A DNA stretch of 43,561 nucleotides from Candidatus Woesearchaeota archaeon (GTDB lineage: Archaea > Nanobdellota > Nanobdellia > Woesearchaeales > WJKR01): NCBI GenBank assembly GCA_016927245.1, contig JAFGNA010000002.1, positions 1 to 43,561 on the forward strand. Direction: 5' to 3'. Position numbers and translations under genes: made by a program. The notes beneath the pieces were generated by a model. It was not told the origin of the DNA. It saw only the letters and a program-made list of their open reading frames with translations, and searched no databases. Positions 1 to 43,561 of the stretch are shown here, one piece after another; the first letter of the stretch is position 1; each line of letters starts with the position of its first letter.

Positions 1-2
1 CT

Positions 3-623
3 GGTGAGGTAGACGAAAGTGGTTGTGAGGTTTACCGTTGTCCTACGCATGAGGTTGTTTGTGTCATGCCTGTTTGTGATGATGGTGAAAGGCCATACTT
101 TACGGGTGAGTATGATGGAGCTGGATGCAAGATATTCAGATGTCACGAGTTCGTCTGCCCTGAAAATTGCGTTTGTACGGGAAATGTTATCACTTGTCCG
201 ACGACAGAAGAGAAACCTGTCACGGTTGGAATCGTCACGTCTGAAGGCCCGAGAAATATTTCTGTAGAGAAGATTGCCGAGGACGCCGTTTCGATAAGGG
301 AAGGATCAACTTCTGTCAGGACTTCAAACAGGTTAGTGATTGAAGAAGAACGGTTATTGATGGAAACTTCACAGGGTGACAAAGAAGTAAAGGTGATGCC
401 ATCAATTGCTTCAGAAACCGCGACGAGCCAATTGGGATTACAGGATTATGAGATAGAATTAAAGGATGTCGGAAAACCGGTTTATGAAATCACTGGAAAA
501 AAAGATGTGAGGATTATCGGTTTCATCAAAGCCAAGATGGTGGTAAAGAGCCAGATCAATGCGGAGACCGGAATCATAGAAGAAACTGAAAAACCTTGGT
601 GGAGCTTCTTAGCTAAAGAATAA
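3..623 (+). CDS. Cys-rich secreted-type protein, 5' end missing
   Basis: The reading frame is open from the left edge to the TAA at 621-623, so the N-terminus lies outside the window. The first methionine inside it, at 66, is probably internal because Cys-rich sequence continues upstream of it. The visible N-terminal third carries a repeated pattern of GEYD/GEVD followed by GC, a short spacer and another Cys, which looks like a tandem disulfide-rich repeat of the kind found in secreted archaeal proteins. The C-terminal part, from about residue 75 of the visible sequence, has no Cys and looks like a beta-rich domain. The codons are more A/T-rich than in the serpin gene next door. The stop lies 9 bases from the end of the convergent serpin gene. 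I do not recognise a family, and no function is assigned. Confidence 0.75.
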   Translation, partial: GEVDESGCEVYRCPTHEVVCVMPVCDDGERPYFTGEYDGAGCKIFRCHEFVCPENCVCTGNVITCPTTEEKPVTVGIVTSEGPRNISVEKIAEDAVSIREGSTSVRTSNRLVIEEERLLMETSQGDKEVKVMPSIASETATSQLGLQDYEIELKDVGKPVYEITGKKDVRIIGFIKAKMVVKSQINAETGIIEETEKPWWSFLAKE

Positions 624-632
624 TTTTTCTTC

Positions 633-2237
633 TTATCTCGGGTCGGCGACCTTCCCCATGAACAGGATGTTCCCCGTCTCCCGCTCCTGGATGAGGAAGA
701 GGAACGGGTGGTCCGCCCTGAACACGACGTAGCGAGGACGCATAGCCCCCGCTGCCATCGTGATCGTCGTCACCGCGGCAGCCTCGGTGCCCTCCTCGTA
801 GACGTCGATGTACGCATCATGCAAGACCTCCTCGATGTACAACAAGTCCGTCCCGTCCATCCCGGAGAAATCCGCGCCTGGCCACGTAAACGGCAGGCTC
901 ATACCCATGCGCCGCAAGTGGTCTGACAACGCGTAGGAGGTCTCGAACGTGAACTTGGGCAAGTAGACATAGACGGTCTCCGGCACGAGCCCTTCACGCC
1001 ACTCCTTGAGCTGCTCCTCAGTCAACAGCGACTCGAGCTGGGCCATATCGCAGAGCTGCGGCTCTGCCCTTTCAGGCCCGAACCACAGCTGCGTCTCTTG
1101 GTCCGGTGGCTCCGTCCTCGGGAGGAGGACGAGCATGGACACCTTGTCCCCTTGGTAGGGCAGCTCGAGCACCTGCACGCCATCAGCTTCGGTGTAGTTG
1201 AGCCTCACTTCGTCGTCCGTGAGCCGCATCATCGGGACCGCGACGCTCGAGCCCGAGGCGAGCGTGAAATCTTCCGGCGCCGTGTCCTTCTTGTCGAACT
1301 GGTGCTCCCACTTCCCCTTGAAGTAGATCGCGTTCGTCAGGACGGCGCGGCTGAGGTCATGGAACATGTCCGGGGAGACCACCTCCCTTATCTTGTGGTT
1401 CGTGTGCTTGGAGGCCCATCTATTGATATCAGCGCTCGCGCCGCCCGGATTGTTGACGAAGTCGAGATTCCTCACCTCGCCCAGGTAATACCGCTCGATA
1501 GTGTCCTTGTACGATGCCAGGAACGGATATCCATCCTGCAACCAGAGAGCATTGGCCATGCCGAGCTCGTACTTCCCTCTGGCCTTGTTCAGAGTGTTCA
1601 ACACCCTGGCATACGCGGACCGCCGCGTCGCGTCGTCCTCCGGGAACCCGAAGACGCCCCGTATCTCGCCAGCGGTGTCCCCACGAGCGCCCTCGTACAC
1701 CATCGCCACGGCAGTGGAGATGCTCCAAGGAGAGAAGAAAACGTTCTCGCCGGGCTCCTCGTTCAGCTGGGCGTAAAGGTCCATGGCGAACTCGTTGTTC
1801 GCCCGCACTACCTCGTTGATGCCCGCTGCCGTGGCCCTGCTGTCATCCGCCGCCGGGACGAAGACGTCACCCCACCCGAACGCGAAGAAGGCATAGGACA
1901 GGAGCCCGACCACGACGACGGCACCCAGTATGACGCTCCTCCTCGCGTCCCACCGCACCAAGGACGCCTTGTTCTTGACGAACCTAGCAAGCTTTACCAA
2001 CGCGCAGGCGAGGAGGTAGAGCCAAGCGACCTCCAAGAAGAAGCCGATGATACCCCCAATGATGCCTCCTGCGCTCATGAAGAGGGAGAGAGGGAATCCT
2101 AACACCAACGCGACGGGCACGAGCGAGTTCCGCAGGCCCACGGAGAGCAGCTTGAAGCCCAGGAGACCTGTCACCACGAGGAGCAGGACCGCTACCACGA
2201 CCTTCTTTCCGTCAGGCTTGAAAAACGCTCTTACCAT
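633..2237 (-). CDS. Membrane-anchored serpin (serine protease inhibitor)
   Basis: The last 390 or so residues form a full-length serpin, a suicide inhibitor that traps proteases through its reactive-centre loop. The hinge EEGTEAAA is near perfect and is followed by a loop ending in MAAGAMRP and by the strand FRADHPFLFLI. Aligned with antitrypsin, P1 falls on or next to Gly/Ala, which would suit an elastase- or subtilisin-like target; this assignment is uncertain by one or two residues. Unlike typical serpins of about 380 residues, the protein has an extra N-terminus of about 135 residues with four hydrophobic segments (about 12-32, 37-56, 58-86, 102-121), so the inhibitor is probably displayed outside the cell on the membrane. 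The ATG at 2237 is preferred over GTG at 2246 because the TATA box at 2263-2276 fits a leaderless start there. It is divergent from a Kazal-like lipoprotein gene. Confidence 0.93.
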   Translation of the reverse strand: MVRAFFKPDGKKVVVAVLLLVVTGLLGFKLLSVGLRNSLVPVALVLGFPLSLFMSAGGIIGGIIGFFLEVAWLYLLACALVKLARFVKNKASLVRWDARRSVILGAVVVVGLLSYAFFAFGWGDVFVPAADDSRATAAGINEVVRANNEFAMDLYAQLNEEPGENVFFSPWSISTAVAMVYEGARGDTAGEIRGVFGFPEDDATRRSAYARVLNTLNKARGKYELGMANALWLQDGYPFLASYKDTIERYYLGEVRNLDFVNNPGGASADINRWASKHTNHKIREVVSPDMFHDLSRAVLTNAIYFKGKWEHQFDKKDTAPEDFTLASGSSVAVPMMRLTDDEVRLNYTEADGVQVLELPYQGDKVSMLVLLPRTEPPDQETQLWFGPERAEPQLCDMAQLESLLTEEQLKEWREGLVPETVYVYLPKFTFETSYALSDHLRRMGMSLPFTWPGADFSGMDGTDLLYIEEVLHDAYIDVYEEGTEAAAVTTITMAAGAMRPRYVVFRADHPFLFLIQERETGNILFMGKVADPR

Positions 2238-2262
2238 GCCAACCACTTATCACTCCCCCAAT

Positions 2263-2276
2263 CATATATAAATATA
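2263..2276 (-). promoter_or_regulatory. TATA box of the serpin gene
   Basis: This A/T run lies about 26-39 bases before the serpin ATG at 2237, the usual archaeal distance for a leaderless mRNA. It is in the short divergent region shared with the lipoprotein gene. Confidence 0.6.
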
Positions 2277-2340
2277 TGGGGTGGCCAATGACTGCCCCTA
2301 GGGAGGTGATAACTGCAACCGCCTTCGCATCGAAAACAGC

Positions 2341-2350
2341 ATTTATATAT
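2341..2350 (+). promoter_or_regulatory. TATA box of the Kazal-like lipoprotein gene
   Basis: ATTTATATAT lies about 40-50 bases before the ATG at 2391, leaving a leader of roughly 15-20 bases. A Shine-Dalgarno-like GGGTGA at 2380-2385 precedes the ATG. Confidence 0.55.
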
Positions 2351-2390
2351 TTCCTTATCTTTAGCAGCAAAAACACAAGGGTGAATCGAC

Positions 2391-3215
2391 ATGAGAACCT
2401 TCATCATCGGATTATTGGTGGCGGCCGCCCTCCTGTTATTGGCGTGCGCCCAGGAAGAGAGCATCAACAGTTTCGAGGAATGCGTCGCCGCGGGCTACCC
2501 CATCATGGAATCCTATCCGCGACAGTGCAGCACCGGCCAGCAAACCTTCGCTGAGACCATAACAGGCAACGATACTGATCAGGAGCCCATCGGCGGCGAG
2601 CGCGACGAGCACAACTGCTTAGTGGCCGCCGGTTACTCCTATGACGAGGAGGTCGGCGCGTGCACCCGCTCCTGGGAGCTCGATGAGGAGCAACGGGCAG
2701 CGGCGAGGATCGCTGTCCAGAGCCTCAGCTCCGAAGGGTGGACTGTCACAGAAGTCCTCCTCGCAGACAACTGCGACGCGTGCTACACCGTCGAGCTCGA
2801 CCGCAACGGTGCGAGGAACACCCTCTCCCTAGCGGACGGCAAGGTCATCGACGCCAGCGGCGGCGACTGGGCGTGCACCATGGAATACCAGCCGGTATGC
2901 GGATTCGCCCAGGTGCAGTGCGTCACGGAGCCATGCCTGCCCGTACAGCAGACGTTCAGCAACCGGTGCGTGGCCGAAGCAGCGGGCGCGTTCAACATCA
3001 CGGACGGCGCGTGCGAGGACGCCGTGAACCCCGAGGGTGCTTGCTGGTCCTTCGACGGCACCTGGCTTCCTGAGTACCAGGAGTGCGAGGGCATGTCCGA
3101 GGAGCAGTGCGAGAACCTCGGCGGCACGTATGACGGCTGCGCCTCGGCGTGCAGGCACGACCCCGACGCGGAGATCTGCATCGAGGTGTGCGTCCCGGTG
3201 TGCGCGTTCTCCTGA
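2391..3215 (+). CDS. Cys-rich lipoprotein with Kazal-like domain
   Basis: The N-terminus is a lipoprotein signal peptide ending in a lipobox-like LLLACA, so the mature protein is probably lipid-anchored at Cys19 on the outer face of the membrane. After it comes a FEECVAAGYPIMESYP motif seen in many archaeal surface proteins. A domain without disulfide spacing follows at about residues 95-160. At about 160-205 there is a Kazal-like module (EYQPVCGF, TFSNRC, a terminal DGAC). A further Cys-rich tail ends the protein. Kazal domains are canonical-loop serine protease inhibitors, but the short loop here makes inhibitory activity an inference. The gene is divergent from the serpin, and the pairing of two inhibitor folds is notable. 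Its end lies 2 bases from the convergent flavodoxin gene. Confidence 0.8.
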   Translation: MRTFIIGLLVAAALLLLACAQEESINSFEECVAAGYPIMESYPRQCSTGQQTFAETITGNDTDQEPIGGERDEHNCLVAAGYSYDEEVGACTRSWELDEEQRAAARIAVQSLSSEGWTVTEVLLADNCDACYTVELDRNGARNTLSLADGKVIDASGGDWACTMEYQPVCGFAQVQCVTEPCLPVQQTFSNRCVAEAAGAFNITDGACEDAVNPEGACWSFDGTWLPEYQECEGMSEEQCENLGGTYDGCASACRHDPDAEICIEVCVPVCAFS

Positions 3216-3217
3216 TA

Positions 3218-3679
3218 CTATCTTTGTTTTTTCTTTTTCTTGATAGCGTCGCAGAACTCCTTGACGGCTCGATTGTCATCGAGGTTCTTCTGCCGGAGGC
3301 CGAGCGTCGCCAAGGGCTTCTCGCTCAATGATTCCATGTCCTTGAACGTCCTGCCAGGCTTGCCGCCGTACGTGCAGAAGAACGCGACCTTTCTCAGCCG
3401 GTGCTCGGCCAGGTACGTCCTCGCCGCGGGCGCCAGGGTGGCCGCCCAGACAGGGGTGCCGATGATGACGAGGTCGTAGTCTTCCGGCCGCTTCTTCGTC
3501 GTGATGATGGTGAGCCGCTTGCGGAGCGCGTCCCTGCCGCCACGGAGCCACCCGATGAGCCCTTTCCTCGGCGTCCGGTCAATGATGTCATCGGCGTCCG
3601 CTCCCAACCGCTTCGCGATGGCCCGGCCGACCTTTTGCGTGTTGCCCGTCCGAGAATAGTAAGCGACGAGGGCCTTCAT
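3218..3679 (-). CDS. Flavodoxin-like FMN protein
   Basis: This is a 153-residue flavodoxin fold. The N-terminal strand is followed by the phosphate-binding loop SRTGNTQ (about residues 9-15), and IIGTPVWAATLAP and CTYGGKPG mark the flavin-contacting loops. Proteins of this kind bind FMN and carry electrons or act as small quinone or flavin reductases; the partner is not visible here. The C-terminus is a run of lysines (KKKKKQR) that overlaps the T-rich end signal of the convergent lipoprotein gene. The ATG at 3679 sits about 25 bases after a TATA box, so the mRNA is probably leaderless and monocistronic. Confidence 0.88.
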   Translation of the reverse strand: MKALVAYYSRTGNTQKVGRAIAKRLGADADDIIDRTPRKGLIGWLRGGRDALRKRLTIITTKKRPEDYDLVIIGTPVWAATLAPAARTYLAEHRLRKVAFFCTYGGKPGRTFKDMESLSEKPLATLGLRQKNLDDNRAVKEFCDAIKKKKKQR

Positions 3680-3702
3680 AGGGGTTGCTCGGGCGGGGAG
3701 AC

Positions 3703-3710
3703 TATTTAAT
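3703..3710 (-). promoter_or_regulatory. TATA box of the flavodoxin gene
   Basis: On the minus strand this reads ATTAAATA, about 25-30 bases before the ATG at 3679. Confidence 0.5.
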
Positions 3711-3764
3711 GGTTCCTCTTCCTGGGGAGTGGCTCTTCAGTCGGCGCCATGCGCGTCCTGGGCG

Positions 3765-4382
3765 TCACCGCTTCCTCGCGAGAACCCACAAGTGCCTCTC
3801 CTCACGGTAATCCTCCGCCACTAACAAAGGGTCGAAGCCAGCCTCCTCGACCAGCGCCTTGTTCTTCTCCGCGTCGTACGAGCTCCAGGCCATGGGCGCG
3901 CCGGCGAAATCCTCGCTCACCTCGCACGCCATGTCGTCAGCGCCGAGGGTGAGGAGGATGTGCCCTCCCTCTCTTAGCAAGGAAGCGACGTGTTCCAGCA
4001 ATCGCTCGTGCTCTTCTCTCGGGATGTGGAAGATGGCGTAGAACGAGACGACCGCGTCGAACCGTCCCTTGACGTCCTCGCTGAAGAAGTCGCCTACCAG
4101 GAACGTCCCGGACGGCACGTTCCTCCGTGCGCGCTCGACGTGCTTCGCCGAGATGTCGACGCCGGTGACGGAGAATCCCTTCTCGCTGAAGTACCGGTCA
4201 TAAGGAAGGCCGACGCCGCAACCGAGGTCGAGCAGCTTTCCTTGCCCCCCGACACGGGCGGCCAGCTCGTCGCACAGGCACCGCTCGAAAGGGTCGAGGG
4301 AGGCGTTCCCCCTCGCGTACGCCTCCTCGTATCTCCCCTCATCATACCCTTTTCTGACCAACCCTCGCATGCGTTCCTGCAC
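3765..4382 (-). CDS. Class I SAM-dependent methyltransferase
   Basis: Motif I of the Rossmann-type methyltransferases is clear (LLDLGCGVGLPYD, about residues 51-63), followed by the acidic motif II (VTGVDIS) and FDAVVSFYAIFH at the motif IV position. At about 205 residues it is a single-domain enzyme of the Methyltransf_11/25 type. The substrate cannot be read from the sequence. The reading frame starts with GTG at 4382, which fits a leaderless start about 24 bases after the TATA box at 4406-4413; the ATG at 4370 is the alternative. A small inverted repeat lies immediately upstream of the TATA box. It follows the metallophosphoesterase gene in the same direction but appears to have its own promoter. 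Confidence 0.85.
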   Translation of the reverse strand: MQERMRGLVRKGYDEGRYEEAYARGNASLDPFERCLCDELAARVGGQGKLLDLGCGVGLPYDRYFSEKGFSVTGVDISAKHVERARRNVPSGTFLVGDFFSEDVKGRFDAVVSFYAIFHIPREEHERLLEHVASLLREGGHILLTLGADDMACEVSEDFAGAPMAWSSYDAEKNKALVEEAGFDPLLVAEDYREERHLWVLARKR

Positions 4383-4405
4383 GCACTGACAGCCTTCTCA
4401 CTGAC

Positions 4406-4413
4406 TATAATAA
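4406..4413 (-). promoter_or_regulatory. TATA box of the methyltransferase gene
   Basis: The minus strand reads TTATTATAG-like sequence 24-31 bases before the GTG start at 4382. Confidence 0.45.
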
Positions 4414-4421
4414 TGTTTTGG

Positions 4422-4440
4422 AATCTCCTGTTGGAGAATC
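4422..4440. repeat. Short inverted repeat TCTCC-TGTT-GGAGA
   Basis: A five-base-pair palindrome with a four-base loop, extended by two pairs beyond a mismatch, lies between the metallophosphoesterase stop and the methyltransferase TATA box. It could be an operator for the methyltransferase or an mRNA 3' hairpin. No poly-T tract follows it. Confidence 0.4.
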
Positions 4441-4451
4441 ATTATTCCTTA

Positions 4452-5045
4452 TCAGCCGATCGTGATGATCCTGCCTAGCGGTCCGAGGTTGTAACAAGCG
4501 GTGTTCCCTATCTCGTCCTCTGCGCCTTCCGCCTCGTGGATGTGGCCTGACACGGCGTACAGGGGTTTGAGTAGCTTGATGGCTTGGTTCACGCTCCTGT
4601 TCCCGACGTGCTTGCCGTGGATGCGGTCCAGCTTCGTCCCGTCTGGCGGTGCGTGCGTGACGAGCACGGTGGGTAGGGCTGCGTGCGCGCTCTTCGCCCA
4701 TTCCTTCACCTGCTCCTCCAACCCCTTGTCGTGGCTGCCGAACCCGCCGCCGCCCCAGAGCAGGAGCCGCACGCCTTTTTGCACGACCTCCTCGCCGTGC
4801 ACGAACGAGAGCCGGCGATACCGCTTGCACGCCTCCCTGAGCGTCCTTGCCTCCTCGTGGTTGCCATGGATGAGGAGCACGGGCTTCCGCCACTTGCTGA
4901 ATTCGTTGAGCGTCTTGTCCAGGTCGAACTCGAACACAGTGGGGTCTCCTGCGCACACGATGAGATCAGCGTTTCTCGCCCGCTCACCCATCTGAGGCAG
5001 GAGCTCGTAGCGGTTGTGGAAGTCCGAGAAGCAGTAGATGTTCAT
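4452..5045 (-). CDS. Calcineurin-like metallophosphoesterase
   Basis: All motifs of the two-metal phosphoesterase fold are present: SDFH with Asp8 and His10, AGDP with Asp34, HGNHEE with Asn62 and His63, VTHAPPDG with a metal-binding His, and SGHIHEA near the C-terminus. The 197-residue length matches the small single-domain YfcE/MJ0936-like phosphodiesterase group; the substrate is unknown. Its ATG overlaps the stop of the M49 peptidase gene by four bases (ATGA), so the two are translationally coupled and share the operon led by the double-Lrp regulator. Confidence 0.92.
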   Translation of the reverse strand: MNIYCFSDFHNRYELLPQMGERARNADLIVCAGDPTVFEFDLDKTLNEFSKWRKPVLLIHGNHEEARTLREACKRYRRLSFVHGEEVVQKGVRLLLWGGGGFGSHDKGLEEQVKEWAKSAHAALPTVLVTHAPPDGTKLDRIHGKHVGNRSVNQAIKLLKPLYAVSGHIHEAEGAEDEIGNTACYNLGPLGRIITIG

Positions 5046-6574
5046 TTTCCGAGCGGGGTTATTGGCTTGATATCGATGGGGATGTCGCTCATGCCGTCGA
5101 GGACCTCCTTGACGTGCCCTGGCATGATGTTATACTTCTTGAGCAGCGCCTCAGCACCGGCCCGGTCGCCCTCGTCCTCGATGAGGAGTAGTCGCTTGAC
5201 GAGCAGGAGCAATGATTCCTTGGCTTGATCGCGGTCGATCACTAATCTTCTTCCTTCCAGCCTGGCCGCTCCTTGCTCTTCGAGCCAATTGTACGCGAGC
5301 ATGTTCGCGCCGGCGTGCGCCTCGCCTAGCCCGAAGCGGATGCTGCGGAAGATTCCCGCGACGTACGTGACCAGGACTTCCTCGGCCATCCTTTTCTCCA
5401 GGACGCCGCTCTCGGCGAGGACGGATGCGTTGTGGACGCCCAAGAGGTCGGCCTTTGCCTCTTCGATGAACGGATAGCTTTCTTTGAGCTCCTTGTTCAC
5501 CGTGGTCTCCCGGCCGTCCTTCTTGATGATGCCTGGGCCGATGCCGTGGCTGATCTCGTGCAGGAGGATGTGGAGGAAGTACGCGCCGAACGAGCAATGC
5601 TTCCTGGTCTCGTCGTCGAGGAGCCGTTGGGTGATGGGTTGCCAGCACGTGGCGAACTTCGCCTCGGCTACGTTCTTGAGCAGGACCTTCTTGCTCCCTT
5701 TCTCTTGGCGCACGCGCTCGTCGTTGGGCAGGTTGAACGCGGTGAAGTGGATGCCTGCACGGCCGTCCCCTGCGCTGTGCAGGAGGTTGACGATCCTGAT
5801 AGGCGCTCGCCGCCCGCTACGGTTCGCTCGGTGCTCGTCAGGCAGCGGCAGTCGTTCTTCCAGGAGCTGCACGTGCTCTTCGAGGTGGCGTAGCTCGGCC
5901 GTTGCCTCTTCGTCCACGAGGCCGATGAAGGATTCGTATGCTGCCTTGATGCCGTTGAGCCGGTCCTCGTACACCTCGTACGGACCGATGGTGACCTCTA
6001 ATGAGGAGTCGAGGTCCAGCCAGGCCACGTCGCTCTCGTAGTAGTCGTCCGTGAGGAGCGCTTGTGCGCGCAGTTCGAGGAAGCGCCGCAGCGACTCGTT
6101 GTCCGCGTGTTTTGCCGCTTGCTGGAGGTGCTCTGCCGCCTTCGCGAGGAGGTCTGCGTAGTGGTCGTGGTAGGGAATCGCGATGAGCCTGTCTTCTTTT
6201 CGCCTGATGATGGTGTAGTGGTTGGTGAAGGATTCGCGGTCTTCGGGGTGTCGTCGGAGCCAGCAGTCCCATTCTTGCTTGGTGAGGTCGTCGGGGTAGA
6301 ACGCGGCTCCTTTCGGCTTCTCATGCCCGGTGATGAACGGCTTGTCGTGCTCGGTGCGGTCGAACGGGCCGTAGTGCGTGCGGAATCGCTCTAGTGATGC
6401 GTGGTCGCCCTTCTCTTTGAGGCTTGCGAGCACCGCTTCGTTCTTGCTGTACGCCTGTCGGAGGAAGAGCTGTCCCATGATGTCAGATGCGGCGGTGAGG
6501 TGGCGGAGGAGCTCGCGGTCCAGTCGCTCCGTGCCTGCCGGGGCGGTGAGTCTTGTGGGTTGCAGTCGTTCCAT
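5042..6574 (-). CDS. M49 family metallopeptidase (DPP III-like)
   Basis: The zinc site is HEISH at residues 339-343 together with EEAKAD at 371-376, whose second Glu would be the third ligand. The surrounding GIGP and VNKELKE match the DPP III-like branch best known from Nudix-fused plant and bacterial proteins, where the zinc motif is HEXXH, not the HEXXGH of classic DPP III. At 510 residues it is a complete catalytic unit without a Nudix domain. Family members remove dipeptides from peptide N-termini, so a cytosolic role in peptide turnover is likely. The ATG at 6574 is chosen because the upstream 169 codons of open frame lie inside the Lrp gene and look like out-of-frame Arg/His-rich sequence. 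It lies 26 bases after the Lrp gene and overlaps the phosphoesterase gene. Confidence 0.9.
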   Translation of the reverse strand: MERLQPTRLTAPAGTERLDRELLRHLTAASDIMGQLFLRQAYSKNEAVLASLKEKGDHASLERFRTHYGPFDRTEHDKPFITGHEKPKGAAFYPDDLTKQEWDCWLRRHPEDRESFTNHYTIIRRKEDRLIAIPYHDHYADLLAKAAEHLQQAAKHADNESLRRFLELRAQALLTDDYYESDVAWLDLDSSLEVTIGPYEVYEDRLNGIKAAYESFIGLVDEEATAELRHLEEHVQLLEERLPLPDEHRANRSGRRAPIRIVNLLHSAGDGRAGIHFTAFNLPNDERVRQEKGSKKVLLKNVAEAKFATCWQPITQRLLDDETRKHCSFGAYFLHILLHEISHGIGPGIIKKDGRETTVNKELKESYPFIEEAKADLLGVHNASVLAESGVLEKRMAEEVLVTYVAGIFRSIRFGLGEAHAGANMLAYNWLEEQGAARLEGRRLVIDRDQAKESLLLLVKRLLLIEDEGDRAGAEALLKKYNIMPGHVKEVLDGMSDIPIDIKPITPLGK

Positions 6575-6600
6575 GGTCGCTCGTCCTCTCGTTCGTTCTT

Positions 6601-7566
6601 TTAAGCTTTCCCGTTCTCGTTGCGCGGGACGAAGTCGTACTTGGTGATGGCGTCCGATATGAGTGTGCGGTAGTTCTTGACCGTGAATGCTTTCCTGAGG
6701 TCGTTGATGACGTGCCGTTCCTTGCCCATTCTTTCTGTGGTGATGAAGAGGTCGTACGGGCCTATGATCTTGGTCACTGTGATGATGTTCTTGTGTTGCT
6801 TGCAGAACTCTAGGAATCTGTACTCTTCCACCTCGTCCTCGAAGGAGAGGGTGATGAAGATGTGCTCTCGGGTGATTTCTAGCTTCTCGTGGTCGAGGTA
6901 TGCGGTGTAGCCTCTGATGATCTTCTTCCGCTCGAGCCATTTCTTGGTGGCGGTCACGGTCTTCGCGTCGATCTTGGTCTTCTTCGCGATGCTGGTCATG
7001 GCTGCTCGGGGGTCGTTGATGAGTGCTTGGAGCACTGCTCGCTGCTTGTCGTTCATGGCGATGATGTCCCGGTCCCCGCACGTGATGGTTTCCTTGATGT
7101 CGAAGTGCCGCTTGTGCAGGTAGTTCTTGGTGTAGTGGTGCTTTACGATGACGACGTGCGCTTCCGCTACGCCCATGGCGTCCTTGAACGAGTACAGGAA
7201 TGACTTGTACTGCTTGTTGAAGTAGGAGAGGTTCGGGACGCAGTACTCTACCATGAGGTCTGCTCCTTGGCTGACTTCCTCTACGCGGACGACGTCAGGG
7301 TCTTGTTTCAGCGCTCGCTTGACCGCCGCGGTTTTCTGGTGGTCGAAGTCGTGGTAGTGGAGGAGGAGCAGCGCGTTGACTAGCCCGTGCTTCGCTGGGT
7401 CCGCGATGGTTTGGTAGTTCAGGATGGTCTTGTCCTTCTCTAGCTTCTGGAGGGTGTAGCTCGCTGTCTGCTGGCTTATATCGAGGAGTCGGGCGAGTTG
7501 CTTGGTCGTGATGCGGCTGTCGTTCAGGAGGTGGAACAAGAATCTACGCAATTTATTGGGGTCCAT
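6601..7566 (-). CDS. Double Lrp/AsnC-type transcriptional regulator
   Basis: The 321-residue protein is two Lrp-like units in one chain. The first has a helix-turn-helix at about residues 5-52 (TTKQLARLLDISQQTASYTL) and a RAM-like ligand domain to about 155. The second has a helix-turn-helix at about 172-218 and another RAM-like half to the end. Single Lrp proteins are about 150 residues, so this looks like a fused pseudo-dimer. It is the first gene of an operon with the M49 peptidase and the phosphoesterase, which suggests it senses amino acids or peptides and controls their turnover; that is inference. The ATG at 7566 is about 21-30 bases after a TATA box. Confidence 0.85.
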   Translation of the reverse strand: MDPNKLRRFLFHLLNDSRITTKQLARLLDISQQTASYTLQKLEKDKTILNYQTIADPAKHGLVNALLLLHYHDFDHQKTAAVKRALKQDPDVVRVEEVSQGADLMVEYCVPNLSYFNKQYKSFLYSFKDAMGVAEAHVVIVKHHYTKNYLHKRHFDIKETITCGDRDIIAMNDKQRAVLQALINDPRAAMTSIAKKTKIDAKTVTATKKWLERKKIIRGYTAYLDHEKLEITREHIFITLSFEDEVEEYRFLEFCKQHKNIITVTKIIGPYDLFITTERMGKERHVINDLRKAFTVKNYRTLISDAITKYDFVPRNENGKA

Positions 7567-7586
7567 GTTGGTACATATACATTGAT

Positions 7587-7596
7587 TATTTAAATA
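7587..7596 (-). promoter_or_regulatory. TATA box of the double-Lrp/M49 operon
   Basis: The palindromic TATTTAAATA lies 21-30 bases before the ATG at 7566. Confidence 0.6.
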
Positions 7597-7631
7597 GTTT
7601 TCTTTTGTTACTCTTTTCTTCTGGACCGGTG

Positions 7632-7638
7632 TTTATAA
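7632..7638 (+). promoter_or_regulatory. TATA box of the thiol-ligase cassette
   Basis: TTTATAA is followed about 25 bases later by the expected transcript start. GGTGA at 7666-7670 then serves as a ribosome-binding site for the ATG at 7676. Confidence 0.5.
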
Positions 7639-7675
7639 CTGAACGGCTCGCTATAATCAGGGTTCGGTGAAGCGC

Positions 7676-8842
7676 ATGAAAGACATCACGGTGGGCATGG
7701 AACTGGAGCTGCTCGTGCTCGATGAGCACTACAGGCCGGCCAACGAGGCTGACCGCCTGCTCGCGCACGGCCTCCCCGGCGTCATCCCTGAGTGCAGCAA
7801 GGCCATGATAGAAGTGAACACTATCCCTGGGGACATCTTCGCGGTCCGTGACGATCTCTACGCCAAGCTGCGCGCCCTTGCCAGCGTGGCAGAGCAGGAG
7901 AACCTCCGCGTGCTCCCCCTAGACATGGCCTACGGCGACTTCACGCCGGTGCTGCGCAGCGGCCCTCGCTATGAGGCCAAGGCAAGACTGCTCGGCGACA
8001 AGTTCTCTCGATGCGGCGGCATCGTTGGCCAGCACACGCACTTCGCGCTGCTGCCTGACGATGACGATTGCGTCCGCCAGGTGAACTTCCTCATAGCAGC
8101 AGACCCTGTCGGCATCGCGACGATGGGTGCGAGCCCCCGCAAGGGCGTGTGGAACGCCCGCTTGCTGACCTATCGCAACGAGGTGTACGGCGAGTTCGCC
8201 TACCAGAGCGGCCTGCAGCCATTGAAGAGGAGCTTTGCTTCCTACCTGCACGAGCTCGAGGAGGAATTCGTCCGTTTCCAGTCTTTGGCCGCCGAGCGGG
8301 CGGTGAGCATCGACGGCATTATGGACAGCTACAACTCGATAGCGGGTCCTGTCCGCCTGACGAGGCACGGCACGGTCGAGACGAGGACTGCCGGCGCGAA
8401 CCCTGACATAGCCAGGTCTATCGGCTATTCTGCCTTGCTGCTAGGCGGTATGCGCCGCATCGTGGCCGAAGGCGTTGCTGGGGAGGAGCGGCTACTATAC
8501 GCGCTGACCGGCACGGAGAGTCATGAGGAGCAGTACGCGTATCTTTCCCGGTTGAGCGAGCAGGCGTTGCGGCTCGGCACGCACGACCCTGAGGTGTCCC
8601 TTTATGTTGATTCGTTCACGGCGTACTGCGCTGGTGGCTTGTCGGCCGATGAGCGCTTGTTGGCGGAGGCGTACCTGTGCCCTGAGGACGAGTCCCCTGG
8701 TGCTGTGCTGCGGCGTTGCGTCGATGCCGCTGGTGGCGTCGTGGATGATGCGTTGGCAAGGACGCTGCACCGCGTGATGGATGCTCATTATTTCCGGCCC
8801 TCGCTGCGAGCGCATCCTGTTATGTGCGAGGTGGTCCGCTGA
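7676..8842 (+). CDS. Glutamate-cysteine ligase of the GCS2 family
   Basis: The N-terminus has the GMELE glutamate/metal motif (residues 7-11). GQHTHFALL, GASPRKGVWNAR and GTVETRTAG follow in the order expected for the GCS2 (PF04107) family, in which EgtA, YbdK-like enzymes and plant-type glutamate-cysteine ligases join the gamma-carboxyl of glutamate to an amine. The length of 388 residues is normal. The start was set at ATG 7676 because GGTGA lies just upstream; GTG at 7667 would add three residues. The stop overlaps the next start by one base (TGATG), so it is coupled to a GshB-like ligase and probably provides its gamma-glutamyl-cysteine substrate. The exact amine accepted is inferred from this pairing. 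Confidence 0.85.
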   Translation: MKDITVGMELELLVLDEHYRPANEADRLLAHGLPGVIPECSKAMIEVNTIPGDIFAVRDDLYAKLRALASVAEQENLRVLPLDMAYGDFTPVLRSGPRYEAKARLLGDKFSRCGGIVGQHTHFALLPDDDDCVRQVNFLIAADPVGIATMGASPRKGVWNARLLTYRNEVYGEFAYQSGLQPLKRSFASYLHELEEEFVRFQSLAAERAVSIDGIMDSYNSIAGPVRLTRHGTVETRTAGANPDIARSIGYSALLLGGMRRIVAEGVAGEERLLYALTGTESHEEQYAYLSRLSEQALRLGTHDPEVSLYVDSFTAYCAGGLSADERLLAEAYLCPEDESPGAVLRRCVDAAGGVVDDALARTLHRVMDAHYFRPSLRAHPVMCEVVR

Positions 8843-9687
8843 TGCGTTTCGGGCTCGTGGCCCGCAAGAGCCTGGAGGGCCTCATGGCCGAGCAGGACAA
8901 GGACTACGATGTCTACCAGTACCTTCATGACTGCGGCGATGCCGTGACGAGCGTGGTGCCTGGCGGGCCTCTGCTCTCCCCGCAGGACTATGATGCCTTG
9001 TTCTTCATCTATTACCCGTTCACGCCGGCGGTCGCCGAGTCGCAGCGGTATCTTGAGGGGGTTGTTCCTGTGGTCAACGCCCCTTCAGGGGTGCTGCGTA
9101 CCTCTGAGAAGACTTATGAGCTCGAGGTCTTCCCGCACTACCTCCCTGATTCCTTGCTGCTTACCCCTGAGGCTGATGTTGAGGGCTTCCTCTTCTCTTA
9201 TGATTCGACGATTCTCAAACCGGTGAATGGCACTGGGGGGAAGGGTATTGAGCTGCTGGACCGCTCTGCCTTGGCCGAGCAGGGCGAACGCCTCTTTGGC
9301 TTGGCCCAGGAGCGTCCTGGCAAGTACCTCTTGCAGGAGTTCATCCCGAATAGGGGGGACAAGCGCGTCATCTGCTATGATGGTTGCGTGCTCGGCCATC
9401 TGGGAAGGTATAATCCTCATAAGTACGTGAACAATATCAGTGCTGGTGGTGGCTATGTCGATCTCCCTCTCCTGCCTGCCGAGGTGCGGATGTGTGAGGA
9501 CATCGCCGGCACGTTGCGCGCGGAGGGCGTGCCTTTCATCGGCGTCGATGTCATTGATGGGCGGCTCATAGAGGTCAACACGGCCTCTCCTGGGGGTCTC
9601 CGCGTGATTGCGCCGTACGGCACGTCTGCGCACCCGTTCGAGACCTTCCGTGCCCTCACGCATGATCTTGCTCGGCGTGGCTTGTGA
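8842..9687 (+). CDS. GshB-like glutathione synthase (ATP-grasp ligase)
   Basis: This is an ATP-grasp ligase of 281 residues resembling prokaryotic glutathione synthase. The signatures are the glycine-rich loop ILKPVNGTGGKGI (about 132-144), QEFIPNRGDKRVI, a GHLGR strand, SAGGG, and the metal-binding FIGVDVIDG followed by EVNTASPGG. In bacteria this enzyme adds glycine to gamma-glutamylcysteine. The N-terminal pre-ATP-grasp domain is present but shorter than in E. coli GshB (316 residues). Its ATG overlaps the stop of the GCS2 gene, so the two form a closed two-gene cassette. The final product could be glutathione or an analogue with a different terminal residue. Confidence 0.88.
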   Translation: MRFGLVARKSLEGLMAEQDKDYDVYQYLHDCGDAVTSVVPGGPLLSPQDYDALFFIYYPFTPAVAESQRYLEGVVPVVNAPSGVLRTSEKTYELEVFPHYLPDSLLLTPEADVEGFLFSYDSTILKPVNGTGGKGIELLDRSALAEQGERLFGLAQERPGKYLLQEFIPNRGDKRVICYDGCVLGHLGRYNPHKYVNNISAGGGYVDLPLLPAEVRMCEDIAGTLRAEGVPFIGVDVIDGRLIEVNTASPGGLRVIAPYGTSAHPFETFRALTHDLARRGL

Positions 9688-9762
9688 CTTTCTCGCGTTG
9701 TTTATAAATGAACTTGACCTCTACGCGCTTCTAGTATACTAATCCCTATACAAATCGAAACA

Positions 9763-9771
9763 TTTATATAT
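9763..9771 (+). promoter_or_regulatory. TATA box of the gene at 9794
   Basis: TTTATATAT lies 23-31 bases before the ATG at 9794, fitting a leaderless transcript. Confidence 0.55.
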
Positions 9772-9793
9772 TGGTAGTGGTATAGTAGCATAC

Positions 9794-10213
9794 ATGGTTA
9801 TCCTGTTCGACCAATTCAACATGCCGGAGAGCATCTTCGAGATCATCTTCGCCACCAAGCAACAGGTCATCGTCGCGAAGCTGCTCCTCGAGCAGATGAA
9901 GATGAAAGACGGCGAGATAGGGAAGACAGAGATGAGCATGTTCGCCACCGCCCTGCACGAAGGCACCCTCGTCGAGACCAGCGACGCCAAAAGCCCCGTG
10001 GCCAGGAAGCAACAACTCAAGATTAGTTACAACAAGCGGCAGTTCTACGACCGCATCCTCACCCCCATGAAGACCATGGGCCTCATCGACTACGACCTGT
10101 ACAAAAAAACGTACAAGATATCAGAGAAGTTCAACAAGAACATGATGAAGATAGGCCTGATGTGGCTCCAAGAACTCAGAAGGCCCCCCAAGCAGTTCAT
10201 CCTGAAATCATGA
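9794..10213 (+). CDS. Small protein, possible winged-helix DNA-binding
   Basis: The protein has 139 residues, is lysine-rich and has no membrane segment. The segment from about residue 75 to 120 (YNKRQFYDRILTPMKTMGLI, then a YKKTYKIS hairpin) has the look of a recognition helix followed by a wing, so a winged-helix fold is a reasonable guess. I do not recognise a family. It has its own TATA box and is followed by a stem-loop and a T-run. It ends convergent to the pilus operon, so it may regulate locally, but nothing proves this. Confidence 0.7.
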   Translation: MVILFDQFNMPESIFEIIFATKQQVIVAKLLLEQMKMKDGEIGKTEMSMFATALHEGTLVETSDAKSPVARKQQLKISYNKRQFYDRILTPMKTMGLIDYDLYKKTYKISEKFNKNMMKIGLMWLQELRRPPKQFILKS

Positions 10214-10231
10214 CGTTCAACGGCTCCCGGC

Positions 10232-10255
10232 GGCTTTTGACTTCTTGTCAAAACC
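10232..10255 (+). terminator. Stem-loop after the gene at 9794
   Basis: GGCTTTTGAC and GTCAAAACC pair around the loop TTCTT with one bulged C. It begins 18 bases after the stop codon. A run of eight T at 10298-10305 further downstream may complete the end signal. Confidence 0.5.
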
Positions 10256-10297
10256 ACCTAACTCCCCCACCCCTAACAACCACAAGCCACGGGGGCC

Positions 10298-10305
10298 TTT
10301 TTTTT
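10298..10305 (+). terminator. Poly-T tract
   Basis: Eight T follow a G/C-rich stretch and precede further T-rich sequence, an archaeal-type termination signal for the plus-strand gene ending at 10213. Confidence 0.5.
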
Positions 10306-10331
10306 CTTTCTCCAAGGCGACAACAACAACA

Positions 10332-11363
10332 TCAGAATTGCACGAAGTTCCCGAACACCCCGGTCAACAAACGGCTCGCCAGGATGAACACGATGAGCGC
10401 GACGGTGACGAACAACGGCACGTAACGCAAGCCGCCCTTGATGTTCCCCTTCTCGATGATGCTGATGATGAACGCCGAGGAGACGCTGATAGTCGTGATG
10501 GCCATCATCGAGAAATTCCTGAACAGCTGGGGATCGAGCGAGATCTCATTAATGGTGATGGGCAGCGCCACCTGGCTAGAGTTCCCCAAACTGCCACCGA
10601 TCTTGGCAGCGAAGCCGATGATGACCTGCAAGAGCTGGCCCGACAAGGCGAACAGCACCGGCGAGATGAACAAGACGATGGCCCCGATGAAAATCATGAA
10701 CGTGACCGTCGACGCGGCCATCTCCGCCTTCAACAGCCTCGTCTTGCGCAGGTTCTCGATGACCTTGTCGATGACCTCAACGATGGCGCCGCCGCTCTCA
10801 ATCTCGCCGATGATGAGGTTAATGCTCCTGCGCAGATTAGGAGAGTCATACTTCATACTGAACTCGATCAACGCCTCTGACAAGTCGTTGCCCGTCATCA
10901 CCTTCTTCGACACCAAACCAACCTCCTTCGCCAAGATGCCGAAGTCAGGCTTGATGCTCATCCACAACGATTTCTCGAACGACAAGCCCCCCTTAAGATT
11001 AGTGGAGACCAAGGTCAAGTAGTCGACCAGCTTGTCCTCGAGGTCCCTGGTGCGGTTGTAAATCTTAATGTTCAAGTAGAAATAGATGAACAGGATGATG
11101 ATGCCGCTCAGCACGAGCGCGACGAGAAGGACGTAGAAGAAAGCGGTGAAGCCCACCACCAACAAACCCCTATCAGCGATCTCCTTATGCAAGAAGGCGA
11201 AGTAGGTCACGATGGTGAAGAACACCGCCGAGAAGAACAAGCCTCCGAAGAACTTGTACGGCACGTCATCTATGCCTGCCTTCAGCAGGTAGTTACGCAG
11301 GTTCGGCCTGAACCGCTTCGGCACGAACGCCTGCCCGATCTCCGCGAGGAACTCGAAAGCCAT
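10332..11363 (-). CDS. TadC/FlaJ-like pilus platform membrane protein, second copy
   Basis: The protein is an archaeal GspF/TadC/FlaJ-family inner-membrane platform protein of about 343 residues. Hydrophobic segments lie near residues 43-64, 71-102, 226-256 and in the last 40. The cytoplasmic part carries the T2SSF signature (LVSTNLKGGLSFEKSL, then GNDLSEAL). It would couple the ATPase to pilin assembly. The ATG at 11363 is preceded by GGAGA, and the TTG two codons upstream is less likely. It is the last gene of the operon and lies 11 bases after the first TadC-like gene. The two proteins together replace the single larger FlaJ of archaella. Confidence 0.88.
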   Translation of the reverse strand: MAFEFLAEIGQAFVPKRFRPNLRNYLLKAGIDDVPYKFFGGLFFSAVFFTIVTYFAFLHKEIADRGLLVVGFTAFFYVLLVALVLSGIIILFIYFYLNIKIYNRTRDLEDKLVDYLTLVSTNLKGGLSFEKSLWMSIKPDFGILAKEVGLVSKKVMTGNDLSEALIEFSMKYDSPNLRRSINLIIGEIESGGAIVEVIDKVIENLRKTRLLKAEMAASTVTFMIFIGAIVLFISPVLFALSGQLLQVIIGFAAKIGGSLGNSSQVALPITINEISLDPQLFRNFSMMAITTISVSSAFIISIIEKGNIKGGLRYVPLFVTVALIVFILASRLLTGVFGNFVQF

Positions 11364-11374
11364 TCTCAAGTCTC

Positions 11375-12184
11375 CTATATGTTCACGTTCGGCCTGATCG
11401 ACTTGAACGTGGTGAGGAAGATGAACTGGATGAACATCAAGCCAAGGATGATGAGCATGAAATCGACCCCGCTAAGGGTGATGTTGATGAGGCTGATGAT
11501 GACCACGATCATGGTCATGCCCAGCGACGGCAACACGACAGCGATGAGCATGAAGAACATGGTCACGCTGCTCAGCTTCTTGCCATAGCGCTGGATCTCG
11601 ATGAGCTGCTCCTCGGCGATCTCATCGAGGATGGACTCGAGAAAGTTGGTCACATCAGTGCCTATCTTCAGCGCGTTCGTAATCTGGAAGAGGATCTTCT
11701 TCAGCTTCTTCGACGGGCAGTTCGTCGTGGCCTTCTCCAAGGCGTCCTCAAGCGAGGTGCCGAGGTCGATGTCCTTGATGATCTCCTTGAAGTACTCGTT
11801 GCTGATGCCGTAGCTCTTCGTCGCGTCCTCGATGGCGTTGATCAAAGGACGGCCGCTGTTCAGCTTGACCAAGAGGAAACGGCCCGCGAACAACACGTCC
11901 TTGTCGATGATCCCAGCCCGCTTGGAGATCTTCGCGTCCACCTGGCGCATCTGCAAGCGGAACATGAGGGCGTACGTGACGACGCCGATTATCGGCACGA
12001 GGAAGAGGTTGCCGCCGTTCTTGTCAATGAGGAAGAACGACCCGACCAGGAGCAGGAAGCCCATCAACAAGGAGTTCTTGAACTTCTCCTTAACATACAC
12101 CCTCGGCTCCACGTCCATGCCGGCCATGTAGAGCTTGCGCTTCAGGTCGGGGTGGCGGCTGGTGATATTGTTGATGATGGACAT
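11375..12184 (-). CDS. TadC/FlaJ-like pilus platform membrane protein, first copy
   Basis: The 269-residue protein belongs to the same T2SSF/TadC family as the next gene. Two N-terminal hydrophobic segments (about 35-52 and 57-73) are followed by a cytoplasmic domain with FAGRFLLVKLNSGRPLINAI and GTSLEDALEKA, and by two C-terminal membrane segments (about 206-227 and 233-258). It starts four bases after the ATPase stop, with GAGAGG directly upstream, so the genes are coupled. With the following gene it probably forms a heteromeric platform for a type IV pilus-like machine. Confidence 0.87.
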   Translation of the reverse strand: MSIINNITSRHPDLKRKLYMAGMDVEPRVYVKEKFKNSLLMGFLLLVGSFFLIDKNGGNLFLVPIIGVVTYALMFRLQMRQVDAKISKRAGIIDKDVLFAGRFLLVKLNSGRPLINAIEDATKSYGISNEYFKEIIKDIDLGTSLEDALEKATTNCPSKKLKKILFQITNALKIGTDVTNFLESILDEIAEEQLIEIQRYGKKLSSVTMFFMLIAVVLPSLGMTMIVVIISLINITLSGVDFMLIILGLMFIQFIFLTTFKSIRPNVNI

Positions 12185-12188
12185 CCTC

Positions 12189-13682
12189 TCACGCTACCTT
12201 CTTCGTCTCCTTAGCCATGTCGAGCACGCCCAAATAATACTTAGACATGGTCTGGCCGATGCTGTCGATGCTCTCAATGCCCTGCTGCATCATCCACTTC
12301 AGGATGCGTATCTTCTCCTGGAGGTCGCGGTCGATGTCCTTCCGGTCCATCCCCGTGTACAGCTCCAGGCGCTTCAGCACGGTATGGGACTCCTTGACCT
12401 TGACGAGCAAGTCTTGCTTGGCGTCGAGCTGCATGATGACGCTGGCGTCGCCATTAGGGAGTATCTCCGCGACCTGCAGCGTCCGTCGCTTCCCTGTCCT
12501 CCTGTTCCTGTTCTGCACGATGACCAGCGACAAAGAGGAAATCATCGGCTTCGGGATATCGATGGGCGGGTTGGTGAGGCGCGTGATGACCTCCTCTGCG
12601 TTGTTCGCGTGGATGGTAGCGTAGACCGAGTGGCCGGTGTGCATGGCCTCGAGCAGGACCTGCGCTTCCTTCTTCCGCCTGATCTCACCCACCAGTATCC
12701 TATCGGGCCGCATACGCAACGAGTTGACGAGGAGGTCGAGCATGCTCACCCCTCCCTTACCCTCAGGGTTGGGCAGCCTCGTCTCCATAGGCACCCAGTG
12801 CAGGTTCCTCGGCAGCGTCAGCTCTCGCGTGTCCTCGATGCTGATGATGCGCTGGTTCGCAGGGAAGAAATTGCTCACCACGTTCAGCATGCTCGTCTTC
12901 CCAGAACCAGTGCCGCCGGCGATGAGGACGCTCATCTCGTTCTGGATAGCGAGCCAGATGAACGCCGCCGCCTCCACGCTGATGGTCCCTTGCTTGATGA
13001 ACTTAGTGATGGTCCACGGGTCCTCCGCGAACTTGCGGATGGTGATGGTGTTGCCCTTGGTGCTGATCGGCGTGAGGGTGGCGTTGACGCGATCGCCAGT
13101 GGTGAGGTGCGCGTCCATCAAGGGGTTCAAGGCCGTGATCTCCTTGTTCACGTCCCGGCCAATCATCGTCGCGTAATGGCGGATGCGAGCCTCGGTGAAG
13201 ATACGGATGTTCGTCTTCAGCCATCCGTGCTTGCGGTGGTACACCCATACGGGCTCGGTATGGTTGTTAATCACTATCTCCTCAAGCGACGGGTCCTTGA
13301 GCAGAATCTCAATCTTTCCCAGGCCGAGGTTCTCCTCGATGAGGTAGTTGACGAGCATGTCGCTCGTCTTCTCGTCAGTGTTGGGGAAGTACTTCTCGAT
13401 CAGCCCGCGGATCTCCTTCTTGAACCGGTCACGCACATCCTCGACGTCGTGCTCCTGCGAGCGCTCAAGGTCGCCGAGGTCGAGGCGAGAGATGAACTCC
13501 TGCCTAATCTTCTCGAGGATGAGCTTTGTCGTGTCGCTGATGTTCGTGATGCTGACGACGTACTGGGGGACCGGCTCGTCGTCCTTCGAGGCGATGGTCA
13601 CGTCCACGATGATGTTGTTGATCTCGATGCTATACTTGTCAACGAGGTTCTTGTCCTGCGAGGGTGCTGGGTCATTCGTCAT
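12189..13682 (-). CDS. VirB11/FlaI/GspE-like secretion ATPase
   Basis: The protein is a hexameric assembly ATPase of about 497 residues. It has Walker A GGTGSGKTS, an Asp box (ISIEDTREL), a Walker B region (RILVGEIRRKKE), and a His box (HTGHSVYATIHANN). The N-terminal half contains the conserved LGKIEILLKDPSLEEIVIN segment of archaeal pilus ATPases. It would power pilin assembly by the two TadC-like proteins encoded just downstream. The start at 13682 overlaps the stop of the coiled-coil gene (ATGA). A longer frame to 13784 only adds Pro/Gly-rich sequence read out of frame from that gene. Confidence 0.95.
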   Translation of the reverse strand: MTNDPAPSQDKNLVDKYSIEINNIIVDVTIASKDDEPVPQYVVSITNISDTTKLILEKIRQEFISRLDLGDLERSQEHDVEDVRDRFKKEIRGLIEKYFPNTDEKTSDMLVNYLIEENLGLGKIEILLKDPSLEEIVINNHTEPVWVYHRKHGWLKTNIRIFTEARIRHYATMIGRDVNKEITALNPLMDAHLTTGDRVNATLTPISTKGNTITIRKFAEDPWTITKFIKQGTISVEAAAFIWLAIQNEMSVLIAGGTGSGKTSMLNVVSNFFPANQRIISIEDTRELTLPRNLHWVPMETRLPNPEGKGGVSMLDLLVNSLRMRPDRILVGEIRRKKEAQVLLEAMHTGHSVYATIHANNAEEVITRLTNPPIDIPKPMISSLSLVIVQNRNRRTGKRRTLQVAEILPNGDASVIMQLDAKQDLLVKVKESHTVLKRLELYTGMDRKDIDRDLQEKIRILKWMMQQGIESIDSIGQTMSKYYLGVLDMAKETKKVA

Positions 13683-14974
13683 GGTGCTTCTGCCTCTTCT
13701 CGGTTCTCCCCCTGCTGGAGCTGCTCCAGACGTATCAGCGCTGGGAGGTGGTGGGGGCTGATCCTCAGTATCTCCCTGAAGCACGCCTCTGCCTTCCTCG
13801 GCTCCCCTGCGTGCTGGTAGCGGAGTCCTTCCTGGTACAGTGATTCCACGCCGCCCCTAGCCCTGGTGATGGCGTCTATCCTCCTCTTCTCCTCTTCTTG
13901 CCGTCGCCTTTCCGCCGCTTCTCGCCGTCGTCGCTCTTCCTCTTCCGTCGCCGCTTCTCGCCGTCGTTCCTCCTCTTCCCAGCGTCGCTGCTCCTCCGCG
14001 TCTCGCTTCGCTCGTTCCTGCTTGAGGAACTGGATGCGATTGGTGATCGTGCTGAGGATGCTCTCCAAGCCCCGCTTCTCCTTCTCGACCTCCTTGCCGA
14101 GCTTGGCGACGAGGTGGCGCGCGTCGATGAGAAGGCTGTCAGCGGCGTGGAGGTCCTCGCCGTCCAGCGCGTGGATGAGGTCTTTCATCTTGTCCTTGGT
14201 CTGGTGGAGCTGCCGGTTGATGGACTGCTTCCGCCGCTCTTCCTTCTCCTTCGTCTCAGCATCCTTCCTGCGCTCATCATCCGCCTGCGCCCGCCGTTTC
14301 TCGGCCTCTTCCCTCTGCTTTGCCTGGAGCCGTCGCACCTGCTCGTAGGATGCCAGGAGATGGTTGTACCACTCCACCTTGCGGAACTTGTCATCCGAGG
14401 GGTAGACCGAGAATTCGTGCTTGAAGTCGTTGTAAGCCTTGGCGGCCCCTTGCACGTCCCCTTCCTCTACCGCTCGGTGCACGGCGTGCTCCGCGAACTT
14501 CATCGCCTTCTCGGCCTTTTCCCGTTGCTGCTGCGCCTGCAACGCTGCCCGTTCGAACGCCTCGGTCTCCTCCTTCCCAGGGAGGGTTGCTCCTCCTTTC
14601 GAGGGGGGAGGGGCCACGCCCTTGAGCCCGTGCTTCTCGAAGTCCTTGAGGTCATCCTCAAGGCTCATGCCGTGCTCGATGCTCTTCTTGATCTCGGCGT
14701 AGACCTCCTCGAGGATGGCGTATATCTTCTCTCGCTCATCCACCTCGTTCTCGCCGAGGCTGTTATACGCCTCTCGGAGTTCGTCGAAGAGCTTCTTGGC
14801 CTTCGACTGGTCGTTCTGCTCCAGCGCCTCCGCGGTCTCCTTAGCGTAGTCCCGGTCGACATCGAACAGGGTGAACTCCTCGCCGCGCAGCTTGCCGAGC
14901 TTCTCTCGCTGCTCGGAGCTCTTACGCTCGAGGAAGTCGATGATATCTTGCTTGAGGAACTTGCTCAATTCCAT
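13679..14974 (-). CDS. Coiled-coil protein with TPR-like C-terminus in pilus operon
   Basis: The 431-residue protein is soluble and highly charged. Helical segments at about 1-110 precede a Pro/Gly linker near 125-135 (APPPSKGGATLPG), then long Glu/Arg-rich coiled-coil at about 135-380. A tetratricopeptide-like unit near 385-420 (GLRYQHAGEPRKAEACFREI) ends the protein. The first residues MELSKFLKQDIIDFLE were chosen as the start because the further upstream frame lies inside the preceding gene and reads as Ser/Arg-rich nonsense. It sits between the winged-helix gene and the ATPase and overlaps the ATPase start by four bases. It is probably a scaffold or regulator of the pilus machine; no catalytic motif is seen. 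Confidence 0.85.
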   Translation of the reverse strand: MELSKFLKQDIIDFLERKSSEQREKLGKLRGEEFTLFDVDRDYAKETAEALEQNDQSKAKKLFDELREAYNSLGENEVDEREKIYAILEEVYAEIKKSIEHGMSLEDDLKDFEKHGLKGVAPPPSKGGATLPGKEETEAFERAALQAQQQREKAEKAMKFAEHAVHRAVEEGDVQGAAKAYNDFKHEFSVYPSDDKFRKVEWYNHLLASYEQVRRLQAKQREEAEKRRAQADDERRKDAETKEKEERRKQSINRQLHQTKDKMKDLIHALDGEDLHAADSLLIDARHLVAKLGKEVEKEKRGLESILSTITNRIQFLKQERAKRDAEEQRRWEEEERRREAATEEEERRRREAAERRRQEEEKRRIDAITRARGGVESLYQEGLRYQHAGEPRKAEACFREILRISPHHLPALIRLEQLQQGENREEAEAP

Positions 14975-14981
14975 GTGGTCA

Positions 14982-15437
14982 TTACCCGTTGATGAGTCCT
15001 TGCTTGTACGCTTCCCAGAGATGGTCGATGTCCTCGATGCTTCGCTTCCTCGCCTCTCTGAAGAAGAACGGCTTCTCAATCTCGAGCTGGTTGAGGAGGT
15101 GGTCCTTCCACAGGTAGCTTGCCTGCTGTTCCGGGATGCTGCTGCTCGTCGCGCGCTTCTCGAAGTCCTTCTTGAACATGGAGATGTCAATCTTCTCCTG
15201 CTCGATAATCCTGCCTTGCTCGCGCTTCTTCGGCTCGTTCAGGTACACGTACGGCTTGGTGAACTTGTATTCGATCCCGACGACCTTCTCCTCGACGAGG
15301 AACTCCACCCACATCTTGATGGTGCTCTCACCGATGCCTAGTTCCTTCGCAGCGTCTGACAAGGCAGTCTTGCCTTTCTCCTTCAAGAGGTCGAGCAATG
15401 CATCGACGCCCGTCTTCACGCTATTGTCGTTCGACAA
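14982..15437 (-). CDS. Winged-helix protein heading the pilus operon
   Basis: The protein has 151 residues. An N-terminal helix-turn-helix (about 20-55, with LSDAAKELGIGESTIKMWVE) is followed by a wing and a charged helical tail. The start codon is TTG, supported by a strong GAGGTGG ribosome-binding site five bases upstream, in a genome where most genes look leaderless. It is the first gene of the wHTH-coiled coil-ATPase-TadC-TadC operon and might control its expression, or the fold may serve in protein contacts. The spacing to the next gene is seven bases. Confidence 0.82.
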   Translation of the reverse strand: MSNDNSVKTGVDALLDLLKEKGKTALSDAAKELGIGESTIKMWVEFLVEEKVVGIEYKFTKPYVYLNEPKKREQGRIIEQEKIDISMFKKDFEKRATSSSIPEQQASYLWKDHLLNQLEIEKPFFFREARKRSIEDIDHLWEAYKQGLING

Positions 15438-15512
15438 CGTACCACCTCTTTCCTCTCGACAAACGCAGGTCTAGCCTACCCTCTTTTTTTAAGCGTTCTC
15501 CACGCTCAACCG

Positions 15513-15520
15513 TATATAAA
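15513..15520 (-). promoter_or_regulatory. TATA box of the pilus machine operon
   Basis: TTTATATA on the minus strand lies about 76 bases before the TTG start at 15437, implying a leader of about 50 bases that carries the Shine-Dalgarno sequence. Confidence 0.5.
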
Positions 15521-15552
15521 CTTTGTTCATTATCGAGAAGTGGTAGTTATGC

Positions 15553-15568
15553 GCCCTTTATTAAGGGC
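15553..15568 (-). terminator. Palindrome at the end of the second pilin-like gene
   Basis: GCCCTT and AAGGGC pair around TATT and include the stop codon of the gene ending at 15561. It may mark the 3' end of the pilin transcript; no long T-run follows on the minus strand. Confidence 0.4.
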
Positions 15569-16571
15569 AGCCTGGCGCGCCGAGCACGCCTCCAGTCTCG
15601 TTCCAGATGGCACTAGTGTTCAGGTTGTACCTCGTCGCGTCCCACTCCGTCAATACGAGATCCTCGTCCACCGCCTCGATGCTCACCCTGAAGAACGGGT
15701 CGTTGGTCACGCCGTCATCACACAGGTACCTGCGCTGCGTCGCCGCCTGCCAGTCCAGGTGCGCGATGCTCCTGTTCTCAGGGTTCTTCAATAGCGGGTG
15801 CTCGTCAGGGTTGACCACGCTCTCGATGCTGCACCTCGTGAGCGGGCCGGAGAATGAGCCCTCGAAGCGGTCCGACAAGCAGCTCCCTTCCAGCGAGCGG
15901 TGGTACTCCTTGTTCGCGTAGAAGTCCATGAACATCGACAGGTTCCATGACGTGCCGTCCTGGATGTCGTTCTGCTTGATCGTCCTGTTCTCGTCGCCGC
16001 CGTACAGGTCAGAGATGGCGATGTACGCGGGGTCCTTCGCGCCGACCGTGCTGATGTCCGTGATGACCGCCTTGTGGAGGCCCCAAGTGGCGTAGTCATC
16101 GGTGAGGCTGATGCTGATGTTGCTCCTCATCGTGATGGTCCAGGCACGCTCGTCCACCATCTCCACCTCGACCACGGAGAAGTCCATGTCGAACCCGCCT
16201 GACTCCTCGAGCAGGTCTCGGTAGCCGCTGAGAAGCGCGGTGAGGTTATCCTCGTTCATCGGGTCGGGGCAGGAGGAGCTGTCGTTCAGGCACTCAGCGA
16301 AGGTGGCGTTGAAGTTGCCGTCGCCTAGGAATGCGCGGGTGCGATAGCTGTTGCCGTACATCGCCTCGAGCGCCCCGCGCCCCGCCGTTTGCTGCGCTTT
16401 TTGCGCGTAGCGGTAGAAATCGTCGATGCTGGCGTCCAAGCGTTCGACGCGCGCACGCGCCGTGTCCTCCCGCTCGTCGACCGGCTGCTCGTAGCTGCTC
16501 GAGAAGAGGATGATGAACAATCCCGAGAGCCCGATGGCGAGGAGCGAGAAGATGATGCCTCGCTTGCTCAT
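15561..16571 (-). CDS. Prepilin-like secreted protein with KRG signal
   Basis: The N-terminus MSKRGIIFSLLAIGLSGLF looks like a class III (type IV prepilin) signal peptide, in which the peptidase cuts near the Gly and the hydrophobic stretch becomes the pilin core helix. The remaining 300 residues are extracellular in type, with several Asn-X-Ser/Thr sites, Cys pairs (SSSCPDP, CLSDR, RCSIES, YLCDDG) and an aromatic-rich C-terminus. The ATG at 16571 overlaps the stop of the preceding pilin-like gene by four bases. It is larger than ordinary pilins and may be a tip or adhesin subunit; this is inferred from size and context. Confidence 0.8.
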   Translation of the reverse strand: MSKRGIIFSLLAIGLSGLFIILFSSSYEQPVDEREDTARARVERLDASIDDFYRYAQKAQQTAGRGALEAMYGNSYRTRAFLGDGNFNATFAECLNDSSSCPDPMNEDNLTALLSGYRDLLEESGGFDMDFSVVEVEMVDERAWTITMRSNISISLTDDYATWGLHKAVITDISTVGAKDPAYIAISDLYGGDENRTIKQNDIQDGTSWNLSMFMDFYANKEYHRSLEGSCLSDRFEGSFSGPLTRCSIESVVNPDEHPLLKNPENRSIAHLDWQAATQRRYLCDDGVTNDPFFRVSIEAVDEDLVLTEWDATRYNLNTSAIWNETGGVLGAPGCP

Positions 16572-17251
16572 GACCACGTGCTCACCTCCACGATGGCCGA
16601 CCGCATGGCCGGCGATGTCGTGTCCCTGCACCGCGCCACCCACCCGTTGGGGGCGCTACTGCACCCGTCCACGAGGTACTTCTCCTTGAGGGTTGTTTCC
16701 GCGGGGTCATACACGTACAAGCACGTTCCCGGCGTGCACGCATCTTCCCCGTCCGTGGTCACCGGCTCGTCGCTGAGGGTGAGGGTGCCGGGCTGCTGGA
16801 AGGTGACCACGACTCGCTTGACGAGGAGCAGCCGCGCCTTCCGCTCCTTCTCTTGATTCCTCCCGTACACGAGGAAGTCGTCGCCGCTGCTGTCGATGAG
16901 GCTCAGGTTCATCCCGTACTGCACGGCGAGGCCGCGCAGCGCAGCGTCTTTGACGAGTTCTCCCGCTTCTTGGTCATGGCCGGTGGCATTCAGCTCCACC
17001 ACTGCTTCGATGATGCTTGCCCGGGGGTTGCTGACCAGGCCTTGCTGGATGAGGTCCAGGCCGAGGTCACCCGGCATGCTGAGCAAGGGGGTTTCTTGCA
17101 GGAACGTCATGAACAGCTCTAACTCCTCGCGAGCCCGGGTGGGCGGTTGCTCGTTCAGCACCGAGGAGAGGATGGCGGTCAGGGTGATGGCGATGATGCT
17201 CGCGGCGACGAACGCGTCGATGATATAGAACAGTGCTCCCCTCTTTTGCAT
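16568..17251 (-). CDS. Prepilin-like protein with KRG signal
   Basis: This 227-residue protein starts MQKRGALFYIIDAFVAASII, a short positively charged leader ending in Gly followed by a hydrophobic helix, as in archaeal type IV prepilins. The rest is predicted extracellular, with a C-terminal Cys-rich portion (DACTPGTCLYVYD, DGCSSAPNGW). A TATA box lies about 22-29 bases upstream of the ATG, so it heads a two-gene transcript with the following prepilin-like gene. The assembly machine is encoded just downstream in a separate operon. No prepilin peptidase is seen in the window. Confidence 0.8.
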   Translation of the reverse strand: MQKRGALFYIIDAFVAASIIAITLTAILSSVLNEQPPTRAREELELFMTFLQETPLLSMPGDLGLDLIQQGLVSNPRASIIEAVVELNATGHDQEAGELVKDAALRGLAVQYGMNLSLIDSSGDDFLVYGRNQEKERKARLLLVKRVVVTFQQPGTLTLSDEPVTTDGEDACTPGTCLYVYDPAETTLKEKYLVDGCSSAPNGWVARCRDTTSPAMRSAIVEVSTWS

Positions 17252-17272
17252 GGTGCGCCATAAGGGTCAGCA

Positions 17273-17280
17273 GTATAAAA
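17273..17280 (-). promoter_or_regulatory. TATA box of the pilin-like gene pair
   Basis: The minus strand reads TTTTATAC about 22-29 bases before the ATG at 17251. Confidence 0.5.
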
Positions 17281-17292
17281 CCTTTTCGCTCC

Positions 17293-18336
17293 TCAGTTGT
17301 ACGTGATGAGATTCAGCTTCCCGAAACCGGTTATCGTGCCTTTGTTGTCGGTGAGCTCGCCGCTGAAGGACTGCGGCACCACGTTTTTCTTGTCGGTGCT
17401 GAACCAACTGGTCAGGGCGACCTCGTAGTGCGGGGCTCCTTCGCAGCACTGCCCGCGCACGACGTGCGTGGCGTTCACGCGGCCGAAGTAGATGGAATAA
17501 CCTGCGGGGATGTACCGTCGCTTGCCCGTTGCCGGGTCGTACGTGCAGTTCACGGCCATGTCGTAGTTGATGTTGCTGCTGCCTATGCTGTTGCCGGCCG
17601 GGAGCGTTTCGGGGGGTTCAGGGAAGACGCCTGCGGGGAACGAGCACGCACCCCCTTCATCGCTGTACCCTTCGCAGTCAGGGTTGCACAGCGTGTACGT
17701 GGGCTTCGTCTCGCCCGTCTCGAGGTCCTTCTCGAAGAGCGGCTCGTACGTGCAATCAGCCGTGCAGCTACCGCTCGGGACCATGGTGAAGTTGAACATC
17801 CCACCGGTCGAGACCGGCGGCTCCTCGCTATTGAACGGCGCGAGCTTGGGCGCGTAGCCAGTCGCGGTGGCGATGAAGTTGTACCGGCCGCGAGGCACGG
17901 AGAACGAGTAATACCCCCAGAGGCCGTTGCCAAGGTTGATATCAGTCTCGGTGGTGTTCGGCGGCTGGATGTGGCGGAGGTCGGTCTCGATGTGGACGTA
18001 GTTGATGCCATTGCCGTCCCTGCTGTTCTTCGCGTAGCCTTCGATGTGCACCTGGCAGTTCGGGTCCGGGCACAGCAGGCAGTCGCCCTGCACGCCGTCA
18101 ACGACGAAGTCGTACGGGCACACCAAGTCGTCGTAACCGCACGGGTAGCAGTCCCCGCACAGCTCGACCGCTCCTTGCCCTTGCGAGCTGTCAACGGTGG
18201 AGCCGCACGCCGTCTGGTCACGGTGCGAGAAGCTCACGCAAGGACCATCGCCTAGGTCTGCCGCCGCCGCGGTGACGAGCAACAAGGGTAAGGCGATGAG
18301 GACAGCACCGGAGAATACTTCTTTCGTGCTCACCAT
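17293..18336 (-). CDS. Secreted Cys-rich protein with beta-sandwich-like domain
   Basis: A Sec-type signal peptide (about residues 1-26, ending near TAAAA) precedes a Cys-dense segment (CGDCYPCGYDDLVCPYDF, CLLCPDPNC). From about residue 90 to 150 a segment ending in RGRYNFIATATGYAP resembles the carboxypeptidase-regulatory or Cna-B type beta-sandwich used in surface proteins. A second Cys-rich half follows (CTADCTYEP, CNPDCEGY, GQCCEG). The even spread of Cys suggests disulfides outside the cell. A TATA box about 25 bases upstream supports the ATG at 18336. It lies just upstream of the pilin-like genes and may be a surface partner; no enzyme motif is seen. Confidence 0.78.
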   Translation of the reverse strand: MVSTKEVFSGAVLIALPLLLVTAAAADLGDGPCVSFSHRDQTACGSTVDSSQGQGAVELCGDCYPCGYDDLVCPYDFVVDGVQGDCLLCPDPNCQVHIEGYAKNSRDGNGINYVHIETDLRHIQPPNTTETDINLGNGLWGYYSFSVPRGRYNFIATATGYAPKLAPFNSEEPPVSTGGMFNFTMVPSGSCTADCTYEPLFEKDLETGETKPTYTLCNPDCEGYSDEGGACSFPAGVFPEPPETLPAGNSIGSSNINYDMAVNCTYDPATGKRRYIPAGYSIYFGRVNATHVVRGQCCEGAPHYEVALTSWFSTDKKNVVPQSFSGELTDNKGTITGFGKLNLITYN

Positions 18337-18361
18337 CTCCTTATGCCACAAGACCAGGCCT

Positions 18362-18369
18362 TATTTAAA
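18362..18369 (-). promoter_or_regulatory. TATA box of the secreted Cys-rich gene
   Basis: ATTTAAAT-type sequence lies 26-33 bases before the ATG at 18336. Confidence 0.5.
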
Positions 18370-18374
18370 TGTTT

Positions 18375-19412
18375 CTATGGGTTGACCAGCCTGCTGCCTA
18401 TCTTGACGCGGACGTCGCGCATCACTTGGTCGAGGTGGATGATGCTGTAGACGCTCCCCCCAAACCACTGGTTGCTCCCGATAGCGAGGTGAGCTGTCCC
18501 GAGCACTTTCTCATCGAGGATCATCGCCCCGATGATGCGCGCCTTGGGGTTGAGGCCGATGCCGAGCTCGCCGACGCGGCGCACACCCCAAGGGTAGCGG
18601 GACTTCCGGTGCGCCCATGCCAGCGTGGCTTCGAGCTGCCGGGCCTCGGCGGTGCGGTTCATGGACGTGATGACGCCTCGCTCGACGATGAGCCTGATGC
18701 CTGTCGGGCTCCTGATGAGCAAGGTGCCGTTCTGCACCCGGGCGCTCCCGTCGATGACCGCAACGCCCTCGACGCGGTCCTTGTACGGGGCGATGTACGT
18801 CTCCGCCCCTGGCAGGTTACCCCCGGTGCCTGGCTCGTGGTAGACGCCGTCCGCTTGGTGAGCGGTCATCCCCTCGATGCCGTAGACGAGGTCTGTGCCT
18901 GCCTTGGTGGTCACGCTGGCCTCTGACGCGTCGTCCAGGAGCTTCTTGAGGCGTGCGCTCCGCCGCTGCAACTCCTTGTAGTCCACGTCCAACGCGTCGG
19001 TGTACGCGCCGAGCTTGTCGTACGCGATCGTGCCGAGGGATGACGCTGAGATGAACCGGTGCCCTTGTTCCTTGGCGAAGCTCCTGAACGAGTACCCTAA
19101 CTCCTCCATCGTGCCCAATCTGTTGCTCACGTTCACGATGATGATGCTCCGTCTCGGCAGCCGCTTGAGCTTCCTGATGAGGACGGGGTCCGCGGCTTCG
19201 CCCCTCGCCTTGGTGTTCTGGTAATAGGTCTCGCGCCGCATCCCTTCCTCGTCGCACGCCATGCTGAACGCGTGCGTCAAGAACGGGGATACCTTGTGGT
19301 CGCCGATGCCCTTGTCGCCTATCAGGAGGACTTGTTCTCCCTGGGGCGCGAGGCTCTGCTTCAGGGCTTTGCGGAAGGTGTCGACCTGGAAGGACAAGCC
19401 CTGGAGCGCCAT
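18375..19412 (-). CDS. M29-like aminopeptidase family protein
   Basis: The 345-residue protein matches the aminopeptidase T/NicX-like fold in its C-terminal half: GGNLPGAETYIAP, an IDGSAR strand, VGELGIGLNPKARI, and GTAHLAIGSNQ followed by SIIHLDQVM. These segments supply the Glu, His and Asp metal ligands of the family. Related proteins are either metallo-aminopeptidases or ring-cleaving dioxygenases, so the reaction is probably, but not certainly, N-terminal amino acid release. The ATG at 19412 was chosen because a TATA box sits 23-29 bases upstream; the in-frame extension to 19430 would begin at or before the expected transcript start. Confidence 0.82.
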   Translation of the reverse strand: MALQGLSFQVDTFRKALKQSLAPQGEQVLLIGDKGIGDHKVSPFLTHAFSMACDEEGMRRETYYQNTKARGEAADPVLIRKLKRLPRRSIIIVNVSNRLGTMEELGYSFRSFAKEQGHRFISASSLGTIAYDKLGAYTDALDVDYKELQRRSARLKKLLDDASEASVTTKAGTDLVYGIEGMTAHQADGVYHEPGTGGNLPGAETYIAPYKDRVEGVAVIDGSARVQNGTLLIRSPTGIRLIVERGVITSMNRTAEARQLEATLAWAHRKSRYPWGVRRVGELGIGLNPKARIIGAMILDEKVLGTAHLAIGSNQWFGGSVYSIIHLDQVMRDVRVKIGSRLVNP

Positions 19413-19434
19413 GCTCCTCCATCGACACACACTC

Positions 19435-19441
19435 TTATAAA
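19435..19441 (-). promoter_or_regulatory. TATA box of the M29-like gene
   Basis: The minus strand reads TTTATAA, 23-29 bases before the ATG at 19412. Confidence 0.5.
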
Positions 19442-19478
19442 CGTTTCTCTTTTTGTCACTCTGCAGGTTGCATAAACT

Positions 19479-19487
19479 TTTTTAAAT
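19479..19487 (+). promoter_or_regulatory. TATA box of the CorA gene
   Basis: TTTTTAAAT lies 22-30 bases before the ATG at 19509, which decides that start over the GTG at 19491. Confidence 0.55.
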
Positions 19488-19508
19488 CCTGTGCGGGATG
19501 TACCGGGC

Positions 19509-20465
19509 ATGGCGCGATTAGTGGCGTTGAACGGTCAACAGGTCTCTCGCAGCGAACGGTTCGACCGCATGGAATTCCATAGTACCAAGTGGCTCGACCT
19601 CGAGAACCCCTCTGATGCCGAGCTTGACCAGGTTGCTGGGATCGTGCGGCTGCCCAAGCGAGACCTCAAGAACGCCATCGACCGTGACGAGGTCCCGCGG
19701 GTGGTCGAGCTCGACCACTTCACCATGGTGGTGTGCAAGAGCCCGTTGGCGCACGAGCGGCGCGACCACGTCTCCACAACGTCGGTGAGCATGCTGGTGA
19801 GCGAGCGCCTCCTCATCACCATTCATCGAGACCCGGTCAAGAGCGTCACCGACCTGCTCGTGGCGACTGACGAGGAACTGCTCAGCCTTCTGCGCAAGGG
19901 GACGAGCGAGTTGCTCCAACGGTTGATAGAGGACATCACTAATGACTTCTACATCAGGCTCGATGAGGTGGAGGTGCACATCGACAAGATAGAGGACTCG
20001 GTGTTCGAGAAGCCCGAGCAGAGGATGGTGAAGAGGATATTCGCGCTGAAGCGAACGCTCATCTACTTCCACAAGGCGTTGGCTGCGAACAGGGATGTCC
20101 TCATAACGCTGCAGAAGGACGGCACCGGAGCGCAGATCAAGAACAAGGTGCAGAAGCGCATGACGCACCTCTACTACGACATGGTCCAGCTCATCGACGT
20201 CGTCGCCACCTACAGGGATATCCTCACCGGCACCCTTGACATCTACCTCTCAGCGGTGAGCAACAACATGAACGCGGTGATGAAGAAGATGACCGCGTAC
20301 GGCTCCTTGGTGTTGGTGCCCACGTTCATCACCGGCCTGTACGGCATGAACTTCCGGTTCATGCCTGAGATCGACTGGCGGCTCGGCTACGCGTTCGCGT
20401 GGGGCCTCATCCTCATCAGCATTACCTTGCTGTACATCCATTTCAAGCGCGAAGACTGGTTCTGA
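19509..20465 (+). CDS. corA: CorA-family magnesium/cobalt channel
   Basis: The C-terminal membrane segment carries the CorA signature YGMNF just after the first transmembrane helix (about residues 260-280), with a second helix and a basic tail (HFKREDW) at the end. The N-terminal 230 residues form the cytoplasmic alpha/beta and long-helix funnel domain. CorA proteins form pentamers and let Mg2+ (sometimes Co2+ or Ni2+) into the cell. The length of 318 residues is typical. Its promoter is back to back with that of the M29-like gene, and the Drg GTPase gene follows on the same strand from its own TATA box. Confidence 0.95.
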   Translation: MARLVALNGQQVSRSERFDRMEFHSTKWLDLENPSDAELDQVAGIVRLPKRDLKNAIDRDEVPRVVELDHFTMVVCKSPLAHERRDHVSTTSVSMLVSERLLITIHRDPVKSVTDLLVATDEELLSLLRKGTSELLQRLIEDITNDFYIRLDEVEVHIDKIEDSVFEKPEQRMVKRIFALKRTLIYFHKALAANRDVLITLQKDGTGAQIKNKVQKRMTHLYYDMVQLIDVVATYRDILTGTLDIYLSAVSNNMNAVMKKMTAYGSLVLVPTFITGLYGMNFRFMPEIDWRLGYAFAWGLILISITLLYIHFKREDWF

Positions 20466-20474
20466 ACAGCAAGT

Positions 20475-20482
20475 GTTAAAAA
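20475..20482 (+). promoter_or_regulatory. TATA box of the Drg GTPase gene
   Basis: GTTAAAAA lies 26-33 bases before the ATG at 20508, so transcription probably begins at or near the start codon. Confidence 0.45.
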
Positions 20483-20507
20483 GGGCTTTCGGCTCTTCCT
20501 CCTTGCC

Positions 20508-21608
20508 ATGGCCGGCGCGGAGGAGAAGATCAAGGAGTTAGAGCACCTCATCAGCAATAGCCAGTACAACAAGCGCACCCAGCACGCCATCGGCCTATAC
20601 AAGGCGCAACTGGCACGGCTGAAGGAGAAGCAAGAGGCCAGGAGGGCTGCGAAATCCTCGAAGAAGGGAGAGGGTTATTCTGTCAGGAAGACGGGCGACG
20701 GCACCGTCGTGCTTCTCGGATTCCCGAGCGTTGGCAAGTCAACCTTGCTCAACGGCCTGACCGGCGCGAAGAGCGATGTCGGCGCGTACGCGTTCACGAC
20801 CTTGACGGTGATTCCTGGCGTCCTCGAGTACGAGCATGCCAAGATACAAGTGCTGGACGTGCCCGGCGTAGTGCGGGGCGCGGCCACCGGTAAGGGGAGG
20901 GGTACTGAGGTGTTCGCCGTGCTGCGCAGCGCGGACCTAATTGTCTTATTGCTGGACGTGCACCACCCCGAGCACCATGAGATACTCCTGAGGGAGTTGC
21001 GGGAAGCGCACCTCCGCATCAACGAGGAGCCGCCTGACGTTAAGGTAAGGAAGACGTCCAAGGATGGCATCAGGATCGGGAAGACGTGCAGGCTCACCCG
21101 GTTGGACGATGGCACCATCACCGCTATCCTCAAGGAGTTCCGCGTCAACAACGCTGACGTCGTCATCAGGGAGAACATCACTGACGACCAGCTCATCGAC
21201 GTCCTGGAGGGCAACAAGCACTATGTGCCTGCCATCACCGTGGTGAACAAGATCGACACCGCGCCCCCTGAGATGGTGCGGCGGGTCGCGAAGCGGGTCG
21301 GCGCAGACGTGCTTATCAGCGCTGAGCAGCGGTCGCACTTGGACGAGCTGAAAGAGGTCATTTTCGAACGGCTCGACCTCGTCAGGATATATCTCAAGGA
21401 GCCCGGCAAGGACGCGGACCTGGACGTCCCGCTCATCATGCGCCGCGGGTGCACGGTCAGGGCGGTGTGCGAGAAGCTGCACAAGGACTTCGTGGACAAG
21501 TTCAAGTTCTGCCGGGTGTGGGGGAAGAGCGCCAAGTTCCCGGGACAGCAGCACATGCTCCCCCACGCGCTCAAGGATGGCGACATCTTGGAGCTGCACG
21601 TGCGATGA
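20508..21608 (+). CDS. Drg-family translation-associated GTPase with TGS domain
   Basis: The protein has an N-terminal helical region, then a circularly ordinary OBG-type G domain: G1 GFPSVGKST (about 71-79), G3 DVPG (about 117-120), G4 NKID (about 246-249) and G5 SAE. An insertion between G3 and G4 (about residues 170-230) is the S5D2-like segment typical of Drg proteins. The C-terminal 75 residues are a TGS domain (CRVWGKSAKFPGQ, LKDGDILELH). Drg GTPases bind ribosomes and are universal in archaea and eukaryotes. The 366-residue length is normal. Confidence 0.95.
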   Translation: MAGAEEKIKELEHLISNSQYNKRTQHAIGLYKAQLARLKEKQEARRAAKSSKKGEGYSVRKTGDGTVVLLGFPSVGKSTLLNGLTGAKSDVGAYAFTTLTVIPGVLEYEHAKIQVLDVPGVVRGAATGKGRGTEVFAVLRSADLIVLLLDVHHPEHHEILLRELREAHLRINEEPPDVKVRKTSKDGIRIGKTCRLTRLDDGTITAILKEFRVNNADVVIRENITDDQLIDVLEGNKHYVPAITVVNKIDTAPPEMVRRVAKRVGADVLISAEQRSHLDELKEVIFERLDLVRIYLKEPGKDADLDVPLIMRRGCTVRAVCEKLHKDFVDKFKFCRVWGKSAKFPGQQHMLPHALKDGDILELHVR

Positions 21609-21618
21609 AAGACAAAAG

Positions 21619-21628
21619 TTTTTTAAAT
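21619..21628 (+). promoter_or_regulatory. TATA box of the small membrane protein gene
   Basis: TTTTTTAAAT lies 22-31 bases before the ATG at 21650. Confidence 0.5.
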
Positions 21629-21649
21629 GCTGGTGCTTGGTAGGCGTGC

Positions 21650-21805
21650 ATGGCCAAGACCGTGGACCTCTCGCTCGATTCCTTCAAGGAGCTCTGGGGG
21701 GACGTGGTGGACTACTTCACCGGGCTGGAACTCCTCTCATTGGTGGCGTGGGGGGCGATCGGGCTCGGGGTCATCCTGGTAATCGTGGCGCTCATCGTGT
21801 GGTGA
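21650..21805 (+). CDS. 51-residue single-pass membrane protein
   Basis: This short gene runs from ATG 21650 to TGA 21803-21805. The encoded protein has an amphipathic N-terminus (TVDLSLDSFKELWGDVVDYF) and one hydrophobic segment at about residues 28-51 ending in LIVW. A well-placed TATA box upstream and codon use like the neighbours support it as a real gene. Its 3' end overlaps that of the convergent Lrp gene by 14 bases. I do not recognise a family. A role as a small membrane or complex subunit is possible, but nothing in the sequence tells which. Confidence 0.65.
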   Translation: MAKTVDLSLDSFKELWGDVVDYFTGLELLSLVAWGAIGLGVILVIVALIVW

Positions 21806-22271
21806 GCGTCGTCTTCTGGAGAATCTCGAACCCTGGCTGGTAGTTCATGAATTGCTCTCGGGCGAGGTCTTCGAGGACGAAGTATTCTTGCCGGTCCTCG
21901 ACGCGGTAGGCGTCCGTCGCCTCGTAGAACTCGTTGAGCTCGCTGAGGTTCTTGAAGACTGCTTCGATGAGGTAGTCGTAGCCGTTGTTGACGCGGAACA
22001 CGTTGTTGATGGCTTGGTGTGCTTTGAGGAAGCTGAGGAATGGCTCTCGCTGCTCCTTGGGCAGCTTGAAGAGGAGGTGTGCCTTGACGTCGTAGCCGAG
22101 GGTGCGGAAGTCGAGGAGGCAGGTGTGCTTCTTGATGAGGCCTTGGTCGTACTCCTTGAGCTTGTCGAATATTGTTGAGACGGGTATCTTTGTTCGCTTG
22201 CTGATCTTCGTCATCGGCGTCCTGGCGTTGGCGCGCAGGTGGCTGATGAGGAGTAGGTCCTTTGGTCGCAT
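21792..22271 (-). CDS. Lrp/AsnC-family transcriptional regulator
   Basis: A 159-residue single Lrp unit: a helix-turn-helix at about 4-50 (MTKISKRTKIPVSTIFDKL) and an alpha/beta RAM-like domain to about 150. It has the normal length of the family. It is divergent from a double-Lrp gene across an A/T-rich region of about 235 bases, which may hold the operators of both, since Lrp proteins are often autoregulated. No target other than this region is suggested. Confidence 0.85.
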   Translation of the reverse strand: MRPKDLLLISHLRANARTPMTKISKRTKIPVSTIFDKLKEYDQGLIKKHTCLLDFRTLGYDVKAHLLFKLPKEQREPFLSFLKAHQAINNVFRVNNGYDYLIEAVFKNLSELNEFYEATDAYRVEDRQEYFVLEDLAREQFMNYQPGFEILQKTTLTTR

Positions 22272-22474
22272 GGTGGGTGCCTCCGTTGGGTTTTTCCGTT
22301 GGGTTCCGGAATGGTTTGTGGTATGGTCAAAAAATTATATATATTTTTTTCAACTATAATTATTATTGGTAATTATGTAATTATCTTTTAGTGGTTGTCG
22401 TTATTTTTCCGTGTTTGCGTGAACTATTTCCGAGATATAAAACTTTACAAAAAATTTTTTATCAAAAAGAAAAT

Positions 22475-22486
22475 TTTAAATATTTA
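22475..22486 (+). promoter_or_regulatory. TATA box of the double-Lrp gene at 22507
   Basis: TTTAAATATTTA-type sequence lies 21-32 bases before the ATG at 22507, within a very A/T-rich divergent region (22272-22506). Confidence 0.55.
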
Positions 22487-22506
22487 TTTCTCTTTATGAT
22501 GGAGAT

Positions 22507-23472
22507 ATGGTTGTGTTATCCAAGAAAGACAAGAGGCTGCTTCACGAACTGGATTTTGGTGCCCGGCAATCAGCCGCGCAGATAGCAAAGAAGATAGGGG
22601 TCAGCAAAGCGGTCGCGAACTACCGGATCAAGCGACTGGAAGAAGAAGGCATCATAAAAGGCTACTACCCTGTCTTGGACTTAGCAAAGATTGGCTACGC
22701 GTTCTTCAGAGTATTGCTGCGATTCCAAAACCTCTCGCCGGAGAAGGAAGAGGAAATAATCGAACATATCAGGAAGCACCCCTCGCTTGCATGGCTCGCA
22801 ACACTAGAAGGCGGATGGGATGTTGTCCTGGTGCTCTGGGCGAAGAACACTTATGAGTTCAAAAAGGACTGTGACCGCCTGCTCGGAGGTCTCGCACACC
22901 ATATCAGAGAGAAATACGTGACTGTGGCCACCAAGATACACCATTTCAAGAGGAACTACCTTTACGATACAAAAGACTACGACAATTTGGTATTTGGCGA
23001 CTATGAGCACCGAAAACAGCTGGACTCGATCGATTATGACTTACTGCTGGAGATTTTCAAGAATGCAAGGGTGCCGCTAGTGCAAGTTGCTCACAAGCTC
23101 GGCATGACCGCGAACGCTGTCAGCTACCGGCTCAAGAATTTGGAGAAAGAAGGAATCATATTAGGGTACCGCGCATCGATTGATGTGAAGAAACTTGGTT
23201 ACCAAAGCTTTAAAGTGTTCCTTTATACGGAGAACCTGACCGAACAAAACAAGGCCTCACTTATAGAATACCTGCAACTATATCCGAACGCTGTCTACGT
23301 GACAGAGGCGATAGGCAAATCTGATTTCGAATTCGAAGTGCATCTAGAGAACAATACTGAGTTGTACCAGTTCATGAAGAATATGCGTTCAGAGTTCCAA
23401 GGCATCATCGCTGATTACGAAATCATTCTGACATACGAGGAACATCAAATAAACTATCTTCCCGCTCTTTGA
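22507..23472 (+). CDS. Double Lrp/AsnC-type transcriptional regulator
   Basis: Like the gene at 6601, this 321-residue protein is two Lrp units in tandem. The first helix-turn-helix is at about residues 6-50 (SAAQIAKKIGVSKAVANYRI), with a ligand-domain-like region to about 150. The second helix-turn-helix is at about 175-222 (VQVAHKLGMTANAVSYRL), followed by a second RAM-like half. The codon use is more A/T-rich than in most of the window, and it opens the A/T-rich stretch that includes the next gene. Its last 50 bases overlap the end of the convergent EgtD-like gene. Confidence 0.87.
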   Translation: MVVLSKKDKRLLHELDFGARQSAAQIAKKIGVSKAVANYRIKRLEEEGIIKGYYPVLDLAKIGYAFFRVLLRFQNLSPEKEEEIIEHIRKHPSLAWLATLEGGWDVVLVLWAKNTYEFKKDCDRLLGGLAHHIREKYVTVATKIHHFKRNYLYDTKDYDNLVFGDYEHRKQLDSIDYDLLLEIFKNARVPLVQVAHKLGMTANAVSYRLKNLEKEGIILGYRASIDVKKLGYQSFKVFLYTENLTEQNKASLIEYLQLYPNAVYVTEAIGKSDFEFEVHLENNTELYQFMKNMRSEFQGIIADYEIILTYEEHQINYLPAL

Positions 23473-25657
23473 AACCTTTACCCTTAACTTGCGGCGAGAC
23501 GTTCGAGCCGAAATAGGTCACTAACAGCTTTTCATCATGTTTCGTCACGATCAACGGTTCCAAGTGGTTCCGCAGTTGGTATGCGTAGAGCCCCGCAAAA
23601 GCGGTCTTGAATTCTGAATCGATTTCCTTCCTTGTATCATCGCTCGCGCCGATGCCCGTATAATGCAGATTTTCAATCTTTTTGTAGAGGACTCTCTTGA
23701 TCTTCTCAACCATGCGGGGAGAGATGTCTGCTGTCAGGTCTGCCTCAGAGAACTTCCTGGACTTCGCCGTGATGATGCGGTCACCTTTTAATAATGTAAA
23801 TGATTCGCCTCGGTACTCTATAGTGGTATCTTTTGTGATGGTGTATTGGGCTATGATGTCTCCTCCTGTTTGCGCCAATGGCAGTATCTCATAGGTGGTT
23901 TTTCCTTTGGGGTCTTGGAAGCTTTCTCTAGGTATGACCTTGGCGAGGTAGTCCGTCATCATGCCTTCTGAGGCAACATATTTGTGCATGTTGCTTTGCT
24001 TGCTTACGTCGGCCTCGACAATGGCCATCCCTGTCATTTGCGTCCTGAGCTTGAGGTGGTCAGCGATATCGTCGTTTGCGAAGTTCCCTATGGTTTGTCC
24101 CAGGAACAAGAGGATGTAAGGGCCCAGAGCTGCTGGTCCGTAACGTTCGATGTCTCTCATGACGGTGAAGTACTCCGTCATGCCCTGCCTGAAGAGTATG
24201 CCGTTCATAGCATCCTCGGTCATTGAGTGGATGAGTTTCGGAGAGAAGAATTCTTTGAGGTTGAACTTGTCAGTTACTGCCGGTATGCCTGCGAGGTAGG
24301 CGTTTCTTCTGGCGACGTGCAAGAGGTCTTCGCTGATATCAGCAAAGTCTATCACCACATCCTTCTTAAAAGTTCCTTTGAGCGTCTTTGCGATAGCAAC
24401 TGCTTTGGTGCCGTCTCCGCATCCGACGTCGATGATCTTGATAGGATAGGGACTACTCCCTGCAGACTTGTTCACCCCATTGAACCAGGTCTCAGCCGAT
24501 TTGACGGCGTGTTCCCGAAGTTCAGGATATGATCCTCCAGCATGCTCTTTCTCGCTCAGTTCAGTGAATCTCCGGGCATTTTCCAGGCCTGTATACATTT
24601 CTTCCATGAGGTCAGAGATATCAAAGATCCTTTCCTTGCTGCTCATTCCTATTTGGAATAACAGGCGATTGATGTTCTCGATCGATTCCCTCCTGTTATC
24701 TTGTTGCTCGATTATCTTCTTGATATACATATCATAGAGCATCATTTCAGCGGTTGAGAAGGAATAACTAACGTTATCCATGACTGCTCCTTTGGCTACC
24801 TCGTCACGGGCGTGCTTTTCCGTGGCTATCCTCAGGAATTCGAGGTCCAGATAACGGAACGCACTGATGAAGTTCTCCGCGTCTCTTCTTATTGCGGGTA
24901 CGGCTGCTGGTAAAGGATATTTGAGTTCAAATTTTTGTGAGGGTTTATTCGATTGGTCATTGTTGTTATGTTTGCCTATGAGTTCGAACAGCTCTATGAG
25001 GTTTTCGAAGTCCTCTTCGCTCTCCTTGCTTCCTTTTTCTTGGATGAGGTACGCTGTACCCATCTCTATCGCTCTCTCCACGATGCTGGCCTGGAACTCG
25101 TGTACTCCATCAAAGTGTCTTGGAGGGTTTCTCACTTCCCTTTGGATAGCATCTCTTACTCGTATTGTTCCTCGGTAGAGATTGTCCAGTTTCTCCTCGA
25201 ATTCGCTTTTTTGTTCTGGCCTTTTTTGGAGGTTCGTGCCGGGTGCGTATTCATCTCTGTCCAGCTCTACCTCATTCTCCGCCTTTGGCGTGAGGAGTTC
25301 GGCGTACTTCGCGAAGGTCTCGGCAAGATGTCTCGGATAGTAGCTGAAGCCGGTACTGCCTACTGTTCTGATGCAATGGGTGATGATGATTTCTTTTTCT
25401 AATGATTTAGTCTTTTCCAAGAAGTCATCGATTGACTGTTTCTCCAATTGGATGTTATAGAAATGAATGAGTGTGTCGATGAGTGATTCGCTAGGATAAG
25501 GGCTGCTTTTTTCTGTTTGGCTTTCTCTGACCCATCGCAAGAGGTTGCTTCTCACCCTTTCGGCCGCCTCCTTGTCTCCTTGCGGGTCTCTTATTCTTCT
25601 TCCCACTAGCTCCTCGAGATTTTTGGCATTTCCGAGACTTGCTCTTTTTTCCTCCAT
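23423..25657 (-). CDS. Large protein with EgtD-like (Methyltransf_33) domain
   Basis: The C-terminal half (about residues 385-744) resembles the histidine-specific methyltransferase family (PF10017) that includes EgtD of ergothioneine synthesis. It has DVGCGDGT at 410-417, an acidic FADISEDL, and LFLGQTIGNF near 520. The first 385 residues are a helical, charged region with no family I recognise. A stand-alone EgtD is about 320 residues, so this is a fusion. No EgtB-like gene is present, so ergothioneine synthesis is not supported; the substrate may be another amine or a peptide. The gene is A/T-rich and overlaps the convergent Lrp gene by 50 bases. A ribosome-binding GGAGAG lies upstream of the ATG. 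Confidence 0.78.
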   Translation of the reverse strand: MEEKRASLGNAKNLEELVGRRIRDPQGDKEAAERVRSNLLRWVRESQTEKSSPYPSESLIDTLIHFYNIQLEKQSIDDFLEKTKSLEKEIIITHCIRTVGSTGFSYYPRHLAETFAKYAELLTPKAENEVELDRDEYAPGTNLQKRPEQKSEFEEKLDNLYRGTIRVRDAIQREVRNPPRHFDGVHEFQASIVERAIEMGTAYLIQEKGSKESEEDFENLIELFELIGKHNNNDQSNKPSQKFELKYPLPAAVPAIRRDAENFISAFRYLDLEFLRIATEKHARDEVAKGAVMDNVSYSFSTAEMMLYDMYIKKIIEQQDNRRESIENINRLLFQIGMSSKERIFDISDLMEEMYTGLENARRFTELSEKEHAGGSYPELREHAVKSAETWFNGVNKSAGSSPYPIKIIDVGCGDGTKAVAIAKTLKGTFKKDVVIDFADISEDLLHVARRNAYLAGIPAVTDKFNLKEFFSPKLIHSMTEDAMNGILFRQGMTEYFTVMRDIERYGPAALGPYILLFLGQTIGNFANDDIADHLKLRTQMTGMAIVEADVSKQSNMHKYVASEGMMTDYLAKVIPRESFQDPKGKTTYEILPLAQTGGDIIAQYTITKDTTIEYRGESFTLLKGDRIITAKSRKFSEADLTADISPRMVEKIKRVLYKKIENLHYTGIGASDDTRKEIDSEFKTAFAGLYAYQLRNHLEPLIVTKHDEKLLVTYFGSNVSPQVKGKGFKEREDSLFDVPRMSE

Positions 25658-25696
25658 TAGTGCTCTCTCCTGGGCGTGGTCGCTTCTGGTCGGTTC

Positions 25697-25704
25697 ATAT
25701 ATGT
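25697..25704 (-). promoter_or_regulatory. TATA box of the EgtD-like gene
   Basis: CATATATG on the minus strand lies about 40 bases before the ATG at 25657, leaving a leader with an AGGAGAG ribosome-binding site. Confidence 0.4.
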
Positions 25705-25863
25705 GTTTTTGTCTTCTTTTTGAGCGAGTTCATGAGTGGTGTCGTGTTCTGGTTGTGAAAAAACAGCAATAATATATAAACATTGCTTTTAATCACTCTT
25801 AAACAGTAGTGAATTTTTTTATTTGTGGGTTGGCTCGTGAAGAAGTAATTATTTCTCAAAAAA

Positions 25864-25872
25864 GTATTTATA
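25864..25872 (+). promoter_or_regulatory. TATA box of the AbrB-PhoU gene
   Basis: GTATTTATA lies 24-32 bases before the ATG at 25896. A second TATA-like run at 25770-25780 could serve either strand. Confidence 0.5.
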
Positions 25873-25895
25873 CTAGTGTTCCTTGTGTGATAAGG

Positions 25896-26819
25896 ATGAA
25901 ACGCAAAGTCAACCGTGTCGGCACCTCCACGCTCACCGTCAGCCTGCCCAGCAAATGGGCGAAGCAGCACGACATCAAGCCAGGCGACGAGCTAGAACTC
26001 GAGGAAGAAGGGCACAACCTCCTCCTGAGGATTGATGACATACGCCATGAACGCGTCCTCGACCTCGGATTGCCCTCCGCAGACGATTTCATGACGCGTC
26101 TGGTCTGCGGACCCTACCTCAAGGGCTACAAGAGCATCACCTATCACTACAGCGACCCGCAAGTGTACGCCCGCGTGCTCGGCTCCCTCAAGCACACCCT
26201 CGGCTTCGAGATAGTGGACCAGCGGGACGGCGCGTGCACCATCGCCGAGGTCTCCAGCGGATCAGAGGATAACTTCGAGAAGATCATCATACGCCTGTTC
26301 AACGTGCTGCGCACCTTCGCCTCCGAGGCGCAACGAGCCATCAAGGAAGGCCATGAGCGCTATGACGACGTGCTCGAGATAGAGTACACGTGCGACCGTC
26401 TCTCCCTGTACTGCCGAAGGCTCATCAACCGCGATGTGGTGAGCGGCAAGACCTACGATAACACTGCCATGTACCACGTCGCCTGCCTCGCGGAGCAGGT
26501 GGGCGACGAGCTCAGACAGATAATCGAGCACTTCAAGGAGACGAAGCGGGATGATTTCCGCTACGATTCCCGCCTCGACACCCTGTTCAGCGGCGTCCAG
26601 GGCAGCATCGACTACACGATGAAAAAAATAACCAACTACCTCGAAGGCCTCGACTACCGAAAGCAGATAGGATACGCTAGCGAGCAGCGCAAGTATCGCT
26701 CAGAAGCGAACAAGATGCGCGGCGCGTTCGCCTCTTTTGCAGGCGACAACCTCATCGTCTTCCACCACCTCCTCAACGCCATCGAGATAATACAACACAT
26801 GAGCGAGGAGTTGTTCTGA
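25896..26819 (+). CDS. AbrB-PhoU phosphate-signalling regulator
   Basis: The first 47 residues form a SpoVT/AbrB DNA-binding swapped hairpin (RKVNRVGTSTLTVSLPSKW, then PGDELELEE). The remaining 240 residues are helical and match the PhoU fold, with two three-helix bundles. Such AbrB-PhoU fusions are known archaeal regulators of phosphate uptake. The ATG at 25896 is chosen over an upstream in-frame GTG at 25809 because the AbrB domain begins there and a TATA box is placed correctly. Its stop overlaps the start of an inositol-monophosphatase-family gene by one base, so both are made together. Confidence 0.88.
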   Translation: MKRKVNRVGTSTLTVSLPSKWAKQHDIKPGDELELEEEGHNLLLRIDDIRHERVLDLGLPSADDFMTRLVCGPYLKGYKSITYHYSDPQVYARVLGSLKHTLGFEIVDQRDGACTIAEVSSGSEDNFEKIIIRLFNVLRTFASEAQRAIKEGHERYDDVLEIEYTCDRLSLYCRRLINRDVVSGKTYDNTAMYHVACLAEQVGDELRQIIEHFKETKRDDFRYDSRLDTLFSGVQGSIDYTMKKITNYLEGLDYRKQIGYASEQRKYRSEANKMRGAFASFAGDNLIVFHHLLNAIEIIQHMSEELF

Positions 26820-27574
26820 TGTACGAGAAAGAATTATCTGTGGTCGAGAAGGTCATGAGGGAAGCTGAAGGGTTGCTCAGGAAACACTACGACTGCGTCG
26901 TGGACGTGCAGAGGAAAAAGGACGAATCCCCTGTCACTGCAGCAGACAAGGAGTTGGACGCGCACATCAGGAAGAGGCTATTTGAGTCGTTTCCTGGTGA
27001 TGCCGTGAACTCCGAGGAGTCGCCTTGGAATACTTCCAGGGGGAGGCGGATGTGGCTCGTCGACCCCATCGACGGCACGGACAACTTCATCGAGAAGAAC
27101 GACGAGTTCAGCGTCTGCGTAGCGTTAGTCGCGGACGGGCAGCCAGTCCTGGGGGTTGTCTACGCCCCGCTCCTCGGGAAACGATACGTCGCGCTCGCGG
27201 GCCAAGGAGCATTCCTGAACGGGAAGAAGATAACGGTCGATGCGTCCAGAGACTTCTCCGAGGCGATACAAGTGGTGAGCAGGCACCTCGGCGGCGATGC
27301 TGGCAAGAGCGAATTCCCAAAAAATTTCCGGCTCGGAAGCTCAGCCCTCAGGATGTGCGCCGTCGCGGAGGGATTGGCCGACGTGTTTTTCTACCGGAAG
27401 ACTGGTGATGATTCCCGGCTGCACACCTGGGACCTTGCGGCATCGGCAATCATCTTACGAGAAGCGGGTGGTGCCGTGGTGGACCTTGAGAAGCAGGAAC
27501 TATTGTTTGGGGGCGAGCCCTCGCTCAGAAGAGGCGTGATTGCCTCGCGCAAGGACTTCATCGAGCAGTTATGA
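26819..27574 (+). CDS. Inositol-monophosphatase-family phosphatase
   Basis: The metal-binding signature DPIDGTDNF lies at about residues 81-89, with an upstream VNSEESP Glu and a downstream WDLAASAII Asp motif near residue 203. This family uses Mg2+ to remove phosphate from inositol-1-phosphate, fructose-1,6-bisphosphate or PAP; archaeal members often act on the first two. At 251 residues the length is typical. It is translationally coupled to the AbrB-PhoU regulator, which hints at phosphate-dependent expression. The 3' end overlaps the convergent large membrane protein gene by six bases. Confidence 0.92.
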   Translation: MYEKELSVVEKVMREAEGLLRKHYDCVVDVQRKKDESPVTAADKELDAHIRKRLFESFPGDAVNSEESPWNTSRGRRMWLVDPIDGTDNFIEKNDEFSVCVALVADGQPVLGVVYAPLLGKRYVALAGQGAFLNGKKITVDASRDFSEAIQVVSRHLGGDAGKSEFPKNFRLGSSALRMCAVAEGLADVFFYRKTGDDSRLHTWDLAASAIILREAGGAVVDLEKQELLFGGEPSLRRGVIASRKDFIEQL

Positions 27575-30244
27575 TTTCGCGAGGTGGATTATGAGGTGCT
27601 CTAGTTCCCCATATCCTTTCCTGTTCGCGACCTTCCCGGCCTGTGCGAGCAGGTATCCGTTCCTAGGGTCGTCGGGGCTGATGAGTTTGGTGTTGATAGC
27701 AACGCCGATGCTGGCAAGCCCTATCTTATCCTCGATATCCAAGGGCACAGGGATGCTTGCCGCTTTGTGATAGATGCGTAATCCTTCTTTCCGTTCCTCC
27801 GGGTGTTCATGGTAATGCTTGTTCGTGAACGCCTTTGCGAGCTCCCAACTCCTCGGGACCAAGTCCTGGTGGTCCCAATCAATGGCGATGACTTGATTCT
27901 CTCGCTCATCATAGAACCAATTTCTCTCTTGTGGATCTTTCTCAAAAACAAAATCTGCATATATGCTTTGCAGCAATGGATGATAGTGCTCACGGATTAT
28001 GCTCGCCATCTCCTTGTCTTCGCTCCTTTCGAGGAGCAAGGCTTTGAGGTCTCTGACTTTCCTCCCTTCCATCTTTTTGTGGATTTTGGCCAACGCCAAG
28101 GGTAGCGCCGCATACGCTTTTGTTGAGTGCTGCTCCTCGACCATGTCGTAGCGTATGCCTCTTACCATTCTGCTGACGTAATACTGATTATTATCGTATT
28201 CGATAATTGTTATAGGGCTTGCGACGAGAATCTTTTCGTCATCCAGCAACGATTTTGCTCGTTGCGCCGTTTCGTATTCCTTCCACGCCTGCTGGTATTC
28301 TTCACTTTTCTTGAATATTGTGACCCCTGAGAGGAACTTGCTCGGGCCTATGATGTATGTCTTCTTCCCTTCGTACTGATCTAACCTCTTGAGTGGGTCG
28401 TTGAGAGCCTCTTGCAACACTCGTTTCCACTGCTCTAGCCTCTTCCTCTCTAAGAGGTCATCGAGTGACAGGTCTTCCTCAATTTCTTTTTTCAACTGTT
28501 CCTTGAGCACGCGATATGTCTTAACCATCGATTCTCTCGGGTTTTTTTTGATGTTCTTGTTGAAGGATTCGAGGAACATCGCATATAACGCGTGCATCTC
28601 GGGCTTGTGCTCGGGAGTGTTCTTGATTATCTGCTCCCATGTGTCGAAAAGGCGGTGATAATTTTTTACCATGATATGATGCTCGAGCTTGAGCATCCCC
28701 TCGGTCAAGGGTTTCTTCTTGTTCGCTGCTATGGTGATCAGTTTGCTCAGCAGCGATATGGGGTTGTTGTGTTTTCTTTCGTTTTCGTTCTCCAAATAGT
28801 ATTCCAGCGCTGTTCTTCTCTGTTCGAATCCTTCGTCGAAAGAATTGGTCTTGCGCATGATTTCGAAACTGTAGAATGTCGGATAAACCACAACCTCTTC
28901 GTTCAGCTTGTCCGAGATGTCTTTCTTCTTTTTCATGTCCTTCTCCACTAGCATATTCGCTGTCAGCGAAATCAACTTTCCGAAATTCTTCCATCTCGGA
29001 TGCTGCAAATCAAGATGTGTTTCGACAAAAGCCGTTGCTGCTGTCTGGAATCCTATGACTGTGCCGCTTGCGAGTATCAGGTACTCTGTGATTAGTTGCG
29101 GGTGCAAGGGAGCGGGTATGCTGAAAAGTTTCCATACGACGTATCCTGTCGCGCCCGTCAGGCAGAGGAGGTTGCTCGTGATGATTTTCTCCTTCTGCCT
29201 GAGAAGCATATCCTTCGTACCCTTGCTCTTCGCATGTTTCCTTCTGTCATAGAGCGCTATTCCTCCCATGGCAAGTCCCATGCTCGCTGCGTACAACCCG
29301 AAAAGGTCTCTCATCCGTGGAGGTCTGTAGTTCACTATCCTTTCTAACACTTTATCTTTCTCGATATTATCGGTTGCTATAGTGTAAATGTATTGCTCTT
29401 TCCCTTTCCTTGAACTCCTGTACTCTTTGTCTAGGACATCTGCGATGATGTTCTCTTCTTTTTCTTCGGTGAACGCCAGCCATTGGTCGCGATGCTTTTT
29501 CCGTTTTATGTGCCGTTCAATGGTGCCTCGCTCCTGTGACCAGTCCCTTATGATGGAATCAGTCATCCCTGCCGCTTCTTTGTCGTAGAGATAGATATCA
29601 GTGAGCAGATATTTGAGGGTGTCTTGTATGTATTCGTTCTCTCTTGCGGCCTCTTTGAGGCTGTCTGGGTAGTGGTAGAAGCTCTCTTTTCCTTGGAGGC
29701 CATCAGGTGCGTAGATGATGATTCTTTTCCTGCTGAAGGTCTCCTCTACTTTCGTATAGGGATAGACTGCCTTTGCCCGTTCCATGAACGCAGCGAAGGC
29801 ATCCGCAGATTCTTGCGTCGGGAAGTAAATGGTGTCGATGAACCTTTGCTTGTAGTATTCTTCCTCGCCTTCTCCAAAGTGCTCAGTCCACGGTGCGTGG
29901 GGTATTGGGCGGCGATTCTTCCAAGCCTCCTTATAATAATTGAACGATGCGTCGTTGATGTAAACATATGGTGTCCTTACCTCCTCATCGTGACTCCAGA
30001 GTCGTTCCAATCGTTCTGGCTTATAGAAGAGATATTTTGTGCGATTCTTGCTTTCGTCCATCGTTCCTAGCAGGATTCCTGCTGCCAGGAATGTTCCCAT
30101 CACACCTCTCCTTGCATAGATGAGTGCGTTGCGCTTGAAGAATTTCCACTGCATGCGTCGGCGACCCTTCGGGTCTTCATAATATTCCTTGACGATGTCT
30201 TCGAGTCGGCGGGACACTATGAAGTAGTCACTTTTAAGTAGCAT
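27569..30244 (-). CDS. Large membrane protein with possible kinase-like C-terminus
   Basis: The protein has about 891 residues. A hydrophobic segment lies near 40-60 and three more near 312-332, 355-378 and 382-405; the regions between are rich in Lys, Glu, Arg and Tyr. Near residues 670-690 a SPITIIEYDN and VSRMVRGIRYD pair, followed around 765-790 by YADF, ERNWFYD and IDWDHQD, resembles the APH/choline-kinase type catalytic core. The usual HGD is replaced by YAD, so activity is uncertain. The ATG at 30244 is preferred because a TTAATAAAG box lies about 18-26 bases upstream; a longer frame would run into the ThrRS gene. Codons are A/T-rich compared with the neighbours. No established family is recognised. 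Confidence 0.7.
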   Translation of the reverse strand: MLLKSDYFIVSRRLEDIVKEYYEDPKGRRRMQWKFFKRNALIYARRGVMGTFLAAGILLGTMDESKNRTKYLFYKPERLERLWSHDEEVRTPYVYINDASFNYYKEAWKNRRPIPHAPWTEHFGEGEEEYYKQRFIDTIYFPTQESADAFAAFMERAKAVYPYTKVEETFSRKRIIIYAPDGLQGKESFYHYPDSLKEAARENEYIQDTLKYLLTDIYLYDKEAAGMTDSIIRDWSQERGTIERHIKRKKHRDQWLAFTEEKEENIIADVLDKEYRSSRKGKEQYIYTIATDNIEKDKVLERIVNYRPPRMRDLFGLYAASMGLAMGGIALYDRRKHAKSKGTKDMLLRQKEKIITSNLLCLTGATGYVVWKLFSIPAPLHPQLITEYLILASGTVIGFQTAATAFVETHLDLQHPRWKNFGKLISLTANMLVEKDMKKKKDISDKLNEEVVVYPTFYSFEIMRKTNSFDEGFEQRRTALEYYLENENERKHNNPISLLSKLITIAANKKKPLTEGMLKLEHHIMVKNYHRLFDTWEQIIKNTPEHKPEMHALYAMFLESFNKNIKKNPRESMVKTYRVLKEQLKKEIEEDLSLDDLLERKRLEQWKRVLQEALNDPLKRLDQYEGKKTYIIGPSKFLSGVTIFKKSEEYQQAWKEYETAQRAKSLLDDEKILVASPITIIEYDNNQYYVSRMVRGIRYDMVEEQHSTKAYAALPLALAKIHKKMEGRKVRDLKALLLERSEDKEMASIIREHYHPLLQSIYADFVFEKDPQERNWFYDERENQVIAIDWDHQDLVPRSWELAKAFTNKHYHEHPEERKEGLRIYHKAASIPVPLDIEDKIGLASIGVAINTKLISPDDPRNGYLLAQAGKVANRKGYGELEHLIIHLAKS

Positions 30245-30287
30245 ATAAATTTTTCTTTCTTCTTTATTAAGCTGCCATGCCCAAACC

Positions 30288-30296
30288 TTTTTAATA
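30288..30296 (+). promoter_or_regulatory. Putative TATA box of thrS
   Basis: TTTTTAATA lies 40-48 bases before the ATG at 30336, giving a short leader. The region is shared with the divergent membrane protein gene. Confidence 0.4.
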
Positions 30297-30335
30297 TCCG
30301 GAAATACCCACTTCTTCCACGGGTGAACTTTTAAT

Positions 30336-32210
30336 ATGAAAATCCTCGCCATCCACGCGGACTACCTCAACTTCGAGGTGAAGAAACAGGCGATAAAGGA
30401 CGCAGAACCGGTGAAGGACCCGAAGGCCTCCCTCAAGGAGTGCCTGGTCGTGTTCACCGCGGTCGAGAAGGCCGACGAGGCCAATCCTGGCGGCGCGTCG
30501 CAGCAGCTCGCCAGCCAGGTCATGGACATCGCCAGCCAGGTCAAAACAAAATCCGTCGTGCTCTACCCCTACGCCCACCTTAGCAGCGACCTCGGCAACC
30601 CGAAAGCCGCCAAGGAGATCCTGGCCAAGGCGGATGACGCGCTCAAGCAGGAGGGCTTCCAGGTCACGCGCTCCCCGTTCGGGTGGTACAAGTCGTTCGA
30701 GATCAGCTGCAAGGGCCACCCTTTGGCGGAGCTGAGCCGGGAGTTCACCGTCCAGGGCGAGGAGGGGGCGGAGTCCGCGGCGTTGGAGGCGGAGAAGAAG
30801 CTGAAGTCGTACTGGCACATCATGACCCCGGACGGCACGTTCCATGACCTTGACACGTTCGATTTCAAGGGCTATGAGAACCTGAAGCGCTTCGCCGTGT
30901 ACGAGTCGGACAAGGACCGCTCAGCCCCGAAGGAGCCGCACCACGTCAAGCTCATGCGCCAGTTGGAGCTCGTCGACTACGAGCCCGCCTCGGACTCGGG
31001 CAACTTCCGCTTCTACCCGAAAGGGCGGCTTATCAAGAAATTGTTGGAGGAGTACGTGACTGATAAGGTCGTCGCGTACGGCGGCGTCGAGGTCGAGACC
31101 CCGATCATGTACGACATGGCCCATCCTTCCCTGGCGAAGTACTTGCAGAAGTTCCCGGCGAGGCAGTACAGGATAGAATCGGACAAGCGCAAGTTCTTCC
31201 TCAGGTTCGCCGCATGTTTTGGACAATTTTTAGCAGCGCACGACGCCACCATCAGCTACAAGCACCTCCCCTTGCGCCTCTACGAGATGACGCGGTATTC
31301 CTTCCGTCACGAGCAGCGAGGGGAGCTCACAGGCATCCGTCGGCTCAGGGCGTTCACCATGCCTGACGTGCACGCGTTGTGCGCTGACGTGCAGCAGGCC
31401 TTGGAGGAGTACAAGGTGCGGTTCGGCCTCTCGCTCGGCACGTTGGAGGGCATCGGCTTCTCCCGCGACGACTTCGAGATGGCGTTGCGCGTGACCAAGG
31501 ATTTCTATCGTGAGCACAAGGACTTCGTCGAGTACCTAGTCAAGACTATCGGTAAGCCCATATTGGTCGAGATGTGGGATGAGCGCAAGTTCTACTTCGT
31601 GCTCAAGTACGAGTTCAACTTCGTTGATGCGAACAATAAGGCGTCCGCGTTGTCCACTGATCAGGTTGATGTGGAGAATGGCGAACGGTATGATATGCGG
31701 TTCATGAACGAGAAGGGACAGGAAGAAGTAGTGCCGTACGTGCTGCATTGTAGTCCATCAGGGGCTATCGAGCGGGTGATGTACGCGTTGCTGGAGCGCA
31801 CGTACTTCCAGGAGCAACGGGGCGAGACGCCTTCCCTCCCGTTGTGGCTCGCGCCCACCCAGGTCCGGCTCGTCCCCGTGAACGCGCAGCACGAGCACCT
31901 CGACTACTGCGAGAAATTAGCGGACCGGTTGCATGCCGCGAACATCCGCGTCGACATCGCTGACGAGCAGGAGACTATTGGGAAGCGTGTCAGGCAGGCG
32001 GAGCGGGAGTGGGTGCCGTACGTCCTCGTCATCGGTGACCGGGAGGTGGGCGGCGGTGACGTCACGGTCAGGGTTCGTGGCCAGAAGGACCAGGTCAAGC
32101 TCTCCGTCGAGGACCTCATCAAGGAGGTCAATGGGAAGACGGAGGGCATGCCATGGAAGCCGTTGCCGCTGCCGCGCCTCTTGTCGCAGCGCCCCGTCTT
32201 CGTCGGCTGA
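30336..32210 (+). CDS. thrS: Threonyl-tRNA synthetase, archaeal type
   Basis: This 624-residue class II synthetase begins with the archaeal editing domain (MKILAIHADYLNFEV), which is related to D-aminoacyl-tRNA deacylases and removes mischarged serine. The catalytic core shows motif 2 (YSFRHEQRGELTGIRRLR) and a motif 3 ending in GAIERVMYALLE. The C-terminal anticodon-binding domain starts near PLWLAPTQVRLVPV. The N-terminal domain distinguishes it from the bacterial form. It is followed by an 11-base T-run and is monocistronic. Confidence 0.97.
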   Translation: MKILAIHADYLNFEVKKQAIKDAEPVKDPKASLKECLVVFTAVEKADEANPGGASQQLASQVMDIASQVKTKSVVLYPYAHLSSDLGNPKAAKEILAKADDALKQEGFQVTRSPFGWYKSFEISCKGHPLAELSREFTVQGEEGAESAALEAEKKLKSYWHIMTPDGTFHDLDTFDFKGYENLKRFAVYESDKDRSAPKEPHHVKLMRQLELVDYEPASDSGNFRFYPKGRLIKKLLEEYVTDKVVAYGGVEVETPIMYDMAHPSLAKYLQKFPARQYRIESDKRKFFLRFAACFGQFLAAHDATISYKHLPLRLYEMTRYSFRHEQRGELTGIRRLRAFTMPDVHALCADVQQALEEYKVRFGLSLGTLEGIGFSRDDFEMALRVTKDFYREHKDFVEYLVKTIGKPILVEMWDERKFYFVLKYEFNFVDANNKASALSTDQVDVENGERYDMRFMNEKGQEEVVPYVLHCSPSGAIERVMYALLERTYFQEQRGETPSLPLWLAPTQVRLVPVNAQHEHLDYCEKLADRLHAANIRVDIADEQETIGKRVRQAEREWVPYVLVIGDREVGGGDVTVRVRGQKDQVKLSVEDLIKEVNGKTEGMPWKPLPLPRLLSQRPVFVG

Positions 32211-32217
32211 AGAAAAC

Positions 32218-32228
32218 TTTTTTTTTTT
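32218..32228 (+). terminator. Poly-T terminator of thrS
   Basis: Eleven consecutive T begin eight bases after the thrS stop, the standard archaeal intrinsic termination signal. Confidence 0.75.
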
Positions 32229-32250
32229 AGGGGGGGAGAATGAGTCTTTC

Positions 32251-32442
32251 TTATTTCCCGAAGGCTTCCTCGTAGGCCTTGTCGCCTTTTTTGTCGCTTT
32301 CCTTCTTCTCTTCTTCCTCGTCGTACCCGGCCATGAAGGCTTCCTCTTCCGGGCTGATCTCGTCGTTCTCGGTCAGGTCTTCGCGTGTCTCTTCGTCGTA
32401 CACGGATTCGAACTGGTCCTCTTCCTCATAATCGTCTGGCAT
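32251..32442 (-). CDS. Small acidic protein
   Basis: The protein has about 63 residues, rich in Glu and Asp (MPDDYEEEDQFE, YDEEEEKKE), and no hydrophobic core or motif I can name. It is probably largely disordered. The ATG at 32442 is preferred; a GTG two codons upstream is possible. A clear TATA box 23-31 bases upstream and the 3' end placed against the thrS terminator support it as a gene. A charge-based interaction partner is possible but not shown. Confidence 0.65.
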   Translation of the reverse strand: MPDDYEEEDQFESVYDEETREDLTENDEISPEEEAFMAGYDEEEEKKESDKKGDKAYEEAFGK

Positions 32443-32464
32443 GGCCACTCCCGCTGGGAGGCGC

Positions 32465-32473
32465 TATTTATAC
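32465..32473 (-). promoter_or_regulatory. TATA box of the small acidic protein gene
   Basis: The minus strand reads GTATAAATA-type sequence 23-31 bases before the ATG at 32442. Confidence 0.55.
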
Positions 32474-32537
32474 TTTTCGTCAAGCGTTTAAAACCGAATT
32501 TTTTTTCTATAGAGCAATGAATTGGTGCTAGGGAACC

Positions 32538-32545
32538 TATAAAAA
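32538..32545 (+). promoter_or_regulatory. TATA box of the winged-helix gene at 32569
   Basis: TATAAAAA lies 24-31 bases before the ATG at 32569. Confidence 0.6.
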
Positions 32546-32568
32546 CCACCGCTCCCTCACCCACCCCT

Positions 32569-32976
32569 ATGCGCTTCACCAGGATCACCATCATCAAGAC
32601 CCGGCAACGGCCAGCGCGCCACGACATCAACGAACTCCTCCAATGGCTCGGCGGCTCCCTCGGCCTGTTCAACCCGCGCGACAAGGACAAGAGCTGCTAC
32701 CGTGTCTTCCTCGCCCTCATCAAAGACCTCAAAGCGAGCAAACAAGGACTCACCAGCGACGAGGTGGCCGCGGCGACCAAGCTCTCGCGCGGCACCGCCA
32801 TCCACCACCTCAACCGCCTCATGGAAGCTGGCATCGTCCTCAACGAGCGAGGCAGGTACGCGCTCCGCGTCGACACCCTCGAAGGACTCGTCGCCGAGAT
32901 CAGGACAGGCGTGGACCAGGCGTTCGACGGCATGCAAGACGTCGCGAAATACCTCGACGACCGCCTCGAGCTTTAA
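32569..32976 (+). CDS. Winged-helix transcriptional regulator
   Basis: The 135-residue protein has a helix-turn-helix at about residues 60-90 (LTSDEVAAATKLSRGTAIHH) followed by a wing (GIVLNERGRYALR) and a C-terminal helix suited to dimer contacts. This is the ArsR/MarR-like winged-helix architecture. The basic N-terminus (TRITIIKTRQRPARH) may add DNA contacts. The mRNA is probably leaderless. The next gene has its own TATA box, so no co-regulated target is evident. Confidence 0.82.
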   Translation: MRFTRITIIKTRQRPARHDINELLQWLGGSLGLFNPRDKDKSCYRVFLALIKDLKASKQGLTSDEVAAATKLSRGTAIHHLNRLMEAGIVLNERGRYALRVDTLEGLVAEIRTGVDQAFDGMQDVAKYLDDRLEL

Positions 32977-32990
32977 AAAGGCGCGAAAGG

Positions 32991-32998
32991 CTTAAATA
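32991..32998 (+). promoter_or_regulatory. TATA box of the gene at 33058
   Basis: CTTAAATA lies 60 or more bases before the ATG at 33058, implying a leader of about 35 bases that contains a 12-codon open frame at 33033-33071. Confidence 0.4.
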
Positions 32999-33057
32999 CT
33001 CATTCTCCCATAAAACACCTCCTGGTAAAGGGATGAAAAGGCGGTGTCCAGCGCAGC

Positions 33058-33648
33058 ATGCCTGTCGATGACATAATAGCCAAGCTCTACCGGAACATCG
33101 ACACGATCCTCGGCGATCACAAAGCCTTATCCCGAACTCTCGCGCTCGGCGAAGGGGCGTTCTCCACGCCCAGAGCAACGCTCCACGCGCTCATCAAAGA
33201 ATACGAAGAGGTCGCCGCCTCCCTGAAACGCTACGCAGGCCTGCTCTCGCCAAGCATGCAAGAGACATTCAATGACTTATTGGTAACGTACTCGATCAGC
33301 GAGTTCAGGGAGTGGAACGAGGAACGAGGCGACTGGACGTGCCACTCCCCCTCAGTCTACCTGCCCCGCAAGCCGTTATTCCTCATACGGAAAGCGGCGC
33401 AAGAACTGGCCATATCAGCGGCGAACGGCGACCGCGCCATCGCCCAACGACTCAACGAGCGCATCGACGACTACATCGCCGACGAACGACTCCTCCAACC
33501 CCCAGGACACGCCAGCCGCGAAGAGGACTGGAGGCGCGCAGCAGCCGCGACCCAGAGAAGCACCAGCGAAGAGCCCTACCACGCAGCAGCCGCACGGCGA
33601 AGGCGGGAACGAGAAGCACCGGCCAAGGACTACGCGCACACCCGATAA
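33058..33648 (+). CDS. Hypothetical charged protein
   Basis: The 196-residue protein is soluble. The N-terminal 100 residues look like a helical domain with a WNEERGDWTCHSP segment. The C-terminal 50 residues are Arg/Ala/Glu-rich and probably disordered. I recognise no family. The leader contains a second, out-of-frame start preceded by GTAAAGGG, whose 12-codon product ends 14 bases inside this gene; whether it is translated is unknown. The Cbf5 gene follows 34 bases later from its own TATA box. Confidence 0.68.
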   Translation: MPVDDIIAKLYRNIDTILGDHKALSRTLALGEGAFSTPRATLHALIKEYEEVAASLKRYAGLLSPSMQETFNDLLVTYSISEFREWNEERGDWTCHSPSVYLPRKPLFLIRKAAQELAISAANGDRAIAQRLNERIDDYIADERLLQPPGHASREEDWRRAAAATQRSTSEEPYHAAAARRRREREAPAKDYAHTR

Positions 33649-33652
33649 AAGC

Positions 33653-33659
33653 TTATAAA
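33653..33659 (+). promoter_or_regulatory. TATA box of cbf5
   Basis: TTATAAA lies 24-30 bases before the ATG at 33683, consistent with a leaderless mRNA. Confidence 0.6.
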
Positions 33660-33682
33660 CGAACCCTCTTTTCTCCCCAGCA

Positions 33683-34663
33683 ATGGGACAACTACCCTTC
33701 GAACGAGCCACCAAGGAACGACTGGTCAGGCAAGCGGCCAAGCCGAGCGAGAAATACGGCGCCAAGCCGGAAGAACGGCCCATCCAAACGCTCCTCCACT
33801 ACGGCATCATCAACCTGGACAAGCCAGCAGGCCCCAGCTCGCACCAAGTCAGCTCGTACGTGCAAAAAATCCTCAAGATCAAGAAAGCAGGCCACAGCGG
33901 CACCCTGGACCCCGGCGTGACCGGCATCCTCCCCGTCGCCCTCGACAAGGGCACCAGGGTCGTGCAATCACTCCTCACCGCCGGCAAGGAATACGTCTGC
34001 CTCATGAAGCTCCACCAAGAGAAGACGCGGGAAGAGGTAGAAGCCGCGCTCAAGGAATTCACGGGCAGGATCAAGCAGCTCCCCCCGGTGAAGTCAGCGG
34101 TGAAGCGGCAGTGGCGCTACCGCAACGTGTACTACAACGAGCTCATCGAGCACGACGGCGCAGACGTCCTGTTCAGGACAGGGTGCCAGGCAGGCACGTA
34201 CATCAGGAAGCTAGTGCACGACCTCGGGCAGTGGCTCGGCTGCGGCGCGCACATGGCAGAGCTACGCAGGACGAAAGCAGGGCCGTTCAAGGAGGACGAC
34301 ACCCTGGTGACGCTGCACGACCTCAAGGACGCCTACGTGTTCTGGAAGGAGGAAGGCGACGAGACGCACCTGCGAAAGGCGATCCAGCCGCTCGAACGAG
34401 CGGTGAGCCACCTCCCGGACGTGGTCGTCCTCGACACCACGGTCGACACCATCTGCCACGGCGCCACGCTCAAGGTGCGCGGCATCAGCGCCGTCACGGC
34501 AGGTATCCAGCGCGGCGAGCCCGTCGCCGTGATGACCTTGAAAGGGGAGCTCGTCGCGGTGGGCGAGGCCGAGATGACCTCAAAGGACATGGTCGCCAAG
34601 ACGTCAGGCGTCGCCGTGAAATCGACACAGGTGTTCATGCAGCCGGGCACATACAAGAAATAA
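33683..34663 (+). CDS. cbf5: Cbf5-type tRNA/rRNA pseudouridine synthase
   Basis: The TruB/Cbf5 catalytic motif is present as HSGTLDPGVTG, with the nucleophilic Asp at about residue 78. It is followed by GTRVVQSLL and GTYIRKLVHDLG. The C-terminal 80 residues (VDTICHGATLKVRGI, RGEPVAVMTLKGELVAVGEA) form a PUA domain. Archaeal Cbf5 is the catalytic subunit of box H/ACA RNPs, which convert guided uridines in rRNA, and it also makes Psi55 in tRNA. The 326-residue length is normal. A structured stretch lies just downstream. Confidence 0.95.
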   Translation: MGQLPFERATKERLVRQAAKPSEKYGAKPEERPIQTLLHYGIINLDKPAGPSSHQVSSYVQKILKIKKAGHSGTLDPGVTGILPVALDKGTRVVQSLLTAGKEYVCLMKLHQEKTREEVEAALKEFTGRIKQLPPVKSAVKRQWRYRNVYYNELIEHDGADVLFRTGCQAGTYIRKLVHDLGQWLGCGAHMAELRRTKAGPFKEDDTLVTLHDLKDAYVFWKEEGDETHLRKAIQPLERAVSHLPDVVVLDTTVDTICHGATLKVRGISAVTAGIQRGEPVAVMTLKGELVAVGEAEMTSKDMVAKTSGVAVKSTQVFMQPGTYKK

Positions 34664-34677
34664 CCTTCTTGCGTCGC

Positions 34678-34727
34678 AACCCCCTCATAAGGCGGCCGCG
34701 CCCCTCGTGCGATGCTGCCTGAGGGTT
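34678..34727 (+). other. Imperfect stem-loop downstream of cbf5
   Basis: AACCCCCTCA and GGC on the left arm (34678-34693) pair with GCC and TGAGGGTT on the right arm (34717-34727), with bulges. An inner GCGC/GTGC hairpin (34698-34710) fits in the loop. No T-run follows. It may be a 3' end structure of the cbf5 mRNA or a small RNA; the sequence alone cannot decide. Confidence 0.35.
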
Positions 34728-34795
34728 ATCCATGCATCTTATGGTCACCACGCAAACCTCGATGAAACCATTATCTAGTGATAACAAAAAAGAAT

Positions 34796-34804
34796 ATTTA
34801 TATA
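34796..34804 (+). promoter_or_regulatory. TATA box of the vWA protein gene
   Basis: ATTTATATA lies 24-32 bases before the ATG at 34828, which decides that start over the longer frame beginning at 34732. Confidence 0.6.
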
Positions 34805-34827
34805 CTATCTCCTATTTTGCTCCTCGC

Positions 34828-36144
34828 ATGAAGCGATTAGCGACCACGCTCTGCGGCGTCGTGCTCTCACTCAGCCTGGCAGCGCAGAAGCCCGCTGACA
34901 AGGCCTTGCCGATCAAGCCCGTCACAGAGAACTACCGAGACTTCTCCGACTGGCGAACGATAGACCCGGCAGTGTCCGACCGCTTCAACCAGATGCACAA
35001 ATACCCGCTCCCGCAAGACCAAGAATTCAGGGATGAAGTGGCCAGCGCCCTGTTTTACCTGGATGCGGTGAAGGTGCCTGATTGGGAAGCCATCCTTCCC
35101 AGGCGCGACACGAACAGCTCTTTCAAAAATCCCTTATTGTTCTCGGGAGACAGCAGCGTCCACCTGCCCAACCGCTTCGTCGACGATGCGGCGTACTTCT
35201 ATTTCCTCAACGATTCACACGCCCTGTTTGCCAATGACACCGCCGACATCAAGACAGTGATGGATTATCATCTCCAGTTACGAGAGCGCGGCCATTGGAG
35301 CGGCTTGTCACCGTATGACACGACGTTACGGTTCACGGTAGAGGCTCGCGCCGACAAAAACCCTTTCAAAGGTTATGATGACGCGACAAGCGACCGAATG
35401 AACTACGTGCTGAGCGGGTTGCGAGGTTTGAGCGTCGCTGGCGTGATGAACATGTTTTACCCAGGAGCAGACATCGAAATACGGGCTTTTGGCAACGCAA
35501 AACCCTTGAACGAAGACGATGAAGGAGACACCCCTCTCGGACTCGCGGAGGAACGAGTCGTGCGCGTCATCCCAGGCAAGACCGCTATCGAGTGCGGCCT
35601 CGAGCAGGTCACGGCCGATTTCACGGTCGGTGACTGCTCGTACAGCATGGCAAAGGAGAACGGCGCGCACTACTCCCCGTTGGAAGTGGTGATGCTCTAC
35701 CCCTATGAGAACGGTAACGTGTTCCTCTTCTCCAACAGGGGATCAGTACGGCGACAAGGAAGGAAAGCCTATAACCACGTCAATGAAGACGACAGTCCTG
35801 TGTTGCTCACCAACTACGTTCCCGCGGCCAACGCGCAAACACCGCTCAACGAGGTGTTATTGTACCTGGCCCTCGTTGCTGATCCCGGAACATCATTCCG
35901 GTTCATCACCGACGGCCACCCCTCTCCGAGCAGGGTACGGTACGAGCACGTCGTCTCCGTCGCCCAGCGACGAGACATATCATTCTCGTTCATCGGCACA
36001 GGCCCTTTCACCGCTCATTTCAACACGCTGAAGAAGATCGCAGACGAAACGGGCGGTCAGACATACTTCGCATGCGACCCGAAGCAAGCGCAACAACTCC
36101 CCCGGAAAGCAGAAGAGCCCACCGAGCGATTCGGCGACCCATGA
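34828..36144 (+). CDS. Secreted von Willebrand factor A-like protein
   Basis: A signal peptide (residues 1-22 or so, MKRLATTLCGVVLSLSLAAQ) precedes a region of about 230 residues with no recognised domain. A vWA domain then spans about residues 262-410. Its metal-ion adhesion site is intact: DCSYS at 269-273, Thr338 in AQTPLNEVL, and Asp362 in FITDG. The later FSFIGTG and ADETGGQTYF strands complete the fold. Proteins of this type bind ligands through a divalent metal and often act at the cell surface in adhesion or assembly. It is monocistronic, ending 32 bases from the convergent PIN gene. Confidence 0.8.
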   Translation: MKRLATTLCGVVLSLSLAAQKPADKALPIKPVTENYRDFSDWRTIDPAVSDRFNQMHKYPLPQDQEFRDEVASALFYLDAVKVPDWEAILPRRDTNSSFKNPLLFSGDSSVHLPNRFVDDAAYFYFLNDSHALFANDTADIKTVMDYHLQLRERGHWSGLSPYDTTLRFTVEARADKNPFKGYDDATSDRMNYVLSGLRGLSVAGVMNMFYPGADIEIRAFGNAKPLNEDDEGDTPLGLAEERVVRVIPGKTAIECGLEQVTADFTVGDCSYSMAKENGAHYSPLEVVMLYPYENGNVFLFSNRGSVRRQGRKAYNHVNEDDSPVLLTNYVPAANAQTPLNEVLLYLALVADPGTSFRFITDGHPSPSRVRYEHVVSVAQRRDISFSFIGTGPFTAHFNTLKKIADETGGQTYFACDPKQAQQLPRKAEEPTERFGDP

Positions 36145-36176
36145 TAGCCTAGCCGAACACGCCGTATCACGCGACG

Positions 36177-36665
36177 TCACAACTCCTTGAGGCTCTTCAC
36201 CACTTTCAGCCCCCAGCGCGTCAAATAATTCTCCAGTAAGGCGGTGAACAAGTGATGCTTGTCCTTGGTCACGACGACGCTGCGCGTCCGGATAGCAGCC
36301 GCCACTAGGACGGCATCAGAGGGGTCCGGCACGTCCTGCGCGAGATAGGGGTCTATCTCCCTGACATACTTCATTTCCGCTTCCTGATCCCCTGGGTGCA
36401 CTGGTATTTCCAGGATCTTGATATCCTCCTGCTCCTTGAAGAACTTCCTCACACGATCCTTGACGGATGTGTCCTTGACCTTGTGATGGAGGACATGCAC
36501 GAGTTCTTCCGCGTTGAAGCTGGTGATAGCCACCTGCCTGATCTTCGCCGCCTCCGCCAACTCCTTCTCGCGGTGGTGGTGGAACTCATCGATGAGGAAG
36601 CACGTGTCCAGCAACACCAAGCCGTTCTTCCCAGTCCGTTTGAGGCTGTCGAAGATTTCTTTCAT
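36177..36665 (-). CDS. PIN-domain nuclease-like protein
   Basis: The acidic active-site residues of a PIN domain can be traced in order: LVLLDTCFLID with Asp20, FNAEEL with a Glu, DPSDAVLVAAA with an Asp, and VVTKDKHHL with an Asp. PIN proteins are Mg2+- or Mn2+-dependent RNases. At 162 residues the length fits archaeal VapC-like or ribosome-processing PIN proteins. No antitoxin-like gene is adjacent. Instead it overlaps the DUF357 gene by four bases (ATGA) and closes the cysS-UDG-DUF357-PIN operon. A housekeeping RNA-processing role is therefore more likely than a toxin role, but this is inference. Confidence 0.85.
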   Translation of the reverse strand: MKEIFDSLKRTGKNGLVLLDTCFLIDEFHHHREKELAEAAKIRQVAITSFNAEELVHVLHHKVKDTSVKDRVRKFFKEQEDIKILEIPVHPGDQEAEMKYVREIDPYLAQDVPDPSDAVLVAAAIRTRSVVVTKDKHHLFTALLENYLTRWGLKVVKSLKEL

Positions 36666-36949
36666 TCGTCGTCCACCGTGAACAGTCTCGAGTCGTGCAC
36701 CTTGAACAGCCCGATCCGGGCGCCGGCGTCCAGCCATCCGTGCGCGTAGTTGAGGGCCGCGAACGCCAAGACGTACTCGCCCTTCCCTCTGAAGTGCTGC
36801 GCGTCGCTGTAATACCGGGAGGCCATGTCCAGGAAGTCCGCTGCCTGCTCCTCATCCCCTTTCTCAGCGTTCATCGCCGCTTCCAGCGCCTCCTTGGTGA
36901 TGGAGCAGTAGCTCTCCAGCTTCTCCTCGGTGACCTCTCGCCCCTTCAT
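36662..36949 (-). CDS. DUF357 family protein
   Basis: The 95-residue all-helical protein shows the DUF357 (PF04010) pattern: an N-terminal helix with YCSITKEALEAA, ADFLDMASRYYSDAQHF in the middle, and the closing AALNYAHGWLDAGARIGLF. The family is nearly restricted to archaea and its molecular role is not established. The start overlaps the UDG stop by four bases and the stop overlaps the PIN start by four bases, so it is tightly coupled to both. This suggests a shared expression need, perhaps a small scaffold for the PIN protein. Confidence 0.88.
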   Translation of the reverse strand: MKGREVTEEKLESYCSITKEALEAAMNAEKGDEEQAADFLDMASRYYSDAQHFRGKGEYVLAFAALNYAHGWLDAGARIGLFKVHDSRLFTVDDE

Positions 36950-37602
36950 CCTCCCCGTCCCTCCTGGAACGCCGCTAGCCCTGTCTGCCGCTCCCGCTTC
37001 TCGTCCACCGCACCACCTCTCAAGAGCCTCCCTATCGCCTCGAAGTCCTCTTCCAGGCTCGCCCGCAACCGCGGGTTGTACAGCGCCGCGGCGGGGTGGA
37101 AGAGCGGCATGACCTTGTAGACGACGCCGTCAAAGGCGACCTCTCGGGCTTTGCCGTGCAGGCGCGTCACGCCAGGCACTCCTCGCATGCCTTCAACGCT
37201 CATACCGCCGAGGACGAACTTCGTCGCGTAGTTGCCGAGCGTGCAGATGATCCGCGGCCGTATCGCCTTGACCTGCTCGAGGAGGAAGGGGGTGTGCGCC
37301 CGTATCTCCTCCTCGTTCGGGTCCCTGTTCCCGGGAGGACGGTACTTGAGGATGTTCGCGATGTACACGTCCTTGATGCCGAGGCCGATTCCTCGGAGGA
37401 GCTTGTCGAGCTCCTTGCCAGCGGCGCCGACGAACGGCACCCCTTGCTCGTCCTCCTTCGCGCCCGGCGCCTCCCCGATGAAGAGCACCGACGATTCGGG
37501 GTCTCCTTTCCCGAAGACGAGGCGCTTCGCCGTCTCTTGCAGGGGTAGCCGCGCCGCGAGGACTCGTTGCTCGATGCTCCTGAGCGCTTGGGCAGGGGTC
37601 AT
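36946..37602 (-). CDS. Family 4-like uracil-DNA glycosylase lacking Fe-S cysteines
   Basis: The uracil-glycosylase fold is clear: [19 protein letters not shown] (motif A region), [16 protein letters not shown], and the terminal [11 protein letters not shown] motif. Family 4 enzymes normally carry four cysteines that hold a [4Fe-4S] cluster, in CxxC near the N-terminus, before RPPGNR and after the following Glu-rich helix. Here these positions read [14 protein letters not shown] and RAHTPFL, so none of the four is present; the only Cys is in IICTLG. The protein excises uracil from DNA if active. The start is ATG 37602, nine bases after the cysS stop; an in-frame upstream start at 37626 would overlap cysS. 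Confidence 0.88.
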
Positions 37603-37610
37603 TGTGTGCG

Positions 37611-39056
37611 TCACTTCTTCCGCCACTTCGTACCTTTAGGGGTGTCGTAGAGCTCTATTCCTTCCGCTGCGAGCTCGTCGCGTATCCTGTCAGCCTCGGC
37701 CCAGTCCTTCCGTTGCCGCGCCGCTTCCCGCTCCTTGATGCGATCCTCGACCGCTTCGTCTGCTGTTTGCGGCTTGACGTCCCGCATCTTGAGTCCGAGG
37801 ACGTCATCGAAGGAGTACATCGCTTCCAGGACCCTCTTCGCCGCTTCCTTGCCGAGCTTCTTCTTATTCGCTTCGCGCATGAGGTCGAAGACTGCTGCGA
37901 GCGCTCCTGAAACGTTGAGGTTGTCGTCCAATGCCTTTCCGAAAGCGTCCGTCGCTCTCCGCAACTCCTCATCAGCGTCTTCCTCGCCGTCCGCCTCGTG
38001 CATCCTGAGGAGGAAGTCGTCCAGCCGTTCCAGGGCTGCCCGCGCCGCTCCGAGCCCTTCCTTGGTGAAGTTGAGCTGTTGCTGGAAGTGCGTGCCCATC
38101 AGCACGTAGCGGATGGCCCGCGGGTCGTAGCCCTCTTTCACGAGGCTGAACACGTAGTACACGTTCCCTATTGACTTGCTCATCTTCTCTCCTTCGACGA
38201 TGAGGTGTCGGGGGTGGAGCCAGTAGTTCACGTACTTCTTATCGGTCGCTCCCTCTGTCTGCGCTACCTCGCACTCGTGGTGGGGGAACTTGTTGTCCTC
38301 GCCGCCGGTGTGGATGTCGATGGTCTCGAACGCTTCCGGCTTGAACCTCCCCGTCTTGAACGCCGGCGTGAGGTACTTGGCGCTCATCACGCTACACTCA
38401 GCATGCCACCCCGGGTAGCCTTCCCCCCAAGGGCTGTCCCACTTGAGGATGTGGTTCCTGAACTTGCTGTTCCTGAACCAGAGGACGAAGTCCTGCTGGT
38501 GGCGCTTGTTCGGGTCGTGCTCGACGCGGTGGCCTGCCAGCTTGTCAAGGGTGTTGCCTGAGAGCTTGCCGTAGTCCTCGAACGTGGTGACGTCGTAGTA
38601 GATGTTCCCGCCCGCTTCGTACGCGTGCCCTCTCTCCAACAATACCTCGACGAGTTCTATGATTTCCTGTATCATCTCCGTCGCCTTCGGCCTGGCGTGC
38701 GGTTCCTGCAGGTTCAGCGACCGCCAGTCCTCGAGGAACTGGTTGGTGTAATGCTCCGCTATCTCTAACGGGTGCTTCCGCTCCTTCTTCGCCGCTAGCT
38801 CCATCTTGTCCTCTCCCTCATCGCTGTCATCGGTGAGGTGGCCGACGTCCGTGATGTTCACGACCTGCTTGACCTCGAATCCTTTTCGTTCTAGGTGTCG
38901 TCGGAGGAGGTCTGCGAACACGAAGCTGCGGAAGTTACCGACGTGCTGGTAGCTGTACACGGTCGGGCCGCAGTTGTACATCGTGACCTTCCCTTCATGG
39001 ACTGGCGTGAACGGTTCGAGCCTGTTCGTCATGCTGTTGTAGAGCTTGAGCGCCAT
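37611..39056 (-). CDS. cysS: Cysteinyl-tRNA synthetase
   Basis: The class I signatures are present: [19 protein letters not shown] near residues 25-45, including the zinc-binding Cys and the HxGN version of HIGH, and [11 protein letters not shown] further on. The zinc site is completed by HAECSVM and PHHECEVAQ. At 481 residues it has the usual length and a C-terminal helical anticodon-binding part. It attaches cysteine to tRNA-Cys. A TATA box 26-33 bases upstream supports the ATG at 39056; a longer open frame into the cold-shock gene is rejected. It leads the operon with UDG, DUF357 and PIN genes. Confidence 0.97.
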
Positions 39057-39081
39057 TACCCGTGTTTGCAAGGAGTCCTGT

Positions 39082-39089
39082 TTTATATT
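39082..39089 (-). promoter_or_regulatory. TATA box of the cysS operon
   Basis: The minus strand reads AATATAAA-type sequence 26-33 bases before the ATG at 39056. Confidence 0.55.
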
Positions 39090-39112
39090 GGTTGCGCTCA
39101 ACAAAACAAAGG

Positions 39113-39120
39113 GTTTATAA
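39113..39120 (+). promoter_or_regulatory. TATA box of the cold-shock gene
   Basis: GTTTATAA lies more than 100 bases before the ATG at 39226. The predicted transcript start near 39145 gives an untranslated leader of about 80 bases, unlike the leaderless genes around it. Confidence 0.5.
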
Positions 39121-39213
39121 ACGGTCGTTCTTTCCGTAGGCTTGGAAAAGTTCATTTCCCCTCTATTTGTTCTTGCGAGTAGTGCGGCAAACGGGTTTTT
39201 CTGAAAAAAGACA

Positions 39214-39219
39214 GAGGAG
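39214..39219 (+). promoter_or_regulatory. Shine-Dalgarno site of the cold-shock gene
   Basis: GAGGAG is six bases before the ATG at 39226. It is preceded by a TTTTT-CTG-AAAAA hairpin at 39196-39208 that could affect its exposure. Confidence 0.55.
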
Positions 39220-39225
39220 TACACC

Positions 39226-39516
39226 ATGAAAGGAACAGTGAAGTTTTTTAACGAGATGAAAGGATTCGGCTTCATCGCCGGAGAGGACGGCAAAGAGTAC
39301 TTCGTCCACCAATCAGCACTCCCGCCAGGGCTCGCCCTTCGAGAGCGGGATGATGTCGTGTTCGACTCCGAGCAAGGCGATCGCGGGCCCAAGGCCGTGA
39401 ACGTCTCACTCGACAGGCCTGACCACGACGCCGTGGCGCCTGCTGAGGAGGCTTCTGAAGAGGACTCGCCTGCTGAGGAGGCTTCTGAAGAGGACTCGCC
39501 CGAGAAGGAAGCGTGA
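39226..39516 (+). CDS. Cold-shock domain protein with acidic repeat tail
   Basis: The first 64 residues are a cold-shock domain with both RNA-binding motifs, KGFGFI (RNP1) and YFVHQSA (RNP2). It binds single-stranded RNA or DNA and can act as an RNA chaperone. The last 30 residues are acidic and include a perfect duplication of PAEEASEEDS encoded by two identical 30-base units. Such proteins are common in bacteria but occur in only some archaea, so transfer is possible. The long leader with a hairpin and a strong Shine-Dalgarno site suggests translational control. Confidence 0.93.
   Translation: MKGTVKFFNEMKGFGFIAGEDGKEYFVHQSALPPGLALRERDDVVFDSEQGDRGPKAVNVSLDRPDHDAVAPAEEASEEDSPAEEASEEDSPEKEA
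39439..39498 (+). repeat. Two perfect 30-base tandem repeats in the cold-shock gene
   Basis: Copy one is 39439-39468 and copy two 39469-39498, identical at every base. They encode two copies of the acidic PAEEASEEDS unit and keep the frame. Confidence 0.95.
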
Positions 39517-39530
39517 GCGCGCGCAGAATC

Positions 39531-39548
39531 CCTTTTTTTCTTTTTTTC
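39531..39548 (+). terminator. Poly-T terminator of the cold-shock gene
   Basis: Two runs of seven T separated by a C follow the stop codon at 39514-39516 by about 15 bases. Confidence 0.65.
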
Positions 39549-39571
39549 CCTAGTCCTATCACGGGAAAAGA

Positions 39572-39578
39572 TTTATAA
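39572..39578 (+). promoter_or_regulatory. TATA box of the ZIP transporter gene
   Basis: TTTATAA lies 27-33 bases before the ATG at 39605, fitting a leaderless transcript. Confidence 0.55.
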
Positions 39579-39604
39579 CCGCGAGCCCGCACAACCACTC
39601 CCTC

Positions 39605-40360
39605 ATGCTCCTCGCCATCCTCGCCAGCACGGTCATCATCAGCCTGGTCAGCCTCGTCGGCCTCTTCCTCATGGGCGAGCACGTCAAGCGATGGCTGCAC
39701 TACCTCATCGCCTTCGCCGCCGGCACCCTGCTGGCCGTGTCATTCTTCGACCTGATACCAGAGGCGCTGCACGAGTTAGAGGAATCATTAGGGTTCCACG
39801 CCGCTGACGGGTTACTGTTCGTCCTCATCGGCATCGTGCTCTTCTTCCTCATCGAGCGGTTCATCCACTGGCACCACTGCGGCAAAGAGGACTGCGAGGG
39901 CAAGCCCGCCGGGCTGTTGATACTAACAGGCGACTTCGTGCACAACTTCCTCGACGGACTCCTCATAGCAGGGGCGTACCTCCTCGACTTCCGCACAGGC
40001 GTGCTCGCCACCATCAGCATCATCGCTCACGAAATCCCCCAAGAGATCGGCGACTACTCAGTCCTGCTCCACGCGGGCTACCCGCGCAGGAGAGCGTTGC
40101 TCCTGAACTTCTACTCCGCGCTGTCAGCAATCGCGGGCGGCGCCATCGGCTACTTCCTCCTCCACTCGCTAGGGAGCATCATCCCGTTCGTCGTCGCCGT
40201 CACCGCCGGCGGCTTCATCTACATCGCGCTGGCCGACATAGTCCCCGCCCTGCACCGGCACGACAAGGAGGAACGAGTACTCGTGACGGAGACCCTCATC
40301 TTCCTCGCCACCATGGCCGCGTTCTACTTCCTATTAGGCATGGCCTCGCACGCGCACTAG
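39605..40360 (+). CDS. ZIP-family metal transporter
   Basis: The 251-residue protein has about eight hydrophobic segments. The ZIP metal-site motifs are present: HNFLDG in transmembrane segment 4 (about residue 119) and HEIPQEIGD in segment 5 (about 140-148). A His-rich loop lies between segments 3 and 4 (HWHHCGKEDC), as in other ZIP proteins. It probably moves Zn2+, Fe2+ or Mn2+ into the cytoplasm. A 9-bp hairpin shared with the convergent lipase-like gene follows the stop. Confidence 0.93.
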   Translation: MLLAILASTVIISLVSLVGLFLMGEHVKRWLHYLIAFAAGTLLAVSFFDLIPEALHELEESLGFHAADGLLFVLIGIVLFFLIERFIHWHHCGKEDCEGKPAGLLILTGDFVHNFLDGLLIAGAYLLDFRTGVLATISIIAHEIPQEIGDYSVLLHAGYPRRRALLLNFYSALSAIAGGAIGYFLLHSLGSIIPFVVAVTAGGFIYIALADIVPALHRHDKEERVLVTETLIFLATMAAFYFLLGMASHAH

Positions 40361-40380
40361 CGCATCGGCGCAAACAACCT

Positions 40381-40406
40381 CGCCAAGGCCGAAGAGAGCC
40401 TTGGCG
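40381..40406. terminator. Bidirectional hairpin between convergent genes
   Basis: CGCCAAGGC and GCCTTGGCG form a perfect nine-base-pair stem with an eight-base loop between the ZIP gene and the lipase-like gene. It could end both transcripts. No long T-run follows on either side. Confidence 0.55.
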
Positions 40407-40408
40407 CG

Positions 40409-42631
40409 CTAATCCCTTCGGAGGATCCCTCTGATGATAGCGTACGTCTCAGGGTAGCGCTCCGGATTGACGAAATCCATGTGCAGGCTCGTCCGCAACA
40501 AGTCAGTGCACTCCCCCTCAACGACATGGTTCTCCTCGGCGAAGCCGAGGACGACGCTCTCCGCCAGCACGACGCCGTCGCCCTGATCATCAGTGCCCGC
40601 ATCAGTCCTAGTCGGGCAGCCCTCCGCCCTGATGGTGTACACCTCGGCGTGGCCCGGGACGTTCCCAGGACTGTTCAGCCTTCTCAGGAACAGGCTCCCC
40701 GCGGCCATGTCGTCGCACTCCCGCTCCGCGCCGGTGAGCGTGCAGTACTTCCTGATGTCGCCCTGGACGCCGTGGTTGGGCGTGCCGAGCGTGATGAGCT
40801 TGCTGACGTGCTCGTCGCCGAACAAGGACAGGTACTCGCGCGCCACGAGGCCGCCCATGCTGTGCGCGACGATGATGACCTCTTCAGAGCCGGTCTTCTC
40901 CCGCACCGTGTCCACCGCCTCCTTGAGCCTGATGGCGTAGCCCTCGATGCTGTCCGTCTTGCGCGTGATGAAGCTGAGCTTGCCGAGGTCGTAGTAGTTG
41001 AGGTAGTAATACGTCACGCTGACCACGACCGGGGCGGGGACCCGTCCCCATGTTCCTGGCGGCACCTCATTGATAGCCGCCTCGGCGTTAATCGTGCCGG
41101 CGTGGACGTAGCCGTCCTCCGCGAGCGCGTCCTGCAAGGATGAGAGCCTGGTGAACGCGAGCTCGGGGCTCGCCGCCCTGTTGAACGAGTGCCCGTGCAC
41201 GAGGATGACCGGGGTGGCGCCGGGCGTGTCGCACGGCTTGCAACGCCCTTGGTAGCAACACTGCGGCTCCGGCTCGGGAATACTCACAGGGATGACGGGC
41301 GAGGGCGTGGCGGGCGTGGCGTGGGGAGGCGGCTCCGCGGCGAAAAACGATACTGCTTGTTGCGGGGCGCAGTACGTCGCGAGGTATTCTTCGATGCGGA
41401 CCGCGTCGGTGCCGTTGAGCAAGAGGAGGAGCTCCTCGTACGCGGCGCACCCGTCGCCCGGCCAGGTGTGGTTGCGCGCCTTGACAGCCGAGAAGTAGTC
41501 TTCCTTGATGCGCCGCTCGGCCGCTCCCCTGGCGTCGATGACCTGCTCGTACGCCACGACCGCCTCGTCGAAGGCCTCGCTGATGCTTGCCGCGGCGCGG
41601 CGCAGGGACGCAGGCCCGTGATCGGCGGGCCTCGCCGCGATGGTCGTGTACGTGCTGTTCGCGACGAGCAATGACTGGTAGGCCTCGTCATTCGCGGCGG
41701 TGAGGAGCCCGGCAATGCCATTGATGACTGAGCGGCTCTGGTGGGCTTGGGAGAGCGCGCTCACCGCCTCGTTGTACTCCTCCAGCTTCCTGGACGAGGA
41801 TGAGAGCAGGGCCTTGGTCGCCGCCAAGAGTTCATCAAGGGTTCCTCGACGGGCTTCGAGGGCTCGTTCCGCCTCGTCGTAGCGCTCCTCCCCCCACGAG
41901 CCGATGATGTTTGCCTGCTCCCGCTCAGCCTCGGCGAGCTCCGCTCCGAGGAGGGCTGCTGCGATGACGTCTTCGTCAACATTGGCGTGCCGCCACAGGG
42001 CGTCGAGGATGAACGTGCTGTTCGCGTAGGATTCCTGGATGCTTGCGAGCCGCGCCGCTTCCTCGACGAGCCATGAGCGTAGCAATACTTGTTGTCCCCG
42101 CTCCTCCTCGCTCATGCCGTGGTCGACCGTGACGAACGCCGTCTTGGTGTACGTCTTCCCCTTGCTCGGGCACAAGCCCTTGTCAGCCGTGGTGCACGTC
42201 ACGGTGTACGAGAATATCGCTTGTCCTGCTCCTTCGTCCGTGAGCGGCAAGGCGTAGGTGGCCGTGTCCTTTCCTGCTGGCTTCACGACCTGGCTGACGA
42301 CCTCGTCGTTCGCCGCGTCGAGCAAGGCGTGCGTGCAGGAGAGGTCGCACACGCGCAGGTGCTCCACCGTCGTGGTGAACGTGACCTCCGGCGGGGTCTT
42401 GTCCGGGACGGCGATGCTCTTGATGCTGGGCGAGATGGTGATGTGCGTCTCGGTGTCGAAGAGGAGTTTGACCCTGACGCTGACGGCGTAGGAAGCGAGG
42501 CTGATGATGATGGCGGCGGCGATGACGATGACGCCGAGCTTGATGAGCCTTCGCATGGTGCACCATTCCTTGCACCGTCCGATAAGCGATGGCTTGGCTT
42601 GTTGCTTCTTCGCTGCTCGTCTTTTCGGCAT
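40409..42631 (-). CDS. Membrane-anchored lipase-like alpha/beta hydrolase
   Basis: A basic N-terminus is followed by one membrane segment (about residues 28-50), so most of the protein is outside the cell. The middle (about 55-430) has a beta-type segment with Cys pairs and long Ala/Glu-rich helices. A Pro-rich linker near 435-455 leads to an alpha/beta hydrolase domain (about 470-740). It shows PVILVHGHSFN (oxyanion region), AHSMGG with nucleophile Ser591, TLGTPNHG, and a probable catalytic His717 in LHMDF. Lipases, acyltransferases and some peptidases share this arrangement; the substrate is not known. A TATA box 24-32 bases upstream supports the ATG at 42631. Confidence 0.85.
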   Translation of the reverse strand: MPKRRAAKKQQAKPSLIGRCKEWCTMRRLIKLGVIVIAAAIIISLASYAVSVRVKLLFDTETHITISPSIKSIAVPDKTPPEVTFTTTVEHLRVCDLSCTHALLDAANDEVVSQVVKPAGKDTATYALPLTDEGAGQAIFSYTVTCTTADKGLCPSKGKTYTKTAFVTVDHGMSEEERGQQVLLRSWLVEEAARLASIQESYANSTFILDALWRHANVDEDVIAAALLGAELAEAEREQANIIGSWGEERYDEAERALEARRGTLDELLAATKALLSSSSRKLEEYNEAVSALSQAHQSRSVINGIAGLLTAANDEAYQSLLVANSTYTTIAARPADHGPASLRRAAASISEAFDEAVVAYEQVIDARGAAERRIKEDYFSAVKARNHTWPGDGCAAYEELLLLLNGTDAVRIEEYLATYCAPQQAVSFFAAEPPPHATPATPSPVIPVSIPEPEPQCCYQGRCKPCDTPGATPVILVHGHSFNRAASPELAFTRLSSLQDALAEDGYVHAGTINAEAAINEVPPGTWGRVPAPVVVSVTYYYLNYYDLGKLSFITRKTDSIEGYAIRLKEAVDTVREKTGSEEVIIVAHSMGGLVAREYLSLFGDEHVSKLITLGTPNHGVQGDIRKYCTLTGAERECDDMAAGSLFLRRLNSPGNVPGHAEVYTIRAEGCPTRTDAGTDDQGDGVVLAESVVLGFAEENHVVEGECTDLLRTSLHMDFVNPERYPETYAIIRGILRRD

Positions 42632-42654
42632 GGGAGTGGCGAGAAGGAAAGGAT

Positions 42655-42663
42655 GTATTTAAA
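42655..42663 (-). promoter_or_regulatory. TATA box of the lipase-like gene
   Basis: The minus strand reads CTTTAAATA, 24-32 bases before the ATG at 42631. It overlaps only the gap before the HTH gene end at 42672. Confidence 0.55.
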
Positions 42664-42671
42664 GATGCTTT

Positions 42672-42947
42672 TTAGAGCTCAAACTCGTCGATGAACCCGA
42701 CAATGACCTGGTACTTGTCGAGGTAGCGGAATCCCTTGTCCGTCAGGGTGACGTGCTTCCTGCCTTTCTTGTCCTCGATCTCCTTCACCAAGCCCTTCTC
42801 CAGCAAGTCCTGCAAGTACTCGTTGAAGCGCTGCGAGGAGAGGTTGGAGTACCGCAGGAGCGGCGTGGGCTTGATGGAATTATTGTGGTCCCGTACGATA
42901 CGGAGGATGTCATGGATGACCTCTAGGCGTTCGCGCTTCTTCGCCAC
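42672..42947 (-). CDS. Winged-helix protein of the HTH_45 type
   Basis: The 91-residue protein is a winged helix: helices at about 8-25 and 30-58 (LLRYSNLSSQRFNEYLQDLL), a wing (KGLVKEIEDKKGRKHVTLT) and a C-terminal helix (KGFRYLDKYQVI). The pattern matches the HTH_45 group of archaeal regulators. The start is GTG at 42947, two bases after the stop of the preceding membrane protein gene and downstream of a GGTGAGGGG ribosome-binding site. Longer frames overlap that gene. It may regulate the membrane protein gene it is coupled to. Confidence 0.8.
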   Translation of the reverse strand: MAKKRERLEVIHDILRIVRDHNNSIKPTPLLRYSNLSSQRFNEYLQDLLEKGLVKEIEDKKGRKHVTLTDKGFRYLDKYQVIVGFIDEFEL

Positions 42948-42949
42948 GG

Positions 42950-43561
42950 TTATCCCCTCACCTTCCTCAGCACCTTGCACAGGATGACGGCGAAGACGGC
43001 GAGGGAGAGCGCGTACAAGGCGTAGATGGTGACGGTCATGAATTTAGGGACGGTGACGATGGCCAGGTTCACCAGCCAGAACAGGAGGAGGAGCAGGTAT
43101 GTGAGGCGCGTGAATGACTGCTTCTTCCTGCGTCGGTGGTACGCCACGGTTATGATGAAGACGCTTATGATGAGCCCTGCCTGGGTGAGGAAGAACACCA
43201 GTCGCGACCGGGTGAGGAACACGACGCCGGGGAGGAGCAACGCCAGCGCGTGGTAGAGGTATGGCTTGCTCATCACGCCCCGCCGAAGCTTCTTCCACGT
43301 CGCGCTTCTCGCGAGGCTGATGACCGCCATGCTGCTCGCGTAGCCGAAGAGGTAGAAGCCTGTGAGGAAGCCGAGTCTGAGTCCTGGCACGTGCAGGTCA
43401 GTGACCCTGAACAGGAGCGGTATGAGCCTGAACAGGAATGCGAGCGCGAAGAACAGGAAGGTATGGCGGAAGAAGCGGATGCCTTCGTAGCCTGAGAGCC
43501 GGTATACCTCTTTCGTCTTTGCGTAGATGGCCGCGCAGATGAGGATGACGACCGTTGCGTA
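42950..43561 (-). CDS. Multi-pass membrane protein, 5' end missing
   Basis: The frame is open from the TAA at 42950-42952 to the right edge, so the start is outside the window. The 203 visible residues have about six hydrophobic segments separated by short basic loops (KTKEVYRLSGYEGIRFFRH, SATWKKLRRG, HRRRKKQS). No catalytic motif is seen and I recognise no named family; it looks like the integral membrane proteins found beside small winged-helix regulators in archaea. An apparent start at 43390 is only an internal Val codon. Confidence 0.75.
   Translation of the reverse strand, partial: YATVVILICAAIYAKTKEVYRLSGYEGIRFFRHTFLFFALAFLFRLIPLLFRVTDLHVPGLRLGFLTGFYLFGYASSMAVISLARSATWKKLRRGVMSKPYLYHALALLLPGVVFLTRSRLVFFLTQAGLIISVFIITVAYHRRRKKQSFTRLTYLLLLLFWLVNLAIVTVPKFMTVTIYALYALSLAVFAVILCKVLRKVRG

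Follow-up and report, generated by a model that had tools for sequence, protein, structure and literature searches.

Genes and genome

The window, i.e., the 43,561-nucleotide stretch of DNA analysed here, is the whole of contig C3 in a 1.11-Mb genome (24 contigs) that is rated 100% complete. It carries two divergent genes, one for a serpin and one for a mosaic cysteine-rich lipoprotein (Table 1). Relatives of the serpin begin with MVREFFKP and a TATA-like box lies at 2272-2265, so the ATG at 2237 is probably the true start of the serpin gene. The gap between the genes is 153 bases from this ATG and 144 bases from the listed GTG, and each gene is preceded by a TATA-like box; the initial annotation described a divergent promoter of 150 bases. 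A sigma-70 scan of the intergenic region was set aside because it is meaningless for an archaeon, and an Rfam search of the window returned no RNA.

Table 1. Features of the serpin and lipoprotein genes (window positions)
Feature	Position	Strand	Remarks
Serpin gene	633..2237	-	534 aa from the ATG; 537 aa as listed, from GTG 2246
Serpin domain	639..1802	-	
Reactive centre loop	720..794	-	Inhibitory hinge EGTEAAAVT
Last membrane helix	1881..1946	-	Residues 98-119; position corresponds to the single N-terminal anchor in other serpins of the order
N-terminal membrane module	1959..2237	-	Residues 1-93 (KP...AC/SC); AlphaFold2 helices 10-33 and 40-93; fused
TATA-like box (TTTATATA) before serpin	2265..2272	-	
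TATA-like box (TTTATATA) before lipoprotein	2342..2349	+	
Mosaic cysteine-rich lipoprotein	2391..3215	+	274 aa
Signal peptide	2391..2447	+	Lipobox LLAC; lipidated Cys19 expected
Module M1	2469..2555	+	C-x..ESYPRQC; no Pfam name
Module M2	2598..2675	+	DEH-C..AAGY..C-RSW; no Pfam name
Module M3	2874..3014	+	Kazal unit, diverged: no Cys1 or Cys5, inserted QC..PC loop, Met at P1 (2880-2882)
Module M4	3042..3209	+	..GGTYDGCASACRHDP..; no Pfam name

Elongation factor 2 identities place the genome among Woesearchaeota-like DPANN archaea: they amount to 87% with a same-genus genome, 73% with a MAG labelled Nanoarchaeia, and 70% and 67% with a pair of MAGs labelled Woesearchaeota. We compared it with two samples, one of 60 genomes (its own, one of the same genus and 58 of the same order) and one of 352 from the order. 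In the first, 12 genomes have a serpin that passes the cut-off; in the second, 56 have a serpin match, a frequency to be set against the earlier statement that serpins are uncommon in archaea. Three surface serpins are encoded in the window's own genome, the other two being lipobox types. No serpin was found in the same-genus genome (G001, 92% complete), which suggests that it is dispensable there; the genes of window 4452-8842 keep their order in part in that genome, and the block from the serpin to the methyltransferase is missing from the syntenic place. The literature we searched, which covers few subscription journals, yielded no paper on serpins in DPANN archaea or Woesearchaeota.

The serpin domain and its reactive loop

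The protein belongs to the serpin superfamily (PF00079, MEROPS I4) by a full-length domain far above the curated cut-off: PF00079 (Pfam) matches residues 149-536 with 387 bits against a cut-off of 27 (E 1.2e-115, profile positions 2-370 of 370). Its predicted structure is that of a serpin as well. An AlphaFold2 model built from 29 sequences has a pLDDT of 86.6 and an inserted loop, and the best PDB fold matches in Foldseek are cleaved, loop-inserted serpins, headed by the cleaved elastase inhibitor 1hle (target TM 0.94). The best sequence match among solved structures is 8gxv ("Proteinase inhibitor I4 serpin", E 1.4e-74), presumably a serpin of bacterial origin; it spans only the serpin domain (residues 150-536), leaving the membrane module of the window's serpin outside the match.

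The loop (EEGTEAAAVTTITMAAGAMRPRYVVF) has the two features that mark inhibitory serpins, a hinge of small residues (G-T-E-A-A-A-x-T) and a full-length reactive loop (EGTEAAAVTTITMAAGAMRPRYVVF). Across 109 distinct loops from serpin loci, the hinge is near-invariant and resembles EGTEAAAVT while the bait region varies widely, but the search pattern itself demands a hinge-like start, so this count shows variation beyond the hinge and is not an unbiased rate. Residue counting from the hinge predicts Gly497-Ala498 as P1-P1' (codons 747-749 and 744-746), and all five proteins that share one membrane architecture keep these two residues unchanged. Judged by its domain and canonical hinge, this is a full-length serpin of the inhibitory type. 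The loop-inserted model is consistent with an inhibitory serpin, without proving it; such a serpin would undergo a stressed-to-relaxed change and form a covalent complex with the protease.

Surface placement and the membrane module

Surface placement is ordinary for serpins of this order. We drew 33 distinct serpins from 46 loci, leaving out ORFs that failed the pattern (e.g., truncated ones): 17 have a lipobox, 14 have a hydrophobic N-terminus (which may equally be a cleaved signal), two are polytopic, with several segments, and none is without an anchor or signal. Among the 14, two (L013 and L226) look lipobox-like too. Membrane anchoring had been called rarer still than archaeal serpins themselves, a view that does not survive this count, in which all 33 have an N-terminal hydrophobic segment or a lipobox. 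A 2021 survey of the superfamily likewise attributes N-terminal transport peptides to most prokaryotic serpins, and membrane anchoring to some (PMC8233489).

What is unusual about the window's serpin is a new arrangement in which a membrane module is fused ahead of this ordinary anchor. The initial annotation counted four added membrane segments. Hydropathy does give four hydrophobic segments in the N-terminus, but AlphaFold2 makes three helices, one of them long (Table 1). The number matters for orientation: if the N-terminus is inside, four crossings put the C-terminus inside as well. The four segments and the positively charged N-terminus thus speak for a serpin domain in the cytoplasm, anchored at the inner face of the membrane. 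We consider this placement quite improbable, because AlphaFold2 draws only three helices, the loop ahead of the last helix has seven K/R against one D/E, the last helix and the linker after it align with the single anchor of ordinary, outward-facing relatives, and in a split form from another genome (L073, below) the serpin has a lipobox of its own. The three-helix model, the positive loop and the anchor alignment would be best accommodated by three crossings and a serpin domain outside, and we therefore favour an outward topology as a prediction.

The module is conserved in five proteins, with an invariant KP near its start and an invariant C in its last helix. It is fused in the same manner in L067 (66% over the whole protein), L068 (65%), L069 (58%) and L263 (57%, same order). 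A module profile also found two stand-alone copies, one of 95 aa in L058:1501-1788 (E 1e-5) and one of 104 aa in L073:5642-5956, the latter a modest match (E 4e-4 to 6e-4 before iteration). The L073 copy, from an Aenigmatarchaeota MAG, ends 20 nt upstream of a lipobox serpin gene, which suggests that one lineage encodes separately what others have fused; no second split pair was seen. Iterating the profile gave no further copy except a doubtful one in the window's own genome (E 0.04).

Such a module could make the serpin a sensor, with cleavage and loop insertion signalling through the membrane. The invariant KP and C would suit this, and the occurrence of the split gene next to a serpin in a second lineage points to a functional tie. 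We nevertheless rate a sensor as very unlikely, given that the module has no known signalling domain and may merely anchor or stabilise, and that the tie depends on one split pair whose module match was modest before iteration. If the fused and split forms hold up, they would offer a first handle on a partner of an archaeal serpin.

Two of the fused forms share a near-identical serpin locus: L067 and L068, labelled as Lokiarchaeota and Portnoybacteria MAGs, have 89% DNA identity over 1,948 bases including upstream DNA, so recent transfer or wrong binning is likely. L068 also contains a seemingly bacterial DnaG primase and a transposase fragment (genes named by eye). Long N-terminal extensions of different kinds are found on serpins of Altiarchaeota (L071:5539-7212), Nitrosarchaeum (L118:5275-7086) and Nitrosopumilus (L136:4933-7101) MAGs, and Pfam gave no match of note on these extensions.

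The lipoprotein and its Kazal unit

Four small modules make up the mosaic lipoprotein, and they turn up in other combinations in lipoproteins of the order. The protein has no full-length relatives; pieces occur in 19 of the 60 genomes (the inclusion of its own genome varies between tallies). As a whole it has no Pfam Kazal match at E<=1, no other Pfam match of note and no NCBIfam match, and a single-sequence structure prediction was unusable (mean pLDDT 39.1). Module M4 is also inserted in a ZnuA-type metal-binding protein (L038:1054-2310), inside a His-rich loop.

Module M3 (C-TMEYQPVC-G...N-RC...G-AC) falls outside the classical Kazal family (PF00050, MEROPS I1): the isolated segment scores 19.7 bits against PF00050, below the 21-bit cut-off, and it does not have six cysteines paired 1-5/2-4/3-6. 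Profile comparison nonetheless relates it to Kazal domains. In hhalign, window-type units matched true (plain) Kazal units at 99.2%, and a ten-unit profile (A4) matched the solved structures of ovomucoid (3.4e-9), GmSPI-2 (5e-7) and an "Elastase inhibitor" (7e-7), which we take to be from a sea anemone. The reactive segment of M3 is shared with classical and non-classical members alike: the third domain of turkey ovomucoid has CTLEYRPLCG (C-T-x-E-Y-x-P-x-C-G in common) and the non-classical anemone inhibitor has the similar CTMQYDPVCG. In contrast to both, M3 lacks C1 and C5.

These two cysteines pair with each other in classical Kazal domains (pattern 1-5/2-4/3-6), as stated in PMC1236909. 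Among 31 distinct Kazal units that matched our pattern, a loose rule finds both in 27, neither in two and discordance in two; the 29 concordant units support, imperfectly, a rule of joint loss. An inserted cysteine pair occurs in 26 of the 31, and P1 is M in 11, K in six and L in five. M3 has Kazal homology, a C-x7-C reactive loop and both C4 and C6, i.e., the features of a non-classical, Kazal-derived unit with two disulphides.

A solved precedent is GmSPI-2 (2m5x/4hgu), which has two bridges and inhibits subtilisin and proteinase K (PMC4169406). As described there, seven residues separate its loop cysteines, P1 lies two positions past the first of them, and its only cysteine pairs are those equal to C2-C4 and C3-C6, all as in M3; by the same rule, P1 of M3 is Met. 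M3 differs in its inserted loop with two extra cysteines, in being one module of a lipoprotein and in its P1 (Thr in GmSPI-2). Homology and reactive-site spacing together identify M3 as a real but diverged two-disulphide Kazal unit with an intact reactive site. The earlier label of Kazal-like lipoprotein therefore holds as regards the lipobox (LLAC) and Kazal homology by profile comparison, while the unit remains below the Pfam Kazal cut-off. Kazal-type units are widespread in proteins of the order (e.g., L233-L262), being present in 105 of the 352 genomes, many with an inserted cysteine pair and with variable P1.

A joint module is not supported

Both proteins look like surface-placed protease inhibitors, as had been proposed. 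The initial annotation went further and suggested a joint module for defence or counter-defence, expressed from a shared divergent promoter. Such a module would account for two adjacent, divergent genes 144-153 bases apart, each with a TATA-like box and each apparently encoding a serine protease inhibitor, but co-occurrence in related genomes does not bear it out. Profiles of the four lipoprotein modules found nothing in 95 serpin loci (0/95; 966 kb with uneven flanks, two of the loci from the window's own genome), and in the parts of that genome that were read they found only the window copy. The lipoprotein is also missing beside all four other serpins that share the membrane architecture (0/4, with only 318 bases visible upstream in L068). 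Across the 352 genomes, a serpin occurs in 56, a Kazal unit in 105 and both in 15, against 16.7 expected (Fisher p 0.64), and the surrounding block is missing from its syntenic place in G001. The check on co-occurrence thus failed, and a joint module is highly improbable. Pairing is not supported, and by these comparisons the lipoprotein appears to be an independent, unrelated surface protein that lies beside the serpin.

Protease targets and likely role

The search for proteases in the window's genome covered the S8, Trypsin_2 and papain families and the GDSGG/GNSGG motif. S8 (subtilisin) was not found there and is present in 47 of the 60 genomes; Trypsin_2 (HtrA-type) and papain-type (C1) proteases were not found either, and the motif is absent from the 1.035 of 1.110 Mb that was scanned. 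By sequence appearance, an SppA-like protein is present. Since the usual endogenous targets were not found among the families searched, foreign proteases are favoured as targets, and the outward-facing orientation of the serpin gains indirect support. Two related ideas were rejected: that serpins go with a lack of S8 (in the set of 60, S8 is present in 10 of the 12 genomes that have a serpin, p 1.0), and that serpins are physically linked to subtilisins (no serpin shares a contig with S8 in the 60 genomes).

We propose that the serpin is of the inhibitory type and works as a suicide inhibitor exposed on the outer side of the membrane, with a three-segment membrane module fused ahead of a surface serpin's ordinary N-terminal anchor. 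On cutting the exposed loop, a foreign serine protease would be trapped covalently during insertion of the loop into sheet A, which would turn the cell surface into a protease sink. The neighbouring lipoprotein would act independently, its one Kazal-type unit blocking a protease reversibly via Met at P1. We put the probability of this reading as a whole at about 0.55. Trapping of foreign serine proteases at the cell surface seems the likeliest role, with both the inhibition and the foreign origin of the targets predicted.

Tk-serpin and Pnserpin are archaeal inhibitory serpins, and those tested inhibit subtilisin-, chymotrypsin- and elastase-like proteases (PMC5297747). The window's serpin resembles them in being archaeal with a conserved hinge, but differs in its fused membrane module and in coming from a genome in which searches for subtilisin, Trypsin_2 and papain-type proteases found none. 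The same difference weighs on the possibility that it is a housekeeping inhibitor of the cell's own proteases. Housekeeping has been proposed for archaeal serpins, and Tkserpin and Pnserpin inhibit endogenous proteases (PMC8233489); with no S8, Trypsin_2 or C1 protease found in this genome, we regard such a function as unlikely here. In the same survey, prokaryotic serpins have an "enigmatic" role and their patchy retention is "perplexing" (PMC8233489). With three surface serpins, and none found of three classical serine/cysteine target families, this reduced archaeal genome is a clean case for foreign targets.

A broader form of the surface-trapping proposal is speculative and, in our view, unlikely. 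A small DPANN cell with several surface serpins and different bait loops might thereby wear an antiprotease coat against proteases of a host or neighbours, and in one lineage the bait might be wired to a dedicated three-segment membrane partner (encoded separately in one lineage, fused elsewhere), which might sense a trapped protease or respond to it.

The other neighbour of the serpin

Convergent with the serpin, window 3-623 encodes a protein that is rich in cysteine, ends in a PepSY-like part and is truncated by the contig edge; the G+C content here is 43.5% versus 57%. In L075, the gene directly downstream of a serpin (7244-7945) encodes a homologue. Homologues occur in 15 of the 56 serpin genomes against 8.9 expected (one-sided p 0.016, uncorrected and ignoring relatedness). 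Adjacency, seen with one other serpin (L075), is too rare for us to propose a module of this protein and the serpin. In the window's own genome, contig C24 begins with a near-repeat of the N-terminal part of 3-623, so both contig ends may belong to one gene.

Follow-up and report, generated by a model that had tools for sequence, protein, structure and literature searches.

A GCS2 and GSH-S ligase cassette in a small-genome archaeon: a probable gamma-glutamyl tripeptide pathway with an exchangeable second ligase

E. coli YbdK is the nearest characterised relative of the first enzyme of the locus described here; its natural substrate is uncertain. EgtC, like several proteins encoded beside relatives of this enzyme, belongs to the GATase_4 class. 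The GCS2 superfamily is marked by a GhExE signature (PMC2588565). According to a 2020 review, the GshB family has no archaeal hits, and the only possible archaeal glutathione makers are some methanogens, with GshF-like genes (PMC7278568). Ligases of the glutathione pathway can also produce cysteine-free peptides; the yeast glutamate-cysteine ligase and glutathione synthetase, Gsh1/Gsh2, can yield gamma-Glu-Val-Gly (PMC6508711). The GATase_4 class also includes Dug3, an amidotransferase that acts on gamma-glutamyl groups when yeast breaks down glutathione (PMC6508711). Rhizobial plasmids carry an operon of N-formylglutamate amidohydrolase (FGase), QEGLA (DUF1704) and a glutathione synthetase-like ligase; at loci L153 and L154 the annotation of this ligase as 'glutathione synthetase' is probably too specific.

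The window (the whole stretch of DNA analysed, 43,561 nucleotides) contains two adjacent ligase genes, gene 1 and gene 2 (Table 1). The best reading of this cassette is a modular gamma-Glu-X-Y tripeptide system, a variant of the GshA/GshB type; judged from sequence, the probability that it encodes a two-enzyme, non-ribosomal gamma-glutamyl tripeptide pathway is about 0.6. A full pair had been predicted to be unexpected in a small-genome archaeon, and the 2020 review agrees in reporting no archaeal GshB (PMC7278568). No description of an archaeal GCS2 and GSH-S pair with exchangeable second ligases was found in the literature searched, which was mainly open access.

The window encodes an archaea-specific ThrRS editing domain and a Cbf5-type pseudouridine synthase; the host is thus an archaeon, as had been proposed. 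Its assembly (G000) is 1.11 Mb and scored 100% complete. No archaeal 16S was found in this assembly, so the label 'DPANN' rests on the small sizes seen throughout the related genome group. GATase_4 has no match in the window genome. This genome encodes a RimK-like ATP-grasp paralogue of gene 2 on a separate contig (G000:C9 17180-18277, L128). In relatives (L084, L089, L091) this paralogue is preceded by a small protein with a DSGA/DTGA motif, retropepsin-like by eye; the small protein and the RimK-like ATP-grasp form a widespread pair in this archaeal order.

Gene 1 and gene 2 meet at a TGATG junction. The coordinates and the junction confirm the two-gene ligase cassette with a one-base overlap that was originally predicted. 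Gene 1 could also start at the in-frame GTG at position 7667. The TATA-box-like motif TTTATAA occurs eight times in the window (0.54 expected), once ahead of both candidate starts; GGTGTTTATAA is also found upstream of the gene 1 homologue in the same-genus genome G110. No terminator-like site was found between the two genes, and it is plausible that they share a single promoter.

Table 1. Positions of the cassette and its neighbouring features in the window
Feature	Coordinates	Strand	Details
M49 (dipeptidyl peptidase III-like) metallopeptidase	5042..6574	-	PF03571 E 1.5e-18; start taken as ATG 6574
Lrp/AsnC-type double regulator	6601..7566	-	Divergently transcribed from the cassette
Archaeal TATA-box-like motif TTTATAA	7632..7638	+	28-37 bases 5' of gene 1's two candidate starts
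Gene 1	7676..8842	+	Divergent GCS2-fold (YbdK/GshA-like) carboxylate-amine ligase, 388 aa; ATG 7676, stop 8840-8842
Gene 2	8842..9687	+	GSH-S (GshB-like) ATP-grasp ligase, 281 aa; ATG 8842-8844, stop 9685-9687
139-aa protein without Pfam match	9794..10213	+	3' of the cassette in the window and in G035 (shared locus)

The gene pair is found adjacent in four families of one order (G000, G035, G029 and G134). Chance adjacency is ruled out by the same pairing in the three other families. In the gene 1 tree, the window sequence groups with G035 and G110 (100/99) and G029 with G134 (80/82); in the gene 2 tree, the window sequence groups with G035 (100/99) and G029 with G134 (100/98). The two trees are compatible, as would be expected if gene 1 and gene 2 travel together. 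Recurrent pairing, compatible trees and complete catalytic motifs argue for a real two-step ligase cassette. A single origin of gene 2 over all four pair loci has a p-AU of 0.30. In a profile search of 371 sampled genomes from the phylum, four have the gene 2 class and the pair; this rarity suggests that the pair is not part of core metabolism.

The M49 gene also adjoins the cassette in G035 (PF03571 E 5e-19) and is possibly a functional neighbour. It lies on the other side of the G035 cassette from the 139-aa gene, and a MATCAP/DUF1704-like gene is inserted after gene 2. A metallopeptidase is present within about two genes of the pair at all four loci: M49 in the window, M49 and MATCAP in G035 (L035 5590-6684, 8981-10540), M32 in G029 (L036 5872-7311) and a weak DUF2268-like match in G134 (L037 9510-10235). 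This pattern was noticed post hoc and may be due to chance. Next to the cassette, at 10332-13784 of the window, is an archaeal pilus-like operon (a type II/IV secretion ATPase, T2SSE, then two membrane proteins TadC/FlaJ-like by eye). A reading of the cassette as a defence system is rejected, as neither ligase has a PADLOC match.

Gene 1 was originally described as a GCS2-family glutamate-cysteine ligase. The fold is borne out and the set of catalytic residues is complete; the cysteine specificity is not established, the best score being to YbdK-type carboxylate-amine ligases (TIGR02050: E 6e-8; 32 bits, cut-off 176). The proposed search with Pfam PF04107 (GCS2) also fell short, at E 0.053 and 13.3 bits (gathering cut-off 21), and gene 1 is below every curated cut-off for GCS2 families. 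Superfamily membership is reached only at profile level, via relatives: 10 of 12 family members match PF04107, and a profile of the 12 archaeal relatives reaches 2e-12 against YbdK (1r8g) and about 1e-6 against plant glutamate-cysteine ligase. Alignment of gene 1 with E. coli YbdK by hhalign has 98% probability. The GhExE motif is present as G7-M-E9-L-E11 and the Thr-x-Glu-x-Arg motif at 233-237; E46, H120, H122, R162, R167, R227, T233, E235 and R237 all match YbdK. With this complete set of catalytic residues, gene 1 should be an active gamma-glutamyl ligase. No cysteine-specific (GshA/EgtA) model scores above its cut-off for gene 1, and just one of the 12 relatives matches the EgtA model. 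A single-sequence AlphaFold model of gene 1 has a pLDDT of 38, too low to be of use. No relatives of gene 1 were found in viral contigs.

As predicted, gene 2 matches PF02955 (GSH-S_ATP) above the cut-off (E 3.9e-27, 95 bits against 23), and both family models and tree identify it as a relative of GshB. Its best scores are to glutathione synthase models, below their equivalog cut-offs (NF003573, 108.7 against 272 bits; TIGR01380, 95 against 299), and among solved structures it is closest to E. coli GshB (1gsa; E 3e-15 as a single sequence, 5e-40 as a profile). Membership of RimK is rejected by the family models and by the tree, where a split supported at 100/99 places gene 2 with GSH-S and apart from RimK-like proteins. 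A structure model is reliable enough for use in its ATP-grasp half (mean pLDDT 70); fold searches with it return E. coli GshB first, ArgX and RimK close behind, and PsnB- and LysX/ArgX-type structures among the top matches. A scan of genome contigs with gene 2 yields MptN-like (by eye) and CPR ATP-grasps and nothing else.

The ATP-grasp positions K90, K126, D173, K174, R175, D236, E244 and N246 match those of E. coli GshB. The GSH-S_N domain (PF02951) has no match in gene 2 or elsewhere in G000, and the protein is 281 aa long compared with 316 aa for bacterial GshB; the shorter N-terminal half noted in the original prediction is therefore borne out. Loop Arg233, which Tanaka et al. reportedly found in 1992 to be critical in E. 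coli GshB, is replaced by V196; the four pair members have V/V/L/I at this position, while all five proteobacterial GshB compared keep the arginine. Loss of the arginine is not unique to them: it is also missing from a GshB-like protein in G368 and from two further ATP-grasps, one MptN-like and one from Saccharibacteria. Loop Arg241 was left out of the comparison since it varies even among true GshB. These data fit the suggestion that gene 2 could accommodate another amino acid in the last step.

The second ligase is replaced among relatives. G110, of the same genus, retains the first enzyme (39% identity) and the divergent Lrp-type regulator (66% identity); in place of gene 2 it has a circularly permuted ATP-grasp-like protein (CP_ATPgrasp_2) and a C39 peptidase-like gene. 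The first enzyme adjoins a GSH-S/GshF-like (GshF/CphA-like) ATP-grasp in G169, a Ddl-like one in G084, a GSP_synth-like one in G052 and a RimK-like one in G059. The first enzyme is constant and the second ligase variable across this archaeal order, and related species probably make related gamma-glutamyl products. Several members of the first-enzyme family adjoin GATase_4, a class-II amidotransferase resembling gamma-glutamyl hydrolases, and in one family DUF3335 C39-like and GATase_4 genes are both present; further neighbours are FGase (L051) and MATCAP/DUF1704 (L035). In G368, three genes lie together: a long-form GCS2, a GATase_4 and a GshB-like ligase that does have the GSH-S_N domain.

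Other arrangements were also observed. GCS2-like, DUF3335 C39-like peptidase and GATase_4 genes form a recurrent cluster (L039, L052, L040, L041, L053); in L039 and L052 it includes a CP-ATP-grasp/GSP_synth-like protein of 433-444 aa, the L052 copy having no Pfam match. G059 has two GCS2-like genes about 5 kb apart (L043 720-2024, 6770-7957), one of which lacks some catalytic positions (HxN for HxH, SK for SP).

The regulator family is common (180 of 236 genomes) and too widespread to be informative; only the close-orthologue subset (eight relatives, 35-66% identity) was used. These orthologues flank GCS2 genes in G000, G110, G134 and G169, GATase_4 in G053 and other ATP-grasps in G068 and G214; for two of the eight closest relatives (G112, G189) no amino-acid-ligase or GATase_4 neighbour was seen. 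The ligase and GATase_4 neighbours support a candidate role as a dedicated regulator of amino-acid ligases. At the G068 (L131 2566-3940) and G214 (L133 1-1441) loci the ATP-grasp is YheCD-like; next to it is a class-I amidotransferase-like gene (by eye) in G068 and an Asp/Glu racemase in G214. These two loci possibly represent another ligase cluster controlled by this family of regulators.

In the proposed pathway, gene 1 would form glutamate gamma-phosphate and join it to amino acid X, giving gamma-Glu-X. Gene 2 would then phosphorylate the C-terminal carboxylate of gamma-Glu-X and join amino acid Y, giving gamma-Glu-X-Y. It is plausible that X is cysteine; it is doubtful that Y is glycine, and Y need not be so. 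The Lrp-type regulator on the opposite strand probably couples expression of the cassette to an amino acid. The original prediction spoke of a glutathione-like thiol. Of the two sequence results named in advance as refuting it, one was obtained and counts against the thiol, which is not established: gene 1 scores best to the YbdK family. The other was not obtained, and this counts in favour: gene 2 is GshB-like, not RimK-like. By analogy, a thiol product is plausible since haloarchaea make gamma-glutamylcysteine.

A non-thiol gamma-glutamyl peptide or modified amino acid is quite possible as the product. The cassette would then belong to the class of uncharacterised amidoligase operons said to have been described by Iyer et al. 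in 2009. The mixed partners of the first enzyme (FGase, MATCAP/DUF1704, C39-like peptidases, GATase_4) are consistent with this, as are the rhizobial plasmid operon, considered with the DUF1704-like gene after gene 2 in G035, and gamma-Glu-Val-Gly synthesis in yeast (PMC6508711). However, the QEGLA-linked ligases form a group separate from gene 2, and the window contains neither the FGase nor the DUF1704 gene of the rhizobial operon.

A thiol tripeptide gamma-Glu-Cys-Y, with Y other than glycine, is somewhat unlikely. It would fit gene 2, in which the loop is altered and the N-terminal half shortened but the ATP-site residues are intact, and the swapped second ligases, which suggest a varying last residue; haloarchaeal gamma-glutamylcysteine offers a precedent for the first step (PMC7278568). 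On the other hand, no bis-thiol reductase or other thiol-use gene is adjacent in the window, and no result for gene 1 points directly to cysteine as its acceptor.

Plain glutathione, with gene 1 making gamma-Glu-Cys and gene 2 adding glycine, is a less likely product, and indeed an unlikely one. The gene order is that of bacteria (GCS2 then GSH-S, with gshA-gshB adjacent in bacteria such as Legionella), gene 2 scores highest to glutathione synthase models and 1gsa, and in G029 the strand of the cassette encodes, about 2 kb upstream of it, proteins that from their sequence are thioredoxin-reductase-like and thioredoxin-like (L036 11123-12434). Replacement of the second ligase by an unrelated ATP-grasp in G110 and loss of the loop arginine in all four pair members argue against it, as do the undetected PF02951 and the YbdK-type affinity of gene 1; for glutaredoxin, G000 has a marginal match and G035 none.

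Modification of a protein or ribosomal peptide tail instead of a free small molecule is very unlikely: RimK-, PsnB- and LysX/ArgX-type structures are among the top fold matches to gene 2 and the Pup ligase arose from the GCS2 fold (PMC2588565), but gene 2 sits with GSH-S, and the pair loci show no conserved ORF that would encode a small carrier or precursor.

The gamma-Glu-X-Y reading of the cassette can be extended to a DPANN family of gamma-glutamyl compounds, some perhaps thiols. Such a family would combine a conserved GCS2 ligase, swapped caps (GSH-S, GshF-like, Ddl-like, RimK-like or circularly permuted ATP-grasp), a dedicated Lrp and Dug3/EgtC-like recycling, and would amount to unrecognised archaeal glutathione analogues; this wider proposal is tentative. 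With a GCS2 and GSH-S pair conserved in minimal-genome archaea, and its second ligase swapped between close relatives, the question of which small thiols or gamma-glutamyl peptides DPANN archaea make can be put to a direct test in E. coli with just two genes.

Each of the described systems shares part of this design. Gene 1 keeps the fold, GhExE, two histidines, TxExR motif and arginines of YbdK (GCS2, 1r8g); in contrast, it is only about 19% identical, scores far under the YbdK and GCS2 cut-offs, and E. coli ybdK has no ATP-grasp neighbour. Gene 2 shares the ATP-grasp half, the catalytic residues and the GSH-S clade with bacterial GshB (PF02951 and PF02955; 1gsa), and differs in its missing PF02951, its length and its replaced loop arginine. 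The haloarchaeal gamma-glutamylcysteine system (GshA only) likewise has an archaeal GCS2-type first step; in contrast, haloarchaea have no GshB (PMC7278568, PMC7554672), and no ATP-grasp gene adjoins the plasmid-borne relatives of gene 1 in haloarchaea. The rhizobial operon combines a GshB-like ligase with a DUF1704-type gene, as does G035, whereas there is no GCS2 gene inside the plasmid operon and its ligase forms a separate clade from gene 2. The bifunctional glutathione synthase GshF/GshAB has the same GCS and ATP-grasp logic, and in G169 the first enzyme is accompanied by a GshF/CphA-like ATP-grasp; in the window, however, the two enzymes are separate proteins and the second ligase is of the GSH-S type.
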